Of a DNA stretch of 64,000 nucleotides, positions 1-64,000 are shown piece after piece. Below the pieces are notes generated by a model. It had not been told where the DNA came from. It was given only the letters and a program-made list of their open reading frames with translations, and did no database searches. The DNA lies in contig NZ_FMZQ01000001.1 in NCBI RefSeq assembly GCF_900102635.1, forward strand, positions 62,001-126,000, given 5' to 3'. The DNA is from Ectopseudomonas chengduensis. GTDB taxonomy: Bacteria > Pseudomonadota > Gammaproteobacteria > Pseudomonadales > Pseudomonadaceae. How positions within the stretch are numbered: position 1 is the first letter of the stretch; each line of letters begins with the position of its first letter. The position numbers and the translations under genes were made by a program.

Positions 1-2
1 GC

Positions 3-275
3 GCCAGCGTCCACAGCCACTACGGGCACTGGTCGGTACCAGCCGTGGAGGTGCACACCCGTGACACCGTTGGCGCTGGCGATACCTTCCAGGCCGCGCT
101 GCTCAGCTACCTCGCCCGCCACGATCTGGACAGCCCCGAGGCGCTGGCGACGCTGAGCCGTGAGCAGATCGACGCCATGCTGCGCCTGGCCATCGAGGCT
201 GCCGCGCTGACCTGCGCCCGGGTCGGCCCCGACCTGCCCTACCTGCATGAACTGGAACGACAGAGCGCGCGCTGA
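3..275 (+). CDS. PfkB-family carbohydrate kinase, C-terminal part only
   Basis: The gene runs in from before the window, so only about 90 C-terminal residues are visible. The reading frame is open from base 3. The motif DTVGAGDTF is the PfkB signature 2, which holds the anion hole and the catalytic Asp of ribokinase-type sugar kinases. The downstream part is a helix typical of the end of this fold. Substrate cannot be told from this fragment; fructokinase or another sugar kinase is possible. It ends 180 bases before the carbonic anhydrase gene, and no terminator is obvious in between. Confidence 0.85.
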   Translation, partial: ASVHSHYGHWSVPAVEVHTRDTVGAGDTFQAALLSYLARHDLDSPEALATLSREQIDAMLRLAIEAAALTCARVGPDLPYLHELERQSAR

Positions 276-455
276 CCAGGCCCACCCTCGCGGTGCCAGC
301 TGGCAGCGACACAGGCTCCCTGTGCGCCTGGGCGAATTACCCGAAACCGCCGGTTGTCGCTCAGCTCGCTGGAGGCGACACTTGGCGTGTGACTCGCACA
401 GCGCAGCGACAGTCGTTCTAGCAGCGTATTTTCAGACAACCCAGAGGTTCAGGGC

Positions 456-1184
456 ATGCCTTACAAACATCAGGTGATTCCGCTTCAGGCCCACGAGGGC
501 AACGAAACCGCCGAGCAGGCGCTGCACAGCATAGTCGATGGCTTCAAGCGCTTTCGCAACGAGGTCTTCCCGCAGCAGGAAGAGCTGTTCAAGAAGCTCG
601 CCACCGCCCAGAACCCACGCGCCATGTTCATCACCTGCGCCGACTCGCGCGTGGTGCCGGAGCTGATCACCCAGAGCTCGCCCGGCGACCTGTTCGTCAA
701 CCGCAACGTCGGTAATGTGGTGCCGGCCTACGGGCAGATGATGGGCGGCGTCTCCACCGCCATCGAGTACGCGGTGATGGCCCTGGGCGTGCAACACATC
801 GTCATCTGCGGCCACTCCGACTGCGGCGCGATGAAAGCGGTGCTCAACCCGGCCTCGCTGGAAACCATGCCCACGGTGAAAGCCTGGCTGCGTCATGCCG
901 AGGTAGCACGCAGCGTGGTGGCAGAGAACTGCAACTGCAGCGACGACAAGGAAGCCCTTGCCGTGCTGACCGAAGAGAACGTGGTGGCGCAGCTCAACCA
1001 CCTCTGCACCCATCCGTCGGTGGCAGCCAAGCTGGCGCGCGGCCAACTGTTCATCCATGGCTGGGTGTATGACATCGAAACCAGCCAGATCAAGGCCTAC
1101 GACGCCGAGCTGGGCAGCTTCCTGCCGCTCGATGGCGACAAGATTCCAATGGCGACGCCACGCGCGCGTTTTCCACAAAGCTGA
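456..1184 (+). CDS. Beta-class carbonic anhydrase
   Basis: This 242-aa protein interconverts CO2 and bicarbonate. The zinc ligands of the beta class are all present: Cys61 in the CADSR motif (with the Asp63/Arg65 dyad), His120 and Cys123 in GHSDCGAM. Length and full-length similarity fit cytosolic bacterial beta-CAs; there is no signal peptide. AGAGG is placed about 8 bases before the ATG. It is transcribed towards an SbtA/SbtB-like bicarbonate transport pair and lies about 1.8 kb from the end of the pyruvate carboxylase operon, a bicarbonate-consuming enzyme. The context suggests a role in bicarbonate balance for anaplerosis, which is inference. Confidence 0.95.
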   Translation: MPYKHQVIPLQAHEGNETAEQALHSIVDGFKRFRNEVFPQQEELFKKLATAQNPRAMFITCADSRVVPELITQSSPGDLFVNRNVGNVVPAYGQMMGGVSTAIEYAVMALGVQHIVICGHSDCGAMKAVLNPASLETMPTVKAWLRHAEVARSVVAENCNCSDDKEALAVLTEENVVAQLNHLCTHPSVAAKLARGQLFIHGWVYDIETSQIKAYDAELGSFLPLDGDKIPMATPRARFPQS

Positions 1185-1227
1185 AAGCCCTTGCAGGGTG
1201 GCCGCGCACCGAGCCTCACCCGGTCGC

Positions 1228-1280
1228 GGCTAAAGCCCCTCCCACAAAACGCACCGTGAACGTGGGAAGGACTTTAGGCC
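1228..1280. repeat. REP-type inverted repeat (GGCTAAAGCCCCTCCCAC family)
   Basis: GGCTAAAGCCCCTCCCAC is followed by a near-inverse copy, GTGGGAAGGACTTTAGGCC. The same family recurs at 25561, 32613, 49108, 50131 and 52529, always between genes. It resembles pseudomonad REP elements spread by RAYT transposases; no RAYT gene lies in the window. Confidence 0.75.
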
Positions 1281-1353
1281 GTAGGGTGCGCCGCGCGCAC
1301 CAGACTCCCCCCGATCACGGCTAACCTGGTCTGGTGCGCATAGCGCACCCTAC
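1281..1353. repeat. REP-type inverted repeat pair (GTAGGGTGCGC family)
   Basis: GTAGGGTGCGC at 1281-1291 is mirrored by GCGCACCCTAC at 1343-1353, each with its own inner GCGC-rich hairpin. It lies in the convergent gap between the carbonic anhydrase and SbtB-like genes, where it may act as a terminator. The same family is found at 2634-2697 and 59787-59849. Confidence 0.75.
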
Positions 1354-1363
1354 CAGGGACCAG

Positions 1364-1666
1364 TCAGAACTTCTCCCCACGCAGCACTTCCACCTGCGCC
1401 AGGTAACAGACCATGGCGAAGTGGTCGTAGTAGCGCACCTGCAGATGCTCGGCGATGCGCTCGGCCAATTCGCGGTTGCAGATGATTTCCAGGCGGATGT
1501 TGCCTTCGGTGTCCCAGCCGGCGCTGCGCACGCCGCGGTGTCCACGGCCACGCGCGTCGGAAATGGTCCAGCCGGGTGCGCCGAGCGCTTCCAGATCGGC
1601 CAGCAGGCGCTTCTCCAGCGCCGCCTCGCAGATCACGGTGAGCAGGGTGCGGCTATGTGCGTTCAT
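1364..1666 (-). CDS. SbtB-like PII-family regulator of bicarbonate transport
   Basis: This 100-aa protein is a PII-like (ferredoxin-fold) signalling protein. It can be aligned by eye with cyanobacterial SbtB: a glycine-rich GRGHRGVRS stretch stands at the T-loop base, followed by ANI/GNI-type strand, an AERIAEHLQVRYYDHFAMVCYL segment like SbtB's helix and strand, and the ending EVLRGEKF. It stops just where SbtB carries its redox R-loop CGPxGC, so that extension is missing. The ATG begins one base after the sbtA-like stop (TGAGATG), which means translational coupling. SbtB binds adenine nucleotides and gates SbtA; here that function is inferred. Confidence 0.85.
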   Translation of the reverse strand: MNAHSRTLLTVICEAALEKRLLADLEALGAPGWTISDARGRGHRGVRSAGWDTEGNIRLEIICNRELAERIAEHLQVRYYDHFAMVCYLAQVEVLRGEKF

Positions 1667-1667
1667 C

Positions 1668-2609
1668 TCAGAACCCCCAAGCGATCAGTCGTTCGGCCAG
1701 CGCCAGGTACAGCGGAATGCCGATCAGGATATTGAATGGGAAGGTGATGCCCAGCGAGGCGGTCAGCGACAGCGACGGGTTGGCCTCGGGCAAGGCCAGG
1801 CGCATCGCCGCCGGCACGGCGATATAGGACGCCGAGGCCGCGAGCGTGGCCAGCATCGCCGTGCCACCCAGGCTCAGGCCCATGAAGCGCGCCAGCAAGG
1901 CACCGATCAGCGCACCGAGCAGCGGCATCAGCAGGGCGAAGGCCGCCAGGCGCACACCGAACTGCTTCAGCGCACCGAGCTGGCCGGAGGCGATCAGGCC
2001 CATCTCCAGCAGGAAGAACGCCAGCACCGGCTTGAACATGCTGGTGTACAGCGGCTCCAGCGGCTTGATTGCCTCCTTACCGGCGATCGCGCCGATCACC
2101 AGGCCGCCGAGCAGCAGCATGATGCTCTTGCCGAGGAAGATCTCGCGGCCCAGTTCGCCCCAGTGGGTCTCACGCGAAATGCCTTTGGCCAGAACGATAC
2201 CGACCAGAATCGCCGGAATCTCCAGGATGGCCACGAACAGCGGCATGTAACTCTCGAACTCGATGCCCTTGGCCAGCATGTAGGCCACTACCACGGCGAA
2301 GGTACCGGCGCTGACCGAACCGTAGTGCGCCGCCACCGCCGCGGCGTTGACGCGGTCGAAACGCAGGCCGCGCAGCAGGACGAACGCCAGGATCGGCAGT
2401 AGCACACCGAGCGCCAGTACCAACGCCGACTGACCGAGCAGCTGCAGGCTGGCCTGCTGCGCCAGCTCCACGCCGCCGTGCAGCCCGATGGCCAGCAGGA
2501 GGATGATCGACAGCGTCTCGTACAACGCCGCCGGTAGCTTCAGCTCGCTCTTGAGCAGGCCGGCGACCAGGCCGAAGACGAAAAACAGCACCACCGGATC
2601 CAGACCCAC
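1668..2609 (-). CDS. SbtA-like sodium-dependent bicarbonate permease
   Basis: This 313-aa, very hydrophobic protein has about ten membrane segments and belongs to the SbtA/DUF897 family of sodium/bicarbonate symporters. Recognisable pieces are the N-terminal LKLPAALYETLSIILLLAIGLHGG, the AAHYGSVSAGTF stretch and the related C-terminal ASASYIAVPAAMR, in the two inverted halves of the family. It is somewhat shorter than cyanobacterial SbtA (about 370 aa). The start is GTG at 2609, chosen because GGGGAGGTG lies about 8 bases before it. It is co-transcribed with the SbtB-like gene directly downstream. Confidence 0.87.
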   Translation of the reverse strand: MGLDPVVLFFVFGLVAGLLKSELKLPAALYETLSIILLLAIGLHGGVELAQQASLQLLGQSALVLALGVLLPILAFVLLRGLRFDRVNAAAVAAHYGSVSAGTFAVVVAYMLAKGIEFESYMPLFVAILEIPAILVGIVLAKGISRETHWGELGREIFLGKSIMLLLGGLVIGAIAGKEAIKPLEPLYTSMFKPVLAFFLLEMGLIASGQLGALKQFGVRLAAFALLMPLLGALIGALLARFMGLSLGGTAMLATLAASASYIAVPAAMRLALPEANPSLSLTASLGITFPFNILIGIPLYLALAERLIAWGF

Positions 2610-2633
2610 CTCAGTTCACCTCCCCTGCTTCTC

Positions 2634-2697
2634 AGGGTGCGCTGTGCACACCTGCCACTGTTCACCACCCGCGCCGGTGCGCACGGCGCACCCTACG
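2634..2697. repeat. REP-type inverted repeat pair (GGTGCGC family)
   Basis: AGGGTGCGC at 2634-2642 pairs with GCGCACCCT at 2686-2694, with a second inner hairpin GGTGCGCACGGCGCACC. It is the same family as 1281-1353 and 59787-59849. Confidence 0.7.
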
Positions 2698-2911
2698 CGG
2701 ACGGCTACCCAACCAAAGGAAAGGGCCATGCCCCGGCACAAGGCGGTGCTGATCGCCCTGCTTTACCTCGCCACGAAGGCGAAGCGCCGGGGCATGACCG
2801 GAAAGCTTAGCCGGCACGCCAGGCTTGGCCCCCACGCTGGCGAGTCGCAAAAACGCCGTTAACGTTTTGCGCGAGGCGACCGAAGGGGTGAAGCACATGG
2901 ATGTGCCGTGC

Positions 2912-2936
2912 AAAAAAAGGGAGCCTTGCGGCCCCC
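2912..2936 (-). terminator. Intrinsic terminator, leftward (distal)
   Basis: On the minus strand GGGGGCC - GCAA - GGCTCCC forms a 7-bp stem with one G-U pair and a tetraloop, followed by seven Ts. It lies 30 bases beyond a first terminator for the pycAB operon, so the two work in series or this one ends a separate short transcript. Confidence 0.75.
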
Positions 2937-2964
2937 GGGACAAACCTGCGCCGTAGCGCTGAAT

Positions 2965-3021
2965 AAAAAAGGAGCCCGGGTTACGCCCCGTCAAACTTGC
3001 CCATCCAACAGGCCGGGCTCC
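2965..3021 (-). terminator. Intrinsic terminator of the pycA-pycB operon
   Basis: On the minus strand GGAGCCCGG (3021-3013) pairs perfectly with CCGGGCTCC (2979-2971), with a 33-base loop, followed by six Ts. It begins 8 bases after the pycB stop codon. Confidence 0.8.
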
Positions 3022-3028
3022 ATAGAGG

Positions 3029-4840
3029 TTAACCTTCGATTTCCACCAGCACTTCGCCCGGATTGACGCGGTCGCCCTTGGCCACGTGAACGGCCTTGAC
3101 GGTGCCGGCAATCGGCGCCTGCACTTCGGTTTCCATCTTCATCGCTTCGGTGATCAGCACCGCCTGACCGGCCTTGACCGTGTCACCTTCCTTGACCAGC
3201 ACATCGACGATGTTGCCCGGCATGGTGGTGGACACGTCGCCCGGTGCACCGGCCTGCTTGCGCTTGCCAGCAGCGCCTGCGACGTATTCATTGAGCGCCT
3301 CGAACACCACTTCTTCCGGCATGCCGTCGATGGACAGGTAGAAGTGGCGCTTGCCGTCGCCCTTGACGCCAACACCGGTGATGTCCACGCGGTAGCTTTC
3401 GCCGTGCACGTCGACCACGAACTCGGTCGGCACGCCTTCACCACCCACCGGCGCGGCCTTGCCCTGACCGTTCGGCATGGGCAGCAGCTCTTCCGGCTTG
3501 AGGGTGCCGGCCGCGCGCTCTTCGAGGAACTTGCGCCCGATATCGGGGAACATGGCGAAGGTCAGCACGTCCTCTTCGGACTTGGCCAGGCTGCCGATCT
3601 CTTCACGTAGGCGCGCCAGCTCGGGCTTGAGCAGGTCGGCCGGGCGCACGTCGATCACTTCTTCGCTGCCGATGGCCTGCTTGCGCAGTTGCTCGTCGAC
3701 CTTGCCCGGCGCCTTGCCGTAGCGGCCCTGCAGGTACAGCTTCACCTCGTTGGTGATGGTCTTGTAACGCTCGCCGGCCAGCACGTTGAAGAACGCCTGG
3801 GTACCGACGATCTGCGACGTCGGTGTCACCAGCGGCGGGAAGCCGAGGTCGGCACGCACGCGCGGGATCTCTTCCAGCACTTCGTTCATGCGGTTCAGCG
3901 CGCCCTGCTCCTTGAGCTGGTTGGCCAGGTTGGAAATCATCCCACCCGGCACCTGGTTGACCTGCACGCGGGTATCCACGCCGGTGAACTCGCTCTCGAA
4001 CTGGTGGTACTTCTTGCGCACGGCGTGGAAGTACATGCCGATTTCCTGGATCAGCTCCAGGTCCAGGCCGGTGTCGAATTCGCTGCCCTTGAGCGCGGCG
4101 ACCATCGACTCGGTGCCCGGATGGCTGGTGCCCCAGGCCAGGCTGGAGATGGCGGTATCGATATGATCGGCGCCGGCTTCGATGGCCTTGAGCTGGCACA
4201 TCGAACCGAGACCTGCCGTGTCGTGGCTGTGGATAAATACCGGCAGATCGACTTCGCTCTTCAGTGCCTTGACCAGCGCGAAGGTGGCGTAAGGTGTGAG
4301 CAGGCCAGCCATGTCCTTGATGGCGATGGAGTCGATACCCATCGCCTGCATGGCCTTGGCCTGGGCAACGAACGCCTCGGTGGTGTGCACCGGGCTGGTG
4401 GTGTAGGCGATGGTGCCCTGGGCGTGCTTGCCGGCAGCCTTCACTGCCTCGATGGCCACGCGCAGGTTACGCACGTCGTTCATCGCGTCGAAGATGCGGA
4501 ACACGTCGATGCCGTTGACCGCCGCCTTGGCCACGAAGGCCTTGACCACGTCATCGCTGTAGTGGCGGTAGCCGAGCAGGTTCTGCCCGCGCAGGAGCAT
4601 CTGCAGGCGGGTGTTGGGCAGCGCGGCCTTGAGCTGGCGCAGGCGCTCCCAGGGGTCTTCCTTGAGAAAGCGCACGCAGGCGTCGAAGGTGGCGCCACCC
4701 CAGACTTCCAGCGACCAGTAGCCGACGCGGTCGAGCTTGTCGCAGATCGGCAGCATGTCCTCGGTGCGCATGCGCGTGGCCAGCAGCGACTGGTGGGCAT
4801 CGCGCAGGACGGTATCGGTAACGGTGATCTTCTTGCTCAT
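3029..4840 (-). CDS. pycB: Pyruvate carboxylase subunit B (carboxyltransferase plus biotin carrier)
   Basis: This 603-aa protein transfers the carboxyl group from carboxybiotin to pyruvate, giving oxaloacetate. The N-terminal HMG-CoA-lyase-like barrel opens with TVLRDAHQSLLATRMRTEDML, a carboxyltransferase signature; a conserved PYC/OadA domain follows; the C-terminal biotinyl domain holds EAMKMET with the biotin-accepting Lys568. Such proteins are often labelled oxaloacetate decarboxylase alpha (OadA), but no OadB/OadG sodium-pump subunits are present and the biotin carboxylase gene lies 8 bases upstream, so two-subunit pyruvate carboxylase is the better call. P. aeruginosa has the same pair beside a LysR gene. 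Confidence 0.94.
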   Translation of the reverse strand: MSKKITVTDTVLRDAHQSLLATRMRTEDMLPICDKLDRVGYWSLEVWGGATFDACVRFLKEDPWERLRQLKAALPNTRLQMLLRGQNLLGYRHYSDDVVKAFVAKAAVNGIDVFRIFDAMNDVRNLRVAIEAVKAAGKHAQGTIAYTTSPVHTTEAFVAQAKAMQAMGIDSIAIKDMAGLLTPYATFALVKALKSEVDLPVFIHSHDTAGLGSMCQLKAIEAGADHIDTAISSLAWGTSHPGTESMVAALKGSEFDTGLDLELIQEIGMYFHAVRKKYHQFESEFTGVDTRVQVNQVPGGMISNLANQLKEQGALNRMNEVLEEIPRVRADLGFPPLVTPTSQIVGTQAFFNVLAGERYKTITNEVKLYLQGRYGKAPGKVDEQLRKQAIGSEEVIDVRPADLLKPELARLREEIGSLAKSEEDVLTFAMFPDIGRKFLEERAAGTLKPEELLPMPNGQGKAAPVGGEGVPTEFVVDVHGESYRVDITGVGVKGDGKRHFYLSIDGMPEEVVFEALNEYVAGAAGKRKQAGAPGDVSTTMPGNIVDVLVKEGDTVKAGQAVLITEAMKMETEVQAPIAGTVKAVHVAKGDRVNPGEVLVEIEG

Positions 4841-4848
4841 GATGTCCC

Positions 4849-6264
4849 CTACAGGCCCGCGTGGGCAGCGATGGCGGTGGCGATGGCGATGGCCAGGTGC
4901 GACGGGTTGCGCTTGATCGAGTATTGGGTCAGTTCAGGGTGGCTTTCGACGAAGCTGGTATTGAACTGGCCGCTACGGAATTCCGGATTACGCAGGATTT
5001 CCTGGTAGTAGGGCGCGGTGGTGCGCACGCCCTGCACGCGCATGTCGTCCAGCGCGCGCAAGCCGCGGTCCATGGCCTCTTCCCAGGTCAGCGCCCAGAC
5101 GATCAGCTTCAGGCACATCGAGTCGTAATAGGGTGGAATGGTGTAGCCGGTGTAGATCGCCGTGTCAGTGCGCACGCCGGGCCCGCCGGGCGCGTAGTAA
5201 CGGGTGATCTTGCCGAACGAGGGCAGGAAGTTGTTCTTCGGGTCCTCGGCGTTGATACGGAACTGCAGGGCATAACCGCGGTGGATGATGTCTTCCTGCT
5301 TGACCGACAGCGGCAGGCCGCTGGCGATGCGAATCTGCTCGCGAACGATGTCGATGCCGGTAATTTCCTCGGTGATGGTGTGCTCCACCTGCACCCGGGT
5401 GTTCATCTCCATGAAGTACACCTCGCCTTCGGCGAGCAGGAACTCCACGGTACCGGCGTTCTCGTAGCCCACGGCCTGCGCCGCGCGCACGGCGAGGTCA
5501 CCGATATAGGCGCGCTGCTCGGGGGTGAGCTGCGGGCTGGGGGCGATTTCGATCAGTTTCTGGTTACGGCGCTGGATCGAGCAATCGCGCTCGTACAGGT
5601 GCACGGTATTGCCGAAGCTGTCGGCGAGAATCTGCGCCTCGATGTGCTTGGGATTGACGATGCATTTTTCCAGGAAGACTTCGGCGCTGCCGAAGGCCTT
5701 GGTCGCCTCGGAGATGACCCGCGGGTAGGCCTGCTCCAGCTCCTCGCGGCTGTTGCAGCGACGAATGCCGCGACCGCCACCACCGGAGGTGGCCTTGAGC
5801 ATCACCGGATAACCGATGCGCTCGGCTTCACGCAGGGCTTCGGCCAGGTCGGCGACGTTGCCTTCAGTACCGGGGGTGACCGGTACACCGGCCTTGATCA
5901 TGCTGCGACGCGCTTCGGTCTTGTCGCCCATGCGGCGGATGACTTCCGCGCTCGGGCCTATGAATTTGATCCCACGTTCGGCGCAGATCTCTGCAAGTTC
6001 GGCATTCTCGGACAGAAAGCCATAGCCGGGGTGCAGCGCATCGCAACCGGTTTCCACGGCCAGATTGACCAGCTTGCGCGGGTTCAGATAGCCGGCCAGC
6101 GGATCTTCGCCAATGCTGTGCGCCTCGTCGGCACGCTTGACGTGCAGGGCATGACGATCCGCGTCGGAGTAGATCGCCACCGAGCGGATGCCCATCTCGG
6201 CGCAGGCCCGCACGATGCGGACGGCAATCTCACCACGGTTGGCGATCAGTATTTTTCTTATCAC
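4849..6264 (-). CDS. pycA: Pyruvate carboxylase subunit A (biotin carboxylase)
   Basis: This 471-aa ATP-grasp enzyme carboxylates biotin with bicarbonate and ATP. The start MIRKILIANRGEIAVRI is the biotin carboxylase N-terminus; GGGGRGIR is the glycine-rich ATP loop; EMNTRVQVEHTITEE carries metal and catalytic residues. I take the GTG at 6264 as start: it follows GAGGAT by about 8 bases and gives the family's normal N-terminus, whereas an upstream in-frame start would add 13 unrelated residues. It resembles AccC but its operon partner PycB assigns it to pyruvate carboxylase. The gene faces the LysR regulator across a palindromic operator. Confidence 0.94.
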   Translation of the reverse strand: MIRKILIANRGEIAVRIVRACAEMGIRSVAIYSDADRHALHVKRADEAHSIGEDPLAGYLNPRKLVNLAVETGCDALHPGYGFLSENAELAEICAERGIKFIGPSAEVIRRMGDKTEARRSMIKAGVPVTPGTEGNVADLAEALREAERIGYPVMLKATSGGGGRGIRRCNSREELEQAYPRVISEATKAFGSAEVFLEKCIVNPKHIEAQILADSFGNTVHLYERDCSIQRRNQKLIEIAPSPQLTPEQRAYIGDLAVRAAQAVGYENAGTVEFLLAEGEVYFMEMNTRVQVEHTITEEITGIDIVREQIRIASGLPLSVKQEDIIHRGYALQFRINAEDPKNNFLPSFGKITRYYAPGGPGVRTDTAIYTGYTIPPYYDSMCLKLIVWALTWEEAMDRGLRALDDMRVQGVRTTAPYYQEILRNPEFRSGQFNTSFVESHPELTQYSIKRNPSHLAIAIATAIAAHAGL

Positions 6265-6374
6265 GATCCAATCCTCAGCGCAGAGCTGCACGGGCCGCTG
6301 CAACAGTTGGTTGCAAACGTGGTGAAACCCTATCCGGCTATACGAATTAACAAAAATGAATAATTATTTGATCG

Positions 6375-6396
6375 TGCATAAGTAATTACTTATGCA
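6375..6396. promoter_or_regulatory. 22-bp perfect palindrome in the pycA/pycR divergent promoter region
   Basis: The arms TGCATAAGTAA and TTACTTATGCA are exact inverse complements with no spacer. The site is in the 154-base divergent gap, 22 bases before the pycR start and about 110 bases from the pycA start. It is AT-rich in a GC-rich setting and contains ATAAG-N6-CTTAT, compatible with a LysR-type regulator site. Binding by PycR is inferred from position. Confidence 0.7.
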
Positions 6397-6418
6397 TTGA
6401 TCGAACGAGGACGAAACC

Positions 6419-7393
6419 GTGCGTAAAACCCTGCTGCGCATGACCTTGCGCCAGCTCCAGGTATTCCGTGCCGTGTGCGAGCACGGCTCCTACAGCCGCG
6501 CGGCCGAGGAAATGGCGCTGACCCAGCCCGCCGTCAGCCTGCAGATTCGTCAGTTGGAGGAGCTGGTCGGCCAGCCGCTGTTCGAGTACGTCGGCAAGAA
6601 GCTCTACCTGACCGAAGCCGCCGAAGCACTCAAACGCGCCAGCAGCGATATCTTCGGCCGCCTGGAGAGCCTCGACATGCAGCTGTCCGACCTGCAGGGC
6701 TCACTGCAGGGGCAGCTCAACCTGTGCGTGGAATCCAGCGCGAAATATTTCATTCCCCACCTGTTCGCCGAATTTCGCCGCCAATACCCGGAAGTCAGCC
6801 TCAACCTAACGGTGGTCAACCACGCCCTGGTGGTGCGCCGCCTGACCCAAAGCCGCGACGACCTGATGATCATGAGCCAGGTGCCGCAGGACCTGGCGCT
6901 GGACTTCATGCCCTTTCTCGAGAATCCGATCATCGCCGTGGCGCCGCCGGATCACCCCCTGTGCGAAGCGGACAGCCTCCAGCTGCAGGACCTCACCGCC
7001 TATCCCCTGCTGATTCGCGAAAGCGGCTCGGGGACTCGTCGCGCCTGCGAAGAGTACTGCCACCAGAAACGTGCGCACTTCCCCAACACCCTGGAGATCG
7101 GCTCGCTGGAGTCGCAGCGCGAGGCGGTGCTCGCCGGCCTCGGCATTGCCTTGCTACCACGCCATGCCGTGCGTCTGGAGCTGCAACACGGCCTGTTGCG
7201 CGAGCTGCCGGTGGCCGAGCTGCCCTTGCAGCGCAGCTGGTGCGTGGTGAATATCCGCGGCCGGCGCCTGTCGCCGGTAGCGCAGGCCTTCGTCGACTTC
7301 ATCCGCACCGAGCGCGCGCAAATCGTCAAACTGGCCGAGCGCTTCCAGCCCAGCCACACAGGATCGGGCAAGAATCTCGCAGGATCGGCCTAA
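6419..7393 (+). CDS. pycR: LysR-family regulator of pyruvate carboxylase
   Basis: This 324-aa protein has an N-terminal winged helix-turn-helix (LRQLQVFRAVCEHGSYSRAAEEMALTQPAVSLQIRQLEE, about residues 10-50) and a LysR substrate-binding domain with LLIRESGSGTRR and a GLGIALLP ligand-pocket stretch. The GTG start at 6419 is preceded by GAGGA with 7-base spacing. It is transcribed away from pycA, as PycR (PA5437) is in P. aeruginosa, and the palindrome between them is the likely operator. The co-inducer is unknown from sequence. Confidence 0.88.
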   Translation: MRKTLLRMTLRQLQVFRAVCEHGSYSRAAEEMALTQPAVSLQIRQLEELVGQPLFEYVGKKLYLTEAAEALKRASSDIFGRLESLDMQLSDLQGSLQGQLNLCVESSAKYFIPHLFAEFRRQYPEVSLNLTVVNHALVVRRLTQSRDDLMIMSQVPQDLALDFMPFLENPIIAVAPPDHPLCEADSLQLQDLTAYPLLIRESGSGTRRACEEYCHQKRAHFPNTLEIGSLESQREAVLAGLGIALLPRHAVRLELQHGLLRELPVAELPLQRSWCVVNIRGRRLSPVAQAFVDFIRTERAQIVKLAERFQPSHTGSGKNLAGSA

Positions 7394-7464
7394 CCCTTCT
7401 TAACTGACATACGGGACATTGGCATCCTGGGATCGCTCCACCAAAACCTGCCTGGGAGAAACCT

Positions 7465-8652
7465 ATGCTGTCGGGAATCAGCGCCCTGCTCGGCGCCCTT
7501 CGCGCTCTGGAGCGCGACAACGGCCAGGCCGTACTCGCCACCGTGGTCAAGGTCGAAGGCTCGGCCTACCGCCGCCCCGGCGCGCGTATGCTGATCCCGC
7601 TCTACGGCGGCACCGTGGGCACCATCAGTGGCGGCTGCCTGGAGTCCGAAGTGGCGAAGAAGGCCTGGTGGCTGACTGATGGCGGCGAAGCCGTGATCCG
7701 CCGTTACAGCACCGCCACCCAGGACGACGATGACGATCAGGACGCCGCACTGACCTTCGGCCTCGGCTGCAACGGCACCGTGCACGTGCTGCTCGAGCGC
7801 CACAGCGCGGAAAAGCCGCTGGCCGTGCTCGAGTTGCTGCGCCAGGTGCGCGAAAGCAGCCAGGCCGGGGCGGTCGCCACGGTGATCGGCAGCTATCGCA
7901 ACGCCCGCGTGCGTGTCGGCGATCGCCTATGCCTGCATCCCTCGCTGGGCGACAACGGCCGCCTGCTCGATTCCGCACTCGACGCCGAGGTTCGCGCCGA
8001 TCTTCAACGAACCCTGACCGATGGCCGCTCCTCGCTGCGCAGCTACCGTGATGCGCATGGCGATATCGAGGTGTTCTGCGAATACCTGGCGCCGCAGCGG
8101 CGCCTGGTGATCTTCGGCGCCGGGCATGATGCGCAGCCGCTGACGCATATGGCCAAACTGCTGGACTGGCACGTCACCGTGGTCGATGGCCGCGCCCATT
8201 TCGCCCGCGCCGAGCGCTTTCCCGACGCAGATACGGTACTGCAGGTCGATGCCCGCCCACCCTATGACCTGCACGCACTCACCGACGGCGCCATGGTGGC
8301 GATCATGAGCCACAGCTACAGCCAGGATCGCCACTGGCTGGGCAGCGTGCTGCTGGGCACGCCGGCCTATATCGGCCAACTGGGGCCACGCGATCGCACC
8401 GAGCGTCTGCTGGACGAGATCCGCCAACACAGCCCGCACTTGCCGGCGCTGGAGCGCCTGCACTACCCCATCGGCCTGGACATCGGCGGCGACACGCCGG
8501 AAAGCGTGGCCACGGCGATTCTCGCCGAGATGACAGCCGCCATTAACCTTCGTGCAGGCGGCATGCTCAAGCATCGCCAGGCGGCGATCCACACGCCAAC
8601 GCCGCTGGACTGCAGCGATATCGAGACCGCGGCCAGACTGACCGCTTCCTGA
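7465..8652 (+). CDS. XdhC-family molybdenum cofactor chaperone
   Basis: This 395-aa protein has the XdhC/CoxI domain (residues about 10-110, with EGSAYRRPGARML and GTISGGCLESEV) and a C-terminal Rossmann domain (RLVIFGAGHDAQPL onward). XdhC proteins bind, sulfurate or protect the molybdenum cofactor and load it into xanthine-dehydrogenase-type enzymes. The likely client is the molybdenum hydroxylase encoded convergently at 9017-11727. GGGAGAAA stands before the ATG. The paralogous CoxI/XdhC split forms cannot be excluded, but here both domains are in one chain. Confidence 0.9.
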   Translation: MLSGISALLGALRALERDNGQAVLATVVKVEGSAYRRPGARMLIPLYGGTVGTISGGCLESEVAKKAWWLTDGGEAVIRRYSTATQDDDDDQDAALTFGLGCNGTVHVLLERHSAEKPLAVLELLRQVRESSQAGAVATVIGSYRNARVRVGDRLCLHPSLGDNGRLLDSALDAEVRADLQRTLTDGRSSLRSYRDAHGDIEVFCEYLAPQRRLVIFGAGHDAQPLTHMAKLLDWHVTVVDGRAHFARAERFPDADTVLQVDARPPYDLHALTDGAMVAIMSHSYSQDRHWLGSVLLGTPAYIGQLGPRDRTERLLDEIRQHSPHLPALERLHYPIGLDIGGDTPESVATAILAEMTAAINLRAGGMLKHRQAAIHTPTPLDCSDIETAARLTAS

Positions 8653-8734
8653 TCATAGCCCCGGATTGCATCCGGGCTACAGACTTGTGGGATGGGCCGG
8701 GCGGCGATCCCTTTAGTCCACGCTGACCACAATT

Positions 8735-8833
8735 GGTGGGCTAAAGCCCACCCTACGGCCTGCATCCCTCAAGCTCAATTACATCCACTCAACCGCCGGA
8801 CTCAGACTGGTAGGGTGGGCTTCAGCCCACCAC
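8735..8833. repeat. Inverted pair of GGTGGGCTTTAGCCCACC-type REPs
   Basis: GGTGGGCTAAAGCCCACC followed by CTAC at 8735-8756 and GTAGGGTGGGCTTCAGCCCACC at 8810-8832 are two hairpins in opposite orientation, the usual REPIN arrangement. Confidence 0.7.
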
Positions 8834-8971
8834 GGCTGGCGGGCCAACGCGGATCGCCCCCACACGAGCTGAGTCTGATCCACCTGCAGGAGCGAACGGC
8901 AGCGCCCCGCTTGTTTCGCGCCACCACCGTAACCCGGATGCCATCCGGGAAAACCAGCCCCCATAAACGCA

Positions 8972-8996
8972 AACGCCCAGGATTACCCCGGGCGTT
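8972..8996. terminator. Bidirectional terminator hairpin
   Basis: AACGCCC and GGGCGTT form a 7-bp stem with an 11-base loop between the convergent xdhC and molybdenum hydroxylase genes. The T-tract is weak on both sides, so efficiency is uncertain. Confidence 0.55.
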
Positions 8997-9016
8997 CCTG
9001 TTTCCAGTATCGGACG

Positions 9017-11254
9017 TCAGGCCTTGATCTGCGCCGGGAACGGCAGCTTGCGCAAGCGCACGCCAGTGGCCGCGAACAGGGCGTTGGCCAACGCTGGCGC
9101 CAGCGGCGGCACACCCGGCTCACCGACACCGGTCGGATTTGCCGCCGACGGTACGATATGCACCTCGACCTTGGGCATCTCGTTCAGGCGCAACACCTGG
9201 AAGTCGTGGAAGTTCGACTGCTCGACCCGCCCTTCCTTCAAGGTGATCGCGCTGTGCCGGGCGGCCGCCAGGGCGAAGCCGATACCGCCTTCCATCTGCG
9301 CCTTGATCACATCCGGGTTGATCGCGATGCCACAGTCCACGGCGCACACGACGCGATCCAGACGGTAGCTGCCATCGGCCTTCACCGTGACTTCGGCGAC
9401 CTGCGCCACGAACGAGCCGAACGACTCGTGCACGGCAATGCCACGCCCGCGCTTCTCGCCCTCGCCACCCGCCGCCAGTGGTTTATCCCAGCCAGCCTCC
9501 TTGGCGGCCAGCTCCAGCGCACCGCGGTGACGCGGATGACTGTCCAGCAGCGCATGACGGAAGGCATAAGGGTCCTGCCCTGCAGCGACGGCGGCCTCAT
9601 CGATCATGGTTTCGGCGACATAACCGGTGTGGGTATGACCGACCGAACGCCACCACAGCACCGGCACCTTGATATTGCTCGGCGTGCTCAGCTCCACCTG
9701 CAGGTTGGGCACCGCATAGGACAGGTTGGAGAGGCCCTCGACCGAGGTATGGTCGATGCCGTCCTTGATCATGAAGGGCTCCATCGAAGTACCGGCCATG
9801 ATCGACTGGCCGACGATGCGGTTGTGCCAGGCCTGCAGCTTGCCGGCCTGGTCCAGGCCGATGCGCACGCGGTGCAGGTACAGCGGCCGGAAATAACCGC
9901 CACGGGTATCGTCCTCGCGCGTCCAGACCATCTTCACCGGCACATCCACGCCCTTGTCACGCGCTGCCTTGGTGATGGCCACCGCCTCCAGCAGGTAGTC
10001 CGACACCGAACCAGCGCGGCGACCAAAGCTGCCGCCGGCATACAGCTGGGTCAGCGAAACCTGCTCGGGCGTCATGCCCAGGTAGCCGCTGATGATGGCT
10101 TGGTCGACGGTCTGAAACTGCTCGCCATTCCAGATTTCGCAGCGGTCACTGGAGAGTTTCACCAGACAGTTCATCGGCTCCATCGCCGCGTGCGCCAGAT
10201 AAGGAAACTCGTACTCGGCCTCGACGGTTTTAGCCGCCTGGGCCAGCGCCGCATCGGTATCGCCCTTGCTCGTGGCCGGCAGACCTGGCTTGCCCGCATC
10301 GTCGCGGTATTGCGCGAGAATTTCCTCGCTGCCCAGGGTGAAGGCCTGGCTCTCGTCCCACTCGATCACCAGCGCATCACGACCCTGGCGCGCCGCCCAG
10401 GTGTTCTTCGCCAACACGGCGACGCCCGAACGACCATGTGGCAGATCGCGAAACTCCACCACCTCGACCACGTCACGCACGGCCTTGGCCTTGCTGCTGT
10501 CGACCGAGCGTGGCACGCCGCCGAAGCGTGGCGGATAGGCAACCATGGCCACCAGCATGCCGGGCAGCTTGAAGTCCTGGGTGAAGATGGCGCTGCCGTC
10601 AGTCTTGTCGGTGCTGTCCTTGCGGCGCAGCTCGAGCTTGCCGATCAGCTTGAAGTCCTTGGGGTCCTTGAGTTGCACCTGCTCCGGCACCGGCAGTGAC
10701 GCCGCCGCCTCGACCAGCTCACCAAAGCCGGCGCTACGGCCGGAGCCGGCGTGACTGACCACGCCCTGGCTGACGCTGATCTCGCTGGCCGGTACGCTCC
10801 AGCGCTGCGCGGCCGCAGCCACCAGCATGGCCTTGGCGGTGGCGCCGGCGTTGCGCATCTGCTCCCAGGAGTTGGCCATGGCGGTGCTGCCGCCAGTGCC
10901 CTGCATGGGGCCGAAGGCGAGATTGTTGTAGCGTTTCACATCGGCGGGCGCGCCTTCGACGCGTACCTTGTCCCAGTCGGCATCCAGCTCTTCGGCGAGC
11001 AGGGTGGCCAGACCGGTGTAGCTGCCTTGACCCATTTCCAGATGCTTGGCCAGCACAGTCACCGTACCGTCGAGGTCGATACGCACGAAGGCGTTCGGTT
11101 CCAGCGGGCCACCTGCCGCCAGCGCATCCATACCGCGCATCAGCGGCGCGAAGAAGATGCCCAGCGCCAGGCCACCTGCGCCCTTGAGCAGGGTGCGACG
11201 GCTGACATTGAGGATGCCGCGAGTGGCGCTATCGGGGGTTTCGATCTTGCCCAT
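9017..11254 (-). CDS. Molybdopterin-binding large subunit of a xanthine-dehydrogenase-family hydroxylase (IorB-like), Tat exported
   Basis: This 745-aa protein is the catalytic subunit of a molybdenum hydroxylase of the isoquinoline 1-oxidoreductase/aldehyde oxidase type. The N-terminus has a twin-arginine signal, [20 protein letters not shown] (about residues 18-38), so the folded enzyme goes to the periplasm. [11 protein letters not shown] and [11 protein letters not shown] are cofactor-binding stretches, and [14 protein letters not shown] near the end holds the catalytic Glu712. It follows the iron-sulfur subunit gene by 14 bases. No flavin subunit exists, as expected for the Ior type, and no cytochrome c gene is adjacent although related operons often have one. 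Substrate is unknown; aldehydes or N-heterocycles are possible. Confidence 0.92.
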
Positions 11255-11268
11255 GTCTATGCGCCTCC

Positions 11269-11727
11269 TCAGGCCAGTTTGCCGGCAGCTTCGTGAATGG
11301 CGGCGCGAATCCGCACATAGGTGGCGCAGCGGCAGATGTTGCTGCTCATGGCCGCGTCGATATCGGCATCACTCGGCGCCTTGTTGCTGCTCAGCAGCGC
11401 CGTCGCCGCCATGATCTGCCCGGACTGGCAGTAGCCGCACTGGACCACGTCCAGTTGCCGCCAGGCGTCCTGAACCACCTTGCCCACGGTGTCTTCGCCA
11501 ACCGCCTCGATGGTGCTGATGCGCTTGCCGACCACCGCCGATACCGGGGTGACGCAGGAGCGAGTCGGCTGGCCTTCGACGTTCACCGTGCAGGCGCCGC
11601 ACAGGGCCATGCCACAGCCGTACTTGGTGCCGGTGAGATTGGCGACGTCGCGCAATGCCCAGAGCAGCGGCATGTCGTCGGCCACGTCCAGCTCATGGTC
11701 CTTGCCATTGAGATTCAGGGTAATCAT
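11269..11727 (-). CDS. [2Fe-2S] small subunit of the molybdenum hydroxylase (IorA-like)
   Basis: This 152-aa protein carries electrons from the molybdenum site. The plant-type cluster ligands appear in YGCGMALCGACTVNVEG and the second cluster ligands in CGYCQSGQIM and NICRCATYVRIR, giving the two-cluster layout of CoxS/IorA proteins. There is no signal peptide; such subunits are co-exported with the Tat-tagged large subunit encoded directly downstream. Confidence 0.94.
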   Translation of the reverse strand: MITLNLNGKDHELDVADDMPLLWALRDVANLTGTKYGCGMALCGACTVNVEGQPTRSCVTPVSAVVGKRISTIEAVGEDTVGKVVQDAWRQLDVVQCGYCQSGQIMAATALLSSNKAPSDADIDAAMSSNICRCATYVRIRAAIHEAAGKLA

Positions 11728-11937
11728 GGTCTACCCACCTTGTTCTGATGGTGTCTGATGGTTCCGGCATGACTGCCGGTGGTCACGGTCAACCCCGCAC
11801 ACAGGGGGCCAGATAATCACTGTAGTGGGCGCAAAACCTGCTGTCGCTGCCGACCACAGAGATCAGCAGAACCGGGCAATAAGTTCGTAGAATCGGGCAA
11901 GCTCACTGCCCTGCCCGCAGGCAGGGCAACAAGAAAG

Positions 11938-12150
11938 TCAGGCGGCGCGGCGCGAATCAGGTTCGCCGTGCTGAAGGTAGCTGGCGGAAACCAGCTCGGG
12001 GAAGTCGGCAAGCTCGCGTTGCAGCTGGCACTGCTCGGCATAATGCTCGATGGCCCGGCGATAGGCCATGCGGCGCTGGTCTTGCAGCTTGCGCCGGGTC
12101 TTGGCATCAGGTTGGTCGTGCAGTTGCGCGTCATCGAAGATACGAGGCAT
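11938..12150 (-). CDS. Small charged protein of unknown function
   Basis: This 70-aa frame is rich in Arg, Gln and Glu and starts MPRIFDDAQL. GGGAGAA lies 5-8 bases before the ATG, which supports a real gene. It has no signal or membrane segment and is probably helical (RRAIEHYAEQCQLQREL). That stretch recalls the short pseudomonad proteins labelled PA3496 family, but the match is weak and by eye only. It sits about 95 bases downstream of hexR on the same strand. Function unknown. Confidence 0.5.
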   Translation of the reverse strand: MPRIFDDAQLHDQPDAKTRRKLQDQRRMAYRRAIEHYAEQCQLQRELADFPELVSASYLQHGEPDSRRAA

Positions 12151-12244
12151 CTCGGTTCTCCCGGAACGAGGACTGGAGTACCCAGCTTCACCCGGGGAGA
12201 TGACGCTTTGACGGCGTGAAGATGAACAGGCGATGAACCCGCTC

Positions 12245-13111
12245 TCAATCCTCGCTGTTACGCAGCGACTTCGGCGACAGACGCAGACTGCGCAGGCTGC
12301 GCTTGACGCTCTTGAGGTGGTTGACCAGGCTCGGCCCGCGCGCCATGGCTACGCCCATGGCCAGCACGTCGATCACCACCAGGTGGGCGATGCGCGAGGT
12401 CAGGGGGGTGTAGATCTCGGTGTCTTCCTGCACATCGATGGCCAGGTTGACGGTCGACAGCTCCGCCAGTGGCGTCTGGCTAGGGCACAGGGTGATCAGG
12501 CTGGCGCCGGACTCACGCACCAGGTTGGCGGTGATCAGCAAGTCCTTGGAACGGCCGGACTGGGAAATGCACACCGCCACGTCGCCCGGCTGCAGGGTCA
12601 CCGCACTCATCGCCTGCATGTGCGGGTCGGAATAAGCGGCTGCGTTGAGCAGCAGGCGGAAGAATTTGTGCTGGGCATCGGCCGCCACCGCACCCGATGC
12701 ACCGAAGCCGTAGAACTCCACGCGCTGCGCGTTGGAGCAGGCGGCGATGGCGCGCTGTAACGCCTCGGGGTCGAGCTTCTCGCGCACCTCCATCAGCGTA
12801 TGCAGGGTGGTGTCGAAGATCTTCAGGCTGAAGTCGGCGACCGAGTCATCCTCGTGAATCGCGAACTGACCGAAGCTGGCCCCGGCAGCCAGACTCTGCG
12901 CCAGCTTCAGCTTGAGATCCTGGAAACCACTGCAACCGATGGCGCGGCAAAAGCGCACGATGGTCGGCTCGCTGATGCCGACGCTGTGCGCCAGTTCGGC
13001 CATGGAGCTGTGCATCACCGATGCAGGATCGAGCAAGACGTGATCGGCCACCTTGAGTTCGGACTTGCGCAGCAGGTGGCGCGACTGGGCGATGTGTTGC
13101 AACAGATTCAC
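12245..13111 (-). CDS. hexR: HexR, RpiR-family regulator of central sugar metabolism
   Basis: This 288-aa protein has an N-terminal RpiR-type helix-turn-helix (HSSMAELAHSVGISEPTIVRFCRAIGCSGFQDLKLKLAQ, about residues 34-72) and a C-terminal SIS sugar-phosphate-binding domain (VEFYGFGASGAVAADAQHKF and VCISQSGRSKDLL). In Pseudomonas HexR represses zwf, edd and other Entner-Doudoroff genes and is released by 2-keto-3-deoxy-6-phosphogluconate. It is divergent from zwf, the standard arrangement, with a HexR-box palindrome in the gap. Confidence 0.95.
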   Translation of the reverse strand: MNLLQHIAQSRHLLRKSELKVADHVLLDPASVMHSSMAELAHSVGISEPTIVRFCRAIGCSGFQDLKLKLAQSLAAGASFGQFAIHEDDSVADFSLKIFDTTLHTLMEVREKLDPEALQRAIAACSNAQRVEFYGFGASGAVAADAQHKFFRLLLNAAAYSDPHMQAMSAVTLQPGDVAVCISQSGRSKDLLITANLVRESGASLITLCPSQTPLAELSTVNLAIDVQEDTEIYTPLTSRIAHLVVIDVLAMGVAMARGPSLVNHLKSVKRSLRSLRLSPKSLRNSED

Positions 13112-13201
13112 TGAGATAGGCTCTATGCAGAAAAGGGTCTACCGCGGCACTCGCTGGGTCATAGCTCGGTTATGATCGGCGGGCGGCGGTTGTAGTGACC
13201 T

Positions 13202-13216
13202 TGTAGTTATACTACA
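13202..13216. promoter_or_regulatory. HexR operator
   Basis: TGTAGTTATACTACA is a 15-bp palindrome (6-bp arms, 3-base centre) between hexR and zwf. It matches the published gammaproteobacterial HexR consensus TGTAATTAAATTACA in length and at most positions, and fits the Pseudomonas TTGT-N(7-8)-ACAA description less well. A further TTGTAGT half-site begins 11 bases upstream (13190). Confidence 0.75.
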
Positions 13217-13361
13217 TAGCTCGCGCTCGCGCACAGCCAAGCCACTGCCAATTCGCTGAACGAACTTTCCGGCAAAGGGGCGCAGCCGATCTTTTCACTG
13301 CCTCTTTGCTGCAAACGCAGGTAGCTTGCAACGGCCTGCCTTAACGAGTCGGAGTCTTCCC

Positions 13362-14804
13362 TTGAGCATCCCCTGCGACATGCTGGTCTTCGGTGGTACG
13401 GGCGACCTGGCCCTGCACAAATTGCTGCCGGCGCTCTATCACCTGCACCGCGAAGGACGTCTGCACGCCGATGTGCGCATCCTTGCCCTGGCCCGCAGCA
13501 GCCACAGCCGCGAGGCCTACCAGGCCCTGGCCGAGCGTCACTGCCGCGCTCAGGTAGCGCGCGCCGATTTTGCCAACGAGACTTGGGCCAGCTTCGCCGC
13601 ACGCCTCGACTACTTCGCCATGGATGCGGCGCAAAGCGCCGATTTCGGCCGCCTGGCCAAACGCCTTGGGCGTGATGACGGGCGTGTACGGGTCTATTAC
13701 CTGGCTACCGCCCCGAGCCTGTTCGAAGCCATCGCCGCACACCTGGCCAACGCCGGTCTGGCCGGGCCGGCAGCGCGCATCGTGCTGGAAAAGCCCATCG
13801 GCCACTCGCTGGAGTCAGCTCGTGCGATCAACGCCGCCATCGGCGCCGTATTTGACGAAACGCGGGTGTTTCGCATCGATCACTACCTGGGCAAGGAAAC
13901 CGTGCAGAACCTCATGGCGCTGCGCTTCGCCAACGCCCTGTTCGAGCCGGTTTGGCGCGCTGGACATATCGATCACGTGCAAATCAGCGTGTGCGAAACC
14001 CTGGGCGTGGAAAACCGCGGCGGCTACTACGACCAGGCCGGCGCCATGCGCGACATGATCCAGAACCACCTGCTGCAACTGCTCTGCCTGGTGGCTATGG
14101 AGGCGCCGGTGCGCTTCGACGCCGAGGCGGTGCGCAACGAAAAGGTGAAGATCCTCGAAGCGCTGAAACCCATCTCCGGTCTCGACGTGCAGGACAAGAC
14201 CGTGCGCGGCCAGTACACCGCCGGCAAGATCGGCGGCCATGACGTGCCCGCCTACTACTTCGAGAAGAACGTCGACAACGACAGTGACACCGAAACCTTC
14301 GTCGCCGTGCAGGTGGAGATCGACAACTGGCGCTGGGCAGGCGTGCCGTTCTACCTGCGCACCGGCAAGCGCCTGGCGAAGAAAACCTCGGAAATCCTCA
14401 TCCAGTTCAAGCCGGTGCCGCACCGTCTGTTCCATGAGGGCGAAGCCAACCAGTTGCTGATCCGCCTGCAGCCGGAAGAGCGCATCAGCCTGCAACTGAT
14501 GGCCAAGAACCCCGGCAAGGGCATGCATCTCAAACCCGTGGAGCTGGACCTCAACCTGGCCAATGTCTTCAACCAGCAGCGCCGCTGGGACGCCTACGAA
14601 CGCCTGCTGCTCGACGTGATCGAGGGCGACTCCACCCTATTCATGCGCCGCGATGAAGTGGAAGCGGCCTGGCAGTGGGTCGACCCGATCCTGCAGGGCT
14701 GGCTCCAGCACTACCAGAGCCCGCGCCCCTACCCGGCCGGCAGCGATGGCCCGGAGCAACTGCAACACCTGCTGGAGCGTCACGGGCGCCATTGGGCCGA
14801 ATGA
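13362..14804 (+). CDS. zwf: Glucose-6-phosphate 1-dehydrogenase
   Basis: This enzyme (480 aa from the chosen start) oxidises glucose 6-phosphate to 6-phosphogluconolactone with NAD(P)+, feeding the Entner-Doudoroff route. MLVFGGTGDLALHKLLPALYHL is the coenzyme-binding fingerprint; VFRIDHYLGKETVQNLMALRFAN is the G6PD active-site signature with the catalytic Asp-His pair. I choose the TTG at 13362 because GGAG lies 7 bases upstream; another in-frame TTG at 13326 lacks a good site. The usual downstream partners pgl and eda are absent: the next gene is hcp. Confidence 0.94.
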   Translation: MSIPCDMLVFGGTGDLALHKLLPALYHLHREGRLHADVRILALARSSHSREAYQALAERHCRAQVARADFANETWASFAARLDYFAMDAAQSADFGRLAKRLGRDDGRVRVYYLATAPSLFEAIAAHLANAGLAGPAARIVLEKPIGHSLESARAINAAIGAVFDETRVFRIDHYLGKETVQNLMALRFANALFEPVWRAGHIDHVQISVCETLGVENRGGYYDQAGAMRDMIQNHLLQLLCLVAMEAPVRFDAEAVRNEKVKILEALKPISGLDVQDKTVRGQYTAGKIGGHDVPAYYFEKNVDNDSDTETFVAVQVEIDNWRWAGVPFYLRTGKRLAKKTSEILIQFKPVPHRLFHEGEANQLLIRLQPEERISLQLMAKNPGKGMHLKPVELDLNLANVFNQQRRWDAYERLLLDVIEGDSTLFMRRDEVEAAWQWVDPILQGWLQHYQSPRPYPAGSDGPEQLQHLLERHGRHWAE

Positions 14805-15087
14805 CCAACCTGGCAGCTTCTTGCGCAGCGTGCTGTGGATAAATCTGCGCTGAAACTGGCGCAGGCCAGTGAATACAGGCTGTTCAGCAGACTGCGCAAT
14901 AACCTGCACAGCACTGCGCAACTTGTTGCGCAATATAGCGTGACGAAACACTCATCGTGACCAATAGCGCCCAATAGGTCATGCTAAATATATGTTTATA
15001 AAGGATTTTATTTTTATGGCATGCCGCTCGCTTTAGCCATGGCTCCCGGATCGATCACGATCCATGACCCAGGCAAGGAGAGCACTC
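14805..15087. other. 283-base hcp promoter region with repeated TGCGCA elements
   Basis: TTGCGCA (14821), TCTGCGC (14844), CTGCGCAA (14892 and 14914) and TTGCGCAA (14926) are spaced over 115 bases. The two CTGCGCAA copies are 22 bases apart, two helical turns. AT-rich DNA (about 14985-15015) follows, then a sigma-54 promoter. No gene is seen. Confidence 0.6.
15017..15033 (+). promoter_or_regulatory. Sigma-54 (RpoN) promoter for hcp
   Basis: TGGCATGCCGCTCGC has GG (15018-15019) and GC (15030-15031) separated by exactly 10 bases, matching the -24/-12 consensus TGGCAC-N5-TTGC at 5/6 and 3/4 positions. Transcription would begin roughly 45 bases before the hcp ATG. Several hcp/vgrG operons in Pseudomonas and Vibrio are known to need sigma-54. 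Confidence 0.65.
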
Positions 15088-15606
15088 ATGCCAACACCCG
15101 CGTATCTGTCCCTCGAAGGCACCAAACAAGGTCTGATCACCGCTGGCACCTTCACCGAGGACTCGGTCGGCAATATTTTCCAGGAAGGTCATGAAGACCA
15201 GATTCTGGTGCAAGCCTACAACCACCAGGTCATCATCCCGCGCGACCCGCAGTCCGGCCAACCGACCGGCCAGCGCGTGCACAAGCCGCTGATGATCACC
15301 AAGGTCTTCGACAAGTCCTCGCCGCTGATCTTCAACGCCCTGACCTCCGGCGAGCGTCTGAACAAGTGCCGCCTGGAGTGGTACCGCACCTCCTCCACCG
15401 GTACCCAGGAGCACTACTTCACCATCGAGCTGGAAGACGCCGTGATCGTCGACGTACAGTCGCGCATGCCGAACTGCCAGGACCCGAACATGGCGCACTT
15501 CACCCACCTGGAAGACGTCTACTTCACCTACCGCAAGATCGTCTGGACCCATGAAGTCTCCGGTACTTCCGGCTCCGACGACTGGCGTACCCCGATCTCT
15601 GCCTAA
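15088..15606 (+). CDS. hcp: Type VI secretion tube protein Hcp
   Basis: This 172-aa protein forms the hexameric rings of the T6SS inner tube and also carries small effectors. The start MPTPAYLSLEG and the strands HEDQILVQAYNHQVIIPRDPQSGQPTGQRVHKPLMITKVFDKSSP are typical of the Hcp family (DUF796). The ATG at 15088 follows AGGAGAG at 6 bases. No other structural tss genes lie near, so this is an orphan hcp/vgrG module served by an apparatus encoded elsewhere. Confidence 0.95.
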   Translation: MPTPAYLSLEGTKQGLITAGTFTEDSVGNIFQEGHEDQILVQAYNHQVIIPRDPQSGQPTGQRVHKPLMITKVFDKSSPLIFNALTSGERLNKCRLEWYRTSSTGTQEHYFTIELEDAVIVDVQSRMPNCQDPNMAHFTHLEDVYFTYRKIVWTHEVSGTSGSDDWRTPISA

Positions 15607-15634
15607 GGCGGGATCGCGTCCGCGTCACCGTAGC

Positions 15635-15654
15635 GGCCAGGCATCGTCCTGGCC
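15635..15654 (+). terminator. Hairpin between hcp and vgrG (weak terminator or attenuator)
   Basis: GGCCAGG-CATCGT-CCTGGCC is a perfect 7-bp stem 29 bases after the hcp stop, followed only by GTTGCGTTT. It could lower read-through so that Hcp is made in excess of VgrG. Confidence 0.45.
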
Positions 15655-15792
15655 GTTGCGTTTCGGCAGGCTGCGCACAAAGCGCTGGCCAATCGCCGAA
15701 AACCTCGACCGTTGCCAGCGCGCGGCGGCCGATTCGGTTACAACCTGGAGCGCGCCACGCGCCCATCATGGAATGATCGAGAGGAACAACGA

Positions 15793-17910
15793 ATGTTCGC
15801 CCAGGCCAACCAGACCCATTTCAGCCTCAGCATCGACGGTGTCGAACACGACCTGCAGGTGCTCGAGTTCAAAGGGCGCGAGGCGGTCAGCCAGCCTTAC
15901 GCCTTCGATGTGGAACTGATCAGCGAACGCCCCGACCTCGATCTGGAGAGCCTGCTGCATCAGCGCGCCTTTCTCGCCTTCGATCAGAACGGCGCCGGCA
16001 TCCACGGCCTGATCCACCGCATCGCCCAGGGCGAATCCGGCAAGCGCATGACGCGTTACCGCCTGACCCTGGTGCCGCAATTGGCCTACCTGGCACACCG
16101 AACCAATCAGCGCATCTTCCAGCACCTGACGGTGGAGAAGATCATCGGCCAGGTGCTCGAAGAGCACGGCATCCAGGCCGACGCTTACCAATTCCAACTC
16201 GGCTCGCTCTACCCCGAGCGCGAATACTGCGTGCAGTACGACGAGAGCGACCTGCACTTCGTCCAGCGCCTGTGCGAGGAAGAAGGCATCCACTACCACT
16301 TCCAGCACAGTAGCGAAGGCCATGTACTGACCTTCGGCGACGACCAGACCGTGTTCCCGCGTCTGGCACCGCTGGCCTACCAGCAGGACACCGGCCTGGT
16401 GGCCGATGACCCAGTGATCAAACACTTCGGCGTGCGCGTGGAAACCCGCACCAGCCAGGTCACCCGCCGCGACTACGACTTCGAGAAGCCGCGCCTGCAG
16501 CTGGAAGCCAAGGCCGACGGCGATGCCCAACCCAAGCTGGAAGACTACGACTACCCGGGCCGCTATACCGACCGCGAGCGCGGCACGCACCTGGCCAAGC
16601 GCGCCCTGGAGCGCCACCGCCACGACTTCGAATTGGCCCAGGGCGACGGCGACTCGCCGACCCTGGTCAGCGGCCACTTCCTCGACCTGACCGAGCACCC
16701 GCGCGAGGCATGGAACCAGCTCTGGCTGCTGACCGAAGTGCTGCACGAAGGCAAGCAGCCGCAGGTGCTGGAAGAGTCGGTACTTAATCTCCCCTCTCCC
16801 TCCGGGAGAGGGGCCGGGGGTGAGGGCGCTCCTGGCGACACCGACTTCCACCAAGGCTACCGCAACCGCTTCACCGCCACGCCCTGGGACGTGCCCTACC
16901 GTCCCCAGCTGGCCCACCCCAAGCCGCGCATACTCGGCAGCCAGAGCGCCGTGGTCACAGGCCCGGCTGGCGAGGAAATCCACTGCGACCAATATGGCCG
17001 GGTCAAGGTGCAATTCTTCTGGGATCGCGAAGGTCAGGCCGACGATAAAACCAGCTGCTGGCTGCGCGTCAGCTCCAGTTGGGCTGGCGATCGCTACGGC
17101 GCCATCACCATCCCGCGCATCGGCATGGAAGTGCTGGTCACCTTCCTCGAAGGCGACCCCGACCAGCCGCTGGTCACCGGTTGCCTGTACCACGCCGAAC
17201 ACGTCGTGCCCTACGACCTGCCGGCGAACAAGACCCGCAGCGTATTCAAGACCCTGAGCAGCCCTGGCGGTGGCGGCTACAACGAACTGCGCATCGAGGA
17301 TCGTAAGGGCGCCGAGCAGATCTATATCCACGCCCAGCGCGACTGGGACGAGAACATCGAGCACGACCAGAAGATCCGCGTCGGCAACGAGCGCCACGAC
17401 ACTGTCGAAGCCAACGCCTACAGCCACTTCAAGGCCGAAGAACACCGCACCACCCACGCCGACCGCAAGACCGAGATCAAGGCCAACGACCACCTCACCG
17501 TCGGCGACAGCCAGCACATCAAGCTGGGCAACGGCCAGTTCATCCAGGCCGGCCAGGAAATCCACCTTTCCAGCGGCCTCAAGGTCGTGCTCGAAGCCGG
17601 CAGCGAACTCACCCTCAAGGGCGGCGGCAGCTTCATCAAACTCGACGGTGGCGGCGTCACCCTGGTCGGGCCGGTGATCAAGATCAACTCCGGCGGTGCG
17701 CCGGGCAGTGGTTCGGGGGCGGCGCCAGTGTTGCCGGGGGCGGCGAAGCCGGCGGATGCGGATGTGCCGGGAGGACTGCTCAAACAGCGCCTGCGTGAAG
17801 AGCTGCCCATCGTCGAACTCTGCCAGAAGCCCAAGGGTGGCACCCCGATGCAATGCCCGCTATCCGACTGCCCCTGCCGTAAGGCCATGACTGCCGGAGC
17901 CAGCACATGA
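15793..17910 (+). CDS. vgrG: Type VI secretion spike protein VgrG
   Basis: This 705-aa protein is the T6SS spike. It has the phage gp27-like N-terminal domain (LQVLEFKGREAVSQPYAFDVELIS; RYCVQYDESDLHFVQRLCEEEGIHYHF-type segment), the gp5 OB-fold (GEEIHCDQYGRVKVQFFWDREG) and the beta-helix spike built of HxTVGDSQH-like repeats. The ATG at 15793 follows GAGGAA. About residue 331-347 carries an in-frame REP-derived insertion (see the repeat at 16791). A Gly/Ala/Pro-rich linker and a short Cys-rich tail (CPLSDCPCRK) end the chain; no separate effector domain is fused. The stop overlaps the next start (ATGA). Confidence 0.95.
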   Translation: MFAQANQTHFSLSIDGVEHDLQVLEFKGREAVSQPYAFDVELISERPDLDLESLLHQRAFLAFDQNGAGIHGLIHRIAQGESGKRMTRYRLTLVPQLAYLAHRTNQRIFQHLTVEKIIGQVLEEHGIQADAYQFQLGSLYPEREYCVQYDESDLHFVQRLCEEEGIHYHFQHSSEGHVLTFGDDQTVFPRLAPLAYQQDTGLVADDPVIKHFGVRVETRTSQVTRRDYDFEKPRLQLEAKADGDAQPKLEDYDYPGRYTDRERGTHLAKRALERHRHDFELAQGDGDSPTLVSGHFLDLTEHPREAWNQLWLLTEVLHEGKQPQVLEESVLNLPSPSGRGAGGEGAPGDTDFHQGYRNRFTATPWDVPYRPQLAHPKPRILGSQSAVVTGPAGEEIHCDQYGRVKVQFFWDREGQADDKTSCWLRVSSSWAGDRYGAITIPRIGMEVLVTFLEGDPDQPLVTGCLYHAEHVVPYDLPANKTRSVFKTLSSPGGGGYNELRIEDRKGAEQIYIHAQRDWDENIEHDQKIRVGNERHDTVEANAYSHFKAEEHRTTHADRKTEIKANDHLTVGDSQHIKLGNGQFIQAGQEIHLSSGLKVVLEAGSELTLKGGGSFIKLDGGGVTLVGPVIKINSGGAPGSGSGAAPVLPGAAKPADADVPGGLLKQRLREELPIVELCQKPKGGTPMQCPLSDCPCRKAMTAGAST
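16791..16832 (+). repeat. REP palindrome inserted in frame within vgrG
   Basis: CCCCTCTCCC and GGGAGAGGGG form a perfect 10-bp stem with a TCC loop, followed by GGGGGTGAGGG. In the VgrG frame it reads roughly LPSPSGRGAGGEG, a peptide well known as a translated repeat in many genomes and not part of the VgrG fold. It lies between the gp27-like part and the gp5 domain. Confidence 0.8.
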
Positions 17911-18707
17911 GCACGGGGCATTGGCTGCTGCTGGAACGCACGGAGCATTTGCTGCCCGAGCTGTATCGACTTGGCGAAAGCCCGGACCCGACACGCCTGT
18001 TCGACGGCACCGAACTGGCCGCCTGCGAGGAAGAAAGCCCCCTGCTGATCGATGCACAGGCCAATCCCTCGCTACTTGCCGCCATGCAGAACGAACCGCT
18101 CTCCTGGCCCGGCCTACTGCTGGAAACCACAGGAGCAACCGAAGGCCTGCTGGCCCACCTGCGTCACATCCTGTTCATCCGCTTCGATCAGGAGCGCCGC
18201 GGCGTACTGCGCTACTCCAGGCCACGCACCGCCAGTTACTTCTTTCCAGCCTGCGATGCCGAAACTCGCCCCCTATGGCTCGGCCCGATACAGCGTCTGA
18301 GCTGGTATGGCGGCACCTGGCACGAACGCGCCGACGGCCGCGAAGCCTGGCAGCAGATCGACAACCAACAAGCACAGACGTGGCGCCCAGGAACCACCAC
18401 ACATGAACTGCATCTGACCACCACGCAGGAACAAGCCCTGCAGCGCCAGCAAGGCGAGCACTTTCTTTACCAGTGGTGGGAACACCAGCGCGGCATCCGC
18501 TTCGAAACGGCCTGGGGCTACTTGAGCGCCGGCATGCAGGCCGGCTTCGTTTCTGCCGAGTCCCTGAGTGCCTATCTCGATCTGCGCCACGCCAACCCTG
18601 ACGCGACACTGCCAGATGCACTACCGCCAGGAACGGATCAGGAACGCCTCAAGACACTCGCTCGGCACCTGATCATGAATACGACAGACAAGGAAAGCAG
18701 CGTATGA
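17907..18707 (+). CDS. DUF4123 T6SS effector chaperone (Tap/TEC type)
   Basis: This 266-aa protein belongs to DUF4123, adaptors that load an effector onto its cognate VgrG. Features include a stretch like LLIDAQANPSLLAAM at the start of the fold, HLRHILFIRFDQERRGVLRYSRPRTASYFFPAC, and the LGPIQRLSWYGGTWH segment. Its start overlaps the vgrG stop by 4 bases and its stop overlaps the effector start by 4 bases, which couples VgrG, adaptor and effector translation. It acts in the cytosol and is not itself secreted. Confidence 0.88.
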   Translation: MSTGHWLLLERTEHLLPELYRLGESPDPTRLFDGTELAACEEESPLLIDAQANPSLLAAMQNEPLSWPGLLLETTGATEGLLAHLRHILFIRFDQERRGVLRYSRPRTASYFFPACDAETRPLWLGPIQRLSWYGGTWHERADGREAWQQIDNQQAQTWRPGTTTHELHLTTTQEQALQRQQGEHFLYQWWEHQRGIRFETAWGYLSAGMQAGFVSAESLSAYLDLRHANPDATLPDALPPGTDQERLKTLARHLIMNTTDKESSV

Positions 18708-21700
18708 GCAACAACGTATGCGCACTGAGCAAAGGCGCCGCCTGCGAGGCCGGCAAGCTCATCGTCCAGGTAGTGGGCAAGAACCACCCAAACACGCAGA
18801 AACTAGTAATCTGCGATGAAAAGAACGCGCCACTCATCAGCCTGACCCAGCAGGACAAACCTGAAATTCAGGCCAGCGACAGCTTCAGCAGCGTGCTGCA
18901 TGTGTGGGACTGGGAGAGCCAGTCAAAACGGAGTTTGTATCTGGAAATCGCTGCAAGCGAGGGCGGGCCGATCCGCCTACCGCTGCATGACGAACTGCGC
19001 ACAACACCTCGCCAGCCCGAGCATGACATTCAGTGGAACCAGATCGTGCCGGTGGTGCCCATGACTGCCTTGCCAGGCAGCAAGAGCCGATATGACCTCG
19101 GTACACCGGTAAGCCTGCGCAATGGTTACTTGTACCTGTTCTATCGTGACAAGCTCTGGCGCGAGTTGGAGGTGCGCAACAGCGAGAGTGGCGTCACCTA
19201 TCATGATGTACGGGTTGCCAGCTATCGCCAGGGCGCCGGCTTCAAATCCGGGCCGCGCAAAGCCGTGGGGGTCGGGCTGGAAGAAATCTGGCTGCCCTCG
19301 CAGTGGAACAACCGCAAGGAACTGAGCGTTCAACTCTGTTTCTCCGAAATCCAGTTGAGTGCAGCCCGCCTTACCTTTCTTGAGCGCGATACGGCAACCA
19401 GGCGCACCCGTATCAGCCAGAGACAATTGGATGTCTCCAAGGCCACCTTCGATAAACTCTTCACTGGCAAACCGGGCGGGCTGGAGATCATCGAAGCCTA
19501 CAAGCAGATAATGGACTCAGCGCAGCCTCTTAACGAGGCTCGCTTGGTGCGGATGAACCTTGACCTCTGGGCCTTTCCGCTGAGCATCGCCGCACCGCAG
19601 CGCGCCAGGCAGGCCGGCTATGAGTTGATGTTGGACAACCCCAGCCGCTACCTCTGCGACTTGAGTGGTCAGTACCCCGCCAAGAGCCTGAAGGCGGCCA
19701 ATGCCTTTCTCGATGCCTGCAAGGCCGGCAAGACCACGCCCGCAGAACCTGAAGTGGAAATGGGCGCCATCGAACAAGCCCTGCGCGAGAAGCTGGCGGC
19801 GCAGAAGCCCAGAAGCGAGCCAACGTTCGAGGCCAAAGAGCTGTGGCAAGCGCAGCCTGGCGCAACGGACATCTTTGCTGCGCTGCGCCCTAGACAGCTT
19901 TGCGCCATTCTGCTCGATGACAACCAGTTCCGCTTGCGCCATCTGACGGCCAAGATCGCCAGTCACAAGATGCTGCTGGAGCAATGCGCCGAGTACGCAC
20001 GCACCCATGGCCACTTCGCCAGCGCCATGCTCGTGCAGCAGACGATAGTGCCCAGGAGCGTATCCGGCGAAGTGAACAAGCTGCACGCCTCCATCAGCAA
20101 GATCACCCCGACCGGACTGCAGGATCTGAACCGATTCACCGCAGCCATCGAGCGCATGGAAGCCTGGCAAGCCATGGAAAGCAGCCAGCAATGCCTGGTG
20201 GATCTGTTGGAAAAAGGCGCGTGCCAGCAGACCATCGCCGATCACCTCAGCCTGGATCACTTCGAGTACGTCGCCGCCCTGCACTTTGCCGCCCAGGCAT
20301 TTTCCTCGCTGGCCACCACAGCCGCTGATCACGACCCATTGGCCAGCAATAGCCCGCAGCTCGTCGATGCTGTCAACGGACGGTCATGCTTGAGTCAGTC
20401 CGGTTCCGCCGGGCGCCGGTTCATCCTGCAGGTAGCCGAAAAAGTGCAACACCCCCTGCACCGCCTGTTCTGGCCCAAGTATGACTTGGCCAAACTGGAG
20501 CAGGCCTATGTCAAACCGGCGCAAGTCGAGGAAAACACCGGCGATGGCAGCTTCCGCGCCACGGTGCTGGCCGCACAGGAGAAACTACAGGCACCGAAGG
20601 AAGGGCAAACCACCATCGATGCGGCTCATCTTCAAGCCCTGCTCGATGCAGGCGGGCTGGCCAGCGCCGTGATCCTCGAAGGCAAAACCATTGCCAACGC
20701 CCTAGTCAGTATCTATGAACACCTGGACGGCCCAATCAGGGCGGCTAGCAAAGGTATCGATAAAGCGAAGACGGAGCGCGCCGCCGCCAACCAACAGCGC
20801 CAGCACGCGCAAAATCGACACGACAACGCCAGGCGCGGTCGCGAGCAAGCCACCGAGCAACGCCAGCAAGCCGAAAAAGCCCAGCAAGCAGCCGAAAGCC
20901 AACAGCGCAGCGCACAGGCCGAACTGGACAAACGTCGCCAAGCGCTGAGCGAGGCCCAAGGGCTGGAAAACGTTACGCGCGGCAAGCTCGCTGCCGAAGC
21001 CAGGCCCATGAATATCCGCCTGCACGGCATGAGTATCGAGCAACTGCGCAGCATGCTCATCGAACACTTCGGCGAACTGCGCCTGATGCGCCGTAGCGCA
21101 GCCAAGGCAGGCGGCTACTATATCTTCGCGCTGAGTGATCTGCCTTTGGATATCCAGCGCACGATCCGCGCTTATGGTGAAGTGTTGGACGGCCAAGGCA
21201 ACCTGTCAGCCAGCAGCAACGCGCGTACGGCCAACCGTCAGAACTTGCCCAGTGAAAGCGCCGATCATATGGTCGCGGCCATGCCGGAAAACCAGCAAAC
21301 TGCGCGACTGATTAAGGCCTTGAACCGCCACAAGAACGCCCGAATGATGGCCGAACAGGCCGAGAGCATTGCCAGCCAGATCAATGCCGAGCGCGCTGCA
21401 ATGGTACATGCGGCCACGCAACAGGTTGTCGCCTCCCGTAGCCAGCAAACTGCCCTGGACAGCCGCATGAAACAAGCCCAGGAACTGGCGCAGACGGCAC
21501 AGAAGGAAATGCAGCTAGCCGATCAGCGCATTCAGGAACTGGCCCGTACCGTCGAGGCCGGGCAGCGTAATCTGTACTTCCAGACGCTCAATAGCGGCGC
21601 GTTTTCGATGGCGGTGCTGTCGTTGGAGATGTGGAATTTGTTTGCGGAGTGGGAGGCGCAGGAAAGCACCAAACAAACAAAAGGTAGTGCCAGAGCTGGT

Positions 21701-22789
21701 TTTGGAACAATGAGCGCAATAGTTGATACCGCAATAGCATTTGAAATGCTGGCCTTCAAAATGAAGGATGCCAATCGGTTCTCAGTATATGTCCGCAAGA
21801 TCCGTTGGACTCTCAACCCTGAGAAACTACCAGGATTTCTGGGGCGGACACTGGGCGAAAAGGTCGTTACACAAATATCGGTTCGTTTGCTCGTCACCGC
21901 AGCAGCCAGCATTGTCATGGCGGTCGTCTGCATTATGGACGCCATCCATGCCTGGCAATGGGGGGATGATGCCGTTTGGGGCTTTGGTGCCATGGCCGCA
22001 GGCGCCATGCTCGGTGCTATCGCCCCCTTCTTCGGCGGCAGCAGCGCACTGTTCGGCCTAAGCCCCTTCAGCCTGGCCGCACTGGTGCTGATCGCGCTCG
22101 GCGCAGGCCTGGTGTTCTGGCTCAGCAGCACCCAACTGGAGGACTGGCTGGAATGCGGCCCCTTTGGCGCGGAGCCTCGCGATTACCTGACGGATGATAC
22201 GCAGGAAGCCTTCTATCGCCTGGTGGGCATCTTCGCCGGCATTCGCATCGCCATCGAGCCCAACCCCTACTTCAAGCCGGATGCCAAGCTGGACAGGAAT
22301 GAGGCTGCCGAGCTGCGCACGCTGTCCAGCGCCAATACCCGCATCCGCATCAGCAGCAATCTGCCTGGCCTGCTGGCGCAGATGGGTGATGTCAGCATTC
22401 ATCCTGAAACACGCCTGCGCAGCAGTGAAATACGCTATCGCGGCAACGGTGACCCGCTTCCCGCGACAGTCACCGTGCATAACCCCGACCCAGTGACTCA
22501 GCGCATACTGCCCGATGGCCGCGAGTTATATGTGCACACGCCACCAGCCAGACGCTGGACGGGTAATCTGCGTGACAGCAGCCTGCATCACCAATGGCAG
22601 GTACGCGCACAATTGCGCCTGGCACTGGATACCGGCGAAAAAGTCTGCCGCCCTGGCGCGCTCGTCTGGCTCTTCCCCGCCCCGCCGATCAGAAGCGGCA
22701 AGGCCGATCCTGCCAAGGCAACAGCCGCCAACTTCAACAAGACCAACGAACCCTTCTGGGCCGATGAGAAGACCCATGCCGAATCCTGA
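18704..22789 (+). CDS. Large VasX-like T6SS effector (putative pore former)
   Basis: This 1361-aa protein follows vgrG and its DUF4123 adaptor. The N-terminal part (about residues 1-330; CALSKGAACEAGKLIVQVVGKNHP, LRNGYLYLFYRDKLWREL) looks like the VasX N-terminal region that binds the spike. Two long Gln/Ala/Glu-rich coiled coils lie at about residues 685-770 and 875-965. Two or three hydrophobic segments at about 1060-1142 (LLVTAAASIVMAVVCIMDA; GAMAAGAMLGAIAPFF; LAALVLIALGAGLVFWL) resemble a colicin-like membrane-inserting domain. A roughly 220-residue soluble tail follows. Killing by membrane permeabilisation is inferred by analogy with V. cholerae VasX. DNA from about 21600 is lower in GC than the rest. 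Confidence 0.8.
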   Translation: MSNNVCALSKGAACEAGKLIVQVVGKNHPNTQKLVICDEKNAPLISLTQQDKPEIQASDSFSSVLHVWDWESQSKRSLYLEIAASEGGPIRLPLHDELRTTPRQPEHDIQWNQIVPVVPMTALPGSKSRYDLGTPVSLRNGYLYLFYRDKLWRELEVRNSESGVTYHDVRVASYRQGAGFKSGPRKAVGVGLEEIWLPSQWNNRKELSVQLCFSEIQLSAARLTFLERDTATRRTRISQRQLDVSKATFDKLFTGKPGGLEIIEAYKQIMDSAQPLNEARLVRMNLDLWAFPLSIAAPQRARQAGYELMLDNPSRYLCDLSGQYPAKSLKAANAFLDACKAGKTTPAEPEVEMGAIEQALREKLAAQKPRSEPTFEAKELWQAQPGATDIFAALRPRQLCAILLDDNQFRLRHLTAKIASHKMLLEQCAEYARTHGHFASAMLVQQTIVPRSVSGEVNKLHASISKITPTGLQDLNRFTAAIERMEAWQAMESSQQCLVDLLEKGACQQTIADHLSLDHFEYVAALHFAAQAFSSLATTAADHDPLASNSPQLVDAVNGRSCLSQSGSAGRRFILQVAEKVQHPLHRLFWPKYDLAKLEQAYVKPAQVEENTGDGSFRATVLAAQEKLQAPKEGQTTIDAAHLQALLDAGGLASAVILEGKTIANALVSIYEHLDGPIRAASKGIDKAKTERAAANQQRQHAQNRHDNARRGREQATEQRQQAEKAQQAAESQQRSAQAELDKRRQALSEAQGLENVTRGKLAAEARPMNIRLHGMSIEQLRSMLIEHFGELRLMRRSAAKAGGYYIFALSDLPLDIQRTIRAYGEVLDGQGNLSASSNARTANRQNLPSESADHMVAAMPENQQTARLIKALNRHKNARMMAEQAESIASQINAERAAMVHAATQQVVASRSQQTALDSRMKQAQELAQTAQKEMQLADQRIQELARTVEAGQRNLYFQTLNSGAFSMAVLSLEMWNLFAEWEAQESTKQTKGSARAGFGTMSAIVDTAIAFEMLAFKMKDANRFSVYVRKIRWTLNPEKLPGFLGRTLGEKVVTQISVRLLVTAAASIVMAVVCIMDAIHAWQWGDDAVWGFGAMAAGAMLGAIAPFFGGSSALFGLSPFSLAALVLIALGAGLVFWLSSTQLEDWLECGPFGAEPRDYLTDDTQEAFYRLVGIFAGIRIAIEPNPYFKPDAKLDRNEAAELRTLSSANTRIRISSNLPGLLAQMGDVSIHPETRLRSSEIRYRGNGDPLPATVTVHNPDPVTQRILPDGRELYVHTPPARRWTGNLRDSSLHHQWQVRAQLRLALDTGEKVCRPGALVWLFPAPPIRSGKADPAKATAANFNKTNEPFWADEKTHAES

Positions 22790-23843
22790 TTCGTTCTACA
22801 GCGCTGAGGCCTATCACCCGGAGCGCATACCCGACCAACCGCCGGCTGAGAAACAACCCTGGTTGCGCCGCTTCGGGAGCATGCGCCTGCCCTGGGGCAA
22901 TACTCAGGACATGTTTCCGTCCTGCGTACTGACCAATATCAAGCCAGCTTCCTTACGTCGTCAGGAAGAGATGGATAGGGTCAGAGATGAACAGAAAAGT
23001 CGCGATGAATATATACCTAAGCCATTCGAGCATATTGACCTTCATGATCGATTGGATAATGAAAAAATTCGTCACGCTCAATTTCCAGCAAGTTCCAAGT
23101 TTTGGATTTACTTAAAGGCCTTTGGAGAGTTTGGTTTTTTTTTCTTATCCCCAATTGCACTTCTTTCATTTGCATCAATCACTAGCTACTCTCAAGAAGG
23201 GTGGCAAATAGAGCTATTTAAAAATCTCTTAGACGCTTTTATTTTTGTAGCTCTACCTTCTCTATCCATGTGGGGAGTCGGCTCACTTGTTATCAATCAC
23301 TTCCCCAAACTCTGGATCAAAGCCTCCCGAGGCCCACTCTGGGAGTTCAACCGCCGCACCGGGCTGGTCACCGTCTTCGACTACAACAATAACGGCGAAT
23401 ACAAAAAGAACGGCACCATCGGCGAAAAGGTCGCGCCCTTCTACGAGTTCGATGCCTATATCACTGTCACGCCGGATCGCCAGGGGCTGCCCAACAACGT
23501 GTTGTGCATCGTCCATCGCTACCGTGACATCTGGATCAATATGGGCAACTTCGTTGGCGCCTGCAGCGGCACCGCCGTGCCCTGCGCCCTCTGGGACTAC
23601 CTGCAAAACTACATGGACATCAGCAAGCCTATGCCGGACACCCCAGAGCTGGAAGCCTTTCGCCACCTCGACCCCACCACCGCCGAGCACGACCGCCAAA
23701 CTGGCCGCGCACCGCGCTATTGGCGCGATATGGACGATGAAACCTTCAAGGCCAAAGAGCGCGAAATGAACGAACGCATCCCCCAGATCGACACCTTCAG
23801 CCGCCCCAACCTGATGGCTCGCCATGTGCGTTATGCCGGTTGA
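22776..23843 (+). CDS. DUF6708-type membrane protein, T6SS effector accessory or immunity
   Basis: This 355-aa protein has a soluble N-terminus, two hydrophobic segments (about residues 109-135, FWIYLKAFGEFGFFFLSPIALLSF region, and 148-175) and a C-terminal domain with WEFNRRTGLVTVFDYNNNG, typical of DUF6708. Its ATG lies inside the effector gene (14-base overlap), with GAGAAG 5 bases upstream. Being membrane-bound and directly behind a pore-former suggests immunity, but DUF6708 could also be a secreted partner. The central section (about 22960-23290) is strikingly AT-rich and holds a T9 run, unlike both flanks. Confidence 0.72.
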   Translation: MPNPDSFYSAEAYHPERIPDQPPAEKQPWLRRFGSMRLPWGNTQDMFPSCVLTNIKPASLRRQEEMDRVRDEQKSRDEYIPKPFEHIDLHDRLDNEKIRHAQFPASSKFWIYLKAFGEFGFFFLSPIALLSFASITSYSQEGWQIELFKNLLDAFIFVALPSLSMWGVGSLVINHFPKLWIKASRGPLWEFNRRTGLVTVFDYNNNGEYKKNGTIGEKVAPFYEFDAYITVTPDRQGLPNNVLCIVHRYRDIWINMGNFVGACSGTAVPCALWDYLQNYMDISKPMPDTPELEAFRHLDPTTAEHDRQTGRAPRYWRDMDDETFKAKEREMNERIPQIDTFSRPNLMARHVRYAG

Positions 23844-23887
23844 TTGCAGACAACCAACCTCCAACAACACACTCAAGGAAAGAACGC

Positions 23888-24172
23888 ATGAACAAGATGG
23901 ACTTCAAAATGCCACTGGGCGCTTTCATTCATCTGCTCGCGGTGATTTGGATCAGCATGGAACCCCGCTATGAAGGCCTGTTCGTCTGGATGCTGCCGTT
24001 TCTGGCGTTGAACCTACTCGGCATGCTGCTGGTCATGCTCGACAAGACCAAGCTGGGCGCCATCCTGTTCATCATCGGCTGCGTGCCATTCGTCCCCGTC
24101 GGCGTCATCGGTATTCTCGGCGCGAAGAAATCACTTCAGGCTCTGAGCGAACCTGCGCCGACTAACGCCTGA
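23888..24172 (+). CDS. Small three-segment membrane protein, putative T6SS immunity protein
   Basis: This 94-aa protein (MNKMDFKMPLGAFIHLLAVIW start) is mostly hydrophobic, with about three membrane segments near residues 8-25, 32-50 and 55-77. AAGGAAAG precedes the ATG. It is 44 bases after the DUF6708 gene and ends the island. Immunity proteins against pore-forming effectors are commonly small inner-membrane proteins, so this is a good immunity candidate; no family was recognised. Confidence 0.7.
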   Translation: MNKMDFKMPLGAFIHLLAVIWISMEPRYEGLFVWMLPFLALNLLGMLLVMLDKTKLGAILFIIGCVPFVPVGVIGILGAKKSLQALSEPAPTNA

Positions 24173-24227
24173 GACTGGTCCCTGAGCATTCCTCGCTGAA
24201 TTGCTCCCTGGTCAGGCCGCGCCGTTC

Positions 24228-25469
24228 TCAGCCTTGAGTACGGCGTGCGTGCATCAGCACGCCCCCCAACACCAGCATCCCCAACACCCCCGCCCCAACG
24301 AACAGCCCCTCATACCCCAACGCCTTGGCCAGCACCCCGCTGCTGGCCCCGACGAAGCCGGACAGCAGCAACTGCGCCGAGGCCTGCAGGGTGAAGTCAG
24401 CACCCTCATGTTCGGGGCGGCACATGCGCATCATCGCGGCGAACAGCGCGACGGTGGACATGCCGTCGGCCACTTGCTCGAACAAGGTCACGGCGTAGAC
24501 TAGGCCGACATTGGCGCCCTGCCCCACCAGCAAGGCCAGGGCGGCGATGCCGATGGCTTGCAAGGCGCCGAACAGGATCAGCGCGCGTAGCACACCGATA
24601 CGGGCGTAGAGCAGGCCGCCGAGCAGGGCGCCGCCGATGCCGGCCAGGCTGCTGATCAGGGTCAGTTGACCAAGCGCCCCGGTGCTCCAGCCCTGGTCCA
24701 CTAGCATCGGCTTGATCATGGGAGAGCCGAGCGAGTCACCGAGCTTGAAGGTCAGCACCACCGCCAACCACAGCAGCATGCCGGGCTGCGCCAGCAGGCC
24801 GCGATAGTGGTTCAGCAACAAGCGTGGGCCAAGGGCGGTTTCGGCCAGGGCGGGCTGGAAGGGCAAGAGGCGGCGCTCGGGGAACAGCCAGATCGGCACG
24901 GTCATCAGCAGAATCAGGCCAGCCAGCAGGCCAAGCGCCAGGCTCCAACCCAGCGGGTCGATCACCAGCAGCAGGCCACTGCCGCTGACGATCATGCCGA
25001 CCTTGTAGCCGCCGACCTGCAGGCTGTTGCCCAGACCACGCCAGCGCTCGGGCAACAGACGCACGGTGAGGCCATCGGTGGCGATGTCCTGGGTCGCTGC
25101 CAGCAAGTTGATCAGTAGCAGCAAGCCGAGCAACAACCACAGGCCGGAGCCGAACAGCGTCTGCGGGGCGAGCAGCGCCAGTGCCGCGACACAGACAATC
25201 ACGCCGCTTTGCAGCGGCAGGATCCAGCCACGGTGGTGGCCCAGGCGGGGCGAGGCCAGACGGTCGATCCAGGGCGCCCACAAGACTTTAAGTAGCCAGG
25301 GCAGCGCCAGCAGCTTGAGCAAGCCGATCAGCGCCAGGTCGACGTCATGCTGGCGCAGCAGCACCGGCAGCGAGTGGGCGATCAGCCCGGAAGGCAGGCC
25401 CTGCGCACAGTAAAGCGAGGCCAGCAGCACCAGCGTGGCGTTGGACGGGCGAGAGGCGGTGGGCGACAT
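24228..25469 (-). CDS. MFS permease (AmpG / RhtX-FptX-like)
   Basis: This roughly 413-aa protein has about 12 membrane segments. ASLYCAQGLPSGLIAHSLPVLLRQ at the start, WAPWIDRL and AATQDIATDGLTVRLLPERWRGLGNSLQVGGYKVGMI are like the AmpG/acetyl-CoA transporter branch of the major facilitator family, which also includes the RhtX/FptX siderophore importers. The ATG at 25469 is preferred over an upstream in-frame TTG, although no strong ribosome-binding site is seen. There is no siderophore gene nearby. Substrate unknown. Confidence 0.8.
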   Translation of the reverse strand: MSPTASRPSNATLVLLASLYCAQGLPSGLIAHSLPVLLRQHDVDLALIGLLKLLALPWLLKVLWAPWIDRLASPRLGHHRGWILPLQSGVIVCVAALALLAPQTLFGSGLWLLLGLLLLINLLAATQDIATDGLTVRLLPERWRGLGNSLQVGGYKVGMIVSGSGLLLVIDPLGWSLALGLLAGLILLMTVPIWLFPERRLLPFQPALAETALGPRLLLNHYRGLLAQPGMLLWLAVVLTFKLGDSLGSPMIKPMLVDQGWSTGALGQLTLISSLAGIGGALLGGLLYARIGVLRALILFGALQAIGIAALALLVGQGANVGLVYAVTLFEQVADGMSTVALFAAMMRMCRPEHEGADFTLQASAQLLLSGFVGASSGVLAKALGYEGLFVGAGVLGMLVLGGVLMHARRTQG

Positions 25470-25560
25470 GGCGGGCGCTCGCGGCAAAAGCGCAAGCCTA
25501 GTGGTTTGCGCCGGTCAGCGGCAATGTGAGGACGGTTACAGCTCGTAGCTCGACTCGTCG

Positions 25561-25658
25561 CGGCTGAAGCCCCTCCCACGGGGCAGGACGTTCGATTAGT
25601 TGTAGCCCGGATGCAATCCGGGGCCGTTGCCATCGCTCCCGGATTGCATCCGGGCTAC
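25561..25658. repeat. REP cluster: one CGGCTGAAGCCCCTCCCAC copy and an inverted GTAGCCCGGATGCAATCCGG pair
   Basis: CGGCTGAAGCCCCTCCCAC is at 25561-25579. GTAGCCCGGATGCAATCCGG (25602-25621) faces CCCGGATTGCATCCGGGCTAC (25638-25658), a REPIN. The second family also occurs at 8657, 28770, 32560 and 48011. Confidence 0.8.
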
Positions 25659-25686
25659 GTGAAAAACGTTCACGACGCCAAAGGTC

Positions 25687-26631
25687 TTACAGGCTATTCA
25701 GGCACTCGCTCAGGCCACCGGCCAGGTTTTCCAGCAGTTGTTCATAGCCGTTGGCACTGACTGGCAGGGCGCCGCCGAGGGCATCGAGTTCCGCCAGTTT
25801 CACCGGCAAGCCGGCTGTGAGGGTTTCGGCCAGGCGCGGGCGCAGAGGCGGTTCGCTGAATACGCAGCTCGGGCCCGTCTGTTGCAGCGTCTTGCGCATG
25901 GCAGCGACGTGACGGGCGCCGGGCTGTACTTCGGTCAGCACGCTGAACACGCCTGCGTGCTTGAGGCCGTAGGCGGCCTCGAAATAGTCGAAGGCTTCGT
26001 GGAAGACGAAATACGGCTTGCCCTGCAAAGCGGCCAGTTGCGGGCGAATGCGGCCATCGAGCGCATCCAGGCGCGCTTCGAAGGCTTTGAGATTGGCGGC
26101 GTAACGCGCGGCGTTGGCGGCATCCAGCTTGGCCAGGTCTGCCGCCATGCGCGCGGCGATCACCTTGGCGTTGTCGGCGGCCAACCACAGGTGGGCATCC
26201 AGGCTGCCCGGACGGTGATCATGGTCATGACCAAGCTCATCGCTGGCATGTTCGTGGCCATGATCATGCTCGTCTTGGTCATGATCGTGTTCGTCGTGGC
26301 TATCGCCGAAGTGGCGCAGGGTCATGCCGGGCAGATCCTGCACCGCCACCTGAGGCTTGTCGCGGCTGCCCAGCACCCGCGGCAGAAAACCCTCCATGTC
26401 CGGACCGATCCAGTACAGCAGGTCGGCATCACGCACTCGCCGTACGTCGGATGGGCGCAACGCATAGTGGTGCGGCGAGGCACCGGGCGGCAGCAGCACC
26501 TCGGGTTCGCCGATGCCGTCCTGCACCGCCGCGGCGATCAGTTGCAGCGGTTTGATACTGGTCAGCACACGCACCTCGGCCTGGGCGCTGGCGACGGAAA
26601 GCAGGGTAAAGAGACAGAAAAGACGCAACAC
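25687..26631 (-). CDS. znuA: Zinc ABC transporter periplasmic binding protein ZnuA
   Basis: This 314-aa protein captures zinc in the periplasm. A signal peptide (MLRLFCLFTLLSVASAQA) is followed by the cluster A-1 binding fold with PPGASPHHYALRPSDVRRV. A His/Asp/Glu-rich loop (about residues 110-143, many HDHDQDEHDH-like residues) is the mark of zinc-specific members. DAHLWLAADNAKVIAARMA contains a further ligand His. It is divergent from zur-znuC-znuB across a 66-base gap with a Zur-box-like site. Confidence 0.95.
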   Translation of the reverse strand: MLRLFCLFTLLSVASAQAEVRVLTSIKPLQLIAAAVQDGIGEPEVLLPPGASPHHYALRPSDVRRVRDADLLYWIGPDMEGFLPRVLGSRDKPQVAVQDLPGMTLRHFGDSHDEHDHDQDEHDHGHEHASDELGHDHDHRPGSLDAHLWLAADNAKVIAARMAADLAKLDAANAARYAANLKAFEARLDALDGRIRPQLAALQGKPYFVFHEAFDYFEAAYGLKHAGVFSVLTEVQPGARHVAAMRKTLQQTGPSCVFSEPPLRPRLAETLTAGLPVKLAELDALGGALPVSANGYEQLLENLAGGLSECLNSL

Positions 26632-26658
26632 GGGGCATACTCGGATGGAATTGAACGG

Positions 26659-26671
26659 GTAATATAATAAC
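26659..26671. promoter_or_regulatory. Zur box between znuA and zur
   Basis: GTAATATAATAAC (inverse GTTATTATATTAC) is an imperfect palindrome like the Pseudomonas Zur consensus built on GTTATANNATAAC arms. It lies in the divergent promoter gap and resembles the clearer box at 62184-62198. Confidence 0.6.
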
Positions 26672-26697
26672 GTCTCTTACCAGCGCCGTCCTTGCCC

Positions 26698-27183
26698 ATG
26701 ACCGACACACCCCTGGCTGCACGCCCTCACGACCACTCCCGCTGCGTCAGCCATGCCCTGGCCGAGGCCGAAGCCATCTGCGCCCGCCAGGGCCTGCGCC
26801 TGACAGCCCTGCGCAAACGCGTGCTGGAGCTGGTCTGGGCCAGTCACAAACCGCTGGGCGCCTATGACATTCTCGGCGTATTGAGCGACGAAGACGGTCG
26901 CCGCGCCGCACCACCGACGGTTTACCGCGCGCTGGATTTCCTGCTGGAAAACGGCCTGGTGCACCGCATCGCCTCACTCAACGCCTTCGTCGGTTGCAGC
27001 CACCCGGAGCATGCGCATCAAGGCCAGTTCCTGATCTGCCGCGCTTGCCATGCGGCGACCGAACTGGAGCAACCAGCGATCAGCCAGGCCATCGTCGACG
27101 GGGCGGCTGGCGTCGGTTTCGTCGTCGAAAGCCAGACCGTGGAAGTGGTCGGCCTCTGCGCAGGCTGCAAGGGCACGGCATGA
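26698..27183 (+). CDS. zur: Zinc uptake regulator Zur (Np20)
   Basis: This 161-aa Fur-family repressor senses zinc. The winged helix lies at residues about 20-85 ([46 protein letters not shown]). The C-terminal part has [19 protein letters not shown] and CAGC, containing the structural zinc Cys pairs and sensor His residues. The start is the ATG at 26698. Its stop overlaps the znuC start by 4 bases, so regulator and transporter are made together and probably autoregulated. Confidence 0.94.
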
Positions 27184-27968
27184 GCGACGCGCTGATCCGT
27201 CTCGATGGGGTCGCCGTCAGCTTCAACGGCCAGCCTGTGCTGGACGATGTGCAGCTGAGCGTACAACCCGGCGAAATCGTCACCCTGATCGGGCCCAATG
27301 GTGCGGGCAAGACCACCCTGGTGCGCGTGGTGCTCGGCCTGCTGCAGCCTGAGCGTGGCAACGTGCGCCGGGCGCCACGCCTGCGCATCGGCTACATGCC
27401 GCAAAAACTCCACGTCGACGCCACCTTGCCGCTGTCGGTGCTGCGTTTCCTGCGCCTGGTACCGGGGGTGGATCGCAAACGCGTCCAGGCAGCACTGGCC
27501 GAGGTCGGTGCGGAACAGGTGATCGACAGCCCGCTGCAGAGCATTTCCGGCGGCGAGATGCAGCGCGTACTGCTGGCCCGTGCGCTGCTACGCGAGCCGC
27601 AACTGCTGGTGCTCGACGAGCCGGTGCAGGGCGTCGACGTCGCCGGCCAGGCCGAGCTGTATCGGCTGATCTCGCGACTGCGCGAGCGCCATGGCTGCGG
27701 CGTGCTGATGGTCTCGCACGATCTGCATCTGGTGATGAGCGCCACCGATCAGGTGGTTTGCCTCAACCGCCATGTGTGCTGCTCGGGGCACCCGGAGCAG
27801 GTCAGCGGCGACCCGGCGTTCATCGAACTGTTCGGCCAGGACGCCAAGAGCCTGGCCGTCTACCACCACCATCATGACCACGCTCACGACCTGCATGGCG
27901 GCGTGGTTGAGCCGGGCCTGACCATCCACGGGCCGGCTCACGTTCACGGCCCTGGTTGCAAACACTGA
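27180..27968 (+). CDS. znuC: Zinc ABC transporter ATPase ZnuC
   Basis: This 262-aa ABC ATPase powers zinc import. Walker A is GPNGAGKTT, the signature is [16 protein letters not shown], Walker B is [12 protein letters not shown] and the switch is VSHDLHLV. The C-terminal tail is rich in His ([14 protein letters not shown] and HVHGPGCKH), as in other ZnuC proteins, suggesting zinc binding. It overlaps zur upstream and znuB downstream (TGATG). Confidence 0.95.
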
Positions 27969-28756
27969 TGCCCGATTTTCTCCTCAACGCTCTGCTCGCC
28001 GGCCTTACCCTGGCCCTGGTGGCCGGCCCGCTCGGCTCCTTCGTGGTGTGGCGGCGCATGGCCTATTTTGGCGACACCCTGTCCCACGCGGCCCTGCTCG
28101 GCGTGGCACTGGGCCTGATGCTCGACGTCAGCCCGACCCTGACGGTGACCGTCGGCTGCGTGCTGCTCGCCGTGCTGCTGGTGACCCTGCAACAGCGCCA
28201 GCCGCTGGCCTCCGACACCCTGCTGGGCATCCTCGCCCACAGCACCCTGTCGCTGGGCCTGGTGGCGCTGAGTTTCATGCATGACGTGCGCATCGACCTG
28301 ATGAGCTACCTGTTCGGCGACCTGCTCGCCGTCAGTCCCACCGACCTTGCCTGGATCATCGGTGGCAGCGCGCTGGTGCTGGCGCTGCTGGCCTGGCTGT
28401 GGCGGCCGCTGCTGGCGATCACCGTGCACGAAGAGCTGGCGCGGGTCGAAGGCCTGCCGGTGGCGGCGATTCGCCTGGCGCTGATGCTGCTGATTGCCGT
28501 GGTGATCGCCGTGGCGATGAAGATCGTCGGCGTACTGCTGATCACCTCACTGCTGATCATCCCCGCCGCCGCCGCCCAACGCCACGCACGCACGCCAGAA
28601 CAGATGGCTGTGGGCGCCAGCCTGCTCGGCCTGATGGCCGTGTGTGCAGGGCTTAGCCTGTCCTGGTACCAGGACACCCCGGCCGGGCCATCCATCGTGG
28701 TCAGCGCCGCCGCGCTGTTTCTGGCCAGCTTCGCGTTACCCAAGCGCAACACCTGA
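27968..28756 (+). CDS. znuB: Zinc ABC transporter permease ZnuB
   Basis: This 262-aa inner-membrane protein has about eight membrane segments and belongs to the ABC-3 metal permease family. VVWRRMAYFGDTLSHAALLGVALG is the conserved N-terminal stretch, and ARVEGLPVAAIRLALMLLIAVVIAVAMKIVGVLLITSLLIIPAAAA contains the ATPase-coupling loop. The start ATG shares a base with the znuC stop (TGATG). Confidence 0.95.
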   Translation: MPDFLLNALLAGLTLALVAGPLGSFVVWRRMAYFGDTLSHAALLGVALGLMLDVSPTLTVTVGCVLLAVLLVTLQQRQPLASDTLLGILAHSTLSLGLVALSFMHDVRIDLMSYLFGDLLAVSPTDLAWIIGGSALVLALLAWLWRPLLAITVHEELARVEGLPVAAIRLALMLLIAVVIAVAMKIVGVLLITSLLIIPAAAAQRHARTPEQMAVGASLLGLMAVCAGLSLSWYQDTPAGPSIVVSAAALFLASFALPKRNT

Positions 28757-28769
28757 TGACGCGCTCTGC

Positions 28770-28830
28770 GTAGCCCGGATGCAATCCGGGAATGCTCCAC
28801 CACGTTTTCCCCGGATTGCATCCGGGCTAC
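28770..28830. repeat. REPIN of the GTAGCCCGGATGCAATCCGGG family
   Basis: GTAGCCCGGATGCAATCCGGG at 28770-28790 faces CCCGGATTGCATCCGGGCTAC ending at 28830. The element lies directly after znuB. Confidence 0.8.
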
Positions 28831-28909
28831 GGCACGACCGATCGAGATGAAATCAGCGGTACGAACCTGTATGATTGCGCGTTTTTTGCACAATTCGAGA
28901 CGCGTAGTT

Positions 28910-29755
28910 ATGAAGTCGTTCGCTTTTCGTGGTCTTCCGCTTTTTCTGGTTCTACTTCTGGCCGGTTGCCAGAGCAGCCAGCAGCACAGCCTCCCGCCGG
29001 TCGACGATCTGGTCGTCGCCTTCCGTCAGCTCGACCTGAGCCTGGCCGAAGAACGCCTCGACGACGCGCGCAGCCAGCTCAGCACACTGCAGCAGCGCGC
29101 CAGCCGCGACACGCGTCTGGAGCAGTACCAGCGCCAGCTGGCCGAGGCCTATATGGAGCAAGGCCGCGAAGCGCTGCAGCAGGGCGATCTGGATCGCGCC
29201 GCGCAGGCACTGGGCCAGGCCCGCAGCCTGATGCCGCAGGCGCCGGCCCTGAGTCACGATCTCAACCAGGCCATCGACAGCGCCCGTACGGCACGCCAGG
29301 CAGCTGCCGAGCAACAGGCACGCGATGCAGCCGCCAAGCTCGATGCCGAGCGCCAGGAGCAACTGCGCCAGCAACGCCAGGCCAGCGAACGCCAGGCAGC
29401 GGCCAAGGCAGCAACCGCTCCGATAGCCGCAAGCCAGCCAGCACCAGTGGTCGAGAGCAAGCCCACAGCACGCCTGATCGATCCGAACGCCGCCACCAGC
29501 AGCGTGGCCATGCCTATGCTGGACAACCAGGACAACGAAAACCTGCGCCGCCTGCTCGACAGCGTGGCGGCGGATGTCGTGACCTTTCGCTGCGCCGTGC
29601 GCATCGAAGTACGCGAGGCCAAGGATTATCCCTGGGTTGCGGCGCTGCTGTCGGCACGCATCAAGAAACTCGACCCGAGCTTTCGTCCGCAGTTGAGCCA
29701 GAAGATCGCTCCGCAACAGGTGCCACGCCTGCTGTTGAGCCCAAAGCGCAACTGA
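28910..29755 (+). CDS. Lipoprotein with a coiled-coil or TPR-like middle, unknown function
   Basis: This 281-aa protein begins MKSFAFRGLPLFLVLLLAGCQSS, a lipoprotein signal with the cleavage Cys at residue 20. The middle is an Ala/Gln/Arg-rich helical region with short repeats (DDARSQLSTLQQRAS, REALQQGDLDRAAQALGQARSLMPQ) like degenerate TPR units. The C-terminal 80 residues form a separate conserved-looking domain (NLRRLLDSVAADVVTFRCAVRIEV). It lies between znuB and metN, where P. aeruginosa has PA5502 from memory. It is probably anchored to the outer membrane. Function unknown. Confidence 0.85.
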   Translation: MKSFAFRGLPLFLVLLLAGCQSSQQHSLPPVDDLVVAFRQLDLSLAEERLDDARSQLSTLQQRASRDTRLEQYQRQLAEAYMEQGREALQQGDLDRAAQALGQARSLMPQAPALSHDLNQAIDSARTARQAAAEQQARDAAAKLDAERQEQLRQQRQASERQAAAKAATAPIAASQPAPVVESKPTARLIDPNAATSSVAMPMLDNQDNENLRRLLDSVAADVVTFRCAVRIEVREAKDYPWVAALLSARIKKLDPSFRPQLSQKIAPQQVPRLLLSPKRN

Positions 29756-29927
29756 TGTCTGTCGCTTATCGGTAATGCCATTTTGTAATAACCATAGGCC
29801 AACAAAGATTTTCTCGGCCTAAACACCGCCGGGTAAACTAGCGCCCTTTTGCGCCCCACCCGGCGCCCGAAGGCCGGCCCCTTCCACCTGGGGGCCCGCC
29901 CTTGAACACACCCAAAAGGTCGTTCGC

Positions 29928-30935
29928 GTGATCCAGTTTCAATCCGTCCACAAAGCCTACCGCGTCGCCGGTCGTGAGATTCCGGCGCTGCAGCCCACCA
30001 CGCTGCAGGTCGGCAGCGGCCAGGTGTTCGGCATCATCGGCCACTCCGGCGCCGGCAAAAGCACCCTGCTGCGCCTGATCAACCGCCTGGAAGAACCCTC
30101 GGGCGGTCGCATCGAGATCGACGGCGTCGACGTCACCGCCCTCGACTCCAATGGCCTGCGCCGCTTCCGCCAACAGGTCGGGATGATCTTCCAGCACTTC
30201 AACCTGCTGTCGTCGAAGACCGTCGCCGACAACATCGCCATGCCGCTGCGTCTGGCCGGCGAACTGAGCCGCGCCGAGATCGACGCCCGCGTTGCCGAGT
30301 TGCTGGCGCGCGTCGGCCTGCAGGATCACGCCAACAAATACCCCGCGCAGCTCTCCGGCGGGCAGAAGCAGCGCGTCGGCATCGCCCGTGCGCTGAGCAC
30401 CCGGCCAAAGATCCTCTTGTGCGACGAGGCCACCAGCGCCCTCGACCCGCAGACCACCACCGCCGTGTTGCAGCTGCTGGCCGAGATCAATCGCGAACTG
30501 GGCCTGACCATCGTGTTGATCACCCACGAGATGGACGTGATCCGCCGCGTCTGCGACCGCGTGGCGGTGATGGATGCCGGCGTCATCGTCGAGGAAGGCC
30601 CGGTGGCCGAGGTGTTCCTGCACCCGCAGCACCCGACCACGAAGCGTTTCGTGCAGGAGTCCGAGCACGTCGACGAAGCCGAGCAGCGCGATGACTTCGC
30701 CCATGTCGAAGGCCGCATCCTGCGCCTGACCTTCCAGGGCGAGGCCACCTACGCGCCACTGCTGGGCACCGTGGCCCGTGAAACCGGGGTGGACTACAGC
30801 ATCCTTGCCGGGCGCATCGACCGCATCAAGGACACCCCCTACGGCCAGCTCACCCTGGCCCTGACCGGTGGCGACATCGACGCCGCGCTGGCGCGCTTCG
30901 GCGCCGCCGATGTGCATCTGGAGGTACTGCGCTGA
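29928..30935 (+). CDS. metN: D/L-methionine ABC transporter ATPase MetN
   Basis: This 335-aa ABC ATPase drives methionine import. Walker A is GHSGAGKST, the signature [15 protein letters not shown], Walker [13 protein letters not shown]. The extra C-terminal ~90 residues form the NIL domain ([36 protein letters not shown]), which binds methionine and causes trans-inhibition. The start is GTG, with AAAAGG 8 bases before. The stop overlaps metI (TGATG). Confidence 0.95.
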
Positions 30936-31603
30936 TGCTCGAACAACTGCTACCCAACGTGTTCTGGCCGGAAATCTGGCAGGCCAGCCTCGACACCCTG
31001 AACATGCTGCTCGGCTCGATGCTGTTCACCGTGCTGCTCGGCCTGCCGCTCGGCGTGCTGCTGTTCCTCACCGGCCCGCGCCAGCTGTTCGAACAGAAGG
31101 CCCTGTACGGCGCGCTGTCGCTGGTGGTGAACATCCTGCGCTCGGTGCCCTTCGTCATCCTCTTGATCCTGATGATCCCCTTCACCGAGCTGCTGGTCGG
31201 CACCTCGCTGGGCGTCGCCGGCGCCATTCCGCCACTGGTGGTGGGTGCCACGCCGTTCTTCGCGCGCCTGGTGGAAACCGCCCTGCGCGAGGTGGAGCGC
31301 GGCATCATCGAAGCGACCCAGGCGATGGGCGCCACTACCTGGCAGATCATCACCCGCGCGCTGCTGCCCGAGGCGTTGCCCGGCCTGCTCGCGGCCACCA
31401 CCGTTACCGCGATAACCCTGGTGTCCTACACCGCCATGAGCGGCCTGATCGGCGGCGGCGGCCTCGGCGACCTGGCCGTGCGCTACGGCTACCAGCGCTA
31501 CCAGCCGGACGTGATGGCCGTGACCGTAATCCTGCTGCTGATTCTGGTGCAGGTGCTGCAGATGGTCGGTGATCGTCTGGTCGTACATTTCTCCCGTAAG
31601 TAA
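30935..31603 (+). CDS. metI: Methionine ABC transporter permease MetI
   Basis: This 222-aa permease has five predicted membrane segments and the BPD-transport coupling loop EVERGIIEATQAMGATTWQIITRALLPEALPG. It starts within the metN stop codon. With MetN and MetQ it forms the complete importer. Confidence 0.95.
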   Translation: MLEQLLPNVFWPEIWQASLDTLNMLLGSMLFTVLLGLPLGVLLFLTGPRQLFEQKALYGALSLVVNILRSVPFVILLILMIPFTELLVGTSLGVAGAIPPLVVGATPFFARLVETALREVERGIIEATQAMGATTWQIITRALLPEALPGLLAATTVTAITLVSYTAMSGLIGGGGLGDLAVRYGYQRYQPDVMAVTVILLLILVQVLQMVGDRLVVHFSRK

Positions 31604-31667
31604 TCACGACAAGCGGCGACTCGCTACCCGCGAGACCCGCGCCAACCTTCCCAAAAGGAACCTTGAA

Positions 31668-32438
31668 ATGAAGAAACTGCTGACTGCCCTGGCCGCCTGC
31701 GCGGCCTTCTCGGCCCAGGCCGAAACCCTCAACGTCGCCGCCACCCCGGTGCCGCATGCGGAGATCCTCGAGTTCGTCAAACCGGCCCTGGCCAAAGAAG
31801 GCGTGGAGCTGAAGGTGCGCGTGTTCACCGACTACGTGCAGCCCAACCTGCAAGTGCAGCAGAAGAACCTCGACGCCAACTTCTTCCAGCACCAGCCGTA
31901 CCTGGACGAGTTCAACGCCAGCCGCAAGACCGAGCTGGTCAGCGTTGCCGGCGTGCACGTCGAGCCCTTCGGCGCCTACTCGAGCAAGATCAAGAACCTC
32001 AGCGAGCTGCCGCAAGGCGCTACCGTGGCCATCCCCAACGACGCCACCAACGGCGGCCGCGCCCTGCTGCTGCTGCAGAAGGCCGGCGTGATCAAACTCA
32101 AGCCGGAAGCCGGCATCCTCGCCACACCGAAGGACATCGTCGAGAACCCGAAGGCGATCAAGGTGCGTGAACTGGAAGCAGCTACCCTGCCGCGCGTGCT
32201 GAGCCAGGTCGACCTCGCCCTGATCAACACCAACTATGCCCTGGAAGCCAAGCTGAACCCGACCCAGGACGCCCTGGCCATCGAAGGCAGCGACTCGCCG
32301 TACGTGAACATCCTGGTGACCCGCGCCGACAACAAGGACAGCGACGCCGTACAGAAGCTGGTCAAGGCTCTGCACAGCGCCGAGGTCAGGCAGTTCATCG
32401 AAGAGAAGTACAAAGGCGCCGTCGTGCCGGCGTTCTGA
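31668..32438 (+). CDS. metQ: Methionine-binding protein MetQ (NlpA family)
   Basis: This 256-aa protein delivers methionine to MetNI. The N-terminus MKKLLTALAACAAFSAQAETLNVAATPVPHAEIL is a type I signal peptide cut after AQA; no lipobox Cys is placed correctly, so it is soluble in the periplasm, unlike the lipoprotein form of E. coli. LQVQQKNLDANFFQHQPYLDEFN is the family signature. AAAGGAA lies before the ATG. A strong terminator follows. Confidence 0.94.
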   Translation: MKKLLTALAACAAFSAQAETLNVAATPVPHAEILEFVKPALAKEGVELKVRVFTDYVQPNLQVQQKNLDANFFQHQPYLDEFNASRKTELVSVAGVHVEPFGAYSSKIKNLSELPQGATVAIPNDATNGGRALLLLQKAGVIKLKPEAGILATPKDIVENPKAIKVRELEAATLPRVLSQVDLALINTNYALEAKLNPTQDALAIEGSDSPYVNILVTRADNKDSDAVQKLVKALHSAEVRQFIEEKYKGAVVPAF

Positions 32439-32459
32439 TCGCCGCTGACGCCGTACCCG

Positions 32460-32493
32460 ATGCCGCGCCGCTGCAAAGCTGCGCGGCATTTTT
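32460..32493 (+). terminator. Intrinsic terminator of metNIQ
   Basis: ATGCCGCGC (32460-32468) pairs perfectly with GCGCGGCAT (32481-32489), followed by five Ts. Confidence 0.88.
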
Positions 32494-32514
32494 ATGCGTG
32501 GAATGTGTCGGTGC

Positions 32515-32635
32515 CCCGCAGGGTGCGCCGTGCGCATCGGGGGTAATGTGGCCACCGCCCCCGGATTGCATCCGGGCTACGACACTGGCAGGCGCCTAGA
32601 CGACGGTCGTAGTCGCGGCTGAAGCCCCTCCCACC
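32515..32635. repeat. Three different REP types side by side
   Basis: A CAGGGTGCGCCGTGCGCA copy (about 32518), a CCCGGATTGCATCCGGGCTAC copy (32560-32580) and a CGCGGCTGAAGCCCCTCCCAC copy (32614-32634) lie within 120 bases between metQ and the DUF454 gene. Confidence 0.7.
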
Positions 32636-32642
32636 GAGCGCA

Positions 32643-33041
32643 CTAACCTGCCCTGGGCTTTTCCGGGCGCGTCCAGATGAACAGCGCACCGCAGCTCATG
32701 CCAGCGGCAGCAAACAGCACGGAAGGCATATGGTTGACGGTCAGTAGCAGGATGCTCAGCGCGAGCAGCATGCTGGCACTCGCCACCCACTTGGTGCGCC
32801 GGGCGATCAGGCCGCCGTTTTTCCAGTCACGCAGCAACGGGCCGAACACCCGATGATACTCCAACCAGGCGGCCAGCCGTGGTGAGCTGCGCGACGCCGC
32901 CCAGGCCGCCAGGAGGACGAACTCCGTGGTGGGCAGGCCCGGCAGTATCATCCCGAGCATGGCCATGCCGATGCTCAGGTAGGCCAGCAGCAGCCATAGC
33001 CAGCGCTGCCAGGCCGAACACGCCAGCGTGGTTTCAGGCAA
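32643..33041 (-). CDS. DUF454 (YbaN-like) inner membrane protein
   Basis: About 132 aa with three or four membrane segments. YLSIGMAMLGMILPGLPTTEFVLLAAWAASRSSPRLAAWLEYHRVFGPLLRDW is the DUF454 signature, including the LPTTEF turn. No ATG is available upstream of the first segment; TTG at 33041, overlapping the hemO stop, gives a normal length and has GGAAC upstream, so translation is probably coupled to hemO. The function is unknown; DUF454 genes are often found beside haem or iron genes. Confidence 0.78.
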   Translation of the reverse strand: MPETTLACSAWQRWLWLLLAYLSIGMAMLGMILPGLPTTEFVLLAAWAASRSSPRLAAWLEYHRVFGPLLRDWKNGGLIARRTKWVASASMLLALSILLLTVNHMPSVLFAAAGMSCGALFIWTRPEKPRAG

Positions 33042-33624
33042 AGCAGCGTTCCAGGTGCACGGTGAAACGCTCGAAGGCGGCGATGGCCGCCGCCTCGGCC
33101 AGACGCTCCTGCTCGGCATCCAGCTCGACGCTGTCGAGCACCGCGGTAAAGGCCTTCCAGCCCTGGGCGCGGCCACCTTCCGGCTCGCCCAGGTGACGCG
33201 CGCCAAAGGTCTCGCTGAGGCCCAGCGCCGGCATGCGCTTGAGCAGGAAAGCGGCGCCGAGCTTGGAACCTTCGGAAACGAACAGCCAGGCCAGCGCCTC
33301 GCCGGTGCCCATAGTCTTGTTGCGAATGCTGTCATCGCCCTCAGGCAGCGCGCGCTGCAGATCGGCCAGGTCCAGCGCGGCCTGCTCGACGCGGCAGCGC
33401 TGCAGCAGATCAGGCACCAGCTTGATCAGTTGCGGGTCGTTATAGAGCTTTTCCAGATCACGCTGGAACAGATACTGGGCGGCCACGAAATGGGAAAACC
33501 GTTCAGGGCTACCGAAAGGATCATGGCTCTTGACCAGGTTGTCGAGGTGGCTGTGCGGCTCGTGGGTAATCTGGTTTAGGCGCTGCGAACGCAGCGGATG
33601 GGACAGTTGCGAAGAGGCGGTCAT
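33034..33624 (-). CDS. hemO: Haem oxygenase HemO/PigA
   Basis: This roughly 196-aa enzyme opens haem to biliverdin, releasing iron and CO. LRSQRLNQITHEPHSHLDNLVKS contains the proximal haem ligand His24 (aligned with His26 of P. aeruginosa PigA); FVAAQYLFQRDLEKLY, EALAWLFVSEGSKLGAAFLLKR and FGARHLGEPEGGRAQGWKAF match the PigA type closely. The start ATG at 33624 gives the PigA length; an in-frame ATG at 33648 is possible. It is divergent from an ECF sigma/FecR/TonB-receptor set, consistent with iron-regulated haem use. Confidence 0.93.
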   Translation of the reverse strand: MTASSQLSHPLRSQRLNQITHEPHSHLDNLVKSHDPFGSPERFSHFVAAQYLFQRDLEKLYNDPQLIKLVPDLLQRCRVEQAALDLADLQRALPEGDDSIRNKTMGTGEALAWLFVSEGSKLGAAFLLKRMPALGLSETFGARHLGEPEGGRAQGWKAFTAVLDSVELDAEQERLAEAAAIAAFERFTVHLERCFA

Positions 33625-33816
33625 GGAAAGCTCGCTGATGACTGGCATGAAGTACGGCAGCCCGTCCCCTGCACCGCTCGATGAAGCGTGCAGGACGTTC
33701 GACTGCCACTGTCTTTTAAAGACGAACGAACCTACCAAGCTCCGTAAAAATAACGCGAAACACGGGAATATGGCGCTGCAGACGGGCTTCCTACATGCGC
33801 TCGCTAGCCGACCTTA

Positions 33817-33838
33817 TTAAAAGTGATTATTATTCGCG
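33817..33838. promoter_or_regulatory. Candidate Fur box before the ECF sigma gene
   Basis: The minus strand reads GCGAATAATAATCACTTTTA, matching the 19-bp Fur consensus GATAATGATAATCATTATC at about 12 positions, with an exact TAATCA core. It overlaps a possible GTG start at 33823, which argues for a later start of the sigma gene. It could also serve the divergent hemO gene. Confidence 0.45.
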
Positions 33839-33864
33839 AAGTAGTCGGCGAACCAGGCTTGCCA

Positions 33865-34386
33865 GTGACCATCCCCAATCTAGACAGCGTCTTCATCAGC
33901 CAGCGCACCCCGCTGCTGCGCACGCTGGTGAAAATCGTCAAAAACGCCAGCATCGCCGAGGAGCTGGTGCAGGAAACCTACCTGCGGGTCGCCCGTAGCC
34001 TGCGCGACAAACCGGTCGATCACCTCGAACCCTTTCTCTTCCAGACGGGCCGCAATCTGGCGCTCGACCACTTGCGCCGCGAGCGCATGCAGTCGCGCAC
34101 CATGCTTGATGACGTGCCGGACGCCATCATGCAGGCCGTCCCCGCTCCGGGTTCATCCAGCGAAGACAGTCTGCACGCCGAACGCCTGCTGCAACGACTG
34201 GGCAACGCCCTGGAACAGTTGAGCGAACGCCAGCAACGCATCTTCATCCTCAGCCGTCTGCATGGCCAGGGTTACGCAGAGATCGCTGCAGAGCTCGGCG
34301 TATCGACCAGCACGGTGCAGAAAGAACTGAAACTGATCATGACCCTGTGCATGACCCTGATCGAGCGCCTCGCGCCTCCGACATGA
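33865..34386 (+). CDS. ECF sigma factor, FecI/HxuI-like
   Basis: This sigma-70-family factor (173 aa from the chosen start) has region 2 (LLRTLVKIVKNASIAEELVQETYLRVARSL and FLFQTGRNLALDHLRRERMQ) and region 4 (LEQLSERQQRIFILSRLHGQGYAEIAAELGVSTSTVQKELKLIM). It belongs to the iron-starvation group that partners FecR-type anti-sigma factors. Start is uncertain: GTG at 33865 is preferred because the other GTG at 33823 is inside a Fur-box-like sequence. The stop overlaps the fecR-like start (ATGA). The set resembles HxuI-HxuR-HxuA of P. aeruginosa. Confidence 0.88.
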   Translation: MTIPNLDSVFISQRTPLLRTLVKIVKNASIAEELVQETYLRVARSLRDKPVDHLEPFLFQTGRNLALDHLRRERMQSRTMLDDVPDAIMQAVPAPGSSSEDSLHAERLLQRLGNALEQLSERQQRIFILSRLHGQGYAEIAAELGVSTSTVQKELKLIMTLCMTLIERLAPPT

Positions 34387-35399
34387 GCGACTATCGCTCC
34401 CCCGCACCTTCGGCCAGAATATTGCGCCCCGGTTTCGAGAACAGCCCGATGCACCAGCAGCAGGGAACCCCCACCGACAGCGACACATCGCTGAGCCAGG
34501 CGCTGGACTGGCTGCTTCTGCTGGAAGATGCGGACGATGATTGCCGGGCGCGATTCGCCGAGTGGCTGGCCGCCTCCCCTGCCAATGCCGAGGCGTTCGA
34601 GCGCGCGCAGCAGTGCTGGCAATCGCCCACGCTGGTCAGCGCAGCCGCGCGCCTGCAGCAGCGCAGGCAACCGGCGCCCAGGCGCTCGCGGCGCATCGGT
34701 GGCGCGCTGGCGATCGCCGCCTCGCTGCTGCTGGTGGTCGGCATCACCCTGCACAGCGATCTGCTGCTGCGCCTGCGCGCCGATCATGTCACGGCCGTTG
34801 GCCAGCGCCAGAGTCTGGATCTGGCCGATGGCTCGCACGTACTGCTCAACACCGGCAGCGCGTTCTCCAGTCAGATCGACGCGAGTCAGCGCGTCACGCA
34901 GCTGCTCAGAGGCGAAGCCTATTTCGATGTCGCCAAGGACAGCAGCCGTCCATTTCAGGTGACCGCTGGCCCCGTTCAGATATCGGTACGCGGCACCGCA
35001 TTCTCCGTGCGCTATCTCGACGATGCCGCCGAAGTCAGCGTCGAACGCGGCGAGATCGAGGTGCATGCTCGCGGCAACGACACACGCATCTACCTGGCAA
35101 GCGGCGACAGCATCCGCATCGGCCCGGACGGTGTCGGCAAGCGTATCCACGGCACCACAGCCAGCCAACTCGCGTGGGTTCAGGGCCGCCTGATCTTCGA
35201 TGATCGCCCTTTGCACGAAGTGCTGGCTGAACTGCGCCGCTACTACCCCGGCTGGATCATCAACCGCAACGCCGAGCTGAATGACCTGCGCATCACCGGC
35301 AACTATCGCCTGAGCGACCCCGCCGACATCATGCGCTCGCTGGCGCAGGTGACCTCGGCGCAGCTGCAAGAGTACCCATCGCTGCTGATTCTCAACTGA
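34383..35399 (+). CDS. FecR/HxuR-like anti-sigma regulator
   Basis: This 338-aa inner-membrane protein couples the receptor's haem signal to the sigma factor. The N-terminal DUF4880 part (ALDWLLLLEDADDDCRARFAEWLAASPANAEAFERAQQCW) is cytosolic; a membrane segment IGGALAIAASLLLVVGITLH is near residue 105; the FecR periplasmic domain follows (GQRQSLDLADGSHVLLNTGSAF; VSVRGTAFSVR), then a secretin/TonB-like tail (LAELRRYYPGWIINRNAEL). It overlaps the sigma gene and precedes the receptor gene by 106 bases. Confidence 0.9.
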   Translation: MSDYRSPAPSARILRPGFENSPMHQQQGTPTDSDTSLSQALDWLLLLEDADDDCRARFAEWLAASPANAEAFERAQQCWQSPTLVSAAARLQQRRQPAPRRSRRIGGALAIAASLLLVVGITLHSDLLLRLRADHVTAVGQRQSLDLADGSHVLLNTGSAFSSQIDASQRVTQLLRGEAYFDVAKDSSRPFQVTAGPVQISVRGTAFSVRYLDDAAEVSVERGEIEVHARGNDTRIYLASGDSIRIGPDGVGKRIHGTTASQLAWVQGRLIFDDRPLHEVLAELRRYYPGWIINRNAELNDLRITGNYRLSDPADIMRSLAQVTSAQLQEYPSLLILN

Positions 35400-35505
35400 G
35401 AAAAAGAATTTTTACGCTCACTGAGGGATTCGTTCGTCCCGTCAGAACAATGCAAACAATTCGCATTAACTGACCTTTCCGACGACACCCGCAGAGAGCA
35501 CAACG

Positions 35506-38118
35506 ATGCCCCTTCACACCAGGCGCCCGCATTTCCCGCGACTGTCCACCGCCAGCCTGTCGCTGCTGGCACTCTCCATCGCCTGCGCCAGCCTGCCGCT
35601 GGCCCATGCTGCCGAGCTGGCGCCAGCGGCGCAGCAGCACAGCCAGAGCGGTTACAGCTTCGCCATCGAGCGCCAGCCACTGGTCTCGGCGCTGAACGCC
35701 TTCAGCGACGTCACGGGCTGGCAGATAGGCCTGCCGGCACAATTGGCCGACGGTATCGACTCGCCGGGAACCAGTGGCCGCCAATCGCCGGAACTGGCCT
35801 TGGCGCGCCTGCTCGAAGGCACCGGCTTGAGCTACCGCAGCGTTGGGGAACGCAGCGTGGTGCTGATGAAGAACCCTGCGCAATCGCTCGCCCTCCAACC
35901 AACGACGGTCACCGCCACGCTTCACGAGCAGGATGTAAACGCCGTTCCCAGTACGGTCAGCGTGCGCGATCGAACCCTCCTGGACCGCAACAACATCAAC
36001 ACCATCAAGCAGCTGGTACGCGACGAGCCTGGCGTCTCCGTCGGCGGCACTGGTCAGCGCTCCGGCCTCACCGGCTACAACATCCGCGGCATCGATGGTA
36101 ACCGAGTGTTGACTCAGGTCGACGGCGTCGAGATACCTGCCAGCTTCTACTACGGCCCCTATGCCAATACCCAGCGCAACTACGTCGACCCGGAGATCAT
36201 CAAGCGGGTAGAAATTCTCCGTGGCCCGGCCTCGGCCCTGTATGGCAGCAATGCCATTGGTGGTGCGGTCAGCTACTTCACCCTCGATGCTGACGACATC
36301 ATCAAGGATGGCCGCAACGGCGGCGCCCGCCTGAAGACAGGCTACAGCTCCGCCGACGAAAGCTGGCTGAACTCGGCCACCATCGCCGGTCGCCATGAGG
36401 ACTTCGATGCGCTGCTGCACCTGTCCCAGCGCAACGGCCATGAGACCGACTCCTACGGTAACCACGGCGGTACCGGCTTGAATCGCACAGCGGCCAACCC
36501 GGAAGACGTTCGCACCACCAATGTCCTGGCCAAATTGGGTTGGAACTACAACGACAGCGACCGCCTGCAGCTGACCTATGAGAAGTACAAGGATGATCGC
36601 GACAGCAATCAACTCAGCGCCGTCGGCGGGCCATTCAACGCTCCGACCATCGGTGCGGGGCAGAACTACTACGCGAGTCGTGCTGGCAACGACACCATCA
36701 CCCGCGAGCGCTTCGGCCTGGAGCACAGCCTGGCGCTGGACAGTCTGCTGGCCGACAGCCTGAAATGGAGCCTGAATTACCAGATCGCCAAGACCGACCA
36801 AAGCACCCAAGAGCGCTACACCCCCAGGAACTTCTTTACCCAGGCCATCACCCGCGACGTGATGCGCTATCGCAGTACCGACTACAAGGATCGCCAGTGG
36901 GTGCTCAACGCACAGCTGGACAAGGCCTTCGCCCTGGGTGAAACCGATCACCTGCTGACCTACGGCTTCAACCTCAAGCGTCAGGAGGTTACCGGCCAGC
37001 GCAGCGGTTATGGCGTCTGCCTGCAGGCACTGGGTGCCAACTGCCCCACCGTCGGCGCGATCAGCAACAATGCCGGCGATACCCTCACCACCCAGAGCGA
37101 CTTCCCGGATCCGACCATCGATGTCTACGGCGTATTTCTGCAAGACCAGATCCGCTGGAACCAGTGGACGTTCCTGCCGGGTATTCGCTACGACCGGACC
37201 AAGCTCAAGCCCGATCTGACCGACGAGTACCTGGCCAGCGCCCCTGCAAGCAGTACCTTCGAACCCACAGACGCGAGCACGACCTGGCAGCGCGTTTCGC
37301 CCAAGCTCGGCGTGACCTATGCCCTCGATGAGCACTACACCGGTTTTGCCCAATACGCAGAAGGCTTCCGCACACCAACGGCGAAGGAGATGTACGGCCG
37401 CTTCCAGAACAGCAACCCGCCCTACATTGTGGAGCCCAACCCCGATCTCGACCCGGAAACCAGCCGCAGCCTGGAAACCGGTCTGCGCGGCAACTTCGAA
37501 GGCGGCAGCTTCAGCCTGGCCGTGTTCTACAACCGCTACCGCGACTTCATTGACGAAGATGCCGTAGGTACGGCTGGCGGCCTGACCGTCTTCCAGAGCC
37601 GTAACATCAGCCGCGCCAGCATCCGCGGTGCGGAAGCCAAGGGCCGCCTGAACCTGGACAACTTCGGCGCGCTGCCGGGCCTGTACGCGCAAGGCTCGAT
37701 CGCCTATGCCCGTGGTCGCGACGAAGAAACCGGCGAACCGCTGAACAGCATCAACCCGCTGACCGGCGTATTCGGCCTGGGCTACGAGCAGGAGCGTTTT
37801 GGCGGCCTGCTGAACTGGACACTGGTCAAGCGCAAGACCCGCATCGACCAGAGCGGTTTCAACTCCCCGACCGGTGACGGCAGCCAGTTCGCCACACCCG
37901 GCTATGGCTTTCTCGATCTGACCGGCTACTACAAGCTGACCGACGATCTCACCGTCAATGCCGGCCTGTACAACCTGACCGATAAACAGTACTGGCAGTG
38001 GGACGACGTGCGCGGCTACGACGGCAATGGAGAGGCCGGTGTGACCGCCCCCGCCAACCTCGACCGCCTGACCCAGCCGGGGCGCAACTTCGCGATCAAT
38101 CTGGTCTGGGACATCTGA
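35506..38118 (+). CDS. TonB-dependent haem receptor with STN signalling domain (HxuA-like)
   Basis: This 870-aa outer-membrane receptor has a signal peptide, then an STN domain (SFAIERQPLVSALNAFSDVTGWQIG, about residues 50-125) that talks to the FecR-like protein. The plug (VRDEPGVSVGGTGQRSGLTGYNIRGIDGNRVLTQVDGVEIP; VEILRGPASALYGSNAIGGAVSYFT) and the barrel follow. FAQYAEGFRTPTAKEMYGRF and NPDLDPETSRSLETGLRG are typical of haem/haemoglobin receptors. The chain ends NFAINLVWDI with an aromatic barrel-end pattern. No haemophore gene (hasA) is adjacent, so direct haem or haemoprotein capture is likely. Confidence 0.92.
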   Translation: MPLHTRRPHFPRLSTASLSLLALSIACASLPLAHAAELAPAAQQHSQSGYSFAIERQPLVSALNAFSDVTGWQIGLPAQLADGIDSPGTSGRQSPELALARLLEGTGLSYRSVGERSVVLMKNPAQSLALQPTTVTATLHEQDVNAVPSTVSVRDRTLLDRNNINTIKQLVRDEPGVSVGGTGQRSGLTGYNIRGIDGNRVLTQVDGVEIPASFYYGPYANTQRNYVDPEIIKRVEILRGPASALYGSNAIGGAVSYFTLDADDIIKDGRNGGARLKTGYSSADESWLNSATIAGRHEDFDALLHLSQRNGHETDSYGNHGGTGLNRTAANPEDVRTTNVLAKLGWNYNDSDRLQLTYEKYKDDRDSNQLSAVGGPFNAPTIGAGQNYYASRAGNDTITRERFGLEHSLALDSLLADSLKWSLNYQIAKTDQSTQERYTPRNFFTQAITRDVMRYRSTDYKDRQWVLNAQLDKAFALGETDHLLTYGFNLKRQEVTGQRSGYGVCLQALGANCPTVGAISNNAGDTLTTQSDFPDPTIDVYGVFLQDQIRWNQWTFLPGIRYDRTKLKPDLTDEYLASAPASSTFEPTDASTTWQRVSPKLGVTYALDEHYTGFAQYAEGFRTPTAKEMYGRFQNSNPPYIVEPNPDLDPETSRSLETGLRGNFEGGSFSLAVFYNRYRDFIDEDAVGTAGGLTVFQSRNISRASIRGAEAKGRLNLDNFGALPGLYAQGSIAYARGRDEETGEPLNSINPLTGVFGLGYEQERFGGLLNWTLVKRKTRIDQSGFNSPTGDGSQFATPGYGFLDLTGYYKLTDDLTVNAGLYNLTDKQYWQWDDVRGYDGNGEAGVTAPANLDRLTQPGRNFAINLVWDI

Positions 38119-38177
38119 GCCAGCAGCCGGAAGTGACTGCAACTGTCACTTCCGGCGCAGACAGCAGTGCGCTGCCC

Positions 38178-39047
38178 TTACCCAGGCGCATCTCTCGACA
38201 GCAGGCAGCTCAACAAGCAATCCAGTGCCGGCTGGCGCTGCGCACGACGCACCAGGGCGACCAGCTCACGATGGAAGGTCAGCTCGCCCAGCTCGATCAC
38301 CCGCAGGTGCGTCGGCCGTTGCAGCCACAGGCCCGCACGCGGTACCAGGGCCACGCCCATACCGTTTTCTACCAGCCGCACGATGGCTTCCAGTTCATCC
38401 AGCTCCAGTGCCTCGCGCACGTTCAGGCGTTGCTCACGCAGGAAGCGCGTCACCTGGCGCCCGCCGAACGAAGCGCGGTCGTAGCGCACGAAAGGCTGCT
38501 CGACGAGCAGGCGCAATGGGTCGTCTCCATCCACGTCCAGCGGGGCGATCAGCACGAAGGGCTCGCGCGCTAGCGGTACTTCCAGCAGTTCCTTGGGTAA
38601 GGCAAACGGCGGCTTGATCAACAGCGCCAGATCCAGCTCACCCGCATCCAGCTGACTGAACAGCTGCAACGACACGCCCGGCACCAGCTTCAGTTCGACC
38701 CGCGGTGCCAGTTGCCGAAAGCGCGGCAGCGCCTCGGCCAGCAAGCCGGTCTGCAAGGTGGCGATGGCGCCGACGCGCAGCTCGCCCTGCCACTGATCGG
38801 CGGCCGGCGGCAACGCCATCTGCGCGTACAGCGCGAGCATCTGTTCGGCCAGCGGCAAGGCGTGCCGGCCGGCTGCGTTGAGCACGGCAGCGCGGCCACT
38901 GCGGTCGAACAGGCGCACGCCGAGGTGCTGCTCCAGCACGCGCATCTGCGCGCTGACCGCCGACTGGGTCAGCCCCACCTGCTGGCCAGCGGCAGCGAAG
39001 GTGCCCAGGCGAGCGACGGTGATGAAGGTTTTCAGCTCGCGCAGCAT
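38178..39047 (-). CDS. LysR-family transcription regulator
   Basis: This 289-aa protein has the N-terminal helix-turn-helix (MLRELKTFITVARLGTFAAAGQQVGLTQSAVSAQMRVLEQHLGVRLF) and a LysR effector domain (LRVGAIATLQTGLLAEALPRFRQL). The ATG at 39047 gives the standard family N-terminus. It is divergent from the VOC-family gene at 39192, its most probable target. The inducer is unknown. Confidence 0.9.
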   Translation of the reverse strand: MLRELKTFITVARLGTFAAAGQQVGLTQSAVSAQMRVLEQHLGVRLFDRSGRAAVLNAAGRHALPLAEQMLALYAQMALPPAADQWQGELRVGAIATLQTGLLAEALPRFRQLAPRVELKLVPGVSLQLFSQLDAGELDLALLIKPPFALPKELLEVPLAREPFVLIAPLDVDGDDPLRLLVEQPFVRYDRASFGGRQVTRFLREQRLNVREALELDELEAIVRLVENGMGVALVPRAGLWLQRPTHLRVIELGELTFHRELVALVRRAQRQPALDCLLSCLLSRDAPG

Positions 39048-39191
39048 TGAGGCCCTCGATTGATCGAAAATAGTTGAGCTTGCGAGCAAGAATATTCGCT
39101 TTAGAACAATTTTGCTGTTGGTAGGCTGGTGCGATGAACATCGATGGCGGATTGTACCCGCCCTACCCACAACAATCAGAGGTATTGCGTG

Positions 39192-39617
39192 ATGGCCCTT
39201 GCTCCCTTTCACCTGGCGATTCCCGTGTACGACCTGGCTGCCGCGCGGCATTTCTACGGCGAGGTGTTCGGCTGTGCCGAGGGTCGTAGCAGCGAGCACT
39301 GGGTGGACTTCGATTTCTTCGGCCACCAGTTGGTGATCCACGAAGCGCCAAAGATGGCCTACCAGGAATCAGCCGTGAGCAACCCGGTGGACGGTCATGA
39401 CGTGCCGGTGCCGCATTTCGGCGTGGTGCTCGGCTGGGCAGACTGGGAAGCGCTGGCCGAGCGCCTGCGCAGCCGCGAGACGACGTTCGTCATCGAGCCC
39501 TACGTGCGTTTCAAGGGCCAGGTCGGCGAGCAGGCCACCATGTTCCTCCTCGATCCTTGCGGCAACGCCCTGGAGTTCAAGGCGTTCAAGGACATCGGCC
39601 AGCTGTTCGCCAAGTAA
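39192..39617 (+). CDS. VOC (glyoxalase/dioxygenase) family protein
   Basis: This 141-aa protein has the paired beta-alpha-beta-beta-beta units of the vicinal oxygen chelate fold: [23 protein letters not shown] with metal His8, [18 protein letters not shown] with a second His, and [15 protein letters not shown] with a Glu ligand. GAGG lies 8 bases before the ATG. It is divergent from a LysR gene. Substrate unknown. Confidence 0.88.
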
Positions 39618-39650
39618 ACGCACGCTGCCCGGGTAGCGAGCCAGCGGCGC

Positions 39651-42533
39651 TCAATCCAGCGGATTGTCGATCTGCGCACGCAGCAGCTCGGCGAAGGCGC
39701 TGGCCTCAACCGGGCGGCTGATCAGGAAGCCCTGGATCTCGTCGCAGTTCTGGCTCTTGAGGAAATCCATCTGCGCCTGGGTTTCCACACCCTCGGCCAC
39801 CACTTTCAGCTCCAGGCTGTGGGCCATGGCGATGATCGCACGGGTGATCGCCGCGTCCTCGCCACCGGGCGACAGATCGCGGATGAAGGTCTGGTCGATC
39901 TTCACGTAGTGCACCGGGAAGCGCTTGAGGTAGCTGAGTGAAGAATAACCGGTGCCGAAATCGTCGATGGCCAGTTTGACCCCCAGTTCACGCAGCTGAC
40001 GGAAGGTGACGATGACGCTGTCGACGTTGTCCAGCAGTTGGCTTTCGGTCAGTTCCAGCTCCAGGTACTGCGGCGCCAGGCCGGTTTCTTCGAGCACCTG
40101 GCGGACCAGGCTGGTGAGGTTGCCCTGGCGCAACTGATACACCGAGATATTCACCGACACCCGTATCTGCGCCAGCCCCTCCTCCTGCCACTGGCGCGCC
40201 TGGCGGCAGGCCTGACGCAGCACGAACTCGCCAATCGGCGCGATCAGCCCGGTCTCTTCGGCCAAGCCGATGAACTCGCCAGGCGCCACCATGCCCTGCT
40301 GCGGATGGCGCCAGCGCACCAGCGCTTCGGCCGCGTTGAGCTGGTCGTCGGCAAGGTTCAGCTTGGGCTGGTAGAACACTTCCAGCTGACCTTCGTCGAT
40401 GGCCTTGCGCAGCTGGTTCTCCAGCTGCAGACGCTCCAGGGTGCAGGCCTGCAGGTTGTCGGTGAAGAACTGGAAAGTGTTGCCGCCCAGGTGCTTGGCG
40501 TGTTGCACGGCCATGTTGGCCTGGCTGATCAGCGCGCTGATCTCGCGGGCGTAGTCCGGCAGCAGACTGATACCCAGCGAGGCGCTGATCACCAGCTCGT
40601 GGCCACCGACGGTCATCGGCACGCGCAACTTGGCCAGCAGCCGACTGGCCACCCGCGCCAGGCTGGAAAGGCTGCCGTAGGCGTCGAGGATGATGGCGAA
40701 TTCGTCGCCCGAGAGCCGTGCGATGCAGTCGGCCTCCGGCACCGCCTGGGTCAGGCGGCGGCTCATCTGGCGCAGCAACTGGTCGGCGACCTCGTGGCCG
40801 AGGCTGTCGTTGAGCAGCTTGAAGCGGTCCAGGTCGATATGCACCAGGGCGATGCTGCGCCCGCTCTGGCGGGCGCGCTGGCTGGCATCGTGCAGACGCT
40901 CCTTGAACAGGCTGCGGTTGGCCAGGCCGGTCAGGTCGTCGTAATGCGACAGGTAGCGCAGGCGCTCCTCGGCCTCGCGCCGCGCACTGAGATCGGCGAA
41001 GAAACCGACGATATGACTGGGCCGACCTGTTACATCGCGCACCAGGTTGAGCTGCAGCCACTGCGGGTAAAGCTCGCCGCTCTTGCGCGTCTCGATCAGT
41101 TCGCCCTGCCAGGTGCCGCTGCTGTCCAGCTCCTGGCGGATCATCTGGTATTGCCGACGCATCTCGCGGCTGCCGATCAGGCTGGTCACCGTGCGCCCGA
41201 CCACTTCCTCACGGCTGTATCCGGTCACCGCGCTGAACGCACGGTTGACCGCCAGCACGCGGTAGTCGGGGTCGAGAATGAAGATGCCTTCGCTGGCTGC
41301 TTCGAACACGGTCGCGGCCAGGCGCTGTTGCTGCTCCTGCTGACGCCGCGCGCTGACGTCGCGCCGCGTGCCGAGCATGCGCCGCACACGGCCGGCGGCG
41401 TCGCGCTCGACCGCACGGCCACGGTCCTCGACCCAGACCCAGTGACCATCGACATGGCGCACGCGGTACTCGATCTGATAATCCTCGCTGCGCCCCTTGA
41501 GGTGCTGGACCAGCGCCCGGCGCAAGCCTGGCAGATCATCCGGGTGCAGGCGCGGGGTCAGGTCACGCAGCATCACTTGCACCTGGCCCGGCTCCAGACC
41601 GAACAGCTCGCGCAGGTGCGAGTGGTGCACCTGGTCGCTTTCCAGATCCCAGTCCCACAGCCCCAGCTCGCTCGCCTCCAGCGCCAGGGCCAGGCGCGCC
41701 TGGCTCTTGCCCAGGGCATGGGTCGCTTCGTCCAGCTCCAGGGTACGTTCGGCCACACGCATTTCCAGCTCGCCATGGGCGCCGCGCAATTCGCGCTCGG
41801 CACGGCGACGCTGCTCCACCTCACGCGCCAGTTCTTCATTGAGCCCTTCGGCACGCTGTTTGGCGTGCTCCAGGTTGCTGATCAGCGCCAGGTTGTGAAA
41901 GCGCTGCAGCAAGCTGCGCTGCACCAGACGGTTGACCTGCCAGGCCACCACCAGCAGGGCGAGAAACAAGATCACACTGAGCAGCCCCCAGCCGCGTTGC
42001 AGGCCGCTGCCGGAGAGCAGCAGGAAGCCGGCCGACGGCAGCAGGCAGGGCAAGGCGAAGGTGAGGAAGGCTGACAGGCTGACGGCATAGGCCACGCTGG
42101 CCGAGAGAATCGCTGCGGCGATCAGGCCGTAGACCAGCGCCTGCTGGTAGAAGACATCGGCAGGTACCAGCACGATCACGGCGAAGGCGAGGGTCAACCC
42201 GGATGCACCGGCACCGAAGAGGAAGATGCGTCGCCAGTAGGGCTCGGCCTGGCGGCTCGGCAGCGCCTCGTTGAAGGCATTCACCTGAGTCAGGCGCAAC
42301 AGCGCCAGCAGCACTACCCAGCCCAGCCAGGCAGCCAGCATCGGTGCGCTCTGCTGACTCCAGAGCAACAGGCTGCAGGCCAGGCCGACCAGCAGCATGA
42401 GCAACGTGGGCAGGCGCGAACCCTGGAACAACAGGCGGGTACGCTCAACGGCAATATCCGTGGCGAACTGACGTTCAGCCTGATGCGGGTCCAGCGTCAC
42501 CTCTTGAACTACGGCGCTAGTCGTGGCGGTCAT
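39651..42533 (-). CDS. Membrane PAS-PAS-GGDEF-EAL cyclic-di-GMP enzyme
   Basis: This 960-aa protein has an N-terminal membrane sensor of about five or six segments (residues 35-205), a coiled coil (about 205-255), two PAS domains (about 260-380 and 390-510), a GGDEF domain (about 515-680) and an EAL domain (about 700-950). The GGDEF motif reads SGDEF (near residue 609), a variant that may keep activity or only bind GTP. The EAL motif EALVRWRHP (near 736), the ELTES Glu and IDDFGTGYSSLSYL loop are intact, so c-di-GMP hydrolysis is likely. From memory, P. aeruginosa has a comparable gene beside uvrD. Confidence 0.92.
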   Translation of the reverse strand: MTATTSAVVQEVTLDPHQAERQFATDIAVERTRLLFQGSRLPTLLMLLVGLACSLLLWSQQSAPMLAAWLGWVVLLALLRLTQVNAFNEALPSRQAEPYWRRIFLFGAGASGLTLAFAVIVLVPADVFYQQALVYGLIAAAILSASVAYAVSLSAFLTFALPCLLPSAGFLLLSGSGLQRGWGLLSVILFLALLVVAWQVNRLVQRSLLQRFHNLALISNLEHAKQRAEGLNEELAREVEQRRRAERELRGAHGELEMRVAERTLELDEATHALGKSQARLALALEASELGLWDWDLESDQVHHSHLRELFGLEPGQVQVMLRDLTPRLHPDDLPGLRRALVQHLKGRSEDYQIEYRVRHVDGHWVWVEDRGRAVERDAAGRVRRMLGTRRDVSARRQQEQQQRLAATVFEAASEGIFILDPDYRVLAVNRAFSAVTGYSREEVVGRTVTSLIGSREMRRQYQMIRQELDSSGTWQGELIETRKSGELYPQWLQLNLVRDVTGRPSHIVGFFADLSARREAEERLRYLSHYDDLTGLANRSLFKERLHDASQRARQSGRSIALVHIDLDRFKLLNDSLGHEVADQLLRQMSRRLTQAVPEADCIARLSGDEFAIILDAYGSLSSLARVASRLLAKLRVPMTVGGHELVISASLGISLLPDYAREISALISQANMAVQHAKHLGGNTFQFFTDNLQACTLERLQLENQLRKAIDEGQLEVFYQPKLNLADDQLNAAEALVRWRHPQQGMVAPGEFIGLAEETGLIAPIGEFVLRQACRQARQWQEEGLAQIRVSVNISVYQLRQGNLTSLVRQVLEETGLAPQYLELELTESQLLDNVDSVIVTFRQLRELGVKLAIDDFGTGYSSLSYLKRFPVHYVKIDQTFIRDLSPGGEDAAITRAIIAMAHSLELKVVAEGVETQAQMDFLKSQNCDEIQGFLISRPVEASAFAELLRAQIDNPLD

Positions 42534-42824
42534 AGGCGATTTTCTTGTAATGGTTGCCTAAGGGTATTGGGCGCTTTTTGCGACGCTCCCAACCCTGACG
42601 TCGCCGGAGAATACCCGAGACAGACGCCGTGCCCAACAACGATGTGGGCAATTTCACGGCTTGGCGCCCATCTTTTGGCGGGCACCGGCAGAGCGTGATG
42701 GCCTTTAGCCGCCTGGCCACGCCCATCTACGCCCTGACCTGCCAGTCGTCGGTTGCGTCAGGCTCGTTTCACCGCGCCTGGCTGACGGTTTGCCCTCCCC
42801 TGTCCGGCCCCCTAGAATGCCGCG
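42534..42824. other. 291-base divergent promoter region of the GGDEF/EAL and uvrD genes
   Basis: No gene is seen. Near the right end TTGCCC (42790-42795), a 17-base spacer and TAGAAT (42813-42818) form a plausible sigma-70 promoter for uvrD. No LexA box (CTGT-N8-ACAG) was found. Confidence 0.55.
42790..42818 (+). promoter_or_regulatory. Sigma-70 promoter placing the uvrD transcript start at its ATG
   Basis: TTGCCC and TAGAAT are 17 bases apart. The expected start point, about 7 bases after the -10 element, is the A of the uvrD ATG (42825), and no Shine-Dalgarno sequence exists in between. Confidence 0.45.
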
Positions 42825-45008
42825 ATGCAAAATGACCTCGATCACAGACTCACCACCCTCAATCCCGCCCAGCACCACGCGGTCACCACGCCGCCTGGTC
42901 ATCAGCTGGTGCTGGCCGGTGCCGGCTCGGGCAAGACCCGTGTGCTGGTGCACCGCATCGCCTTCCTGATCCAGCGCCTGGACGTCTCGCCACACAGCAT
43001 CCTGTCGGTGACCTTCACCAACAAGGCGGCCGCCGAGATGCGTCACCGTATCGAAGACGTGCTGGGCCACGCCCCTGCCGGCATGTGGGTCGGCACCTTC
43101 CACGGCCTGGCTCACCGCCTGCTGCGTGCGCATTGGAAGGAGGCCAAGCTGGCCGAGAACTTCCAGATTCTCGACTCCGACGATCAGCAACGCCTGATCA
43201 AGCGGGTGATCCGCGACCTCGGCCTGGATGAGCAGCGCTGGCCGGCCAAGCAGGCACAGTGGTTTATCAACGGGCAGAAGGACGAGGGCATCCGCCCGCA
43301 GGGCATCCAGGCCAGCGGCGACCTATTCCTGGCCACCATGCGCGGCATTTATGAAGCCTACGAGGCGGCCTGCGCACGCACCGGCGTCATCGATTTCGCC
43401 GAGCTGCTGCTGCGTGCCCTCGACCTCTGGCGCGACAATGCCGGCCTGCTGGAGCATTACCAGCGCCGCTTCCGCCATATCCTGGTCGACGAGTTCCAGG
43501 ACACCAACGCCGTGCAATACGCCTGGTTGCGCTTTCTCGCCAAGGGCGGCGAAAGCCTGATGGTGGTGGGTGACGATGACCAGTCGATCTACGGCTGGCG
43601 CGGCGCGAAGATCGAGAACATCCAGCAGTTCGACAGCGATTTCGCCGATGCCGAGATCATCCGTCTGGAGCAGAACTACCGCTCCACGGCGAACATCCTC
43701 AATGCCGCCAACGCGCTGATCGCCAACAACCAAGGGCGCCTCGGCAAGGAGCTGCGCACCGACGTCGGTGATGGCGAGCCACTGGCTCTGTACGCCGCCT
43801 TCAACGAGCACGACGAAGCGCGCTACGTGGTGGAAACCATCGAGGACGCCCTGCGCAAGGACTGCCTCAAGCGCAGCGAGATCGCCATTCTCTATCGCTC
43901 CAACGCCCAATCGCGGGTGCTGGAAGAGGCGCTGCTGCGCGAGAAGATCCCCTACCGCATCTACGGCGGTCAGCGCTTCTTCGAGCGTGCCGAGATCAAG
44001 AACGCCATGGCCTACCTGCGCCTGCTCGACGGGCGCGGTAATGATGCAGCGCTGGAGCGCATCATCAACGTGCCGGCGCGCGGCATCGGCGAGAAGACCA
44101 TCGAGACCATCCGCGAATACGCCCGCGCCCATGACGTGCATATGTGGGAGGCGATTCGCCTGATGCTGACGGTCAAGGCGCTGCCCGCTCGCGCCTCGGG
44201 CGCCCTGGCCGGCTTCATCGAACTGATCGACAGCCTGGCCGAGCAGGTGCTGGCCATGCCGCTGCACCAGATGACCCAGGTGGTCATCGAAAAGAGCGGC
44301 CTGCTCGCCTATCACGAGGCGGAAAAAGGCGAGAAGGGCCAGGCCCGGGTGGAAAACCTGGAGGAACTGGTCAGCGCCGCGCGTACCTTCGAGAACGATG
44401 AGGACGACGAGCTGACCCCGCTGCAGGCCTTCCTCACCCACGCCTCGCTGGAGGCCGGGGACACCCAGGCCGCCGAGAACGAAGACAGTATTCAACTGAT
44501 GACCCTGCACAGCGCCAAGGGCCTGGAATTCCCGCTGGTGTTCCTGGTGGGCATGGAAGAGGGTCTGTTCCCGCACAAGATGAGCCTGGAAGAACCGGGC
44601 CGATTGGAAGAAGAACGCCGCCTGGCCTATGTCGGCATTACCCGTGCCATGCAGAAGCTGGTGATCAGCTACGCCGAAACACGGCGTCTCTACGGTAGCG
44701 AGACCTATAACAAGGTGTCGCGCTTTGTCCGCGAAATCCCCGCACCGCTGATTCAGGAAGTACGCCTGAGCAACAGCGTCAGCCGCCCGATGAGCACCAG
44801 TTCGATGGGTGGCGGCAGCCTGTTCGCCGGCAGTGCCATACCGCAAACGCCCTTCAACCTGGGCCAGCGCGTACGTCACAGCCTGTTCGGCGAGGGCACC
44901 ATCCTCAATTTCGAGGGTGCTGGCGCCCAGGCGCGGGTCCAAGTGAATTTCGAAAACGAAGGCAGTAAATGGCTGATGCTGGCGTACGCCAAGCTTGAAG
45001 CCTATTAG
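42825..45008 (+). CDS. uvrD: DNA helicase II UvrD
   Basis: This 727-aa superfamily 1A helicase unwinds DNA in excision and mismatch repair. Walker A AGAGSGKTRVLVHRI is at residues 31-45; VTFTNKAAAEMRHRI is motif Ia; LVDEFQDTNAVQYAWLR is Walker B; QSIYGWRGA, LEQNYRST, MTLHSAKGLEFPLVFLVGMEEGLFP and EERRLAYVGITRAM are later helicase motifs. A Tudor-like C-terminal tail (LGQRVRHSLFGEGTILNFEGAG) is present. The length is close to E. coli UvrD (720). The ATG has no visible ribosome-binding site. Confidence 0.97.
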   Translation: MQNDLDHRLTTLNPAQHHAVTTPPGHQLVLAGAGSGKTRVLVHRIAFLIQRLDVSPHSILSVTFTNKAAAEMRHRIEDVLGHAPAGMWVGTFHGLAHRLLRAHWKEAKLAENFQILDSDDQQRLIKRVIRDLGLDEQRWPAKQAQWFINGQKDEGIRPQGIQASGDLFLATMRGIYEAYEAACARTGVIDFAELLLRALDLWRDNAGLLEHYQRRFRHILVDEFQDTNAVQYAWLRFLAKGGESLMVVGDDDQSIYGWRGAKIENIQQFDSDFADAEIIRLEQNYRSTANILNAANALIANNQGRLGKELRTDVGDGEPLALYAAFNEHDEARYVVETIEDALRKDCLKRSEIAILYRSNAQSRVLEEALLREKIPYRIYGGQRFFERAEIKNAMAYLRLLDGRGNDAALERIINVPARGIGEKTIETIREYARAHDVHMWEAIRLMLTVKALPARASGALAGFIELIDSLAEQVLAMPLHQMTQVVIEKSGLLAYHEAEKGEKGQARVENLEELVSAARTFENDEDDELTPLQAFLTHASLEAGDTQAAENEDSIQLMTLHSAKGLEFPLVFLVGMEEGLFPHKMSLEEPGRLEEERRLAYVGITRAMQKLVISYAETRRLYGSETYNKVSRFVREIPAPLIQEVRLSNSVSRPMSTSSMGGGSLFAGSAIPQTPFNLGQRVRHSLFGEGTILNFEGAGAQARVQVNFENEGSKWLMLAYAKLEAY

Positions 45009-45031
45009 CACACCGTATCTGGAGATAATCG

Positions 45032-46126
45032 ATGAATCGCCGCAATCTGTTCGGCGCCGCTGTGGCACTGATCGCCGCCATCGGCCTGGTTGGCTGTAAA
45101 GAAGACAAGGCTGCCAGCGAGCAAGCCGCTGCCAAGCCAGCAGAAACCGTCCACTGGAAGATGGTCACCTCCTGGCCGAAGAACTTCCCCGGCCTGGGCA
45201 CCGCTGCCGAGCGCCTGGCCGAGCGCATCAACGCCATGAGCGCCGGGCGCCTGACCGTCAAGGTCTATGCCGCTGGCGAGCTGGTGCCGGCGCTGGAAGT
45301 GTTCGACGCCGTCTCGCGCGGCACCGCCGAGATGGGCCATGGCACGCCGTACTACTGGAAGGGCAAGGTGCCGGCTGCGCAGTTCTTCAGCAGCGTGCCA
45401 TTCGGCCTGTCCACCCTGGAAATGAACGCCTGGTTGAGCAAGGGCGGCGGTCAGGCACTGTGGGACGAAACCTACGCACCCTTCGGCGTGAAGCCGCTGT
45501 CGGCCGGCAACACCACCATGCAGATGGGCGGCTGGTTCAACAAGGAAATCAACAGCCTGGCCGACATCAAAGGCCTGAAGATCCGCATGCCGGGCCTCGG
45601 CGGCGAAGCCTGGAGCAAGCTCGGCGCGATCACCGTCAACCTGCCGGGTGGCGAGATTTTCACCTCCCTGCAGACCAGCGCCATCGATGCCACCGACTGG
45701 GTCGGCCCGTACAACGACCTGGCCTTCGGCTTGCACAAGGCGGCCAAGTACTACTACTTCCCGGGCTGGCAGGAGCCGCAGGCCGTGGTCGAATCCATGG
45801 TCAACCAGAAAGCCTTCGACGCGCTGCCGGCCGACCTGCAGGCCATCGTCGTCGAAGCCGCGCGCGCCGCGACCCTGGATATGATGGACGACTACGTGTT
45901 CAACAACGCCAAGGCGCTGCAAAGCCTGAAGAGCGAGGGCGTGCAGTTCAAGCGTCTGCCGGACGAGGTGCTGCAAGCCATGCGTGAGCAATCCAACGTG
46001 GTGCTCGAAGCTCTGGCTGCCGAGAACGACCTCAACGGCCGCATCTGGGCCTCGCAGAAAGCCTTCCTCGAAGAGGCCAGCGCCATGCAGGCGCTGACCG
46101 AGAAAGAGCTGTACAACTGGCGTTGA
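45032..46126 (+). CDS. TRAP-type substrate-binding lipoprotein (DctP family), copy 1
   Basis: This 364-aa protein begins MNRRNLFGAAVALIAAIGLVGCKED, a lipoprotein signal with Cys22. The DctP fold is seen from VHWKMVTSWPKNFPGLGTAAERLAERINAMSAGRL; GTPYYWKGKVPAAQFFSSVPFG, GGWFNKEINSLADIKGLKIRMPGLGG and IDATDWVGPYNDLAFGLHKAAKYYYFPGW resemble the branch that binds 2-oxo acids or related carboxylates (TakP-like). No TRAP membrane subunits (DctQ/M) lie nearby. A near-identical paralogue follows. The substrate is not known. Confidence 0.9.
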   Translation: MNRRNLFGAAVALIAAIGLVGCKEDKAASEQAAAKPAETVHWKMVTSWPKNFPGLGTAAERLAERINAMSAGRLTVKVYAAGELVPALEVFDAVSRGTAEMGHGTPYYWKGKVPAAQFFSSVPFGLSTLEMNAWLSKGGGQALWDETYAPFGVKPLSAGNTTMQMGGWFNKEINSLADIKGLKIRMPGLGGEAWSKLGAITVNLPGGEIFTSLQTSAIDATDWVGPYNDLAFGLHKAAKYYYFPGWQEPQAVVESMVNQKAFDALPADLQAIVVEAARAATLDMMDDYVFNNAKALQSLKSEGVQFKRLPDEVLQAMREQSNVVLEALAAENDLNGRIWASQKAFLEEASAMQALTEKELYNWR

Positions 46127-46135
46127 GCCAACTGA

Positions 46136-46158
46136 ACGGGGCCAAGAGCCCCGTTTTT
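46136..46158 (+). terminator. Intrinsic terminator between the two TRAP binding protein genes
   Basis: ACGGGGC-CAAGA-GCCCCGT is a 7-bp stem followed by five Ts, 10 bases after the first gene's stop. Both genes may therefore be separately expressed, or the second by read-through only. Confidence 0.85.
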
Positions 46159-46175
46159 CTTAGGGATAACTGCCG

Positions 46176-47258
46176 ATGCGTCTTCGCTCTCTGCTCCTCC
46201 TGCCCCTGCTCGCCTTCGGCCTCATCGGCTGCAAGGACGACTCCGCGCCGGCCGACCAGGCCGCAGCCCCCGCCCAGACCTTCCACTGGAAGATGGTCAC
46301 CACCTGGCCGAAGAACGCACCCGGCACCGGCACCGCAGCCGAACGCCTGGCCGAGCGCGTCAACGCCATGAGCGCCGGGCGCCTGACCATCAAGGTCTAT
46401 GCCGCTGGCGAGCTGGTGCCGGCGCTGGAAGTGTTCGACGCGGTGTCGCGCGGCACGGCCGAACTCGGCCACGGCACGCCCTACTACTGGAAGGGCAAGG
46501 TGCCGGCCGCACAGTTCTTCGGTGCGGTGCCCTTCGGCCTGTCCACCCTGGAAATGAACGCCTGGCTGAACAAAGGCGGCGGCCAGGCGCTGTGGGACGA
46601 AGCCTATGCACCGTTCGGCCTCAAGCCGCTGACGGCGGGCAACAGCACCATGCAGATGGGCGGCTGGTTCAACAAGGAAATCAACAGCCTGGCTGACATC
46701 AAAGGCCTGAAGATCCGTATGCCGGGCCTCGGCGGCGAAGTCTGGAGCAGCCTGGGTGCGACCACCGTGGTGATGCCGGGTGGCGAAATCTTCACCGCCC
46801 TGCAGACCGGCGCCATCGACGCCACCGACTGGGTCAGCCCCTACAACGACCTGGCCTTCGGCCTGCAGAAGGCCGCCAAGTATTACTACTACCCCGGCTG
46901 GCAGGAGCCGCAATCGGTGCTCGAACTCTTGATCAACCAGAAGGCATTCGATGCGCTGCCGGCCGACCTGCAGGCCATCGTCACCGAAGCGGCACGCGCA
47001 GCGACCCAGGACATGATGGACGACTACGTTTACCACAACGCCCTGGCGCTGGACGAACTGAAGAAGAGCGGCACGCTGCTCAAGCGCTTCCCCGACGAGG
47101 TGCTGCAGGCCATGCAACGCGAGAGCGAACAAGTGCTTGGCGAGCTGGCCGCGCAGAGCGAGCTCAACGGCCGCATCTGGGCCTCCATGCAGGCCTTCCA
47201 GGCGCTGGCCACCTCGATGCAGGCGCTGTCGGAGAAAGAGCTGTACGACTGGCGCTGA
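46176..47258 (+). CDS. TRAP-type substrate-binding lipoprotein (DctP family), copy 2
   Basis: This 360-aa protein has a lipoprotein signal MRLRSLLLLPLLAFGLIGCKDD (Cys19). From FHWKMVTTWPKNAPGTGTAAERL on, it is nearly collinear with copy 1, with long identical blocks (for example AGRLT(V/I)KVYAAGELVPALEVFDAVSRGTAE). Differences cluster in the signal/linker, around TTVVMPGGEIFTALQTGAIDATDWVS, and near the C-terminus. It arose by tandem duplication. No membrane subunits are adjacent. Confidence 0.9.
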   Translation: MRLRSLLLLPLLAFGLIGCKDDSAPADQAAAPAQTFHWKMVTTWPKNAPGTGTAAERLAERVNAMSAGRLTIKVYAAGELVPALEVFDAVSRGTAELGHGTPYYWKGKVPAAQFFGAVPFGLSTLEMNAWLNKGGGQALWDEAYAPFGLKPLTAGNSTMQMGGWFNKEINSLADIKGLKIRMPGLGGEVWSSLGATTVVMPGGEIFTALQTGAIDATDWVSPYNDLAFGLQKAAKYYYYPGWQEPQSVLELLINQKAFDALPADLQAIVTEAARAATQDMMDDYVYHNALALDELKKSGTLLKRFPDEVLQAMQRESEQVLGELAAQSELNGRIWASMQAFQALATSMQALSEKELYDWR

Positions 47259-47286
47259 GCCGCTCAGGGTTATAGCCCTTACCCTT

Positions 47287-47347
47287 GTGGGAGCCCCGCC
47301 CCGGGGCGAAGCTTTAACCCAGCTTCGCGGCGGGGCGCCGCTCCTAC
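47287..47347. repeat. GTGGGAGCCCCGCCCCGGGGCGAAGCT inverted repeat
   Basis: A 27-base arm beginning GTGGGAGCCCCGCC (47287) faces an inverted near-copy ending GCCGCTCCTAC (47347), a long REP-like stem after the second TRAP gene. Confidence 0.75.
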
Positions 47348-47432
47348 CCGTTCGGCGCGGCCACATCTGACCTATCGGGCTCCGTTTGTCGTTCCAGGCT
47401 GCGCCTCATGCCCTGGCGGCCATACTTCACGG

Positions 47433-48014
47433 ATGAAAAACAAGCCGACCGACCCCGCCCACATTCTTGATAACGCCCTGCAACTGGCCGACGTCTGCGG
47501 CTGGGAGCGCCTGCACCTGTTCGACGTCGCCGCCGCGCTCGACATCGGCCTGGACGATATCGCCCGTCACTACCGCGACAAGGACGATCTGGTGGAAGCC
47601 TGGTTCGACCGCGCCGACCTGGCCATGCTCGGCCACGCCAGAAATCCCGATTTGCAAGGTCTGAACGCCGAACAACGTCTGGAAAGCTGCCTGCTGGCCT
47701 GGCTCGACAGCCTCGCTACCCACCGGGCCGTCACCGGACAGATGCTGCTGTACAAGCTCGAACCCGGGCATATCCACCTGCAGGTGCTCGGCCTGATGCG
47801 CATCAGCCGCACCGTGCAGTGGTGGCGCGAAGCCGCTGGCCGGCAAAGCCTGCACCTGCGCCGCATCGCCGAGGAAACCCTGCTCACCGGCGCCTACCTG
47901 CGCAGCTTCGTGCACTGGCTGCGCCACCCCGAAGAAGACGCAGCAACCTTCCGCGCCTTTCTGCGTGGCCAACTACGCTGCGGCCCCCTGCCCCTGCTAC
48001 TGCAACGCCCGTAG
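47433..48014 (+). CDS. TetR-family transcription regulator
   Basis: This 193-aa protein has the TetR helix-turn-helix layout (ILDNALQLADVCGWERLHLFDVAAALDIGLDDIARHYRDKDDLVEAWFDRAD, residues about 10-60) and an all-helical ligand domain. It has no divergent partner; the nearest genes are the TRAP binding protein upstream and a Tim44-like gene downstream. The target and ligand are unknown. Confidence 0.85.
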   Translation: MKNKPTDPAHILDNALQLADVCGWERLHLFDVAAALDIGLDDIARHYRDKDDLVEAWFDRADLAMLGHARNPDLQGLNAEQRLESCLLAWLDSLATHRAVTGQMLLYKLEPGHIHLQVLGLMRISRTVQWWREAAGRQSLHLRRIAEETLLTGAYLRSFVHWLRHPEEDAATFRAFLRGQLRCGPLPLLLQRP

Positions 48015-48069
48015 CCCGGATGAAATCCGGAGCCATGGTGCGGGCCTTCCCGGATTGCATCCGGGCTAC
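48011..48069. repeat. REPIN of the GTAGCCCGGATGAAATCCGG family
   Basis: GTAGCCCGGATGAAATCCGG at 48011 overlaps the tetR stop codon and faces CCCGGATTGCATCCGGGCTACG ending at about 48070. The left arm therefore supplies the last codon/stop region of the tetR gene. Confidence 0.75.
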
Positions 48070-48189
48070 GCGGACAAATCGCAGGGTGCTCGCCCTACAG
48101 GCAAAAGCCGGAAACATTCTGTCACTGGTCATGCCCACCCATGACGGGCAAGATGCCCACCAAGCTTTTCCACAAGAGAGAAAACCGTG

Positions 48190-49044
48190 ATGCAGCGTTT
48201 CCTCAGTATCGCCATGGTGCTGTGCCTGGCACTGACCTTCAGCTTCGAAGCCCACGCCAAGCGTTTTGGCGGTGGCAAATCCTTCGGCTCCGCGCCCAGC
48301 CACCAGACCCGCCAGGCCACGCCGCCGGCGCAGTCGGCTGCCCAGGCACCCGGTCGTCAACAGCCTGCCGCTGCCGCCAGCGGCGCTTCGCGCTGGCTCG
48401 GCCCGCTGGCCGGTCTGGCCGCCGGTGGCCTGCTGGCCTCGATGTTCATGGGTGATGGTTTCGAAGGCCTGCAGATCATGGACATGCTGATCTTCGGCCT
48501 GATCGCCTTCCTGCTGTTCCGTTTCCTCGCCGCCCGTCGCGCTCGCCAACAGCCACAAATGGCTGCTGCCGGTGCGCCGTACCAGCGTGAAATGCCGAAC
48601 GCCGACAACGCGCCGGCCGCTGGCAGCAATATCTTCGGTGGTCGCCTGGCCTCGGCCGCTCCGGTGATCAACGCCCCGGCCTGGTTCAACGAGCAGAGCT
48701 TCATCGCCGCCGGTCGCGAGCACTTCATGAACCTGCAGCAGCACTGGGACGCCGACGAGATGGACAAGATCTCCGAGTTCGTCACCCCGCAACTGCTGGA
48801 GTTCCTCAAGCGCGAGCGCGCCGAACTGGGTGACGGCTTCCAGTCCACTTACGTCGATAACCTCGACGTGCAACTCGATGGTGTCGACGATAACGCCGAG
48901 AAGACCATCGCCACCCTGACCTTCAGCGGTGTGTCGAAGACCTCGCGCTTCGACCAGGGCGAGCCGTTCAGCGAAAGCTGGCGCCTGGAGCGCGCCCAGG
49001 GCGACAACCAGCCCTGGCTGATCGCCGGCATTCGCCAGAACTGA
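48190..49044 (+). CDS. Tim44-like domain membrane protein
   Basis: This 284-aa protein has a signal peptide (MQRFLSIAMVLCLALTFSFEAHA), a Gly/Ser/Gln-rich linker, a hydrophobic hairpin (WLGPLAGLAAGGLLASMF and LQIMDMLIFGLIAFLLFRFLAARRARQQ, about residues 75-125), and a C-terminal Tim44/MRPL45-type domain (FIAAGREHFMNLQQHWDADEMDKISEFVTPQLLEFL onward). Such proteins are common in proteobacteria and poorly understood. GAGAG precedes; GTG three bases earlier is an alternative start. A strong terminator follows. Confidence 0.88.
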   Translation: MQRFLSIAMVLCLALTFSFEAHAKRFGGGKSFGSAPSHQTRQATPPAQSAAQAPGRQQPAAAASGASRWLGPLAGLAAGGLLASMFMGDGFEGLQIMDMLIFGLIAFLLFRFLAARRARQQPQMAAAGAPYQREMPNADNAPAAGSNIFGGRLASAAPVINAPAWFNEQSFIAAGREHFMNLQQHWDADEMDKISEFVTPQLLEFLKRERAELGDGFQSTYVDNLDVQLDGVDDNAEKTIATLTFSGVSKTSRFDQGEPFSESWRLERAQGDNQPWLIAGIRQN

Positions 49045-49061
49045 TCGCTACGGCGCACTGA

Positions 49062-49087
49062 AAACCCGGGCTTGCCCGGGTTTTTTT
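49062..49087 (+). terminator. Intrinsic terminator after the Tim44-like gene
   Basis: AAACCCGGG-CTTG-CCCGGGTTT forms a 9-bp stem followed by a T-tract. Confidence 0.9.
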
Positions 49088-49107
49088 ATTTCGGCATTTG
49101 CCGGTTA

Positions 49108-49130
49108 TCGCGGCTGAAGCCGCTCCTACA
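49108..49130. repeat. Single REP (TCGCGGCTGAAGCCGCTCCTAC)
   Basis: One copy of the CGGCTGAAGC family in the convergent gap between the Tim44-like and GNAT genes. Confidence 0.65.
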
Positions 49131-49135
49131 GCCCA

Positions 49136-49606
49136 TCACGATGGATCGGTAGCCGCCCGGCGCATGCCGATATGCGGGATGTCATCCTCCAGGTACACCT
49201 CGCTCACCGCCGCGAAACCGTAACGCCCGTAGTAACCCTGCAGATGCGCCTGCGCCGACAGATACACCGGCACGCCCGGCCAACGCTGGTGACACTCGAG
49301 CAGCGCCTGCTCCATCAGCCGGTGACACAGCCCGGTGCCGCGCGCCCGCTCGGCGATCACCACCCGACCGATCACCACCTCGCCTTCCATACGCTGCGGA
49401 TCGAGCAGGCGCAGATAGCCCACCAGCCCCGACTCGTCACGCGCCAGCAGGTGGCAGGTGTCACCGACCAGGTCCTGACCATCGGTTTCCAGATAGGGAC
49501 AGTTCTGCTCGACCACGAACACCTGGGTGCGCAGCGCCAGCAGCTCATAGAGGGTGGCGGTATCGAGTTCGCTGTGGTGCAGGCAGTACCAGGCAAGAGG
49601 TGACAT
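49136..49606 (-). CDS. ElaA-type GNAT acetyltransferase
   Basis: This 156-aa protein starts MSPLAWYCLHHSELDTATLYELLALRTQVFVVEQNCPYLETDGQDLVGDTCHLLA, which is the ElaA N-terminal signature. The acetyl-CoA loop is in VVIAERARGTGLCHRLMEQAL. The ATG at 49606 has GGAG 7 bases upstream. The acceptor substrate is unknown. Confidence 0.9.
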   Translation of the reverse strand: MSPLAWYCLHHSELDTATLYELLALRTQVFVVEQNCPYLETDGQDLVGDTCHLLARDESGLVGYLRLLDPQRMEGEVVIGRVVIAERARGTGLCHRLMEQALLECHQRWPGVPVYLSAQAHLQGYYGRYGFAAVSEVYLEDDIPHIGMRRAATDPS

Positions 49607-49711
49607 CAAAGGGCTCCGCAAAAGCGCCAGTATGCCGTGACGTCGACATGTTTTCATTCTGCCGGCCAGCTACTGTATAAAGCCGATCCCCCCTGATGAG
49701 GAGCCGACGCC

Positions 49712-50119
49712 GTGGAAGAAGTCATCGAACAGCTGCGCGAACTCAACGAGCCGGTACCGGTACCGCTGGAGCTGCCGGAAGAAGAGACCCTGGTGGAAAT
49801 TCAGGAGCAGATCCTCATTCACTTGCCCTTCGAGCTGCGCGAATACCTGCTCAAGGTCAGTGATGTGGTCTACGGCCGCCTGGAGCCAGTGACCGCCAGT
49901 GATCCGCAATCGCACACCTACCTGCCCGAAGTCGCCGCCGAAGCCTGGAGCCTCGGCCTGCCACGCGATCTGGTGCCGCTGTGCCAGGACGGCCGCGACT
50001 ACTACGCCGTGGATGTGGAAGGGCAGGTCTGGCTATGGGATGGCGACGAAGGCGAGCTGACCGACGAAAGCTGGGACTCGGTCTGGCACTGGTGCCGCGA
50101 CGTCTGGCTGGAGAGCTGA
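49712..50119 (+). CDS. SMI1/KNR4 (SUKH) family protein
   Basis: This 135-aa acidic protein has the SUKH layout: LPFELREYLLKVSDVVYG, then an aromatic-rich strand region (YYAVDVEGQVWLWDGDEGELTDESWDSVWHWCRDVW). SUKH proteins are often immunity proteins against polymorphic toxins, but this one stands alone without a toxin gene; pseudomonads have single-copy housekeeping members. GTG start with GAGGAG 8 bases upstream. Confidence 0.8.
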   Translation: MEEVIEQLRELNEPVPVPLELPEEETLVEIQEQILIHLPFELREYLLKVSDVVYGRLEPVTASDPQSHTYLPEVAAEAWSLGLPRDLVPLCQDGRDYYAVDVEGQVWLWDGDEGELTDESWDSVWHWCRDVWLES

Positions 50120-50130
50120 CGACAAAGCCT

Positions 50131-50200
50131 TGTCGCCGCTGAAGCGCCTCCCACAGTTGGCAGCCGCACGTGACCCCGTGGGAGGGACTTCAGCCGCGAC
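50131..50200. repeat. Inverted REP pair (CGCTGAAGCGCCTCCCAC / GTGGGAGGGACTTCAGCCGCG)
   Basis: The two arms face each other across about 23 bases in the convergent gap between the SUKH and gntR genes. Confidence 0.75.
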
Positions 50201-50227
50201 CGGCACAACACATCAGCCAAACCCGGC

Positions 50228-50881
50228 TCACACCTCGCCCTGCTCCAACGCCAGCAGGTTGAGCAAAAACCGCGCGAAATACAGCAGATCCTGCTCCATG
50301 GCCTGACGTGCGCCCTTGGCGTCGCCGGCCTCGATGGCGGCGAAGGCGTCTTCATGAAAGTCGTTGAGCCGTAGCGACAGGTCGGCGCCGGTAAAAAGCC
50401 GGTTGAAGAAGGGGCCGATCTGCAGCCATAGCGACTCGATCGAACGCATCAGCACCGGGTTGCCGCAGGCGCCGTACAGGTGCAGGTGAAACTGGCTGTT
50501 GGCGTTGAGGTAGTCCTGCACCTGGCGCGTCTCGATGGCCACATCCATGCGTTGCACGCAGTCCCGCAGCAGGGCCAGGTCGTCGCGGCTCAGGCTTGGC
50601 GTGGCCAACTCCACTGCCAGGCCTTCCAGCGCCAGGCGCACCTGAAAGATGTTCTCGTAACGTTCGCGGGTCATCGACGGGACCCGCACGGAGCGCTGCT
50701 GCTCACCCTCCAGCACGCCCTCGGCCACCAGCCGCTGCAGGGCCGCGCGAACCGGCATCGGGCTGGTGCCCCATTGTGCCGCGAGGTCACGGATCTTCAA
50801 CCGCTCCCCAGGTTGAAAGCGCCCTGCCAGCAGGCCCGAGCGGATGTTCTGATACAGCTGTTCCTGCAGATTGTCAGCCAT
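50228..50881 (-). CDS. GntR-family regulator with FCD domain
   Basis: This 217-aa protein has a winged helix at residues 5-70 (QLYQNIRSGLLAGRFQPGERLKIRDLAAQWGTSPMPVRAALQRLVAEGVLE) and an all-helical FCD ligand domain with probable metal ligands in NANSQFHLHLYGACGNP and LNDFHEDAFAAIEAGD. It is divergent from the aminotransferase gene at 51129. The gap has strong TGTGATCACA palindromes, the likely operators. P. aeruginosa has a similar set near PA5522-PA5525, from memory. Confidence 0.9.
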   Translation of the reverse strand: MADNLQEQLYQNIRSGLLAGRFQPGERLKIRDLAAQWGTSPMPVRAALQRLVAEGVLEGEQQRSVRVPSMTRERYENIFQVRLALEGLAVELATPSLSRDDLALLRDCVQRMDVAIETRQVQDYLNANSQFHLHLYGACGNPVLMRSIESLWLQIGPFFNRLFTGADLSLRLNDFHEDAFAAIEAGDAKGARQAMEQDLLYFARFLLNLLALEQGEV

Positions 50882-51014
50882 GCGCTACCTCCCTCGGTGG
50901 CGCCGGCAGTTGAGCAAGGGTCAGGCTACAGTCACGCATGAAAGGCTCCAGTGAGAAATGTGGCGAGTCTACGTCAGGAACTGATTTTGTGTGAAAAATG
51001 GCTGAACATGAAAT

Positions 51015-51032
51015 ATTTCGTGATCACAAATA
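51015..51032. promoter_or_regulatory. Operator-like palindrome, imperfect copy
   Basis: TTTCGTGATCACAAA (51016-51030) shares the GTGATCAC core and the TTT/AAA flanks of the perfect site 50 bases away, with one mismatch in each outer arm. Confidence 0.6.
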
Positions 51033-51075
51033 CATCTTTAATGGCAAAAATCCTGAGCTCTATAAGACCATTTAC

Positions 51076-51095
51076 TATTTTGTGATCACAAAATA
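51076..51095. promoter_or_regulatory. 20-bp perfect operator palindrome for the aminotransferase operon
   Basis: TATTTTGTGA joined to TCACAAAATA is an exact inverse repeat centred 43 bases before the aminotransferase ATG. It is the probable binding site of the divergent GntR/FCD protein. CRP-like TGTGA-N6-TCACA spacing does not fit, since no spacer exists here. Confidence 0.7.
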
Positions 51096-51128
51096 TCATG
51101 CCTGTAGCGTCCAATCGAGGTAAGACCC

Positions 51129-52523
51129 ATGACCACCGCCAGTGGTATCAGCCCAATCGCCGTTGATCGTTTCGTCGCTGCCGAGCGCGAACTGTTCCTG
51201 TCCCGCAATCCGAAGTCCGTGGCGCTGGCCGAACGCGCCCGTCACTCGCTGTACGGCGGCGTACCGATGCACTGGATGGCCGATTGGTCGACGCCAGTGC
51301 CGCTGTTCGTCGAACGCGCCAAGGGTGCGCGTTTCTTCGACGTGGACGGTCATGAGTACATCGACTTCTGCCTGGGCGACACCGGCACCATGTTCGGCCA
51401 CTCGCCCGACCCGGTCGCTCGCGCCCTCGCCGAACAAGCCAACAATGGCCTGACCACCATGCTGCCCGGCGAGGACGCCGTGGTCTGTGGCGAGCTGCTG
51501 GCCCAGCGCTTCGGCCTGCCCTACTGGCAGGTGACCGCCACCGCCACCGATTCCAACCGCTACGTGCTGCGCTGGGCGCGCGCCATCACCCAGCGCAAGA
51601 CCCTGCTGGTGTTCGACGGCTGCTACCACGGCACTGTCGACGACGTGATGGTGCGCGAACGCGATGGCCAGACCGTGCACCGCTCCGGTCTGGTCGGCCA
51701 GGCCTACGACCTGACCGAGCACAGCCGCGCCATTCCCTTCAACGACGTCGCAGCGCTGGAAGCCGCATTGGCTCAGGGCGACGTCTGCGCCCTGCTCTGC
51801 GAGCCGGCGATGACCAACATCGGCATGGTGCTGCCCGATCCGGGCTTCATGCAGAAGTGCCGCGAGCTGACGCGCAAGTACGGCAGCCTGCTGATCATCG
51901 ACGAAACCCACACCATCTCCACCGACATCGGCGGCTGCACGCGGTTGTGGGGCCTCGACCCGGACTTCTTCGTGGTCGGTAAACCCATCGCCGGTGGCGT
52001 GCCCTGCGGCATCTTCGGTTGCAGCGCAGAGATGGCAGGCGCCATGAGTAAGGCGCGTCAGCGCGCCAGTGAAGAAAGCCACGGTCACGGCCACAGCGGC
52101 ATGGGCACCACCCTGTCGGCCAACGCTCTGGCCATGCACTGCATGCGTGCCAACCTGGAACAGGTGATGACCCAGGCGGCCTACGACCACATGCTGCCGC
52201 TGGCAGCGCGCCTGGCCGAGGGCTTGCGCCAGTTGATCGGCAAGCACGACCTGAACTGGTCGGTGACCGAGCTGGGCGCACGCTGCGAATTCCAGTTCTG
52301 CGCCACCCCGCCGCGCACCGGCGCCGAGGCCGAAGCGGCGTTCCATGACGAGCTGCAGATGGCCCTGCACCTGTACCTGATCAACCGCGGCATCCTGATC
52401 ACCCCGTTTCACAACATGACTCTGTGCTGCCCAAGCACCACCGAGGCTGATGTGGACAAATTGATCGCCATGCTCGATACGGCCCTCAGCGAGCTGCTGG
52501 CCATTCCCGGCGCCCGTGAGTGA
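51129..52523 (+). CDS. Class III PLP-dependent aminotransferase
   Basis: This 464-aa enzyme is of the glutamate-1-semialdehyde aminomutase/omega-aminotransferase group. GARFFDVDGHEYIDFCLGDTGTMFGHSP is the N-terminal signature, LVFDGCYHGTVDD the PLP-phosphate area, SLLIIDETHTISTD holds the PLP-binding Asp, and FFVVGKPIAGGVPCGIFG the Schiff-base Lys. It is not hemL itself, which is shorter. It is followed by a glutamine-synthetase-like ligase, which suggests amine or amino acid breakdown. The substrate is not determinable. Confidence 0.9.
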   Translation: MTTASGISPIAVDRFVAAERELFLSRNPKSVALAERARHSLYGGVPMHWMADWSTPVPLFVERAKGARFFDVDGHEYIDFCLGDTGTMFGHSPDPVARALAEQANNGLTTMLPGEDAVVCGELLAQRFGLPYWQVTATATDSNRYVLRWARAITQRKTLLVFDGCYHGTVDDVMVRERDGQTVHRSGLVGQAYDLTEHSRAIPFNDVAALEAALAQGDVCALLCEPAMTNIGMVLPDPGFMQKCRELTRKYGSLLIIDETHTISTDIGGCTRLWGLDPDFFVVGKPIAGGVPCGIFGCSAEMAGAMSKARQRASEESHGHGHSGMGTTLSANALAMHCMRANLEQVMTQAAYDHMLPLAARLAEGLRQLIGKHDLNWSVTELGARCEFQFCATPPRTGAEAEAAFHDELQMALHLYLINRGILITPFHNMTLCCPSTTEADVDKLIAMLDTALSELLAIPGARE

Positions 52524-52528
52524 TACCC

Positions 52529-52575
52529 GTGGGAGGCGCTTCAGCGGCGACAATCGCGGCTGAAGCCCCTCCCAC
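52529..52575. repeat. Inverted REP pair inside the aminotransferase-ligase operon
   Basis: GTGGGAGGCGCTTCAGCGGCGA (52529-52550) faces TCGCGGCTGAAGCCCCTCCCAC (52554-52575) with only 3 bases between, so transcripts would form a long hairpin between two co-directional genes. Confidence 0.8.
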
Positions 52576-52614
52576 AGGATGAACTGCGCCCCACGACCCT
52601 TTGCGAGAACCGCC

Positions 52615-53982
52615 ATGCAATTCGCCAATCCCCGGGAAGCGCGCGACTTCCTCGAACGCCACCCCGACGTACGCAGCATCGAGCTGATGTTGATCGACGC
52701 CAACGGCATCCCGCGCGGCAAGCTGCTGCACCGCGACGAACTGCTGGCCATCTACGAGAACGGCCGGCCGCTGCCCAGCTCGATCCTCTCGCTGACCATC
52801 CAGGGCGAGGACGTCGAGGCAAGCGGCCTGGTATGGGAAGTGGCCGACGCCGACTGCTGGACCTACCCGCTACCCGGCAGCCTGACCCTGCAACCCTGGC
52901 GCACGGTGCCCACCGGCCAGCTGCAGGTGAGCATGCATCCGACTCAAGGCCTGCCGGCCACGCCGGGCGATCCGCGCCATGTGCTGGCGCGCACCATCGA
53001 CGCGCTCAAGGCCGACGGCTATCACCCGGTGATGGCGGTGGAGCTGGAGTTCTACCTGCTGGACAAGCAGCGCGACGCCAATGGTCGCCCGCAGCCCGCC
53101 GTGCAGATGAACGGTGTGCGCCCGCAGGCGCCGCAGGTCTACGGCGTGTATGAGCTGGAGCAGATGCAGCCGTTCCTCGACGACCTCTACGCCGCCTGCG
53201 AAGTACAGGGTTTGCCAGTGCGTACGGCGATCTCCGAGTACGCCCCCGGCCAGCTCGAGCTGACCCTGGAACACCGCTTCGATGCGCTGCAGGCGGTGGA
53301 CGAAGGCGTGCGCTACAAGCGCCTGGTCAAGGGCGTGGCGAACAAGCACGGGCTGCAGGCCTGCTTCATGGCCAAGCCGTTCGGCGACCTGGCCGGCAGC
53401 GGCATGCATATGCACGTATCGCTGGCCGATGCCGAGGGCAACAACCTGATGGCCAGCGAAGACCCACAAGGCACGCCGCTACTGCGCCATGCCATCGGCG
53501 GCATGATGGCTACGCTCGATGACGCCCTGGCGATCTTCTGCCCCAACGCCAACTCCTTCCGCCGCTTCCAGGCCAACAGCTACGCGCCGCTGGCCAAGAG
53601 CTGGGGGGTGAACAACCGCACCGTGTCGTTCCGCGTGCCGGGCGGGCCGGCCAACAGCCGCCACGTCGAGCACCGCATCTGCGGCGCCGACGCCAACCCC
53701 TACCTGGCCGCGGCGGCGATCCTCGCCGGCATCCACAAGGGCATCCGCGAGCAAATCGACCCGGGCGCGGCCATTGTCGGCAACGGCTACGAGCAGGCCC
53801 GCGAAACCCTGCCCACCGACTGGCTAACCGCCCTGCGCAACCTGGAAGGTTCGAGCTGGGCACGCGAGGCGCTGGGTGAGGACTTCCTCAAGGTGTTCCT
53901 GGCGATCAAGTGGGCCGAGTTCCGCCAGTTCATGGGGGAAGTGGGTGAGCAGGATTGGCGCTGGTATCTCAATCACGCCTGA
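52615..53982 (+). CDS. Glutamine-synthetase-family gamma-glutamyl-amine ligase
   Basis: This 455-aa enzyme belongs to the GlnA-like family that includes gamma-glutamylpolyamine synthetases (PuuA/PauA). SIELMLIDANGIPRGK is the beta-grasp start; VMAVELEFYLL has metal Glu residues; GSGMHMHVSL and FRRFQANSYAPLAKSWGVNNRTVSFRVPG are active-site signatures; the Tyr adenylylation loop of true GlnA is not evident. The ATG at 52615 gives the family N-terminus. It probably adds glutamate to an amine as a first or second step before the upstream aminotransferase or similar enzymes act. Confidence 0.9.
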   Translation: MQFANPREARDFLERHPDVRSIELMLIDANGIPRGKLLHRDELLAIYENGRPLPSSILSLTIQGEDVEASGLVWEVADADCWTYPLPGSLTLQPWRTVPTGQLQVSMHPTQGLPATPGDPRHVLARTIDALKADGYHPVMAVELEFYLLDKQRDANGRPQPAVQMNGVRPQAPQVYGVYELEQMQPFLDDLYAACEVQGLPVRTAISEYAPGQLELTLEHRFDALQAVDEGVRYKRLVKGVANKHGLQACFMAKPFGDLAGSGMHMHVSLADAEGNNLMASEDPQGTPLLRHAIGGMMATLDDALAIFCPNANSFRRFQANSYAPLAKSWGVNNRTVSFRVPGGPANSRHVEHRICGADANPYLAAAAILAGIHKGIREQIDPGAAIVGNGYEQARETLPTDWLTALRNLEGSSWAREALGEDFLKVFLAIKWAEFRQFMGEVGEQDWRWYLNHA

Positions 53983-54030
53983 CCTGACGGTGAGCTAATC
54001 TGTAGCCAGCGAGGAGGCGGAGAACGACTC

Positions 54031-54759
54031 ATGAAACGCTGGCTACTGCTGGCTCTGCTGATGGCGGCTGCGCTGACGCAGGGCGAAACCCTGCGCGTCG
54101 GCATCGAGCAGCACGATTACTACCCCTACTACCGCGCCACGCTCGAAAGCCCACCCGAAGGCTACTGCCTGGACCTGCTGGAAGCCTTCGCCGAGCACGA
54201 GGGGCTGACCCTCGAATTGCTGCCGCAGCCGCTCAATCGGCTGTATCGCAACATGCTCGACGAGCAGAGCCTCGACCTGCTGTTCCCCGACAACACCGAG
54301 TGGGCGCGCCAGGCCAAGGCCGATCGCCACCTCTACTACAGCGAGGCAGTCGTACAGATAGTCGACGGTACCATGGTGCTCGCCAACCGCCGCGGCCAGG
54401 GCCTTAACAACATTCGCCAGTTGGGCACCGTGCGCGGCTTCACCGCGCAGGCCTGGCAACCCCAGCTCGACGCCGGCACCGTGCATCTGGTGGAAACCCA
54501 GGACCTGCACAGCCTGATCCGCATGGTGGTGCGCGGCCGCCTGGATGCGCTCTACGCCAACCCACAGGTGGTGCGCTACCAGCTCGGCCAACTGGACATG
54601 ACCGACAACGACCTGCAACTGGACCCGCAATTGCCGCTGACCTACACCAGTTTTCACCTCAGCAGCGCAAGCCGGCCGGATCTGATCGAACGCTTCGACG
54701 CCTTCCTCGCCCAACGGCCGGATACGGTGCAGCGCCTCAAGGCGCGCTACGGCCTGTGA
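54031..54759 (+). CDS. Periplasmic solute-binding protein, family 3
   Basis: This 242-aa protein has a signal peptide (MKRWLLLALLMAAALTQG) and a SBP_bac_3 fold (LRVGIEQHDYYPYYRATLESPPEGYCLDLLEAFAEHEGLTLELLPQP). It lacks part of the usual Arg/Asp amino-acid motif, and no ABC permease or ATPase lies nearby. GAGGAGGCGGAG precedes the ATG. It may be a partner of the GS-like operon or an independent sensor-type binding protein. Confidence 0.85.
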   Translation: MKRWLLLALLMAAALTQGETLRVGIEQHDYYPYYRATLESPPEGYCLDLLEAFAEHEGLTLELLPQPLNRLYRNMLDEQSLDLLFPDNTEWARQAKADRHLYYSEAVVQIVDGTMVLANRRGQGLNNIRQLGTVRGFTAQAWQPQLDAGTVHLVETQDLHSLIRMVVRGRLDALYANPQVVRYQLGQLDMTDNDLQLDPQLPLTYTSFHLSSASRPDLIERFDAFLAQRPDTVQRLKARYGL

Positions 54760-54762
54760 ACC

Positions 54763-55473
54763 TCATGGGCTCACTTTGATGTAACGACCACCGACGCTGA
54801 TGCCCATGCCGCCATAGACCTGACAGCCCTCGGCGAACACCTCCTGCACGCGCAGCTCGATGCCCTCACGCAGCAGTTGCACCGCACAGCCGCTGCCCAG
54901 GCCGGCATCCTCCAGGCGCATCTGCACGCCATCACCGACCAGCTTGCCATCCAGCTCACCGATGGCGGCTGGACCATATTCCTCGACTCGGGCACCGGCA
55001 CGCACGGGCGAGAAACTGCCGTGATAGCCGCCATTGCCGTCCTCGCTGATCAGCAGCTCGCTCCACACCGCCTGGCCGCCGTAGCGCAGGTAGCGGCCGA
55101 CGGGGCTGGCGCTCAGCGCCGGATAATCCAGTGCCTCGGCCACCTTGCGCAGGTGCAGACGGGTCGAGGAGCCGCTGAGGTTGTTGTCCAGCGCCACGCC
55201 CAGCCAGGCACGCGCCATGCCCGCATCGCCAGCGCGCAGATTGGCGAGGATGAGATTGTTCAGCGCCAACTCCAACTGTGCCGTATCGTCATCCTCGACG
55301 CGTCGTAACTGACGCTCGAACGCTTCGATGGCCTGCTCAAAGCGGCCGTCCTGATAGGCGGCGCTGCCGACCTGGTTGCACTGCACCGCTGTGGCGCATT
55401 CTTCGGTCGCCTGCACGGCACCCGCGAGCCCCAGCAGCAGCGGCAGGAGCAATAATTTCGAGCGAATCAGCAT
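54763..55473 (-). CDS. Exported protein with Sel1/TPR-like repeats, unknown function
   Basis: This 236-aa protein starts MLIRSKLLLLPLLLGLAGAVQA, a signal peptide. CATAVQCNQVGSAAYQDGRFEQAIEAFERQLRRVEDDDTAQLELALNNLILANLRAGDAGMARAWLGVAL is made of TPR-like helices. The C-terminal half is a predicted beta domain with Gly-rich turns and a Cys pair. AAGGA lies 8 bases before the ATG at 55473. It converges on the binding-protein gene with only 3 bases between stops. Function unknown. Confidence 0.8.
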   Translation of the reverse strand: MLIRSKLLLLPLLLGLAGAVQATEECATAVQCNQVGSAAYQDGRFEQAIEAFERQLRRVEDDDTAQLELALNNLILANLRAGDAGMARAWLGVALDNNLSGSSTRLHLRKVAEALDYPALSASPVGRYLRYGGQAVWSELLISEDGNGGYHGSFSPVRAGARVEEYGPAAIGELDGKLVGDGVQMRLEDAGLGSGCAVQLLREGIELRVQEVFAEGCQVYGGMGISVGGRYIKVSP

Positions 55474-55561
55474 GGATGGCATCCTTGCAGTAGTGAGTGT
55501 GTATCTTGCATAGAACCAGCAGGCCTTACTCCCATAAGCCCCACACGTACTCGGAGCAACG

Positions 55562-56053
55562 ATGGAAGCCGGAACCGCGCAACTGACGATGACCGTACTG
55601 ATGACCCCGGATATGGCCAATTTCTCCGGAAATGTCCACGGTGGCACCCTGCTCAAGTACCTCGACGAGGTCGCCTACGCCTGTGCCAGCCGCTATGCCG
55701 GTTGCTATGTGGTGACCCTGTCGGTGGACCAGGTGATGTTCCGCGAACCGGTGCATGTCGGTGAGCTGGTCACCTTCCTCGCCTCGGTCAACCACACCGG
55801 CCGCACCTCGATGGAGATCGGCATCAAGGTCATCACCGAGAACATCCGTGAGCGCTCGGTGCGCCACACCAACAGTTGCTTCTTCACCATGGTCGCGGTC
55901 GATGCCAATGGCCGCCCGGCGCCGATCCCTGAACTGCAGCCGGATACCGCCGACGGCCTGCGTCGCCAGCGCCAGGCCAAGCAGCGCCGGCAGATTCGCG
56001 ACGAGTTGCAACAGCGCTACCAGGCGTTGAGCGACGAAAAGAACCAGGCATAG
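55562..56053 (+). CDS. Hotdog-fold acyl-CoA thioesterase
   Basis: This 163-aa protein has the YciA/BFIT type signature PDMANFSGNVHGGTLLKYLDEVAYACASRYAGCYVVTLSVDQVMFREPVHVGE, with the conserved Asn/His-Gly-Gly and catalytic Asp. A basic, Gln-rich C-terminal tail follows. It hydrolyses acyl-CoA thioesters, most likely medium to long chain. Confidence 0.93.
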   Translation: MEAGTAQLTMTVLMTPDMANFSGNVHGGTLLKYLDEVAYACASRYAGCYVVTLSVDQVMFREPVHVGELVTFLASVNHTGRTSMEIGIKVITENIRERSVRHTNSCFFTMVAVDANGRPAPIPELQPDTADGLRRQRQAKQRRQIRDELQQRYQALSDEKNQA

Positions 56054-56080
56054 GGTCGTAACGGGCGGGCCATCGCCTCC

Positions 56081-56614
56081 TCAATCGTGACCGATATAGA
56101 ACAGCAGCTCGCGACGCTGCGGATGATCCTTGAGCCAGGTACGAATCTCGTCGGCGCGAGCGATGGCTTCCTCGCCGGCGATGCGGCTGAAGCGCTCACG
56201 TCGGGCCTGCTCGCTGGCCTGCTGACGCACCTGGCGCTGCCAGGCGTCGGTGAAGATCGCCGGCATGCGCTGGCTCAGCTCCAGGGCCTTGAGCAATTGC
56301 CATTCGCCGCTGTCCAGCCAGGCTTCGTCGCAAGTACCGCATAGGTCGAGACGGTTGGCACGGGTGCCGCTGATCTGAAACTTGCTCATCAGCTTGGCGC
56401 ACTTGGGGCAACTCAGGGCATGACTGGTTTCGCCCGCTTCGGCCTCGGCGGCCAGCTCGGTTGATGTCTCGTGTGCTGGCTGGCGCTCGGCCCAGTCGCG
56501 GTAGTGCAGCAGGCTGACCAGTGTGCCTTGGCACTGTGCGCAGCCGTGGCCAAGCAGGCCATCTTCGAGTTTTGCTGGTTGCAGGCGAGTCGTACGGCAG
56601 GCGGGGCAATGCAT
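56081..56614 (-). CDS. Double zinc-ribbon (zf-TFIIB) protein
   Basis: This 177-aa protein has four CxxC pairs: HCPACRT, GCAQCQG, SCPKCAK and LCGTCDEAWLDSGEW. The last matches the zf-TFIIB pattern with its WLDxGE trailer. The C-terminal 60 residues are helical and charged (RQQASEQARRERFSRIAGEEAIARADEIRTWLKDHPQRRELL). No enzymatic motif was recognised. Confidence 0.85.
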   Translation of the reverse strand: MHCPACRTTRLQPAKLEDGLLGHGCAQCQGTLVSLLHYRDWAERQPAHETSTELAAEAEAGETSHALSCPKCAKLMSKFQISGTRANRLDLCGTCDEAWLDSGEWQLLKALELSQRMPAIFTDAWQRQVRQQASEQARRERFSRIAGEEAIARADEIRTWLKDHPQRRELLFYIGHD

Positions 56615-56736
56615 GGTGACGTCCTTTTCATTTGAAGAGAGCGAACGCTAATGCAGAGCCGACGCATGGGCAAGCAACTGTGCTGAGAAGCACGTGGCAG
56701 ATAAGCTAAGCTCTGTCTCCCGAAGCCGGAGTCGCC

Positions 56737-57132
56737 ATGATCAACCTGTTCGATGTCTTCCTGCTGATGCTGTTCGCTGCCGTCTGCGCCTGGCTGTGGC
56801 GCGGCCACGGTATTCGCGAGCGTGCGCTGGCCTTCGCCAAGCAGCACTGCGCCAAACTCGACGTGGAGTTGCTCGACGGTGCCGTGGCACTGCGCCGCCT
56901 GGCTATCCAGCGTGATGCCAAAGGCCATCGTCGTCTGGCGCGACTCTATGACTTCGAGTTCACCGTCACCGGTGAGCAGCGCCTGCGCGGGCATATCAGC
57001 ATGTTCGGCCCGCACCTCGGCCGCATCGAACTGCAGCCCCACCCGATATTGGAGCCGCAGCCCGAGCCGGTTGCGGTGCAGCAGCCAGGCAACGTCATCC
57101 GCCTGGAAGACTGGCGGCGCAAAGCGCAGTAG
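56737..57132 (+). CDS. DUF3301 membrane-anchored protein
   Basis: This 131-aa protein has one N-terminal membrane segment (MINLFDVFLLMLFAAVCAWLW), then HGIRERALAFAKQHCAKLDVELLDGAVALRRL and YDFEFTVTGEQRLRGHISMFG, the DUF3301 signature. A proline/glutamate-rich stretch and VIRLEDWRR end it. Function unknown. Confidence 0.88.
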   Translation: MINLFDVFLLMLFAAVCAWLWRGHGIRERALAFAKQHCAKLDVELLDGAVALRRLAIQRDAKGHRRLARLYDFEFTVTGEQRLRGHISMFGPHLGRIELQPHPILEPQPEPVAVQQPGNVIRLEDWRRKAQ

Positions 57133-57152
57133 AGCAGCGTGCAGCCTCAATC

Positions 57153-57211
57153 GTAGGAGCCGGCTTGCCGGTGATATTGCGCTACTTGATCGCCGGCAAG
57201 CCGGCTCCTAC
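57153..57211. repeat. Inverted repeat (GTAGGAGCCGGCTTGCCGG)
   Basis: GTAGGAGCCGGCTTGCCGG (57153) faces CCGGCAAGCCGGCTCCTAC (57193-57211), a perfect 19-base REPIN in the convergent gap before the hydrolase gene. Confidence 0.8.
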
Positions 57212-57227
57212 ACGATGTAAAGACCTA

Positions 57228-58106
57228 TCAACTGCGCTGCAGCAGAAAGTCAGCCACGCGCTCGGCGCTGTCTGCCGGTTGCTCCTGCATGAAGCAGTGC
57301 CCACCCGGCACCACCTGACTGCGCACATGGGGGTTGCTCGCGCACCAGCGCGCCACGGACTTGGCAACGAAGGGATAGGTGCGTGAGCCGTGAATCACTT
57401 CGGTCGGCGTCGTCACCTTGGCCAGCGAAGGCCACAGGCGCCGCGGGAAGGAACCGAAAATATCCGCCTCGCGGCTGGGTCGACACTTGAGTTCGACACC
57501 GCCCTCGACCTCCTTCAGCGCATGCTCGATATAGGCGTCGAATGCCGCCTCGTCCCAGCCACGGAACATGCCGCGACCATGCAGTGCGGCGTGCGCGCTG
57601 GCACGGTCCGGCCATTGCCGGCGGCGCTTCTGCGCCTTTTTCGCCATACCGGTGCGCTGCGCCAGACCAACCACATCGGACAGCGCCATCACCCCGATCA
57701 TCGCCGGGCTGAACAGCACCGGATCGAGCAGCACGGCACGGCGGAACAACTCGGGATGGCGCGCCAGAATCAAGCTGGTGAGCACACCACCGAAGCTGTG
57801 GCCAAGGGCGAAGCGCGGCACTTCACCGAACGACCCACGCAGGGCATCAAAGGCTTCCACCGCCAGCTCGGCGCTGCGGTTCCAGCCATGGAAGCGGCCG
57901 CCATGGTCGCTGTCGCCATGGCCCTGCACATCGCACAACCAGAGGTCGAAGTCCTCGGCCAGCAGCGCCAGCATCGGTGTGTAGACGCGCCCGCAATAGC
58001 CATTACCGTGCAGGAAATGCAGCAGCGGCTTGCCCGACGGCGGTGTGTGCCAGCCGCGCAGGGTGAAGCCGGCAGAGGTGTCATGAGACCAGGGCAGCAG
58101 TTGCAT
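57228..58106 (-). CDS. Alpha/beta-fold hydrolase
   Basis: This 292-aa protein has the HGNGYCGRVYTPML oxyanion region, nucleophile elbow FALGHSFGGVL with the catalytic Ser, and GGHCFMQEQP with the catalytic His. WLCDVQGHGDSDHGGRF is the strand-4 HG-D motif. The ATG at 58106 avoids five extra codons. The substrate is unknown; no signal peptide. Confidence 0.9.
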   Translation of the reverse strand: MQLLPWSHDTSAGFTLRGWHTPPSGKPLLHFLHGNGYCGRVYTPMLALLAEDFDLWLCDVQGHGDSDHGGRFHGWNRSAELAVEAFDALRGSFGEVPRFALGHSFGGVLTSLILARHPELFRRAVLLDPVLFSPAMIGVMALSDVVGLAQRTGMAKKAQKRRRQWPDRASAHAALHGRGMFRGWDEAAFDAYIEHALKEVEGGVELKCRPSREADIFGSFPRRLWPSLAKVTTPTEVIHGSRTYPFVAKSVARWCASNPHVRSQVVPGGHCFMQEQPADSAERVADFLLQRS

Positions 58107-58143
58107 GAAAGTTATCCACAACGACGAGAGCGCGGCGAGTTTA

Positions 58144-59121
58144 TCAGCCTGTCGCCAGGATTCGGCAGGCTGAAAACGACGCCTTCAGCGCGTCGATGTC
58201 CTGTGCCTGATCGAAGATCAACTCCAGCCGTGAATCCCTGCGCCATTCGCTCGGACTCCAGGCCGCCAACGCTTGCCCCTGCAAGGCATTCAACGAGTGC
58301 CAGCCTGCGGCGCCATGCAGCACGGCCTTGGCCCTGCGCCAACCCAGGCTCTGCAGCCAGCGGCTGACCTGCTCGAGGTCGAAACGCTGGCTCGGGTGCC
58401 AGCGCCAGCCAATGCTCCAGCCCTCGGTCTGATCCTGCACCTGGCAGACAGGCTCGGCGGCGTTGCGCCAGATCTGCGCCAGGCCGGGTGCAGTCGTGGG
58501 TAACTCGGCGCTCACCTCGATGGGCGAGGCCTGCGCCGCCAGCCCCGGCAACAGGGCCAGGTCGAGCCGACCCTGCGTGGTCCAGTGCAGCGGCACGGAT
58601 GGCAGATCGGTAGCAATCCGCACTCGCGTCTCGGCGTCCAAGCCTTCGCTCTTGTTCAACAGCAGCAAGCCGGCTTCATCCAGCGCCTGGCTCTGCACGT
58701 CCGGCAGCGGTTGGCCTGCCGCCAGCGCGGCAGCATCCAGCACCAGCAGTGCCGGTTGCACGGCCAACACACCGAGCCAGGGCGGCTGACGCAATTGCGC
58801 CAGCAACTGCGCCGGATGCCCCAGGCCGGACGGCTCGATCAGCAGGCGGTCGGGCCTGGCCTTGCGCAGCAGGCGCCCGAGGCCAACCTGAAACGGCGCG
58901 CCATTGACGCAGCACAGGCAACCACCTGCCACTTCGGCCATGGCAATGCCGTCGTCGCCCTGCTCGAGCAAGGCGGCGTCCAGACCGATCTGGCCGAATT
59001 CGTTGATCAGCACCGCCCAGCGCTCGCCCGCCGGTTTCTGCGCCAGCAGGTGACGGATCAACGTGGTCTTACCGGCACCGAGCGGGCCGGCAATGAGGTG
59101 GGTAGGGATTTGACTGAGCAT
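58144..59121 (-). CDS. COG0523 GTPase (metallochaperone-like), copy 1
   Basis: This 325-aa G3E GTPase has the P-loop GPLGAGKTT (residues 12-20), the metal-binding CxCC motif GGCLCC (66-71), IEPSGLGHPAQLL as Walker B and NKSE as the base-recognition motif. The C-terminal CobW_C domain is short. The ATG at 59121 starts right before the conserved strand. It lies beside a zinc-limitation cluster but is on its own transcription unit, without a visible Zur box. Confidence 0.88.
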   Translation of the reverse strand: MLSQIPTHLIAGPLGAGKTTLIRHLLAQKPAGERWAVLINEFGQIGLDAALLEQGDDGIAMAEVAGGCLCCVNGAPFQVGLGRLLRKARPDRLLIEPSGLGHPAQLLAQLRQPPWLGVLAVQPALLVLDAAALAAGQPLPDVQSQALDEAGLLLLNKSEGLDAETRVRIATDLPSVPLHWTTQGRLDLALLPGLAAQASPIEVSAELPTTAPGLAQIWRNAAEPVCQVQDQTEGWSIGWRWHPSQRFDLEQVSRWLQSLGWRRAKAVLHGAAGWHSLNALQGQALAAWSPSEWRRDSRLELIFDQAQDIDALKASFSACRILATG

Positions 59122-59216
59122 GAATTGATGTTCGGTGGTTCGCCAGACAAGTGCCAGCACAGACTGCGATTAAGCAGCATGTTAGATTCGCCGGCAGTTT
59201 TTCGGGAGTCGAAACG

Positions 59217-59567
59217 ATGCGTGCATGGCTGTTGCTGTTTTCCCTGCTGCCGGGCCTGGCCCTGGCCGAAGCCTGCGTGGTGCATAGCCAGGCCGAACGC
59301 CTGGACGTGAAGGTCTGCCAGGAGAATCGCAACATCCCCGCCACGCTGTTTCGCGAGGGCTTCTGCCAGCCGCAGTTGCAAGGCCAGACGGTCGAGGTGG
59401 AGTTCGTCGAGCAGTGCCCCAAGGGTGCCCACGGCGTCTGCCAGAACGCGCGCGCCGGTAGCGGTATGTACCTGCAGGACATCCACTACTACGGCGTGGC
59501 CAGCGACGCGTTGTACCTGGAGCCGGCCTGCACCAGCCAATACCAGGGCACGTGGATCAAGCCCTGA
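59217..59567 (+). CDS. Small exported six-cysteine protein
   Basis: This 116-aa protein has a signal peptide (MRAWLLLFSLLPGLALAEA). The mature part has six Cys (EACVV, KVCQE, GFCQP, EQCPK, GVCQN, PACTS), which suggests three disulfide bonds in the periplasm. GGGAG lies 8 bases before the ATG. It is divergent from a COG0523 GTPase. No family was recognised. Confidence 0.75.
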   Translation: MRAWLLLFSLLPGLALAEACVVHSQAERLDVKVCQENRNIPATLFREGFCQPQLQGQTVEVEFVEQCPKGAHGVCQNARAGSGMYLQDIHYYGVASDALYLEPACTSQYQGTWIKP

Positions 59568-59639
59568 GCCGAGTGTTGTAGGGCGGGTGCAACCCGCCAC
59601 TCCCTGCTTGGCGGGTTGCACCCGCCCTACGCGGAAACG

Positions 59640-59767
59640 CTGACATCAAACTGTCACCCAACAGGCGCCTAATGACCTCGGGTACCTCACGTAACCCTCA
59701 TGCCGAGTCACGCGTCGGCATGATCTCTTGGTGCTTAAGGCCGGGGCAGTTGCTCCGGCCTATTTTT
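59640..59767 (+). ncRNA. Candidate small RNA (structure only)
   Basis: CATGCCGA-GTCACGCG-TCGGCATG is a perfect 8-bp hairpin (59699-59722), followed by TCTCTTGGTGCTTAA and a strong terminator (59739-59767). The 5' end is not defined. The arrangement is independent of the REPs on both sides. No known RNA family was recognised, so this is only a candidate. Confidence 0.35.
59739..59767 (+). terminator. Intrinsic terminator
   Basis: GGCCGGGGCA pairs with TGCTCCGGCC (one G-U), followed by TATTTTTT. It lies 170 bases after the six-cysteine gene and right after the 59699-59722 hairpin. Confidence 0.85.
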
Positions 59768-59870
59768 TAAAGGCTTGCCGCTATCCGTAGGATGCGCTGT
59801 GCGCACCAGCAAACGCCTCGGTGTTCGCGGTGCGCACAGCGCACCCTACGCAACTGCGGTTTCGCGCGAC

Positions 59871-60515
59871 TCAGGCCAGCCAATCCAGGGTCAACAACAG
59901 ACGTCGCTCACCCACCGGCGGCTGCGGCGAGCGGTGGATCAACCCGCGCCCCTCGTTGCCGTGCCATTTCTCACCCTTGGCCAGCGCCACATGGCCGGCG
60001 TCGAGACGCTGGATCAACGCCTCGTCCTGCGGCTCTGCACCTGGCTGGCCGAGCTTGCTGCGCGGCATCACGCCCTCCTCCAGCCAGTCGCTGCCGACAC
60101 CGGCATAGCTGGTGATCAGCCGCACCGGCACATGGTCGACGTGAAACCGCGGGCACATGGCCTTGTCCAGCGCGCGCAGGCGCAGCCCTATACGCTGCGC
60201 GTCGAGCAGGCAGGCATAGGCCCGCACCAGCCAGGCCACGTCGGCGAGAAAAGCCGCCTGACCCGGCAGATCGGCGTACTGCGCCACCAGGCCGTCGAGG
60301 TTCGGCTCGCTGTCCGCGCGCGGCAGCTCCAGGGTCATGGACTGCGCCAGCGGTTCACCTTGCGCCAGCAGCGCGTCAGCGAAGTCGGCGATCTGCGCCG
60401 GCAGGCGGCGCTGCCAGACGGCCAGGTTGACGCCGTCATGCAGCACCTCGCTGAGCACCTGGATATCCTCGCCCAGCACCTGCCGGGACACTTTCGGCAA
60501 CTGCAGGGCGAACAT
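59871..60515 (-). CDS. DUF1826 protein of the zinc-limitation operon
   Basis: This 214-aa protein belongs to DUF1826; its CPRFHVDHVPVRLITSYAGVGSDWL segment has Cys/His/Asp residues placed like metal ligands, and WHGNEGRGLIHRSPQPPVGERRLLLTLDWL ends the domain. Its start overlaps the stop of the COG0523 gene (TGATG), so the two are co-translated. DUF1826 is repeatedly linked to COG0523 and Zur. The biochemical role is unknown. Confidence 0.85.
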   Translation of the reverse strand: MFALQLPKVSRQVLGEDIQVLSEVLHDGVNLAVWQRRLPAQIADFADALLAQGEPLAQSMTLELPRADSEPNLDGLVAQYADLPGQAAFLADVAWLVRAYACLLDAQRIGLRLRALDKAMCPRFHVDHVPVRLITSYAGVGSDWLEEGVMPRSKLGQPGAEPQDEALIQRLDAGHVALAKGEKWHGNEGRGLIHRSPQPPVGERRLLLTLDWLA

Positions 60516-61720
60516 CAGGCGGCCTCCTGCTGCCAGGCACCGAACGGATCAGCGAGCAGGCACCAGGCATCCGGGCCGCCAGCCATTTCCTCGTCGGTCA
60601 GCAGGCAGTCGTCCAGCTCACGCACCAACTGCGGGAAGTCGATGTTCTGGCCAATGAATACCAGCTCCTGGCGGCAGTCGCCGACTTCGGCGCTCCAGTG
60701 CTTCATGATCGTCTGCAGACCTTCCTCGTCCTGCGGCCAGTGCTGCTTGGGCACGAAGCGCCACCAGCGTCCGGCCAAGCCGTGGCGCATCAGCCCGCCG
60801 GCCTGCGACCAGCTGCCGGCCTCCTGATATTTGCTGGCCAGCCAGAAAAAGCCCTTGGAGCGCAGCAGACGACCGTTGCGCCATTCCTGAGAGAGGAAAT
60901 CGAAGAAGCGCTGCGGATGGAACGGCCGGCGCGCGCGGTAAGCGCTGGAGGCGATGCCGTATTCCTCGGTTTCCGGTACGTGTTCGCCGCGCAGTTCCTT
61001 GAGCCAGCCCGGTGCCTGCGAGGCGCGGTCGAAGTCGAAGCGGCCGGTGTCGAGGATCTTGTCCAGGGCGATCTGCCCCATGCTCATGGCCTGGATGTCG
61101 GCGTGGGTGTTGAGCCCGCGCAGGATGGCCATCAACTCCTCGCGCTCGGCCTGGCTGATCAGGTCGATCTTGCTGATGAGGATCACGTCGGCGAACTCCA
61201 CCTGCTCGATCAGCAGGTCGGTGATCGAGCGTTCGTCCTCCTCACCCAGGGTTTCGCCACGGCTGGCCAGGCTGTCGGCCTCATGGAAATCGCGCAGGAA
61301 GTTCACCCCGTCGACCACCGTGACCATGGTGTCCAGCCGCGCCAGGTCGGACAGGCTGCGACCCTGCTCGTCGCGGAAGGTGAAGGTCTCGGCCACCGGC
61401 AGCGGCTCGCTGATGCCGGTGGATTCGATCAGCAGGTAGTCGAAGCGGCCTTCACTGGCCAGGCGGCTGACCTCGTCGAGCAGGTCTTCGCGCAAGGTGC
61501 AGCAGATGCAGCCGTTGCTCATCTCCACCAGCTTCTCTTCGGCGCGGTTGAGGCTGACGTCCTGCTGGACGGTGGCACCGTCGATGTTGATCTCGCTCAT
61601 GTCGTTGACGATCACCGCGACCTTGCGGCCTTCGCGGTTCTTCAGCACATGGTTGAGCAGGGTGCTCTTGCCGGCGCCGAGAAAGCCGGACAGCACGGTA
61701 ACGGGTAGACGCTGATTCAT
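60515..61720 (-). CDS. COG0523 GTPase (ZigA/YeiR-like), copy 2, zinc-limitation type
   Basis: This 401-aa G3E GTPase has P-loop [10 protein letters not shown] (11-20), the metal site SNGCICC (69-74), [11 protein letters not shown] and SKIDL. The C-terminal CobW_C domain is long with several His/Cys/Glu. Proteins of this kind are thought to hand zinc to client enzymes when zinc is scarce. GAGGAA precedes the ATG. It is the second gene of a dksA2-COG0523-DUF1826 operon probably run from the Zur box at 62184. Confidence 0.92.
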
Positions 61721-61735
61721 GGGAGTGTTCCTCGT

Positions 61736-62158
61736 TCAGTCACGGTCACGCTGATGTTTTTCGCGCTGCTCCTGGCGCTCCTTGGCTTCGATGCACAGGG
61801 TCGCGGTCGGGCGCAGCAGCAGGCGCTTGAGGCCGATGGGTTCGCCGGTCTCGGCGCACCAGCCGTATTCGCCACGCGCCAGGCGTTCGAGCGCCTGGTC
61901 GATCTTGTCCAGCAGCTTCTTTTCCCGCTCCAGCAGGCGCAGCTGCCATTGCCGCTGCTCCTCGGCGGCGCCGATGTCGGCGACGTCGCTGCTGGTATCG
62001 GGTTGGCGCAGCTCGGTGAATTCCTCGTCGATGCGCACCTGCAACTCGGCACGCTGGGCCAGCAGCAGCTCGCGGAAGAACTGCTGCTGGGCGTCGTTCA
62101 TGTAGTCGTCGGCTGGCTGGGCCAGCAGTTCGGCTTCGGTGGTCGCGGTCAGGGTCAT
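61736..62158 (-). CDS. dksA2: DksA2, zinc-free DksA paralogue
   Basis: This 140-aa protein matches the DksA coiled-coil fold (NDAQQQFFRELLLAQRAELQVRIDEEFTELRQPDTSSDVADIGAAEEQRQWQLRLLEREKKLL) with the DxxDxA-like tip. The zinc-finger positions read Cys101, Thr104, Cys122, Ala125 in the canonical C-x2-C-x17-C-x2-C spacing, so two of four ligands are lost: this is the zinc-independent form that replaces DksA under zinc starvation. The ATG at 62158 is chosen over TTG at 62182, which overlaps the Zur box edge. Confidence 0.92.
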   Translation of the reverse strand: MTLTATTEAELLAQPADDYMNDAQQQFFRELLLAQRAELQVRIDEEFTELRQPDTSSDVADIGAAEEQRQWQLRLLEREKKLLDKIDQALERLARGEYGWCAETGEPIGLKRLLLRPTATLCIEAKERQEQREKHQRDRD

Positions 62159-62183
62159 GGCAAATCGGCTGGCTTGTTTCAAT

Positions 62184-62198
62184 TGTTATAACATAACA
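62184..62198. promoter_or_regulatory. Zur box between dksA2 and folE2
   Basis: TGTTATAACATAACA has perfect 6-bp arms (TGTTAT / ATAACA) and a 3-base centre, a strong match to Pseudomonas Zur sites. It lies midway in the 71-base divergent gap and can repress both directions. Confidence 0.82.
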
Positions 62199-62229
62199 TT
62201 TATTTCTGACCGCTACCCACGGATTTACG

Positions 62230-63120
62230 ATGAACGAACAGCCTCTGCCGGATATTGCCGCCCAAGCCACCCACCATGACCTACCGCTGGACTGGGTCGG
62301 CATGGCCGGCATCGCCCTGCCCATTCGTCTGGCGGACGCCGCCGTGACCGCCAGCGTCGATATCGGCGTCAGCCTCGATGATGCCGGCGCACGCGGCATC
62401 CACATGTCGCGCCTGTACCTGGCGGCGCAGCGCCTGGTGCATCAGCCATTGAACGTGCCGGCGGTGCTGCAGGTGCTGGACGACTGCCTGAGCAGCCACC
62501 AGGAGCTGTCCGACAGCGCCACCCTGACTCTGCGCGGCGAAGTGCCGCTCAAGCGTCCGGCGCTGGTCAGCCCATTGAACGGTTGGAAGGGCTACCCCTT
62601 CGAGCTACGTGCTCGTCAGGACGGTCGCGGCGTGAACATCGAATTACAGGTCGAGGTCGGTTACTCCTCCACCTGCCCTTGCTCGGCAGCGCTGGCACGG
62701 CAGCTGATCCAACAACGCTTCGCCTGGGACTTTCCCGACCAGCAGGTGGATTACTCCAGCGTGCTCGACTGGCTCGGCTCGACCCAGGGCATCGTCGCCA
62801 CCCCGCACAGTCAGCGCAGTACGGCGACCCTGCAACTGCGCCTGGCGCCAGGCTGCGTCGAACTGCCCGTGCTGGCCCTGATCGATAGCGCCGAACACGC
62901 CCTCGGCACACCGGTACAGACCGCGGTGAAGCGCGCCGACGAACAGGCCTTCGCCCTGGCCAACGGACAAAATCTGATGTTCTGTGAAGACGCTGCCCGC
63001 CGCCTGCACAAAGCCCTATACCAGCTACCTCAGGTCAGCGCCTTGCGCTTGCGGGTCGTGCACGCGGAAAGCCTGCACGCCCACGACGCAGTGGCCGAAA
63101 GCAGCTGGAACTGGAGTTGA
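62230..63120 (+). CDS. folE2: GTP cyclohydrolase FolE2 (zinc-independent)
   Basis: This 296-aa type IB GTP cyclohydrolase makes dihydroneopterin triphosphate for folate without requiring zinc. [19 protein letters not shown] contains the catalytic Cys149; [13 protein letters not shown] and [33 protein letters not shown] carry further active-site Glu/His residues. Use of alternative metals lets it replace FolE in zinc starvation, consistent with the adjoining Zur box. Confidence 0.95.
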
Positions 63121-63220
63121 ACAGGCATGCGGTTTTGCCTGCATCTGGCGTCGGCAAAAGCCGCCCCTGAGCCAGCGCCAGAAGCGCCGCCGACGTGCTG
63201 ATCCCGAGGAGTCGTCACGC

Positions 63221-63466
63221 ATGAAACGCCTGGCCATCTCTCTGCTACGCGGCTACCAGTACCTGATCAGCCCATTGCTGGGGCCGCGCTGCCGTTTTCA
63301 CCCCAGTTGCTCACACTACGCCATCGAGGCATTGCAACAGCACGGCCTGCTACGCGGCCTGTGGCTGACCCTGCGCCGGCTACTGCGCTGTCACCCCTGG
63401 CATGCGGGCGGCCACGACCCAGTACCGCCCACCGATCGTTGCCCCCAGAAACATCGTCATGACTGA
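63221..63466 (+). CDS. yidD: YidD membrane protein insertion factor
   Basis: This 81-aa protein matches Yid[70 protein letters not shown], with the CRFxPSCSxYA and RCHPW motifs. GAGGAG lies 10 bases before the ATG. YidD usually sits in rpmH-rnpA-yidD-yidC; this copy is 100 bases after folE2, so it is either a second copy or a relocated one. Confidence 0.92.
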
Positions 63467-63631
63467 TGTACAGCAGCCGGGGTTATGTCAGTTGCCTGCG
63501 CAGCAAAGGGCGCTGTGGCTATCCTGAACGGGTAACGGCCATTCCCGGAGCGGCTGCTTGATCGGCCTGGAACCGGGCAAAGCCGGCGGCGTCTGTGCTT
63601 AGATAGACGCCCACGCTGTAAAGGACATCGC

Positions 63632-64000
63632 ATGCAGATCGAACTGATCGAGATCCGCGACCACCTGAATCGCTACGCCCCCTTCGACAACCTGCCGGAA
63701 CAAACTCTCGACGAGATCGCCCGCCAGGTGCAGGTGGGCTACTTCAAGGCCGGTAGCGAAATCCTCGCCGTCGGTGCGCCGATCCACGAGCTGCATTACG
63801 TGCGCAGCGGCGCGGTGGAAATCCACCGGCGTGGCGGCGAACTGCACAACCGCCTCAGCGAGGGCGACATCTTCGGTCAGGCCGGCCTGCTGCGCGGCAA
63901 CAAGGTACGGCTGGGTGCCACCGCGATCGAAGACAGCCTGATCTACTTCATCCCTGGCGCGCTGTTCCAGCAACTGTGCGAGCAGTTCGACAGTTTCGCC
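63632..64000 (+). CDS. Cyclic-nucleotide-binding-domain protein (DUF294 type), 5' part
   Basis: The first 123 residues are present; the gene runs out of the window. DHLNRYAPFDNLPEQTLDEIARQVQVGYFKAGSEILAVGAPIHELHYVRSGAVEIHRRGGELHNRLSEGDIFGQAGLLRG is a cNMP-binding beta-roll. In pseudomonads this start is usually followed by CBS domains and a DUF294 nucleotidyltransferase, which cannot be checked here. AAGGA precedes the ATG. Confidence 0.82.
   Translation, partial: MQIELIEIRDHLNRYAPFDNLPEQTLDEIARQVQVGYFKAGSEILAVGAPIHELHYVRSGAVEIHRRGGELHNRLSEGDIFGQAGLLRGNKVRLGATAIEDSLIYFIPGALFQQLCEQFDSFA

Follow-up and report, generated by a model that had tools for sequence, protein, structure and literature searches.

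The genes takP1 and takP2 (products P1 and P2), which stand in tandem in the window (the whole 64,000-nucleotide stretch analysed, C28:62001-126000), encode TakP-type TRAP receptors that probably use the membrane subunits TakQM encoded 183 kb away; side-chain preference has probably diverged between the copies, and P2 may have a lower or separate level. Sharing of a distant pair of membrane subunits Q and M (QM) is the best reading of P1 and P2 and appears well supported, because receptor and TakM occur together across genomes, uvrD-linked TakP stands beside QM in relatives, and lone QM loci are found there. P1 and P2 would each catch ligand in the periplasm and then dock on TakQM. The earlier note had offered sharing of a distant DctQM pair as one of two possibilities; this proposal is supported by co-occurrence, linkage and lone QM loci, while the docking step itself we infer from the co-occurrence and the linkage in relatives. 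Since TakQM also has a QM-linked receptor of its own, three receptors would feed one QM.

The tandem receptor genes and their signals

Table 1. Features of the takP1-takP2 locus, with positions counted from the first letter of the window.
Feature	Position	Strand	Basis
Helicase gene of uvrD type, conserved upstream of takP; a landmark outside the transporter	42825..45008	+	ORF; name by inspection
takP1 (P1), TakP-type TRAP receptor, predicted lipoprotein, 364 aa	45032..46126	+	ORF, family and structure matches
takP1 signal segment MNRRNLFGAAVALIAAIGLVGC, twin-arginine-like start, LVGC lipobox	45032..45097	+	sequence motifs
Terminator-like hairpin (stem 46134-46156) and T-rich tail between takP1 and takP2	46134..46161	+	folding
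takP2 (P2), second TakP-type TRAP receptor, predicted lipoprotein, 360 aa	46176..47258	+	ORF, family matches, model
takP2 signal segment MRLRSLLLLPLLAFGLIGC, LIGC lipobox, no twin arginine	46176..46232	+	sequence motifs
Asp replacing Glu at the cation-ligand position	45695-45697 (P1 residue 222), 46827-46829 (P2 residue 218)		alignment to TakP

As the earlier note had stated, the two open reading frames hold full DctP domains: PF03480 (Pfam DctP, model length 286) is covered nearly in full by both P1 (4-284, E 3.8e-59) and P2 (3-284, E 9.7e-60). Both proteins exceed the cut-off of 50 bits for NCBIfam TRAP_S1 (82.7 bits for P1 and 87 for P2) and score under the cut-off of 175.05 for NCBIfam TIGR00787 (dctP; 71.7 and 79.8 bits), by which they are placed outside the narrower TIGR00787 dctP subfamily and within the wider DctP family. 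The description of the copies as nearly identical did not hold, since identities of 80% between the proteins (over 345 aa) and 82.3% between the aligned coding sequences (over 1080 bases) rule out near-copies. The uvrD-like gene and takP1 are separated by 23 bases, and takP1 and takP2 by 49. The genes flanking the pair resemble UvrD, TetR-type and Tim44-type proteins, named by inspection. No match to PF04290 or PF06808 was found inside the window, so that no TRAP membrane subunit adjoins the pair, in agreement with the earlier description.

The signal segments end in LVGC (P1) and LIGC (P2), which we take to be lipobox-like, and P1 starts with MNRR, presumably a twin-arginine-like motif that is missing from the start of P2. 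On the presumed lipoboxes the lipoprotein signals reported for both copies are retained, and the signal segment of the QM-linked paralogue has an end of the same kind. Anchoring as a mark of a non-transport role was considered and rejected: the QM-linked TakP and many TakPs of relatives, whether QM-linked or sole, start with lipoprotein-like signals as well, and membrane anchoring is therefore no argument for sensing.

The hairpin and T run between the copies lie in a segment (46120-46172) that folds at -19.3 kcal/mol (z -2.58, with 1 of 200 shuffles equally low), whereas a simple consensus terminator scan called nothing in the takP1-takP2 spacer; the intrinsic terminator named earlier is accordingly kept here as terminator-like. 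Because of this hairpin, P2 may be produced separately from P1 or in smaller amounts, and it is the hairpin that suggests the different expression once proposed for the two copies. Among the 18 named loci with the pair, the spacer is short (46-52 bp) in 10, which have a comparable hairpin, and 121-234 bp long in the other 8. A GC-rich inverted repeat, perhaps a REP-like element, lies past takP2 (47285-47350) and resembles sequence within the P1-P2 spacer of three of the loci read (L093, L094 and L116).

The TakP branch and the ligand pocket

The AlphaFold models of P1 and P2 have mean pLDDT values of 85.0 and 85.2, respectively. In a fold search with the P1 model, the top 14 PDB rows were chains of 5cm6, 4pet, 2hzk/2hzl, 7ug8, 4yic and 4yzz. 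Judged by sequence as well as fold, the nearest proteins of solved structure are 5cm6, 4pet, 7ug8 (a ketoacid-binding protein by name) and TakP of Rhodobacter sphaeroides (2hzk/2hzl), a TRAP 2-oxo-acid receptor that P1 resembles in fold with a TM score of 0.84-0.87 by query length. Sequence comparison puts P1 and P2 in the TakP branch (2-oxo-acid/cation) of the TRAP receptors. They share family PF03480 and five of six cation and carboxylate residues with the Rhodobacter sphaeroides protein, but differ from it in being predicted lipoproteins, in carrying Asp for Glu214 and in having their genes apart from QM.

In TakP, pyruvate and a cation are held by Tyr100, Gln156, Arg177, Glu214, Trp215 and Glu240, according to the available part of the structural report (PMC1839085). 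Five of these six cage residues are identical in P1 and P2, and Glu214 is replaced by Asp, which is also acidic. Asp occupies this position in 13 of 13 P1 rows, 12 of 12 P2 rows and 36 of 37 single-copy Pseudomonadaceae rows; Glu is found in all four QM-linked rows and in 29 of 33 rows of other families. The cation-ligand Asp is nearly fixed in the uvrD-linked TakPs of Pseudomonadaceae and not in the QM-linked ones.

P1 and P2 have no residue in common at 25 of the 325 core columns. Such fixed differences affect 4 of the 9 positions that line the pocket wall in TakP, versus 21 of 310 positions in the rest of the core (Fisher p 0.003, which is a guide only because the rows are related); the pocket positions were transferred from a relative whose identity in the structural alignment is 37-38%, and A213 of the TakP paper (PMC1839085) is T in the structure chain. 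The comparison suggests that P1 and P2 take the same ligand class with different side-chain preferences, given the fixed differences between their pocket walls. The different ligands proposed in the earlier note find indirect backing in these differences and in the purifying selection on both copies described below; the ligand itself we infer to be a small 2-oxo (or 2-hydroxy) monocarboxylate bound with a cation.

History and selection of the two copies

In a tree from which near-duplicate rows were dropped (121 of 234 kept), P1 and P2 form separate clades across species, with supports of 99 and 100. Homogenisation of the copies was ruled out, as the tree groups them by position and not by species. 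Median dN/dS, computed on 19 sequences per copy, is 0.078 for P1, 0.066 for P2 and 0.289 between the copies of one genome, and the sequences indicate that both genes are under purifying selection. Both copies are present in all 16 genus genomes with a P1 match at least 91% identical. Of the 78 named loci, 18 carry the pair, and all 18 are from Pseudomonas. The pair stems from an ancient tandem duplication of the receptor found downstream of uvrD across much of the order.

The two copies might be redundant, both taking the same ligand and being kept for dosage only, with the QM-linked P doing the rest. P1 and P2 do share fold elements and ligand-cage letters. However, each copy constitutes a clade across species, the columns without a shared residue are in excess in the pocket wall, and the ratio between copies stands well apart from the 0.066-0.078 within copies, which makes redundancy unlikely.

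TRAP systems of the genome and the distant TakQM

PF03480 matches 16 places in this genome. DctQ scores above its cut-off at 11 places, and 11 of the 22 DctM matches adjoin these, giving 11 DctQ/DctM pairs. Every one of these QM pairs has a P nearby, and therefore five receptors are unpaired, namely the pair in the window and three others (C27:403683-404534, C26:265582-266430 and C28:434892-435737). The latter are further DctP receptors for which the genome likewise holds no QM free of its own P; their higher PF03480 scores and their start segments place them in another DctP class than P1 and P2.

Membrane subunits for a TakP-type receptor do exist in the genome, as TakQM lies at about 290-292 kb of C28. 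The single TakM at E<=1e-150 is at C28:290724 and P1 at C28:107032. The earlier note had proposed looking for unpaired dctQM elsewhere; TakQM is not unpaired here, having its own QM-linked P, while such lone loci did turn up in relatives. This QM-linked P (C28:288847, divergent from its QM) is the closest paired receptor to P1, at 60% identity, followed by one at 46%. In the tree it is sister to the uvrD-linked TakPs of Pseudomonadaceae (support 94, under the starred level of the tool), and in Pseudomonas the QM-linked receptor may be a later arrival.

With 11 DctQ/DctM pairs in the genome, P1 and P2 could instead use another pair than TakQM, and the available part of a study in P. aeruginosa suggests that IctQM uses the non-cognate receptor DctP (PMC12599236). 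We consider this very improbable for P1 and P2, as their presence tracks TakM in both genus and order and no other paired receptor comes as close to P1 as the TakQM-linked one.

Co-occurrence of receptor and TakM

P1 is matched at E<=1e-60 in 47 of 398 genus genomes; the match in one of them (G403) is only 43% identical, which leaves 46 genomes with the receptor, each at least 68% identical. UvrD is beside the receptor in all 32 genus loci read of these 46. TakM at E<=1e-150 is found in 45 of the 398 genomes, all of them among the 46, and one genome has TakP alone. These are not 45 independent events, because the counts are clustered by descent.

In an order-wide sample of 293 genomes (E<=1e-98 for P and E<=1e-135 for M, cut-offs picked after the score gap between subfamilies had been seen), P was found in 191 genomes and M in 189, with both in 186, P only in 5, M only in 3 and neither in 99. 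At the looser cut-offs of 1e-80 and 1e-110, the counts are 205 for P, 209 for M and 196 for both. The order-wide numbers, too, carry no correction for descent. The five P-only genomes include one in which TakM is in two pieces (G610) and one that is 79% complete (G487), and the three M-only genomes include one that is 83% complete (G510). At the G610 locus (L240, 8452-9848) the two pieces of TakM overlap, as if frameshifted, beside TakP.

Against sharing of a distant QM, TakQM already has its own P, TRAP pairing is called usually unique (see below), and one genome, G175, has the receptor without PAR-QM. In G175 the receptor is intact with all cage letters, and PAR-QM is absent at the syntenic site. 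An assembly gap was ruled out as the cause, since this site falls within a contig of 1.5 Mb, where the flanking genes are present without PAR-QM. About 2 kb of other DNA takes the place of the PAR-QM of relatives (L262, 8403-10481).

Gene order in relatives

UvrD precedes the receptor in 72 of the 78 named loci. The order uvrD-takP with oppositely oriented M and Q behind it occurs in four named loci (Alcanivorax and Alloalcanivorax), in 7 of 20 further loci, and in L237 and L238. Among the 115 genomes with both P and M among the matches listed, the P-to-M distance is at most 3.5 kb in 54 and 3.5-20 kb in 23; P and M are more than 20 kb apart on one contig in 16 and on different contigs in 22. 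These distances are linear, chromosome circularity being ignored, and the 22 different-contig genomes were not taken as splits. For four Pseudomonadaceae among the 115 the QM-linked P was used, and all four fall within the 54 at <=3.5 kb.

At 12 lone QM loci in relatives, a model scan found no DctP-like ORF within about 5 kb, and all 10 control loci scored; 3 of these 10 hold proteins used in building the model, and 2 of the 16 DctP proteins of the genome itself came out short (L010 and L013). Of these 12, L249 has its P at a distance of 14 kb, and L259 comes from the family with tandem arrays. A further locus (L260, in G545) has a different TRAP set with a 35% identical P beside it and was therefore not counted. 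In seven of the lone-QM genomes (L252-L258), the TakP locus consists of UvrD and P with no QM, and a uvrD-linked TakP with its QM elsewhere is therefore a recurrent state in the order. In the TakM tree, lone and uvrD-linked QMs are intermixed.

The earlier note had named sensing or another non-transport role as the other possibility, in which the anchored receptors would report ligand to a membrane sensor and feed no QM. No QM adjoins the pair, and the TctC-type receptor BctC is described as active in both transport and signalling in the available part of PMC5812351. The retention of the receptor without TakQM in G175 is the sole point for such a role among the genus genomes, and positive evidence was otherwise not found. 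TakM is missing from only 1 of the 46 receptor-bearing genus genomes, and the uvrD-linked TakP of the order either adjoins QM or is the TakP accompanying a lone QM. A constant sensor gene was not seen, the GGDEF/EAL-like gene next to uvrD here being unmatched in the stretches of, for example, L099 and L101-L106. A sensing role thus seems improbable, and sharing of the distant TakQM is preferred.

Proposed receptor sharing and known systems

A second tandem case is found in family f26, where 7 of the 8 genomes read (G461, G521, G545, G567, G606, G625 and G682) carry two to three TakPs in tandem and the eighth (G493) a single copy. The TakPs of f26 are a single clade, distinct from the Pseudomonas pair (support 99), and the tandem copies likewise vary at pocket-wall positions. 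TakM lies 7-28 kb from the TakPs, start to start, and occupies one place per genome among the matches listed (to about 2e-174), with weaker second matches existing. From the receptor tree, this tandem expansion near a TakQM apparently arose separately from the Pseudomonas pair.

On balance we lean towards a multi-receptor TRAP importer, in which one TakQM would serve three receptors with diverged pockets (one QM-linked and two in tandem at uvrD), with the same tandem expansion having occurred separately in another family near its TakQM. If true, such an importer widens its range by added receptors and not by added membrane units. Several receptors per distant QM are unusual for TRAP importers, and receptor-membrane pairing in TRAP systems is called usually unique in the part of PMC12599236 available, where receptor duplication and sharing are noted for ABC importers. 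Some ABC importers have several binding proteins for each membrane unit (PMC12599236, available part), and several receptors are likewise proposed per unit here; TRAP importers differ from them in being secondary transporters, and their receptor sharing is here a proposal.

For IctPQM and DctPQM of P. aeruginosa, the same available text proposes receptor swapping between related TRAP systems (PMC12599236). There the whole transporter is duplicated, whereas here only the receptor is, in tandem and in the TakP branch. The orphan TctC/Bug receptors of Bordetella, as far as the accessible part of PMC5812351 describes them, likewise outnumber their membrane subunits; they belong to another receptor family (TTT), in contrast to the three TakP-type receptors and one TakQM linked here by the gene order of relatives. 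A search of mostly non-subscription literature found no paper joining dctP, uvrD and a TRAP transporter, and no described TRAP system with several or tandem receptors on one QM beyond the suggestion in the available part of PMC12599236.

The locus and its relatives provide a natural series, with the receptor beside QM, far from QM, or in tandem with QM near or far, and receptor sharing in TRAP importers is therefore directly testable. They also carry a warning that an "orphan" TRAP receptor may be the old receptor of a distant QM.

Stretches without a match to UvrD, Q or M also hold TakP-like receptors, namely L152, L153 and L156, from Serpens gallinarum, Atopomonas hussainii and P. flexibilis, respectively; the genomes of L152 and L156 have these as second copies.
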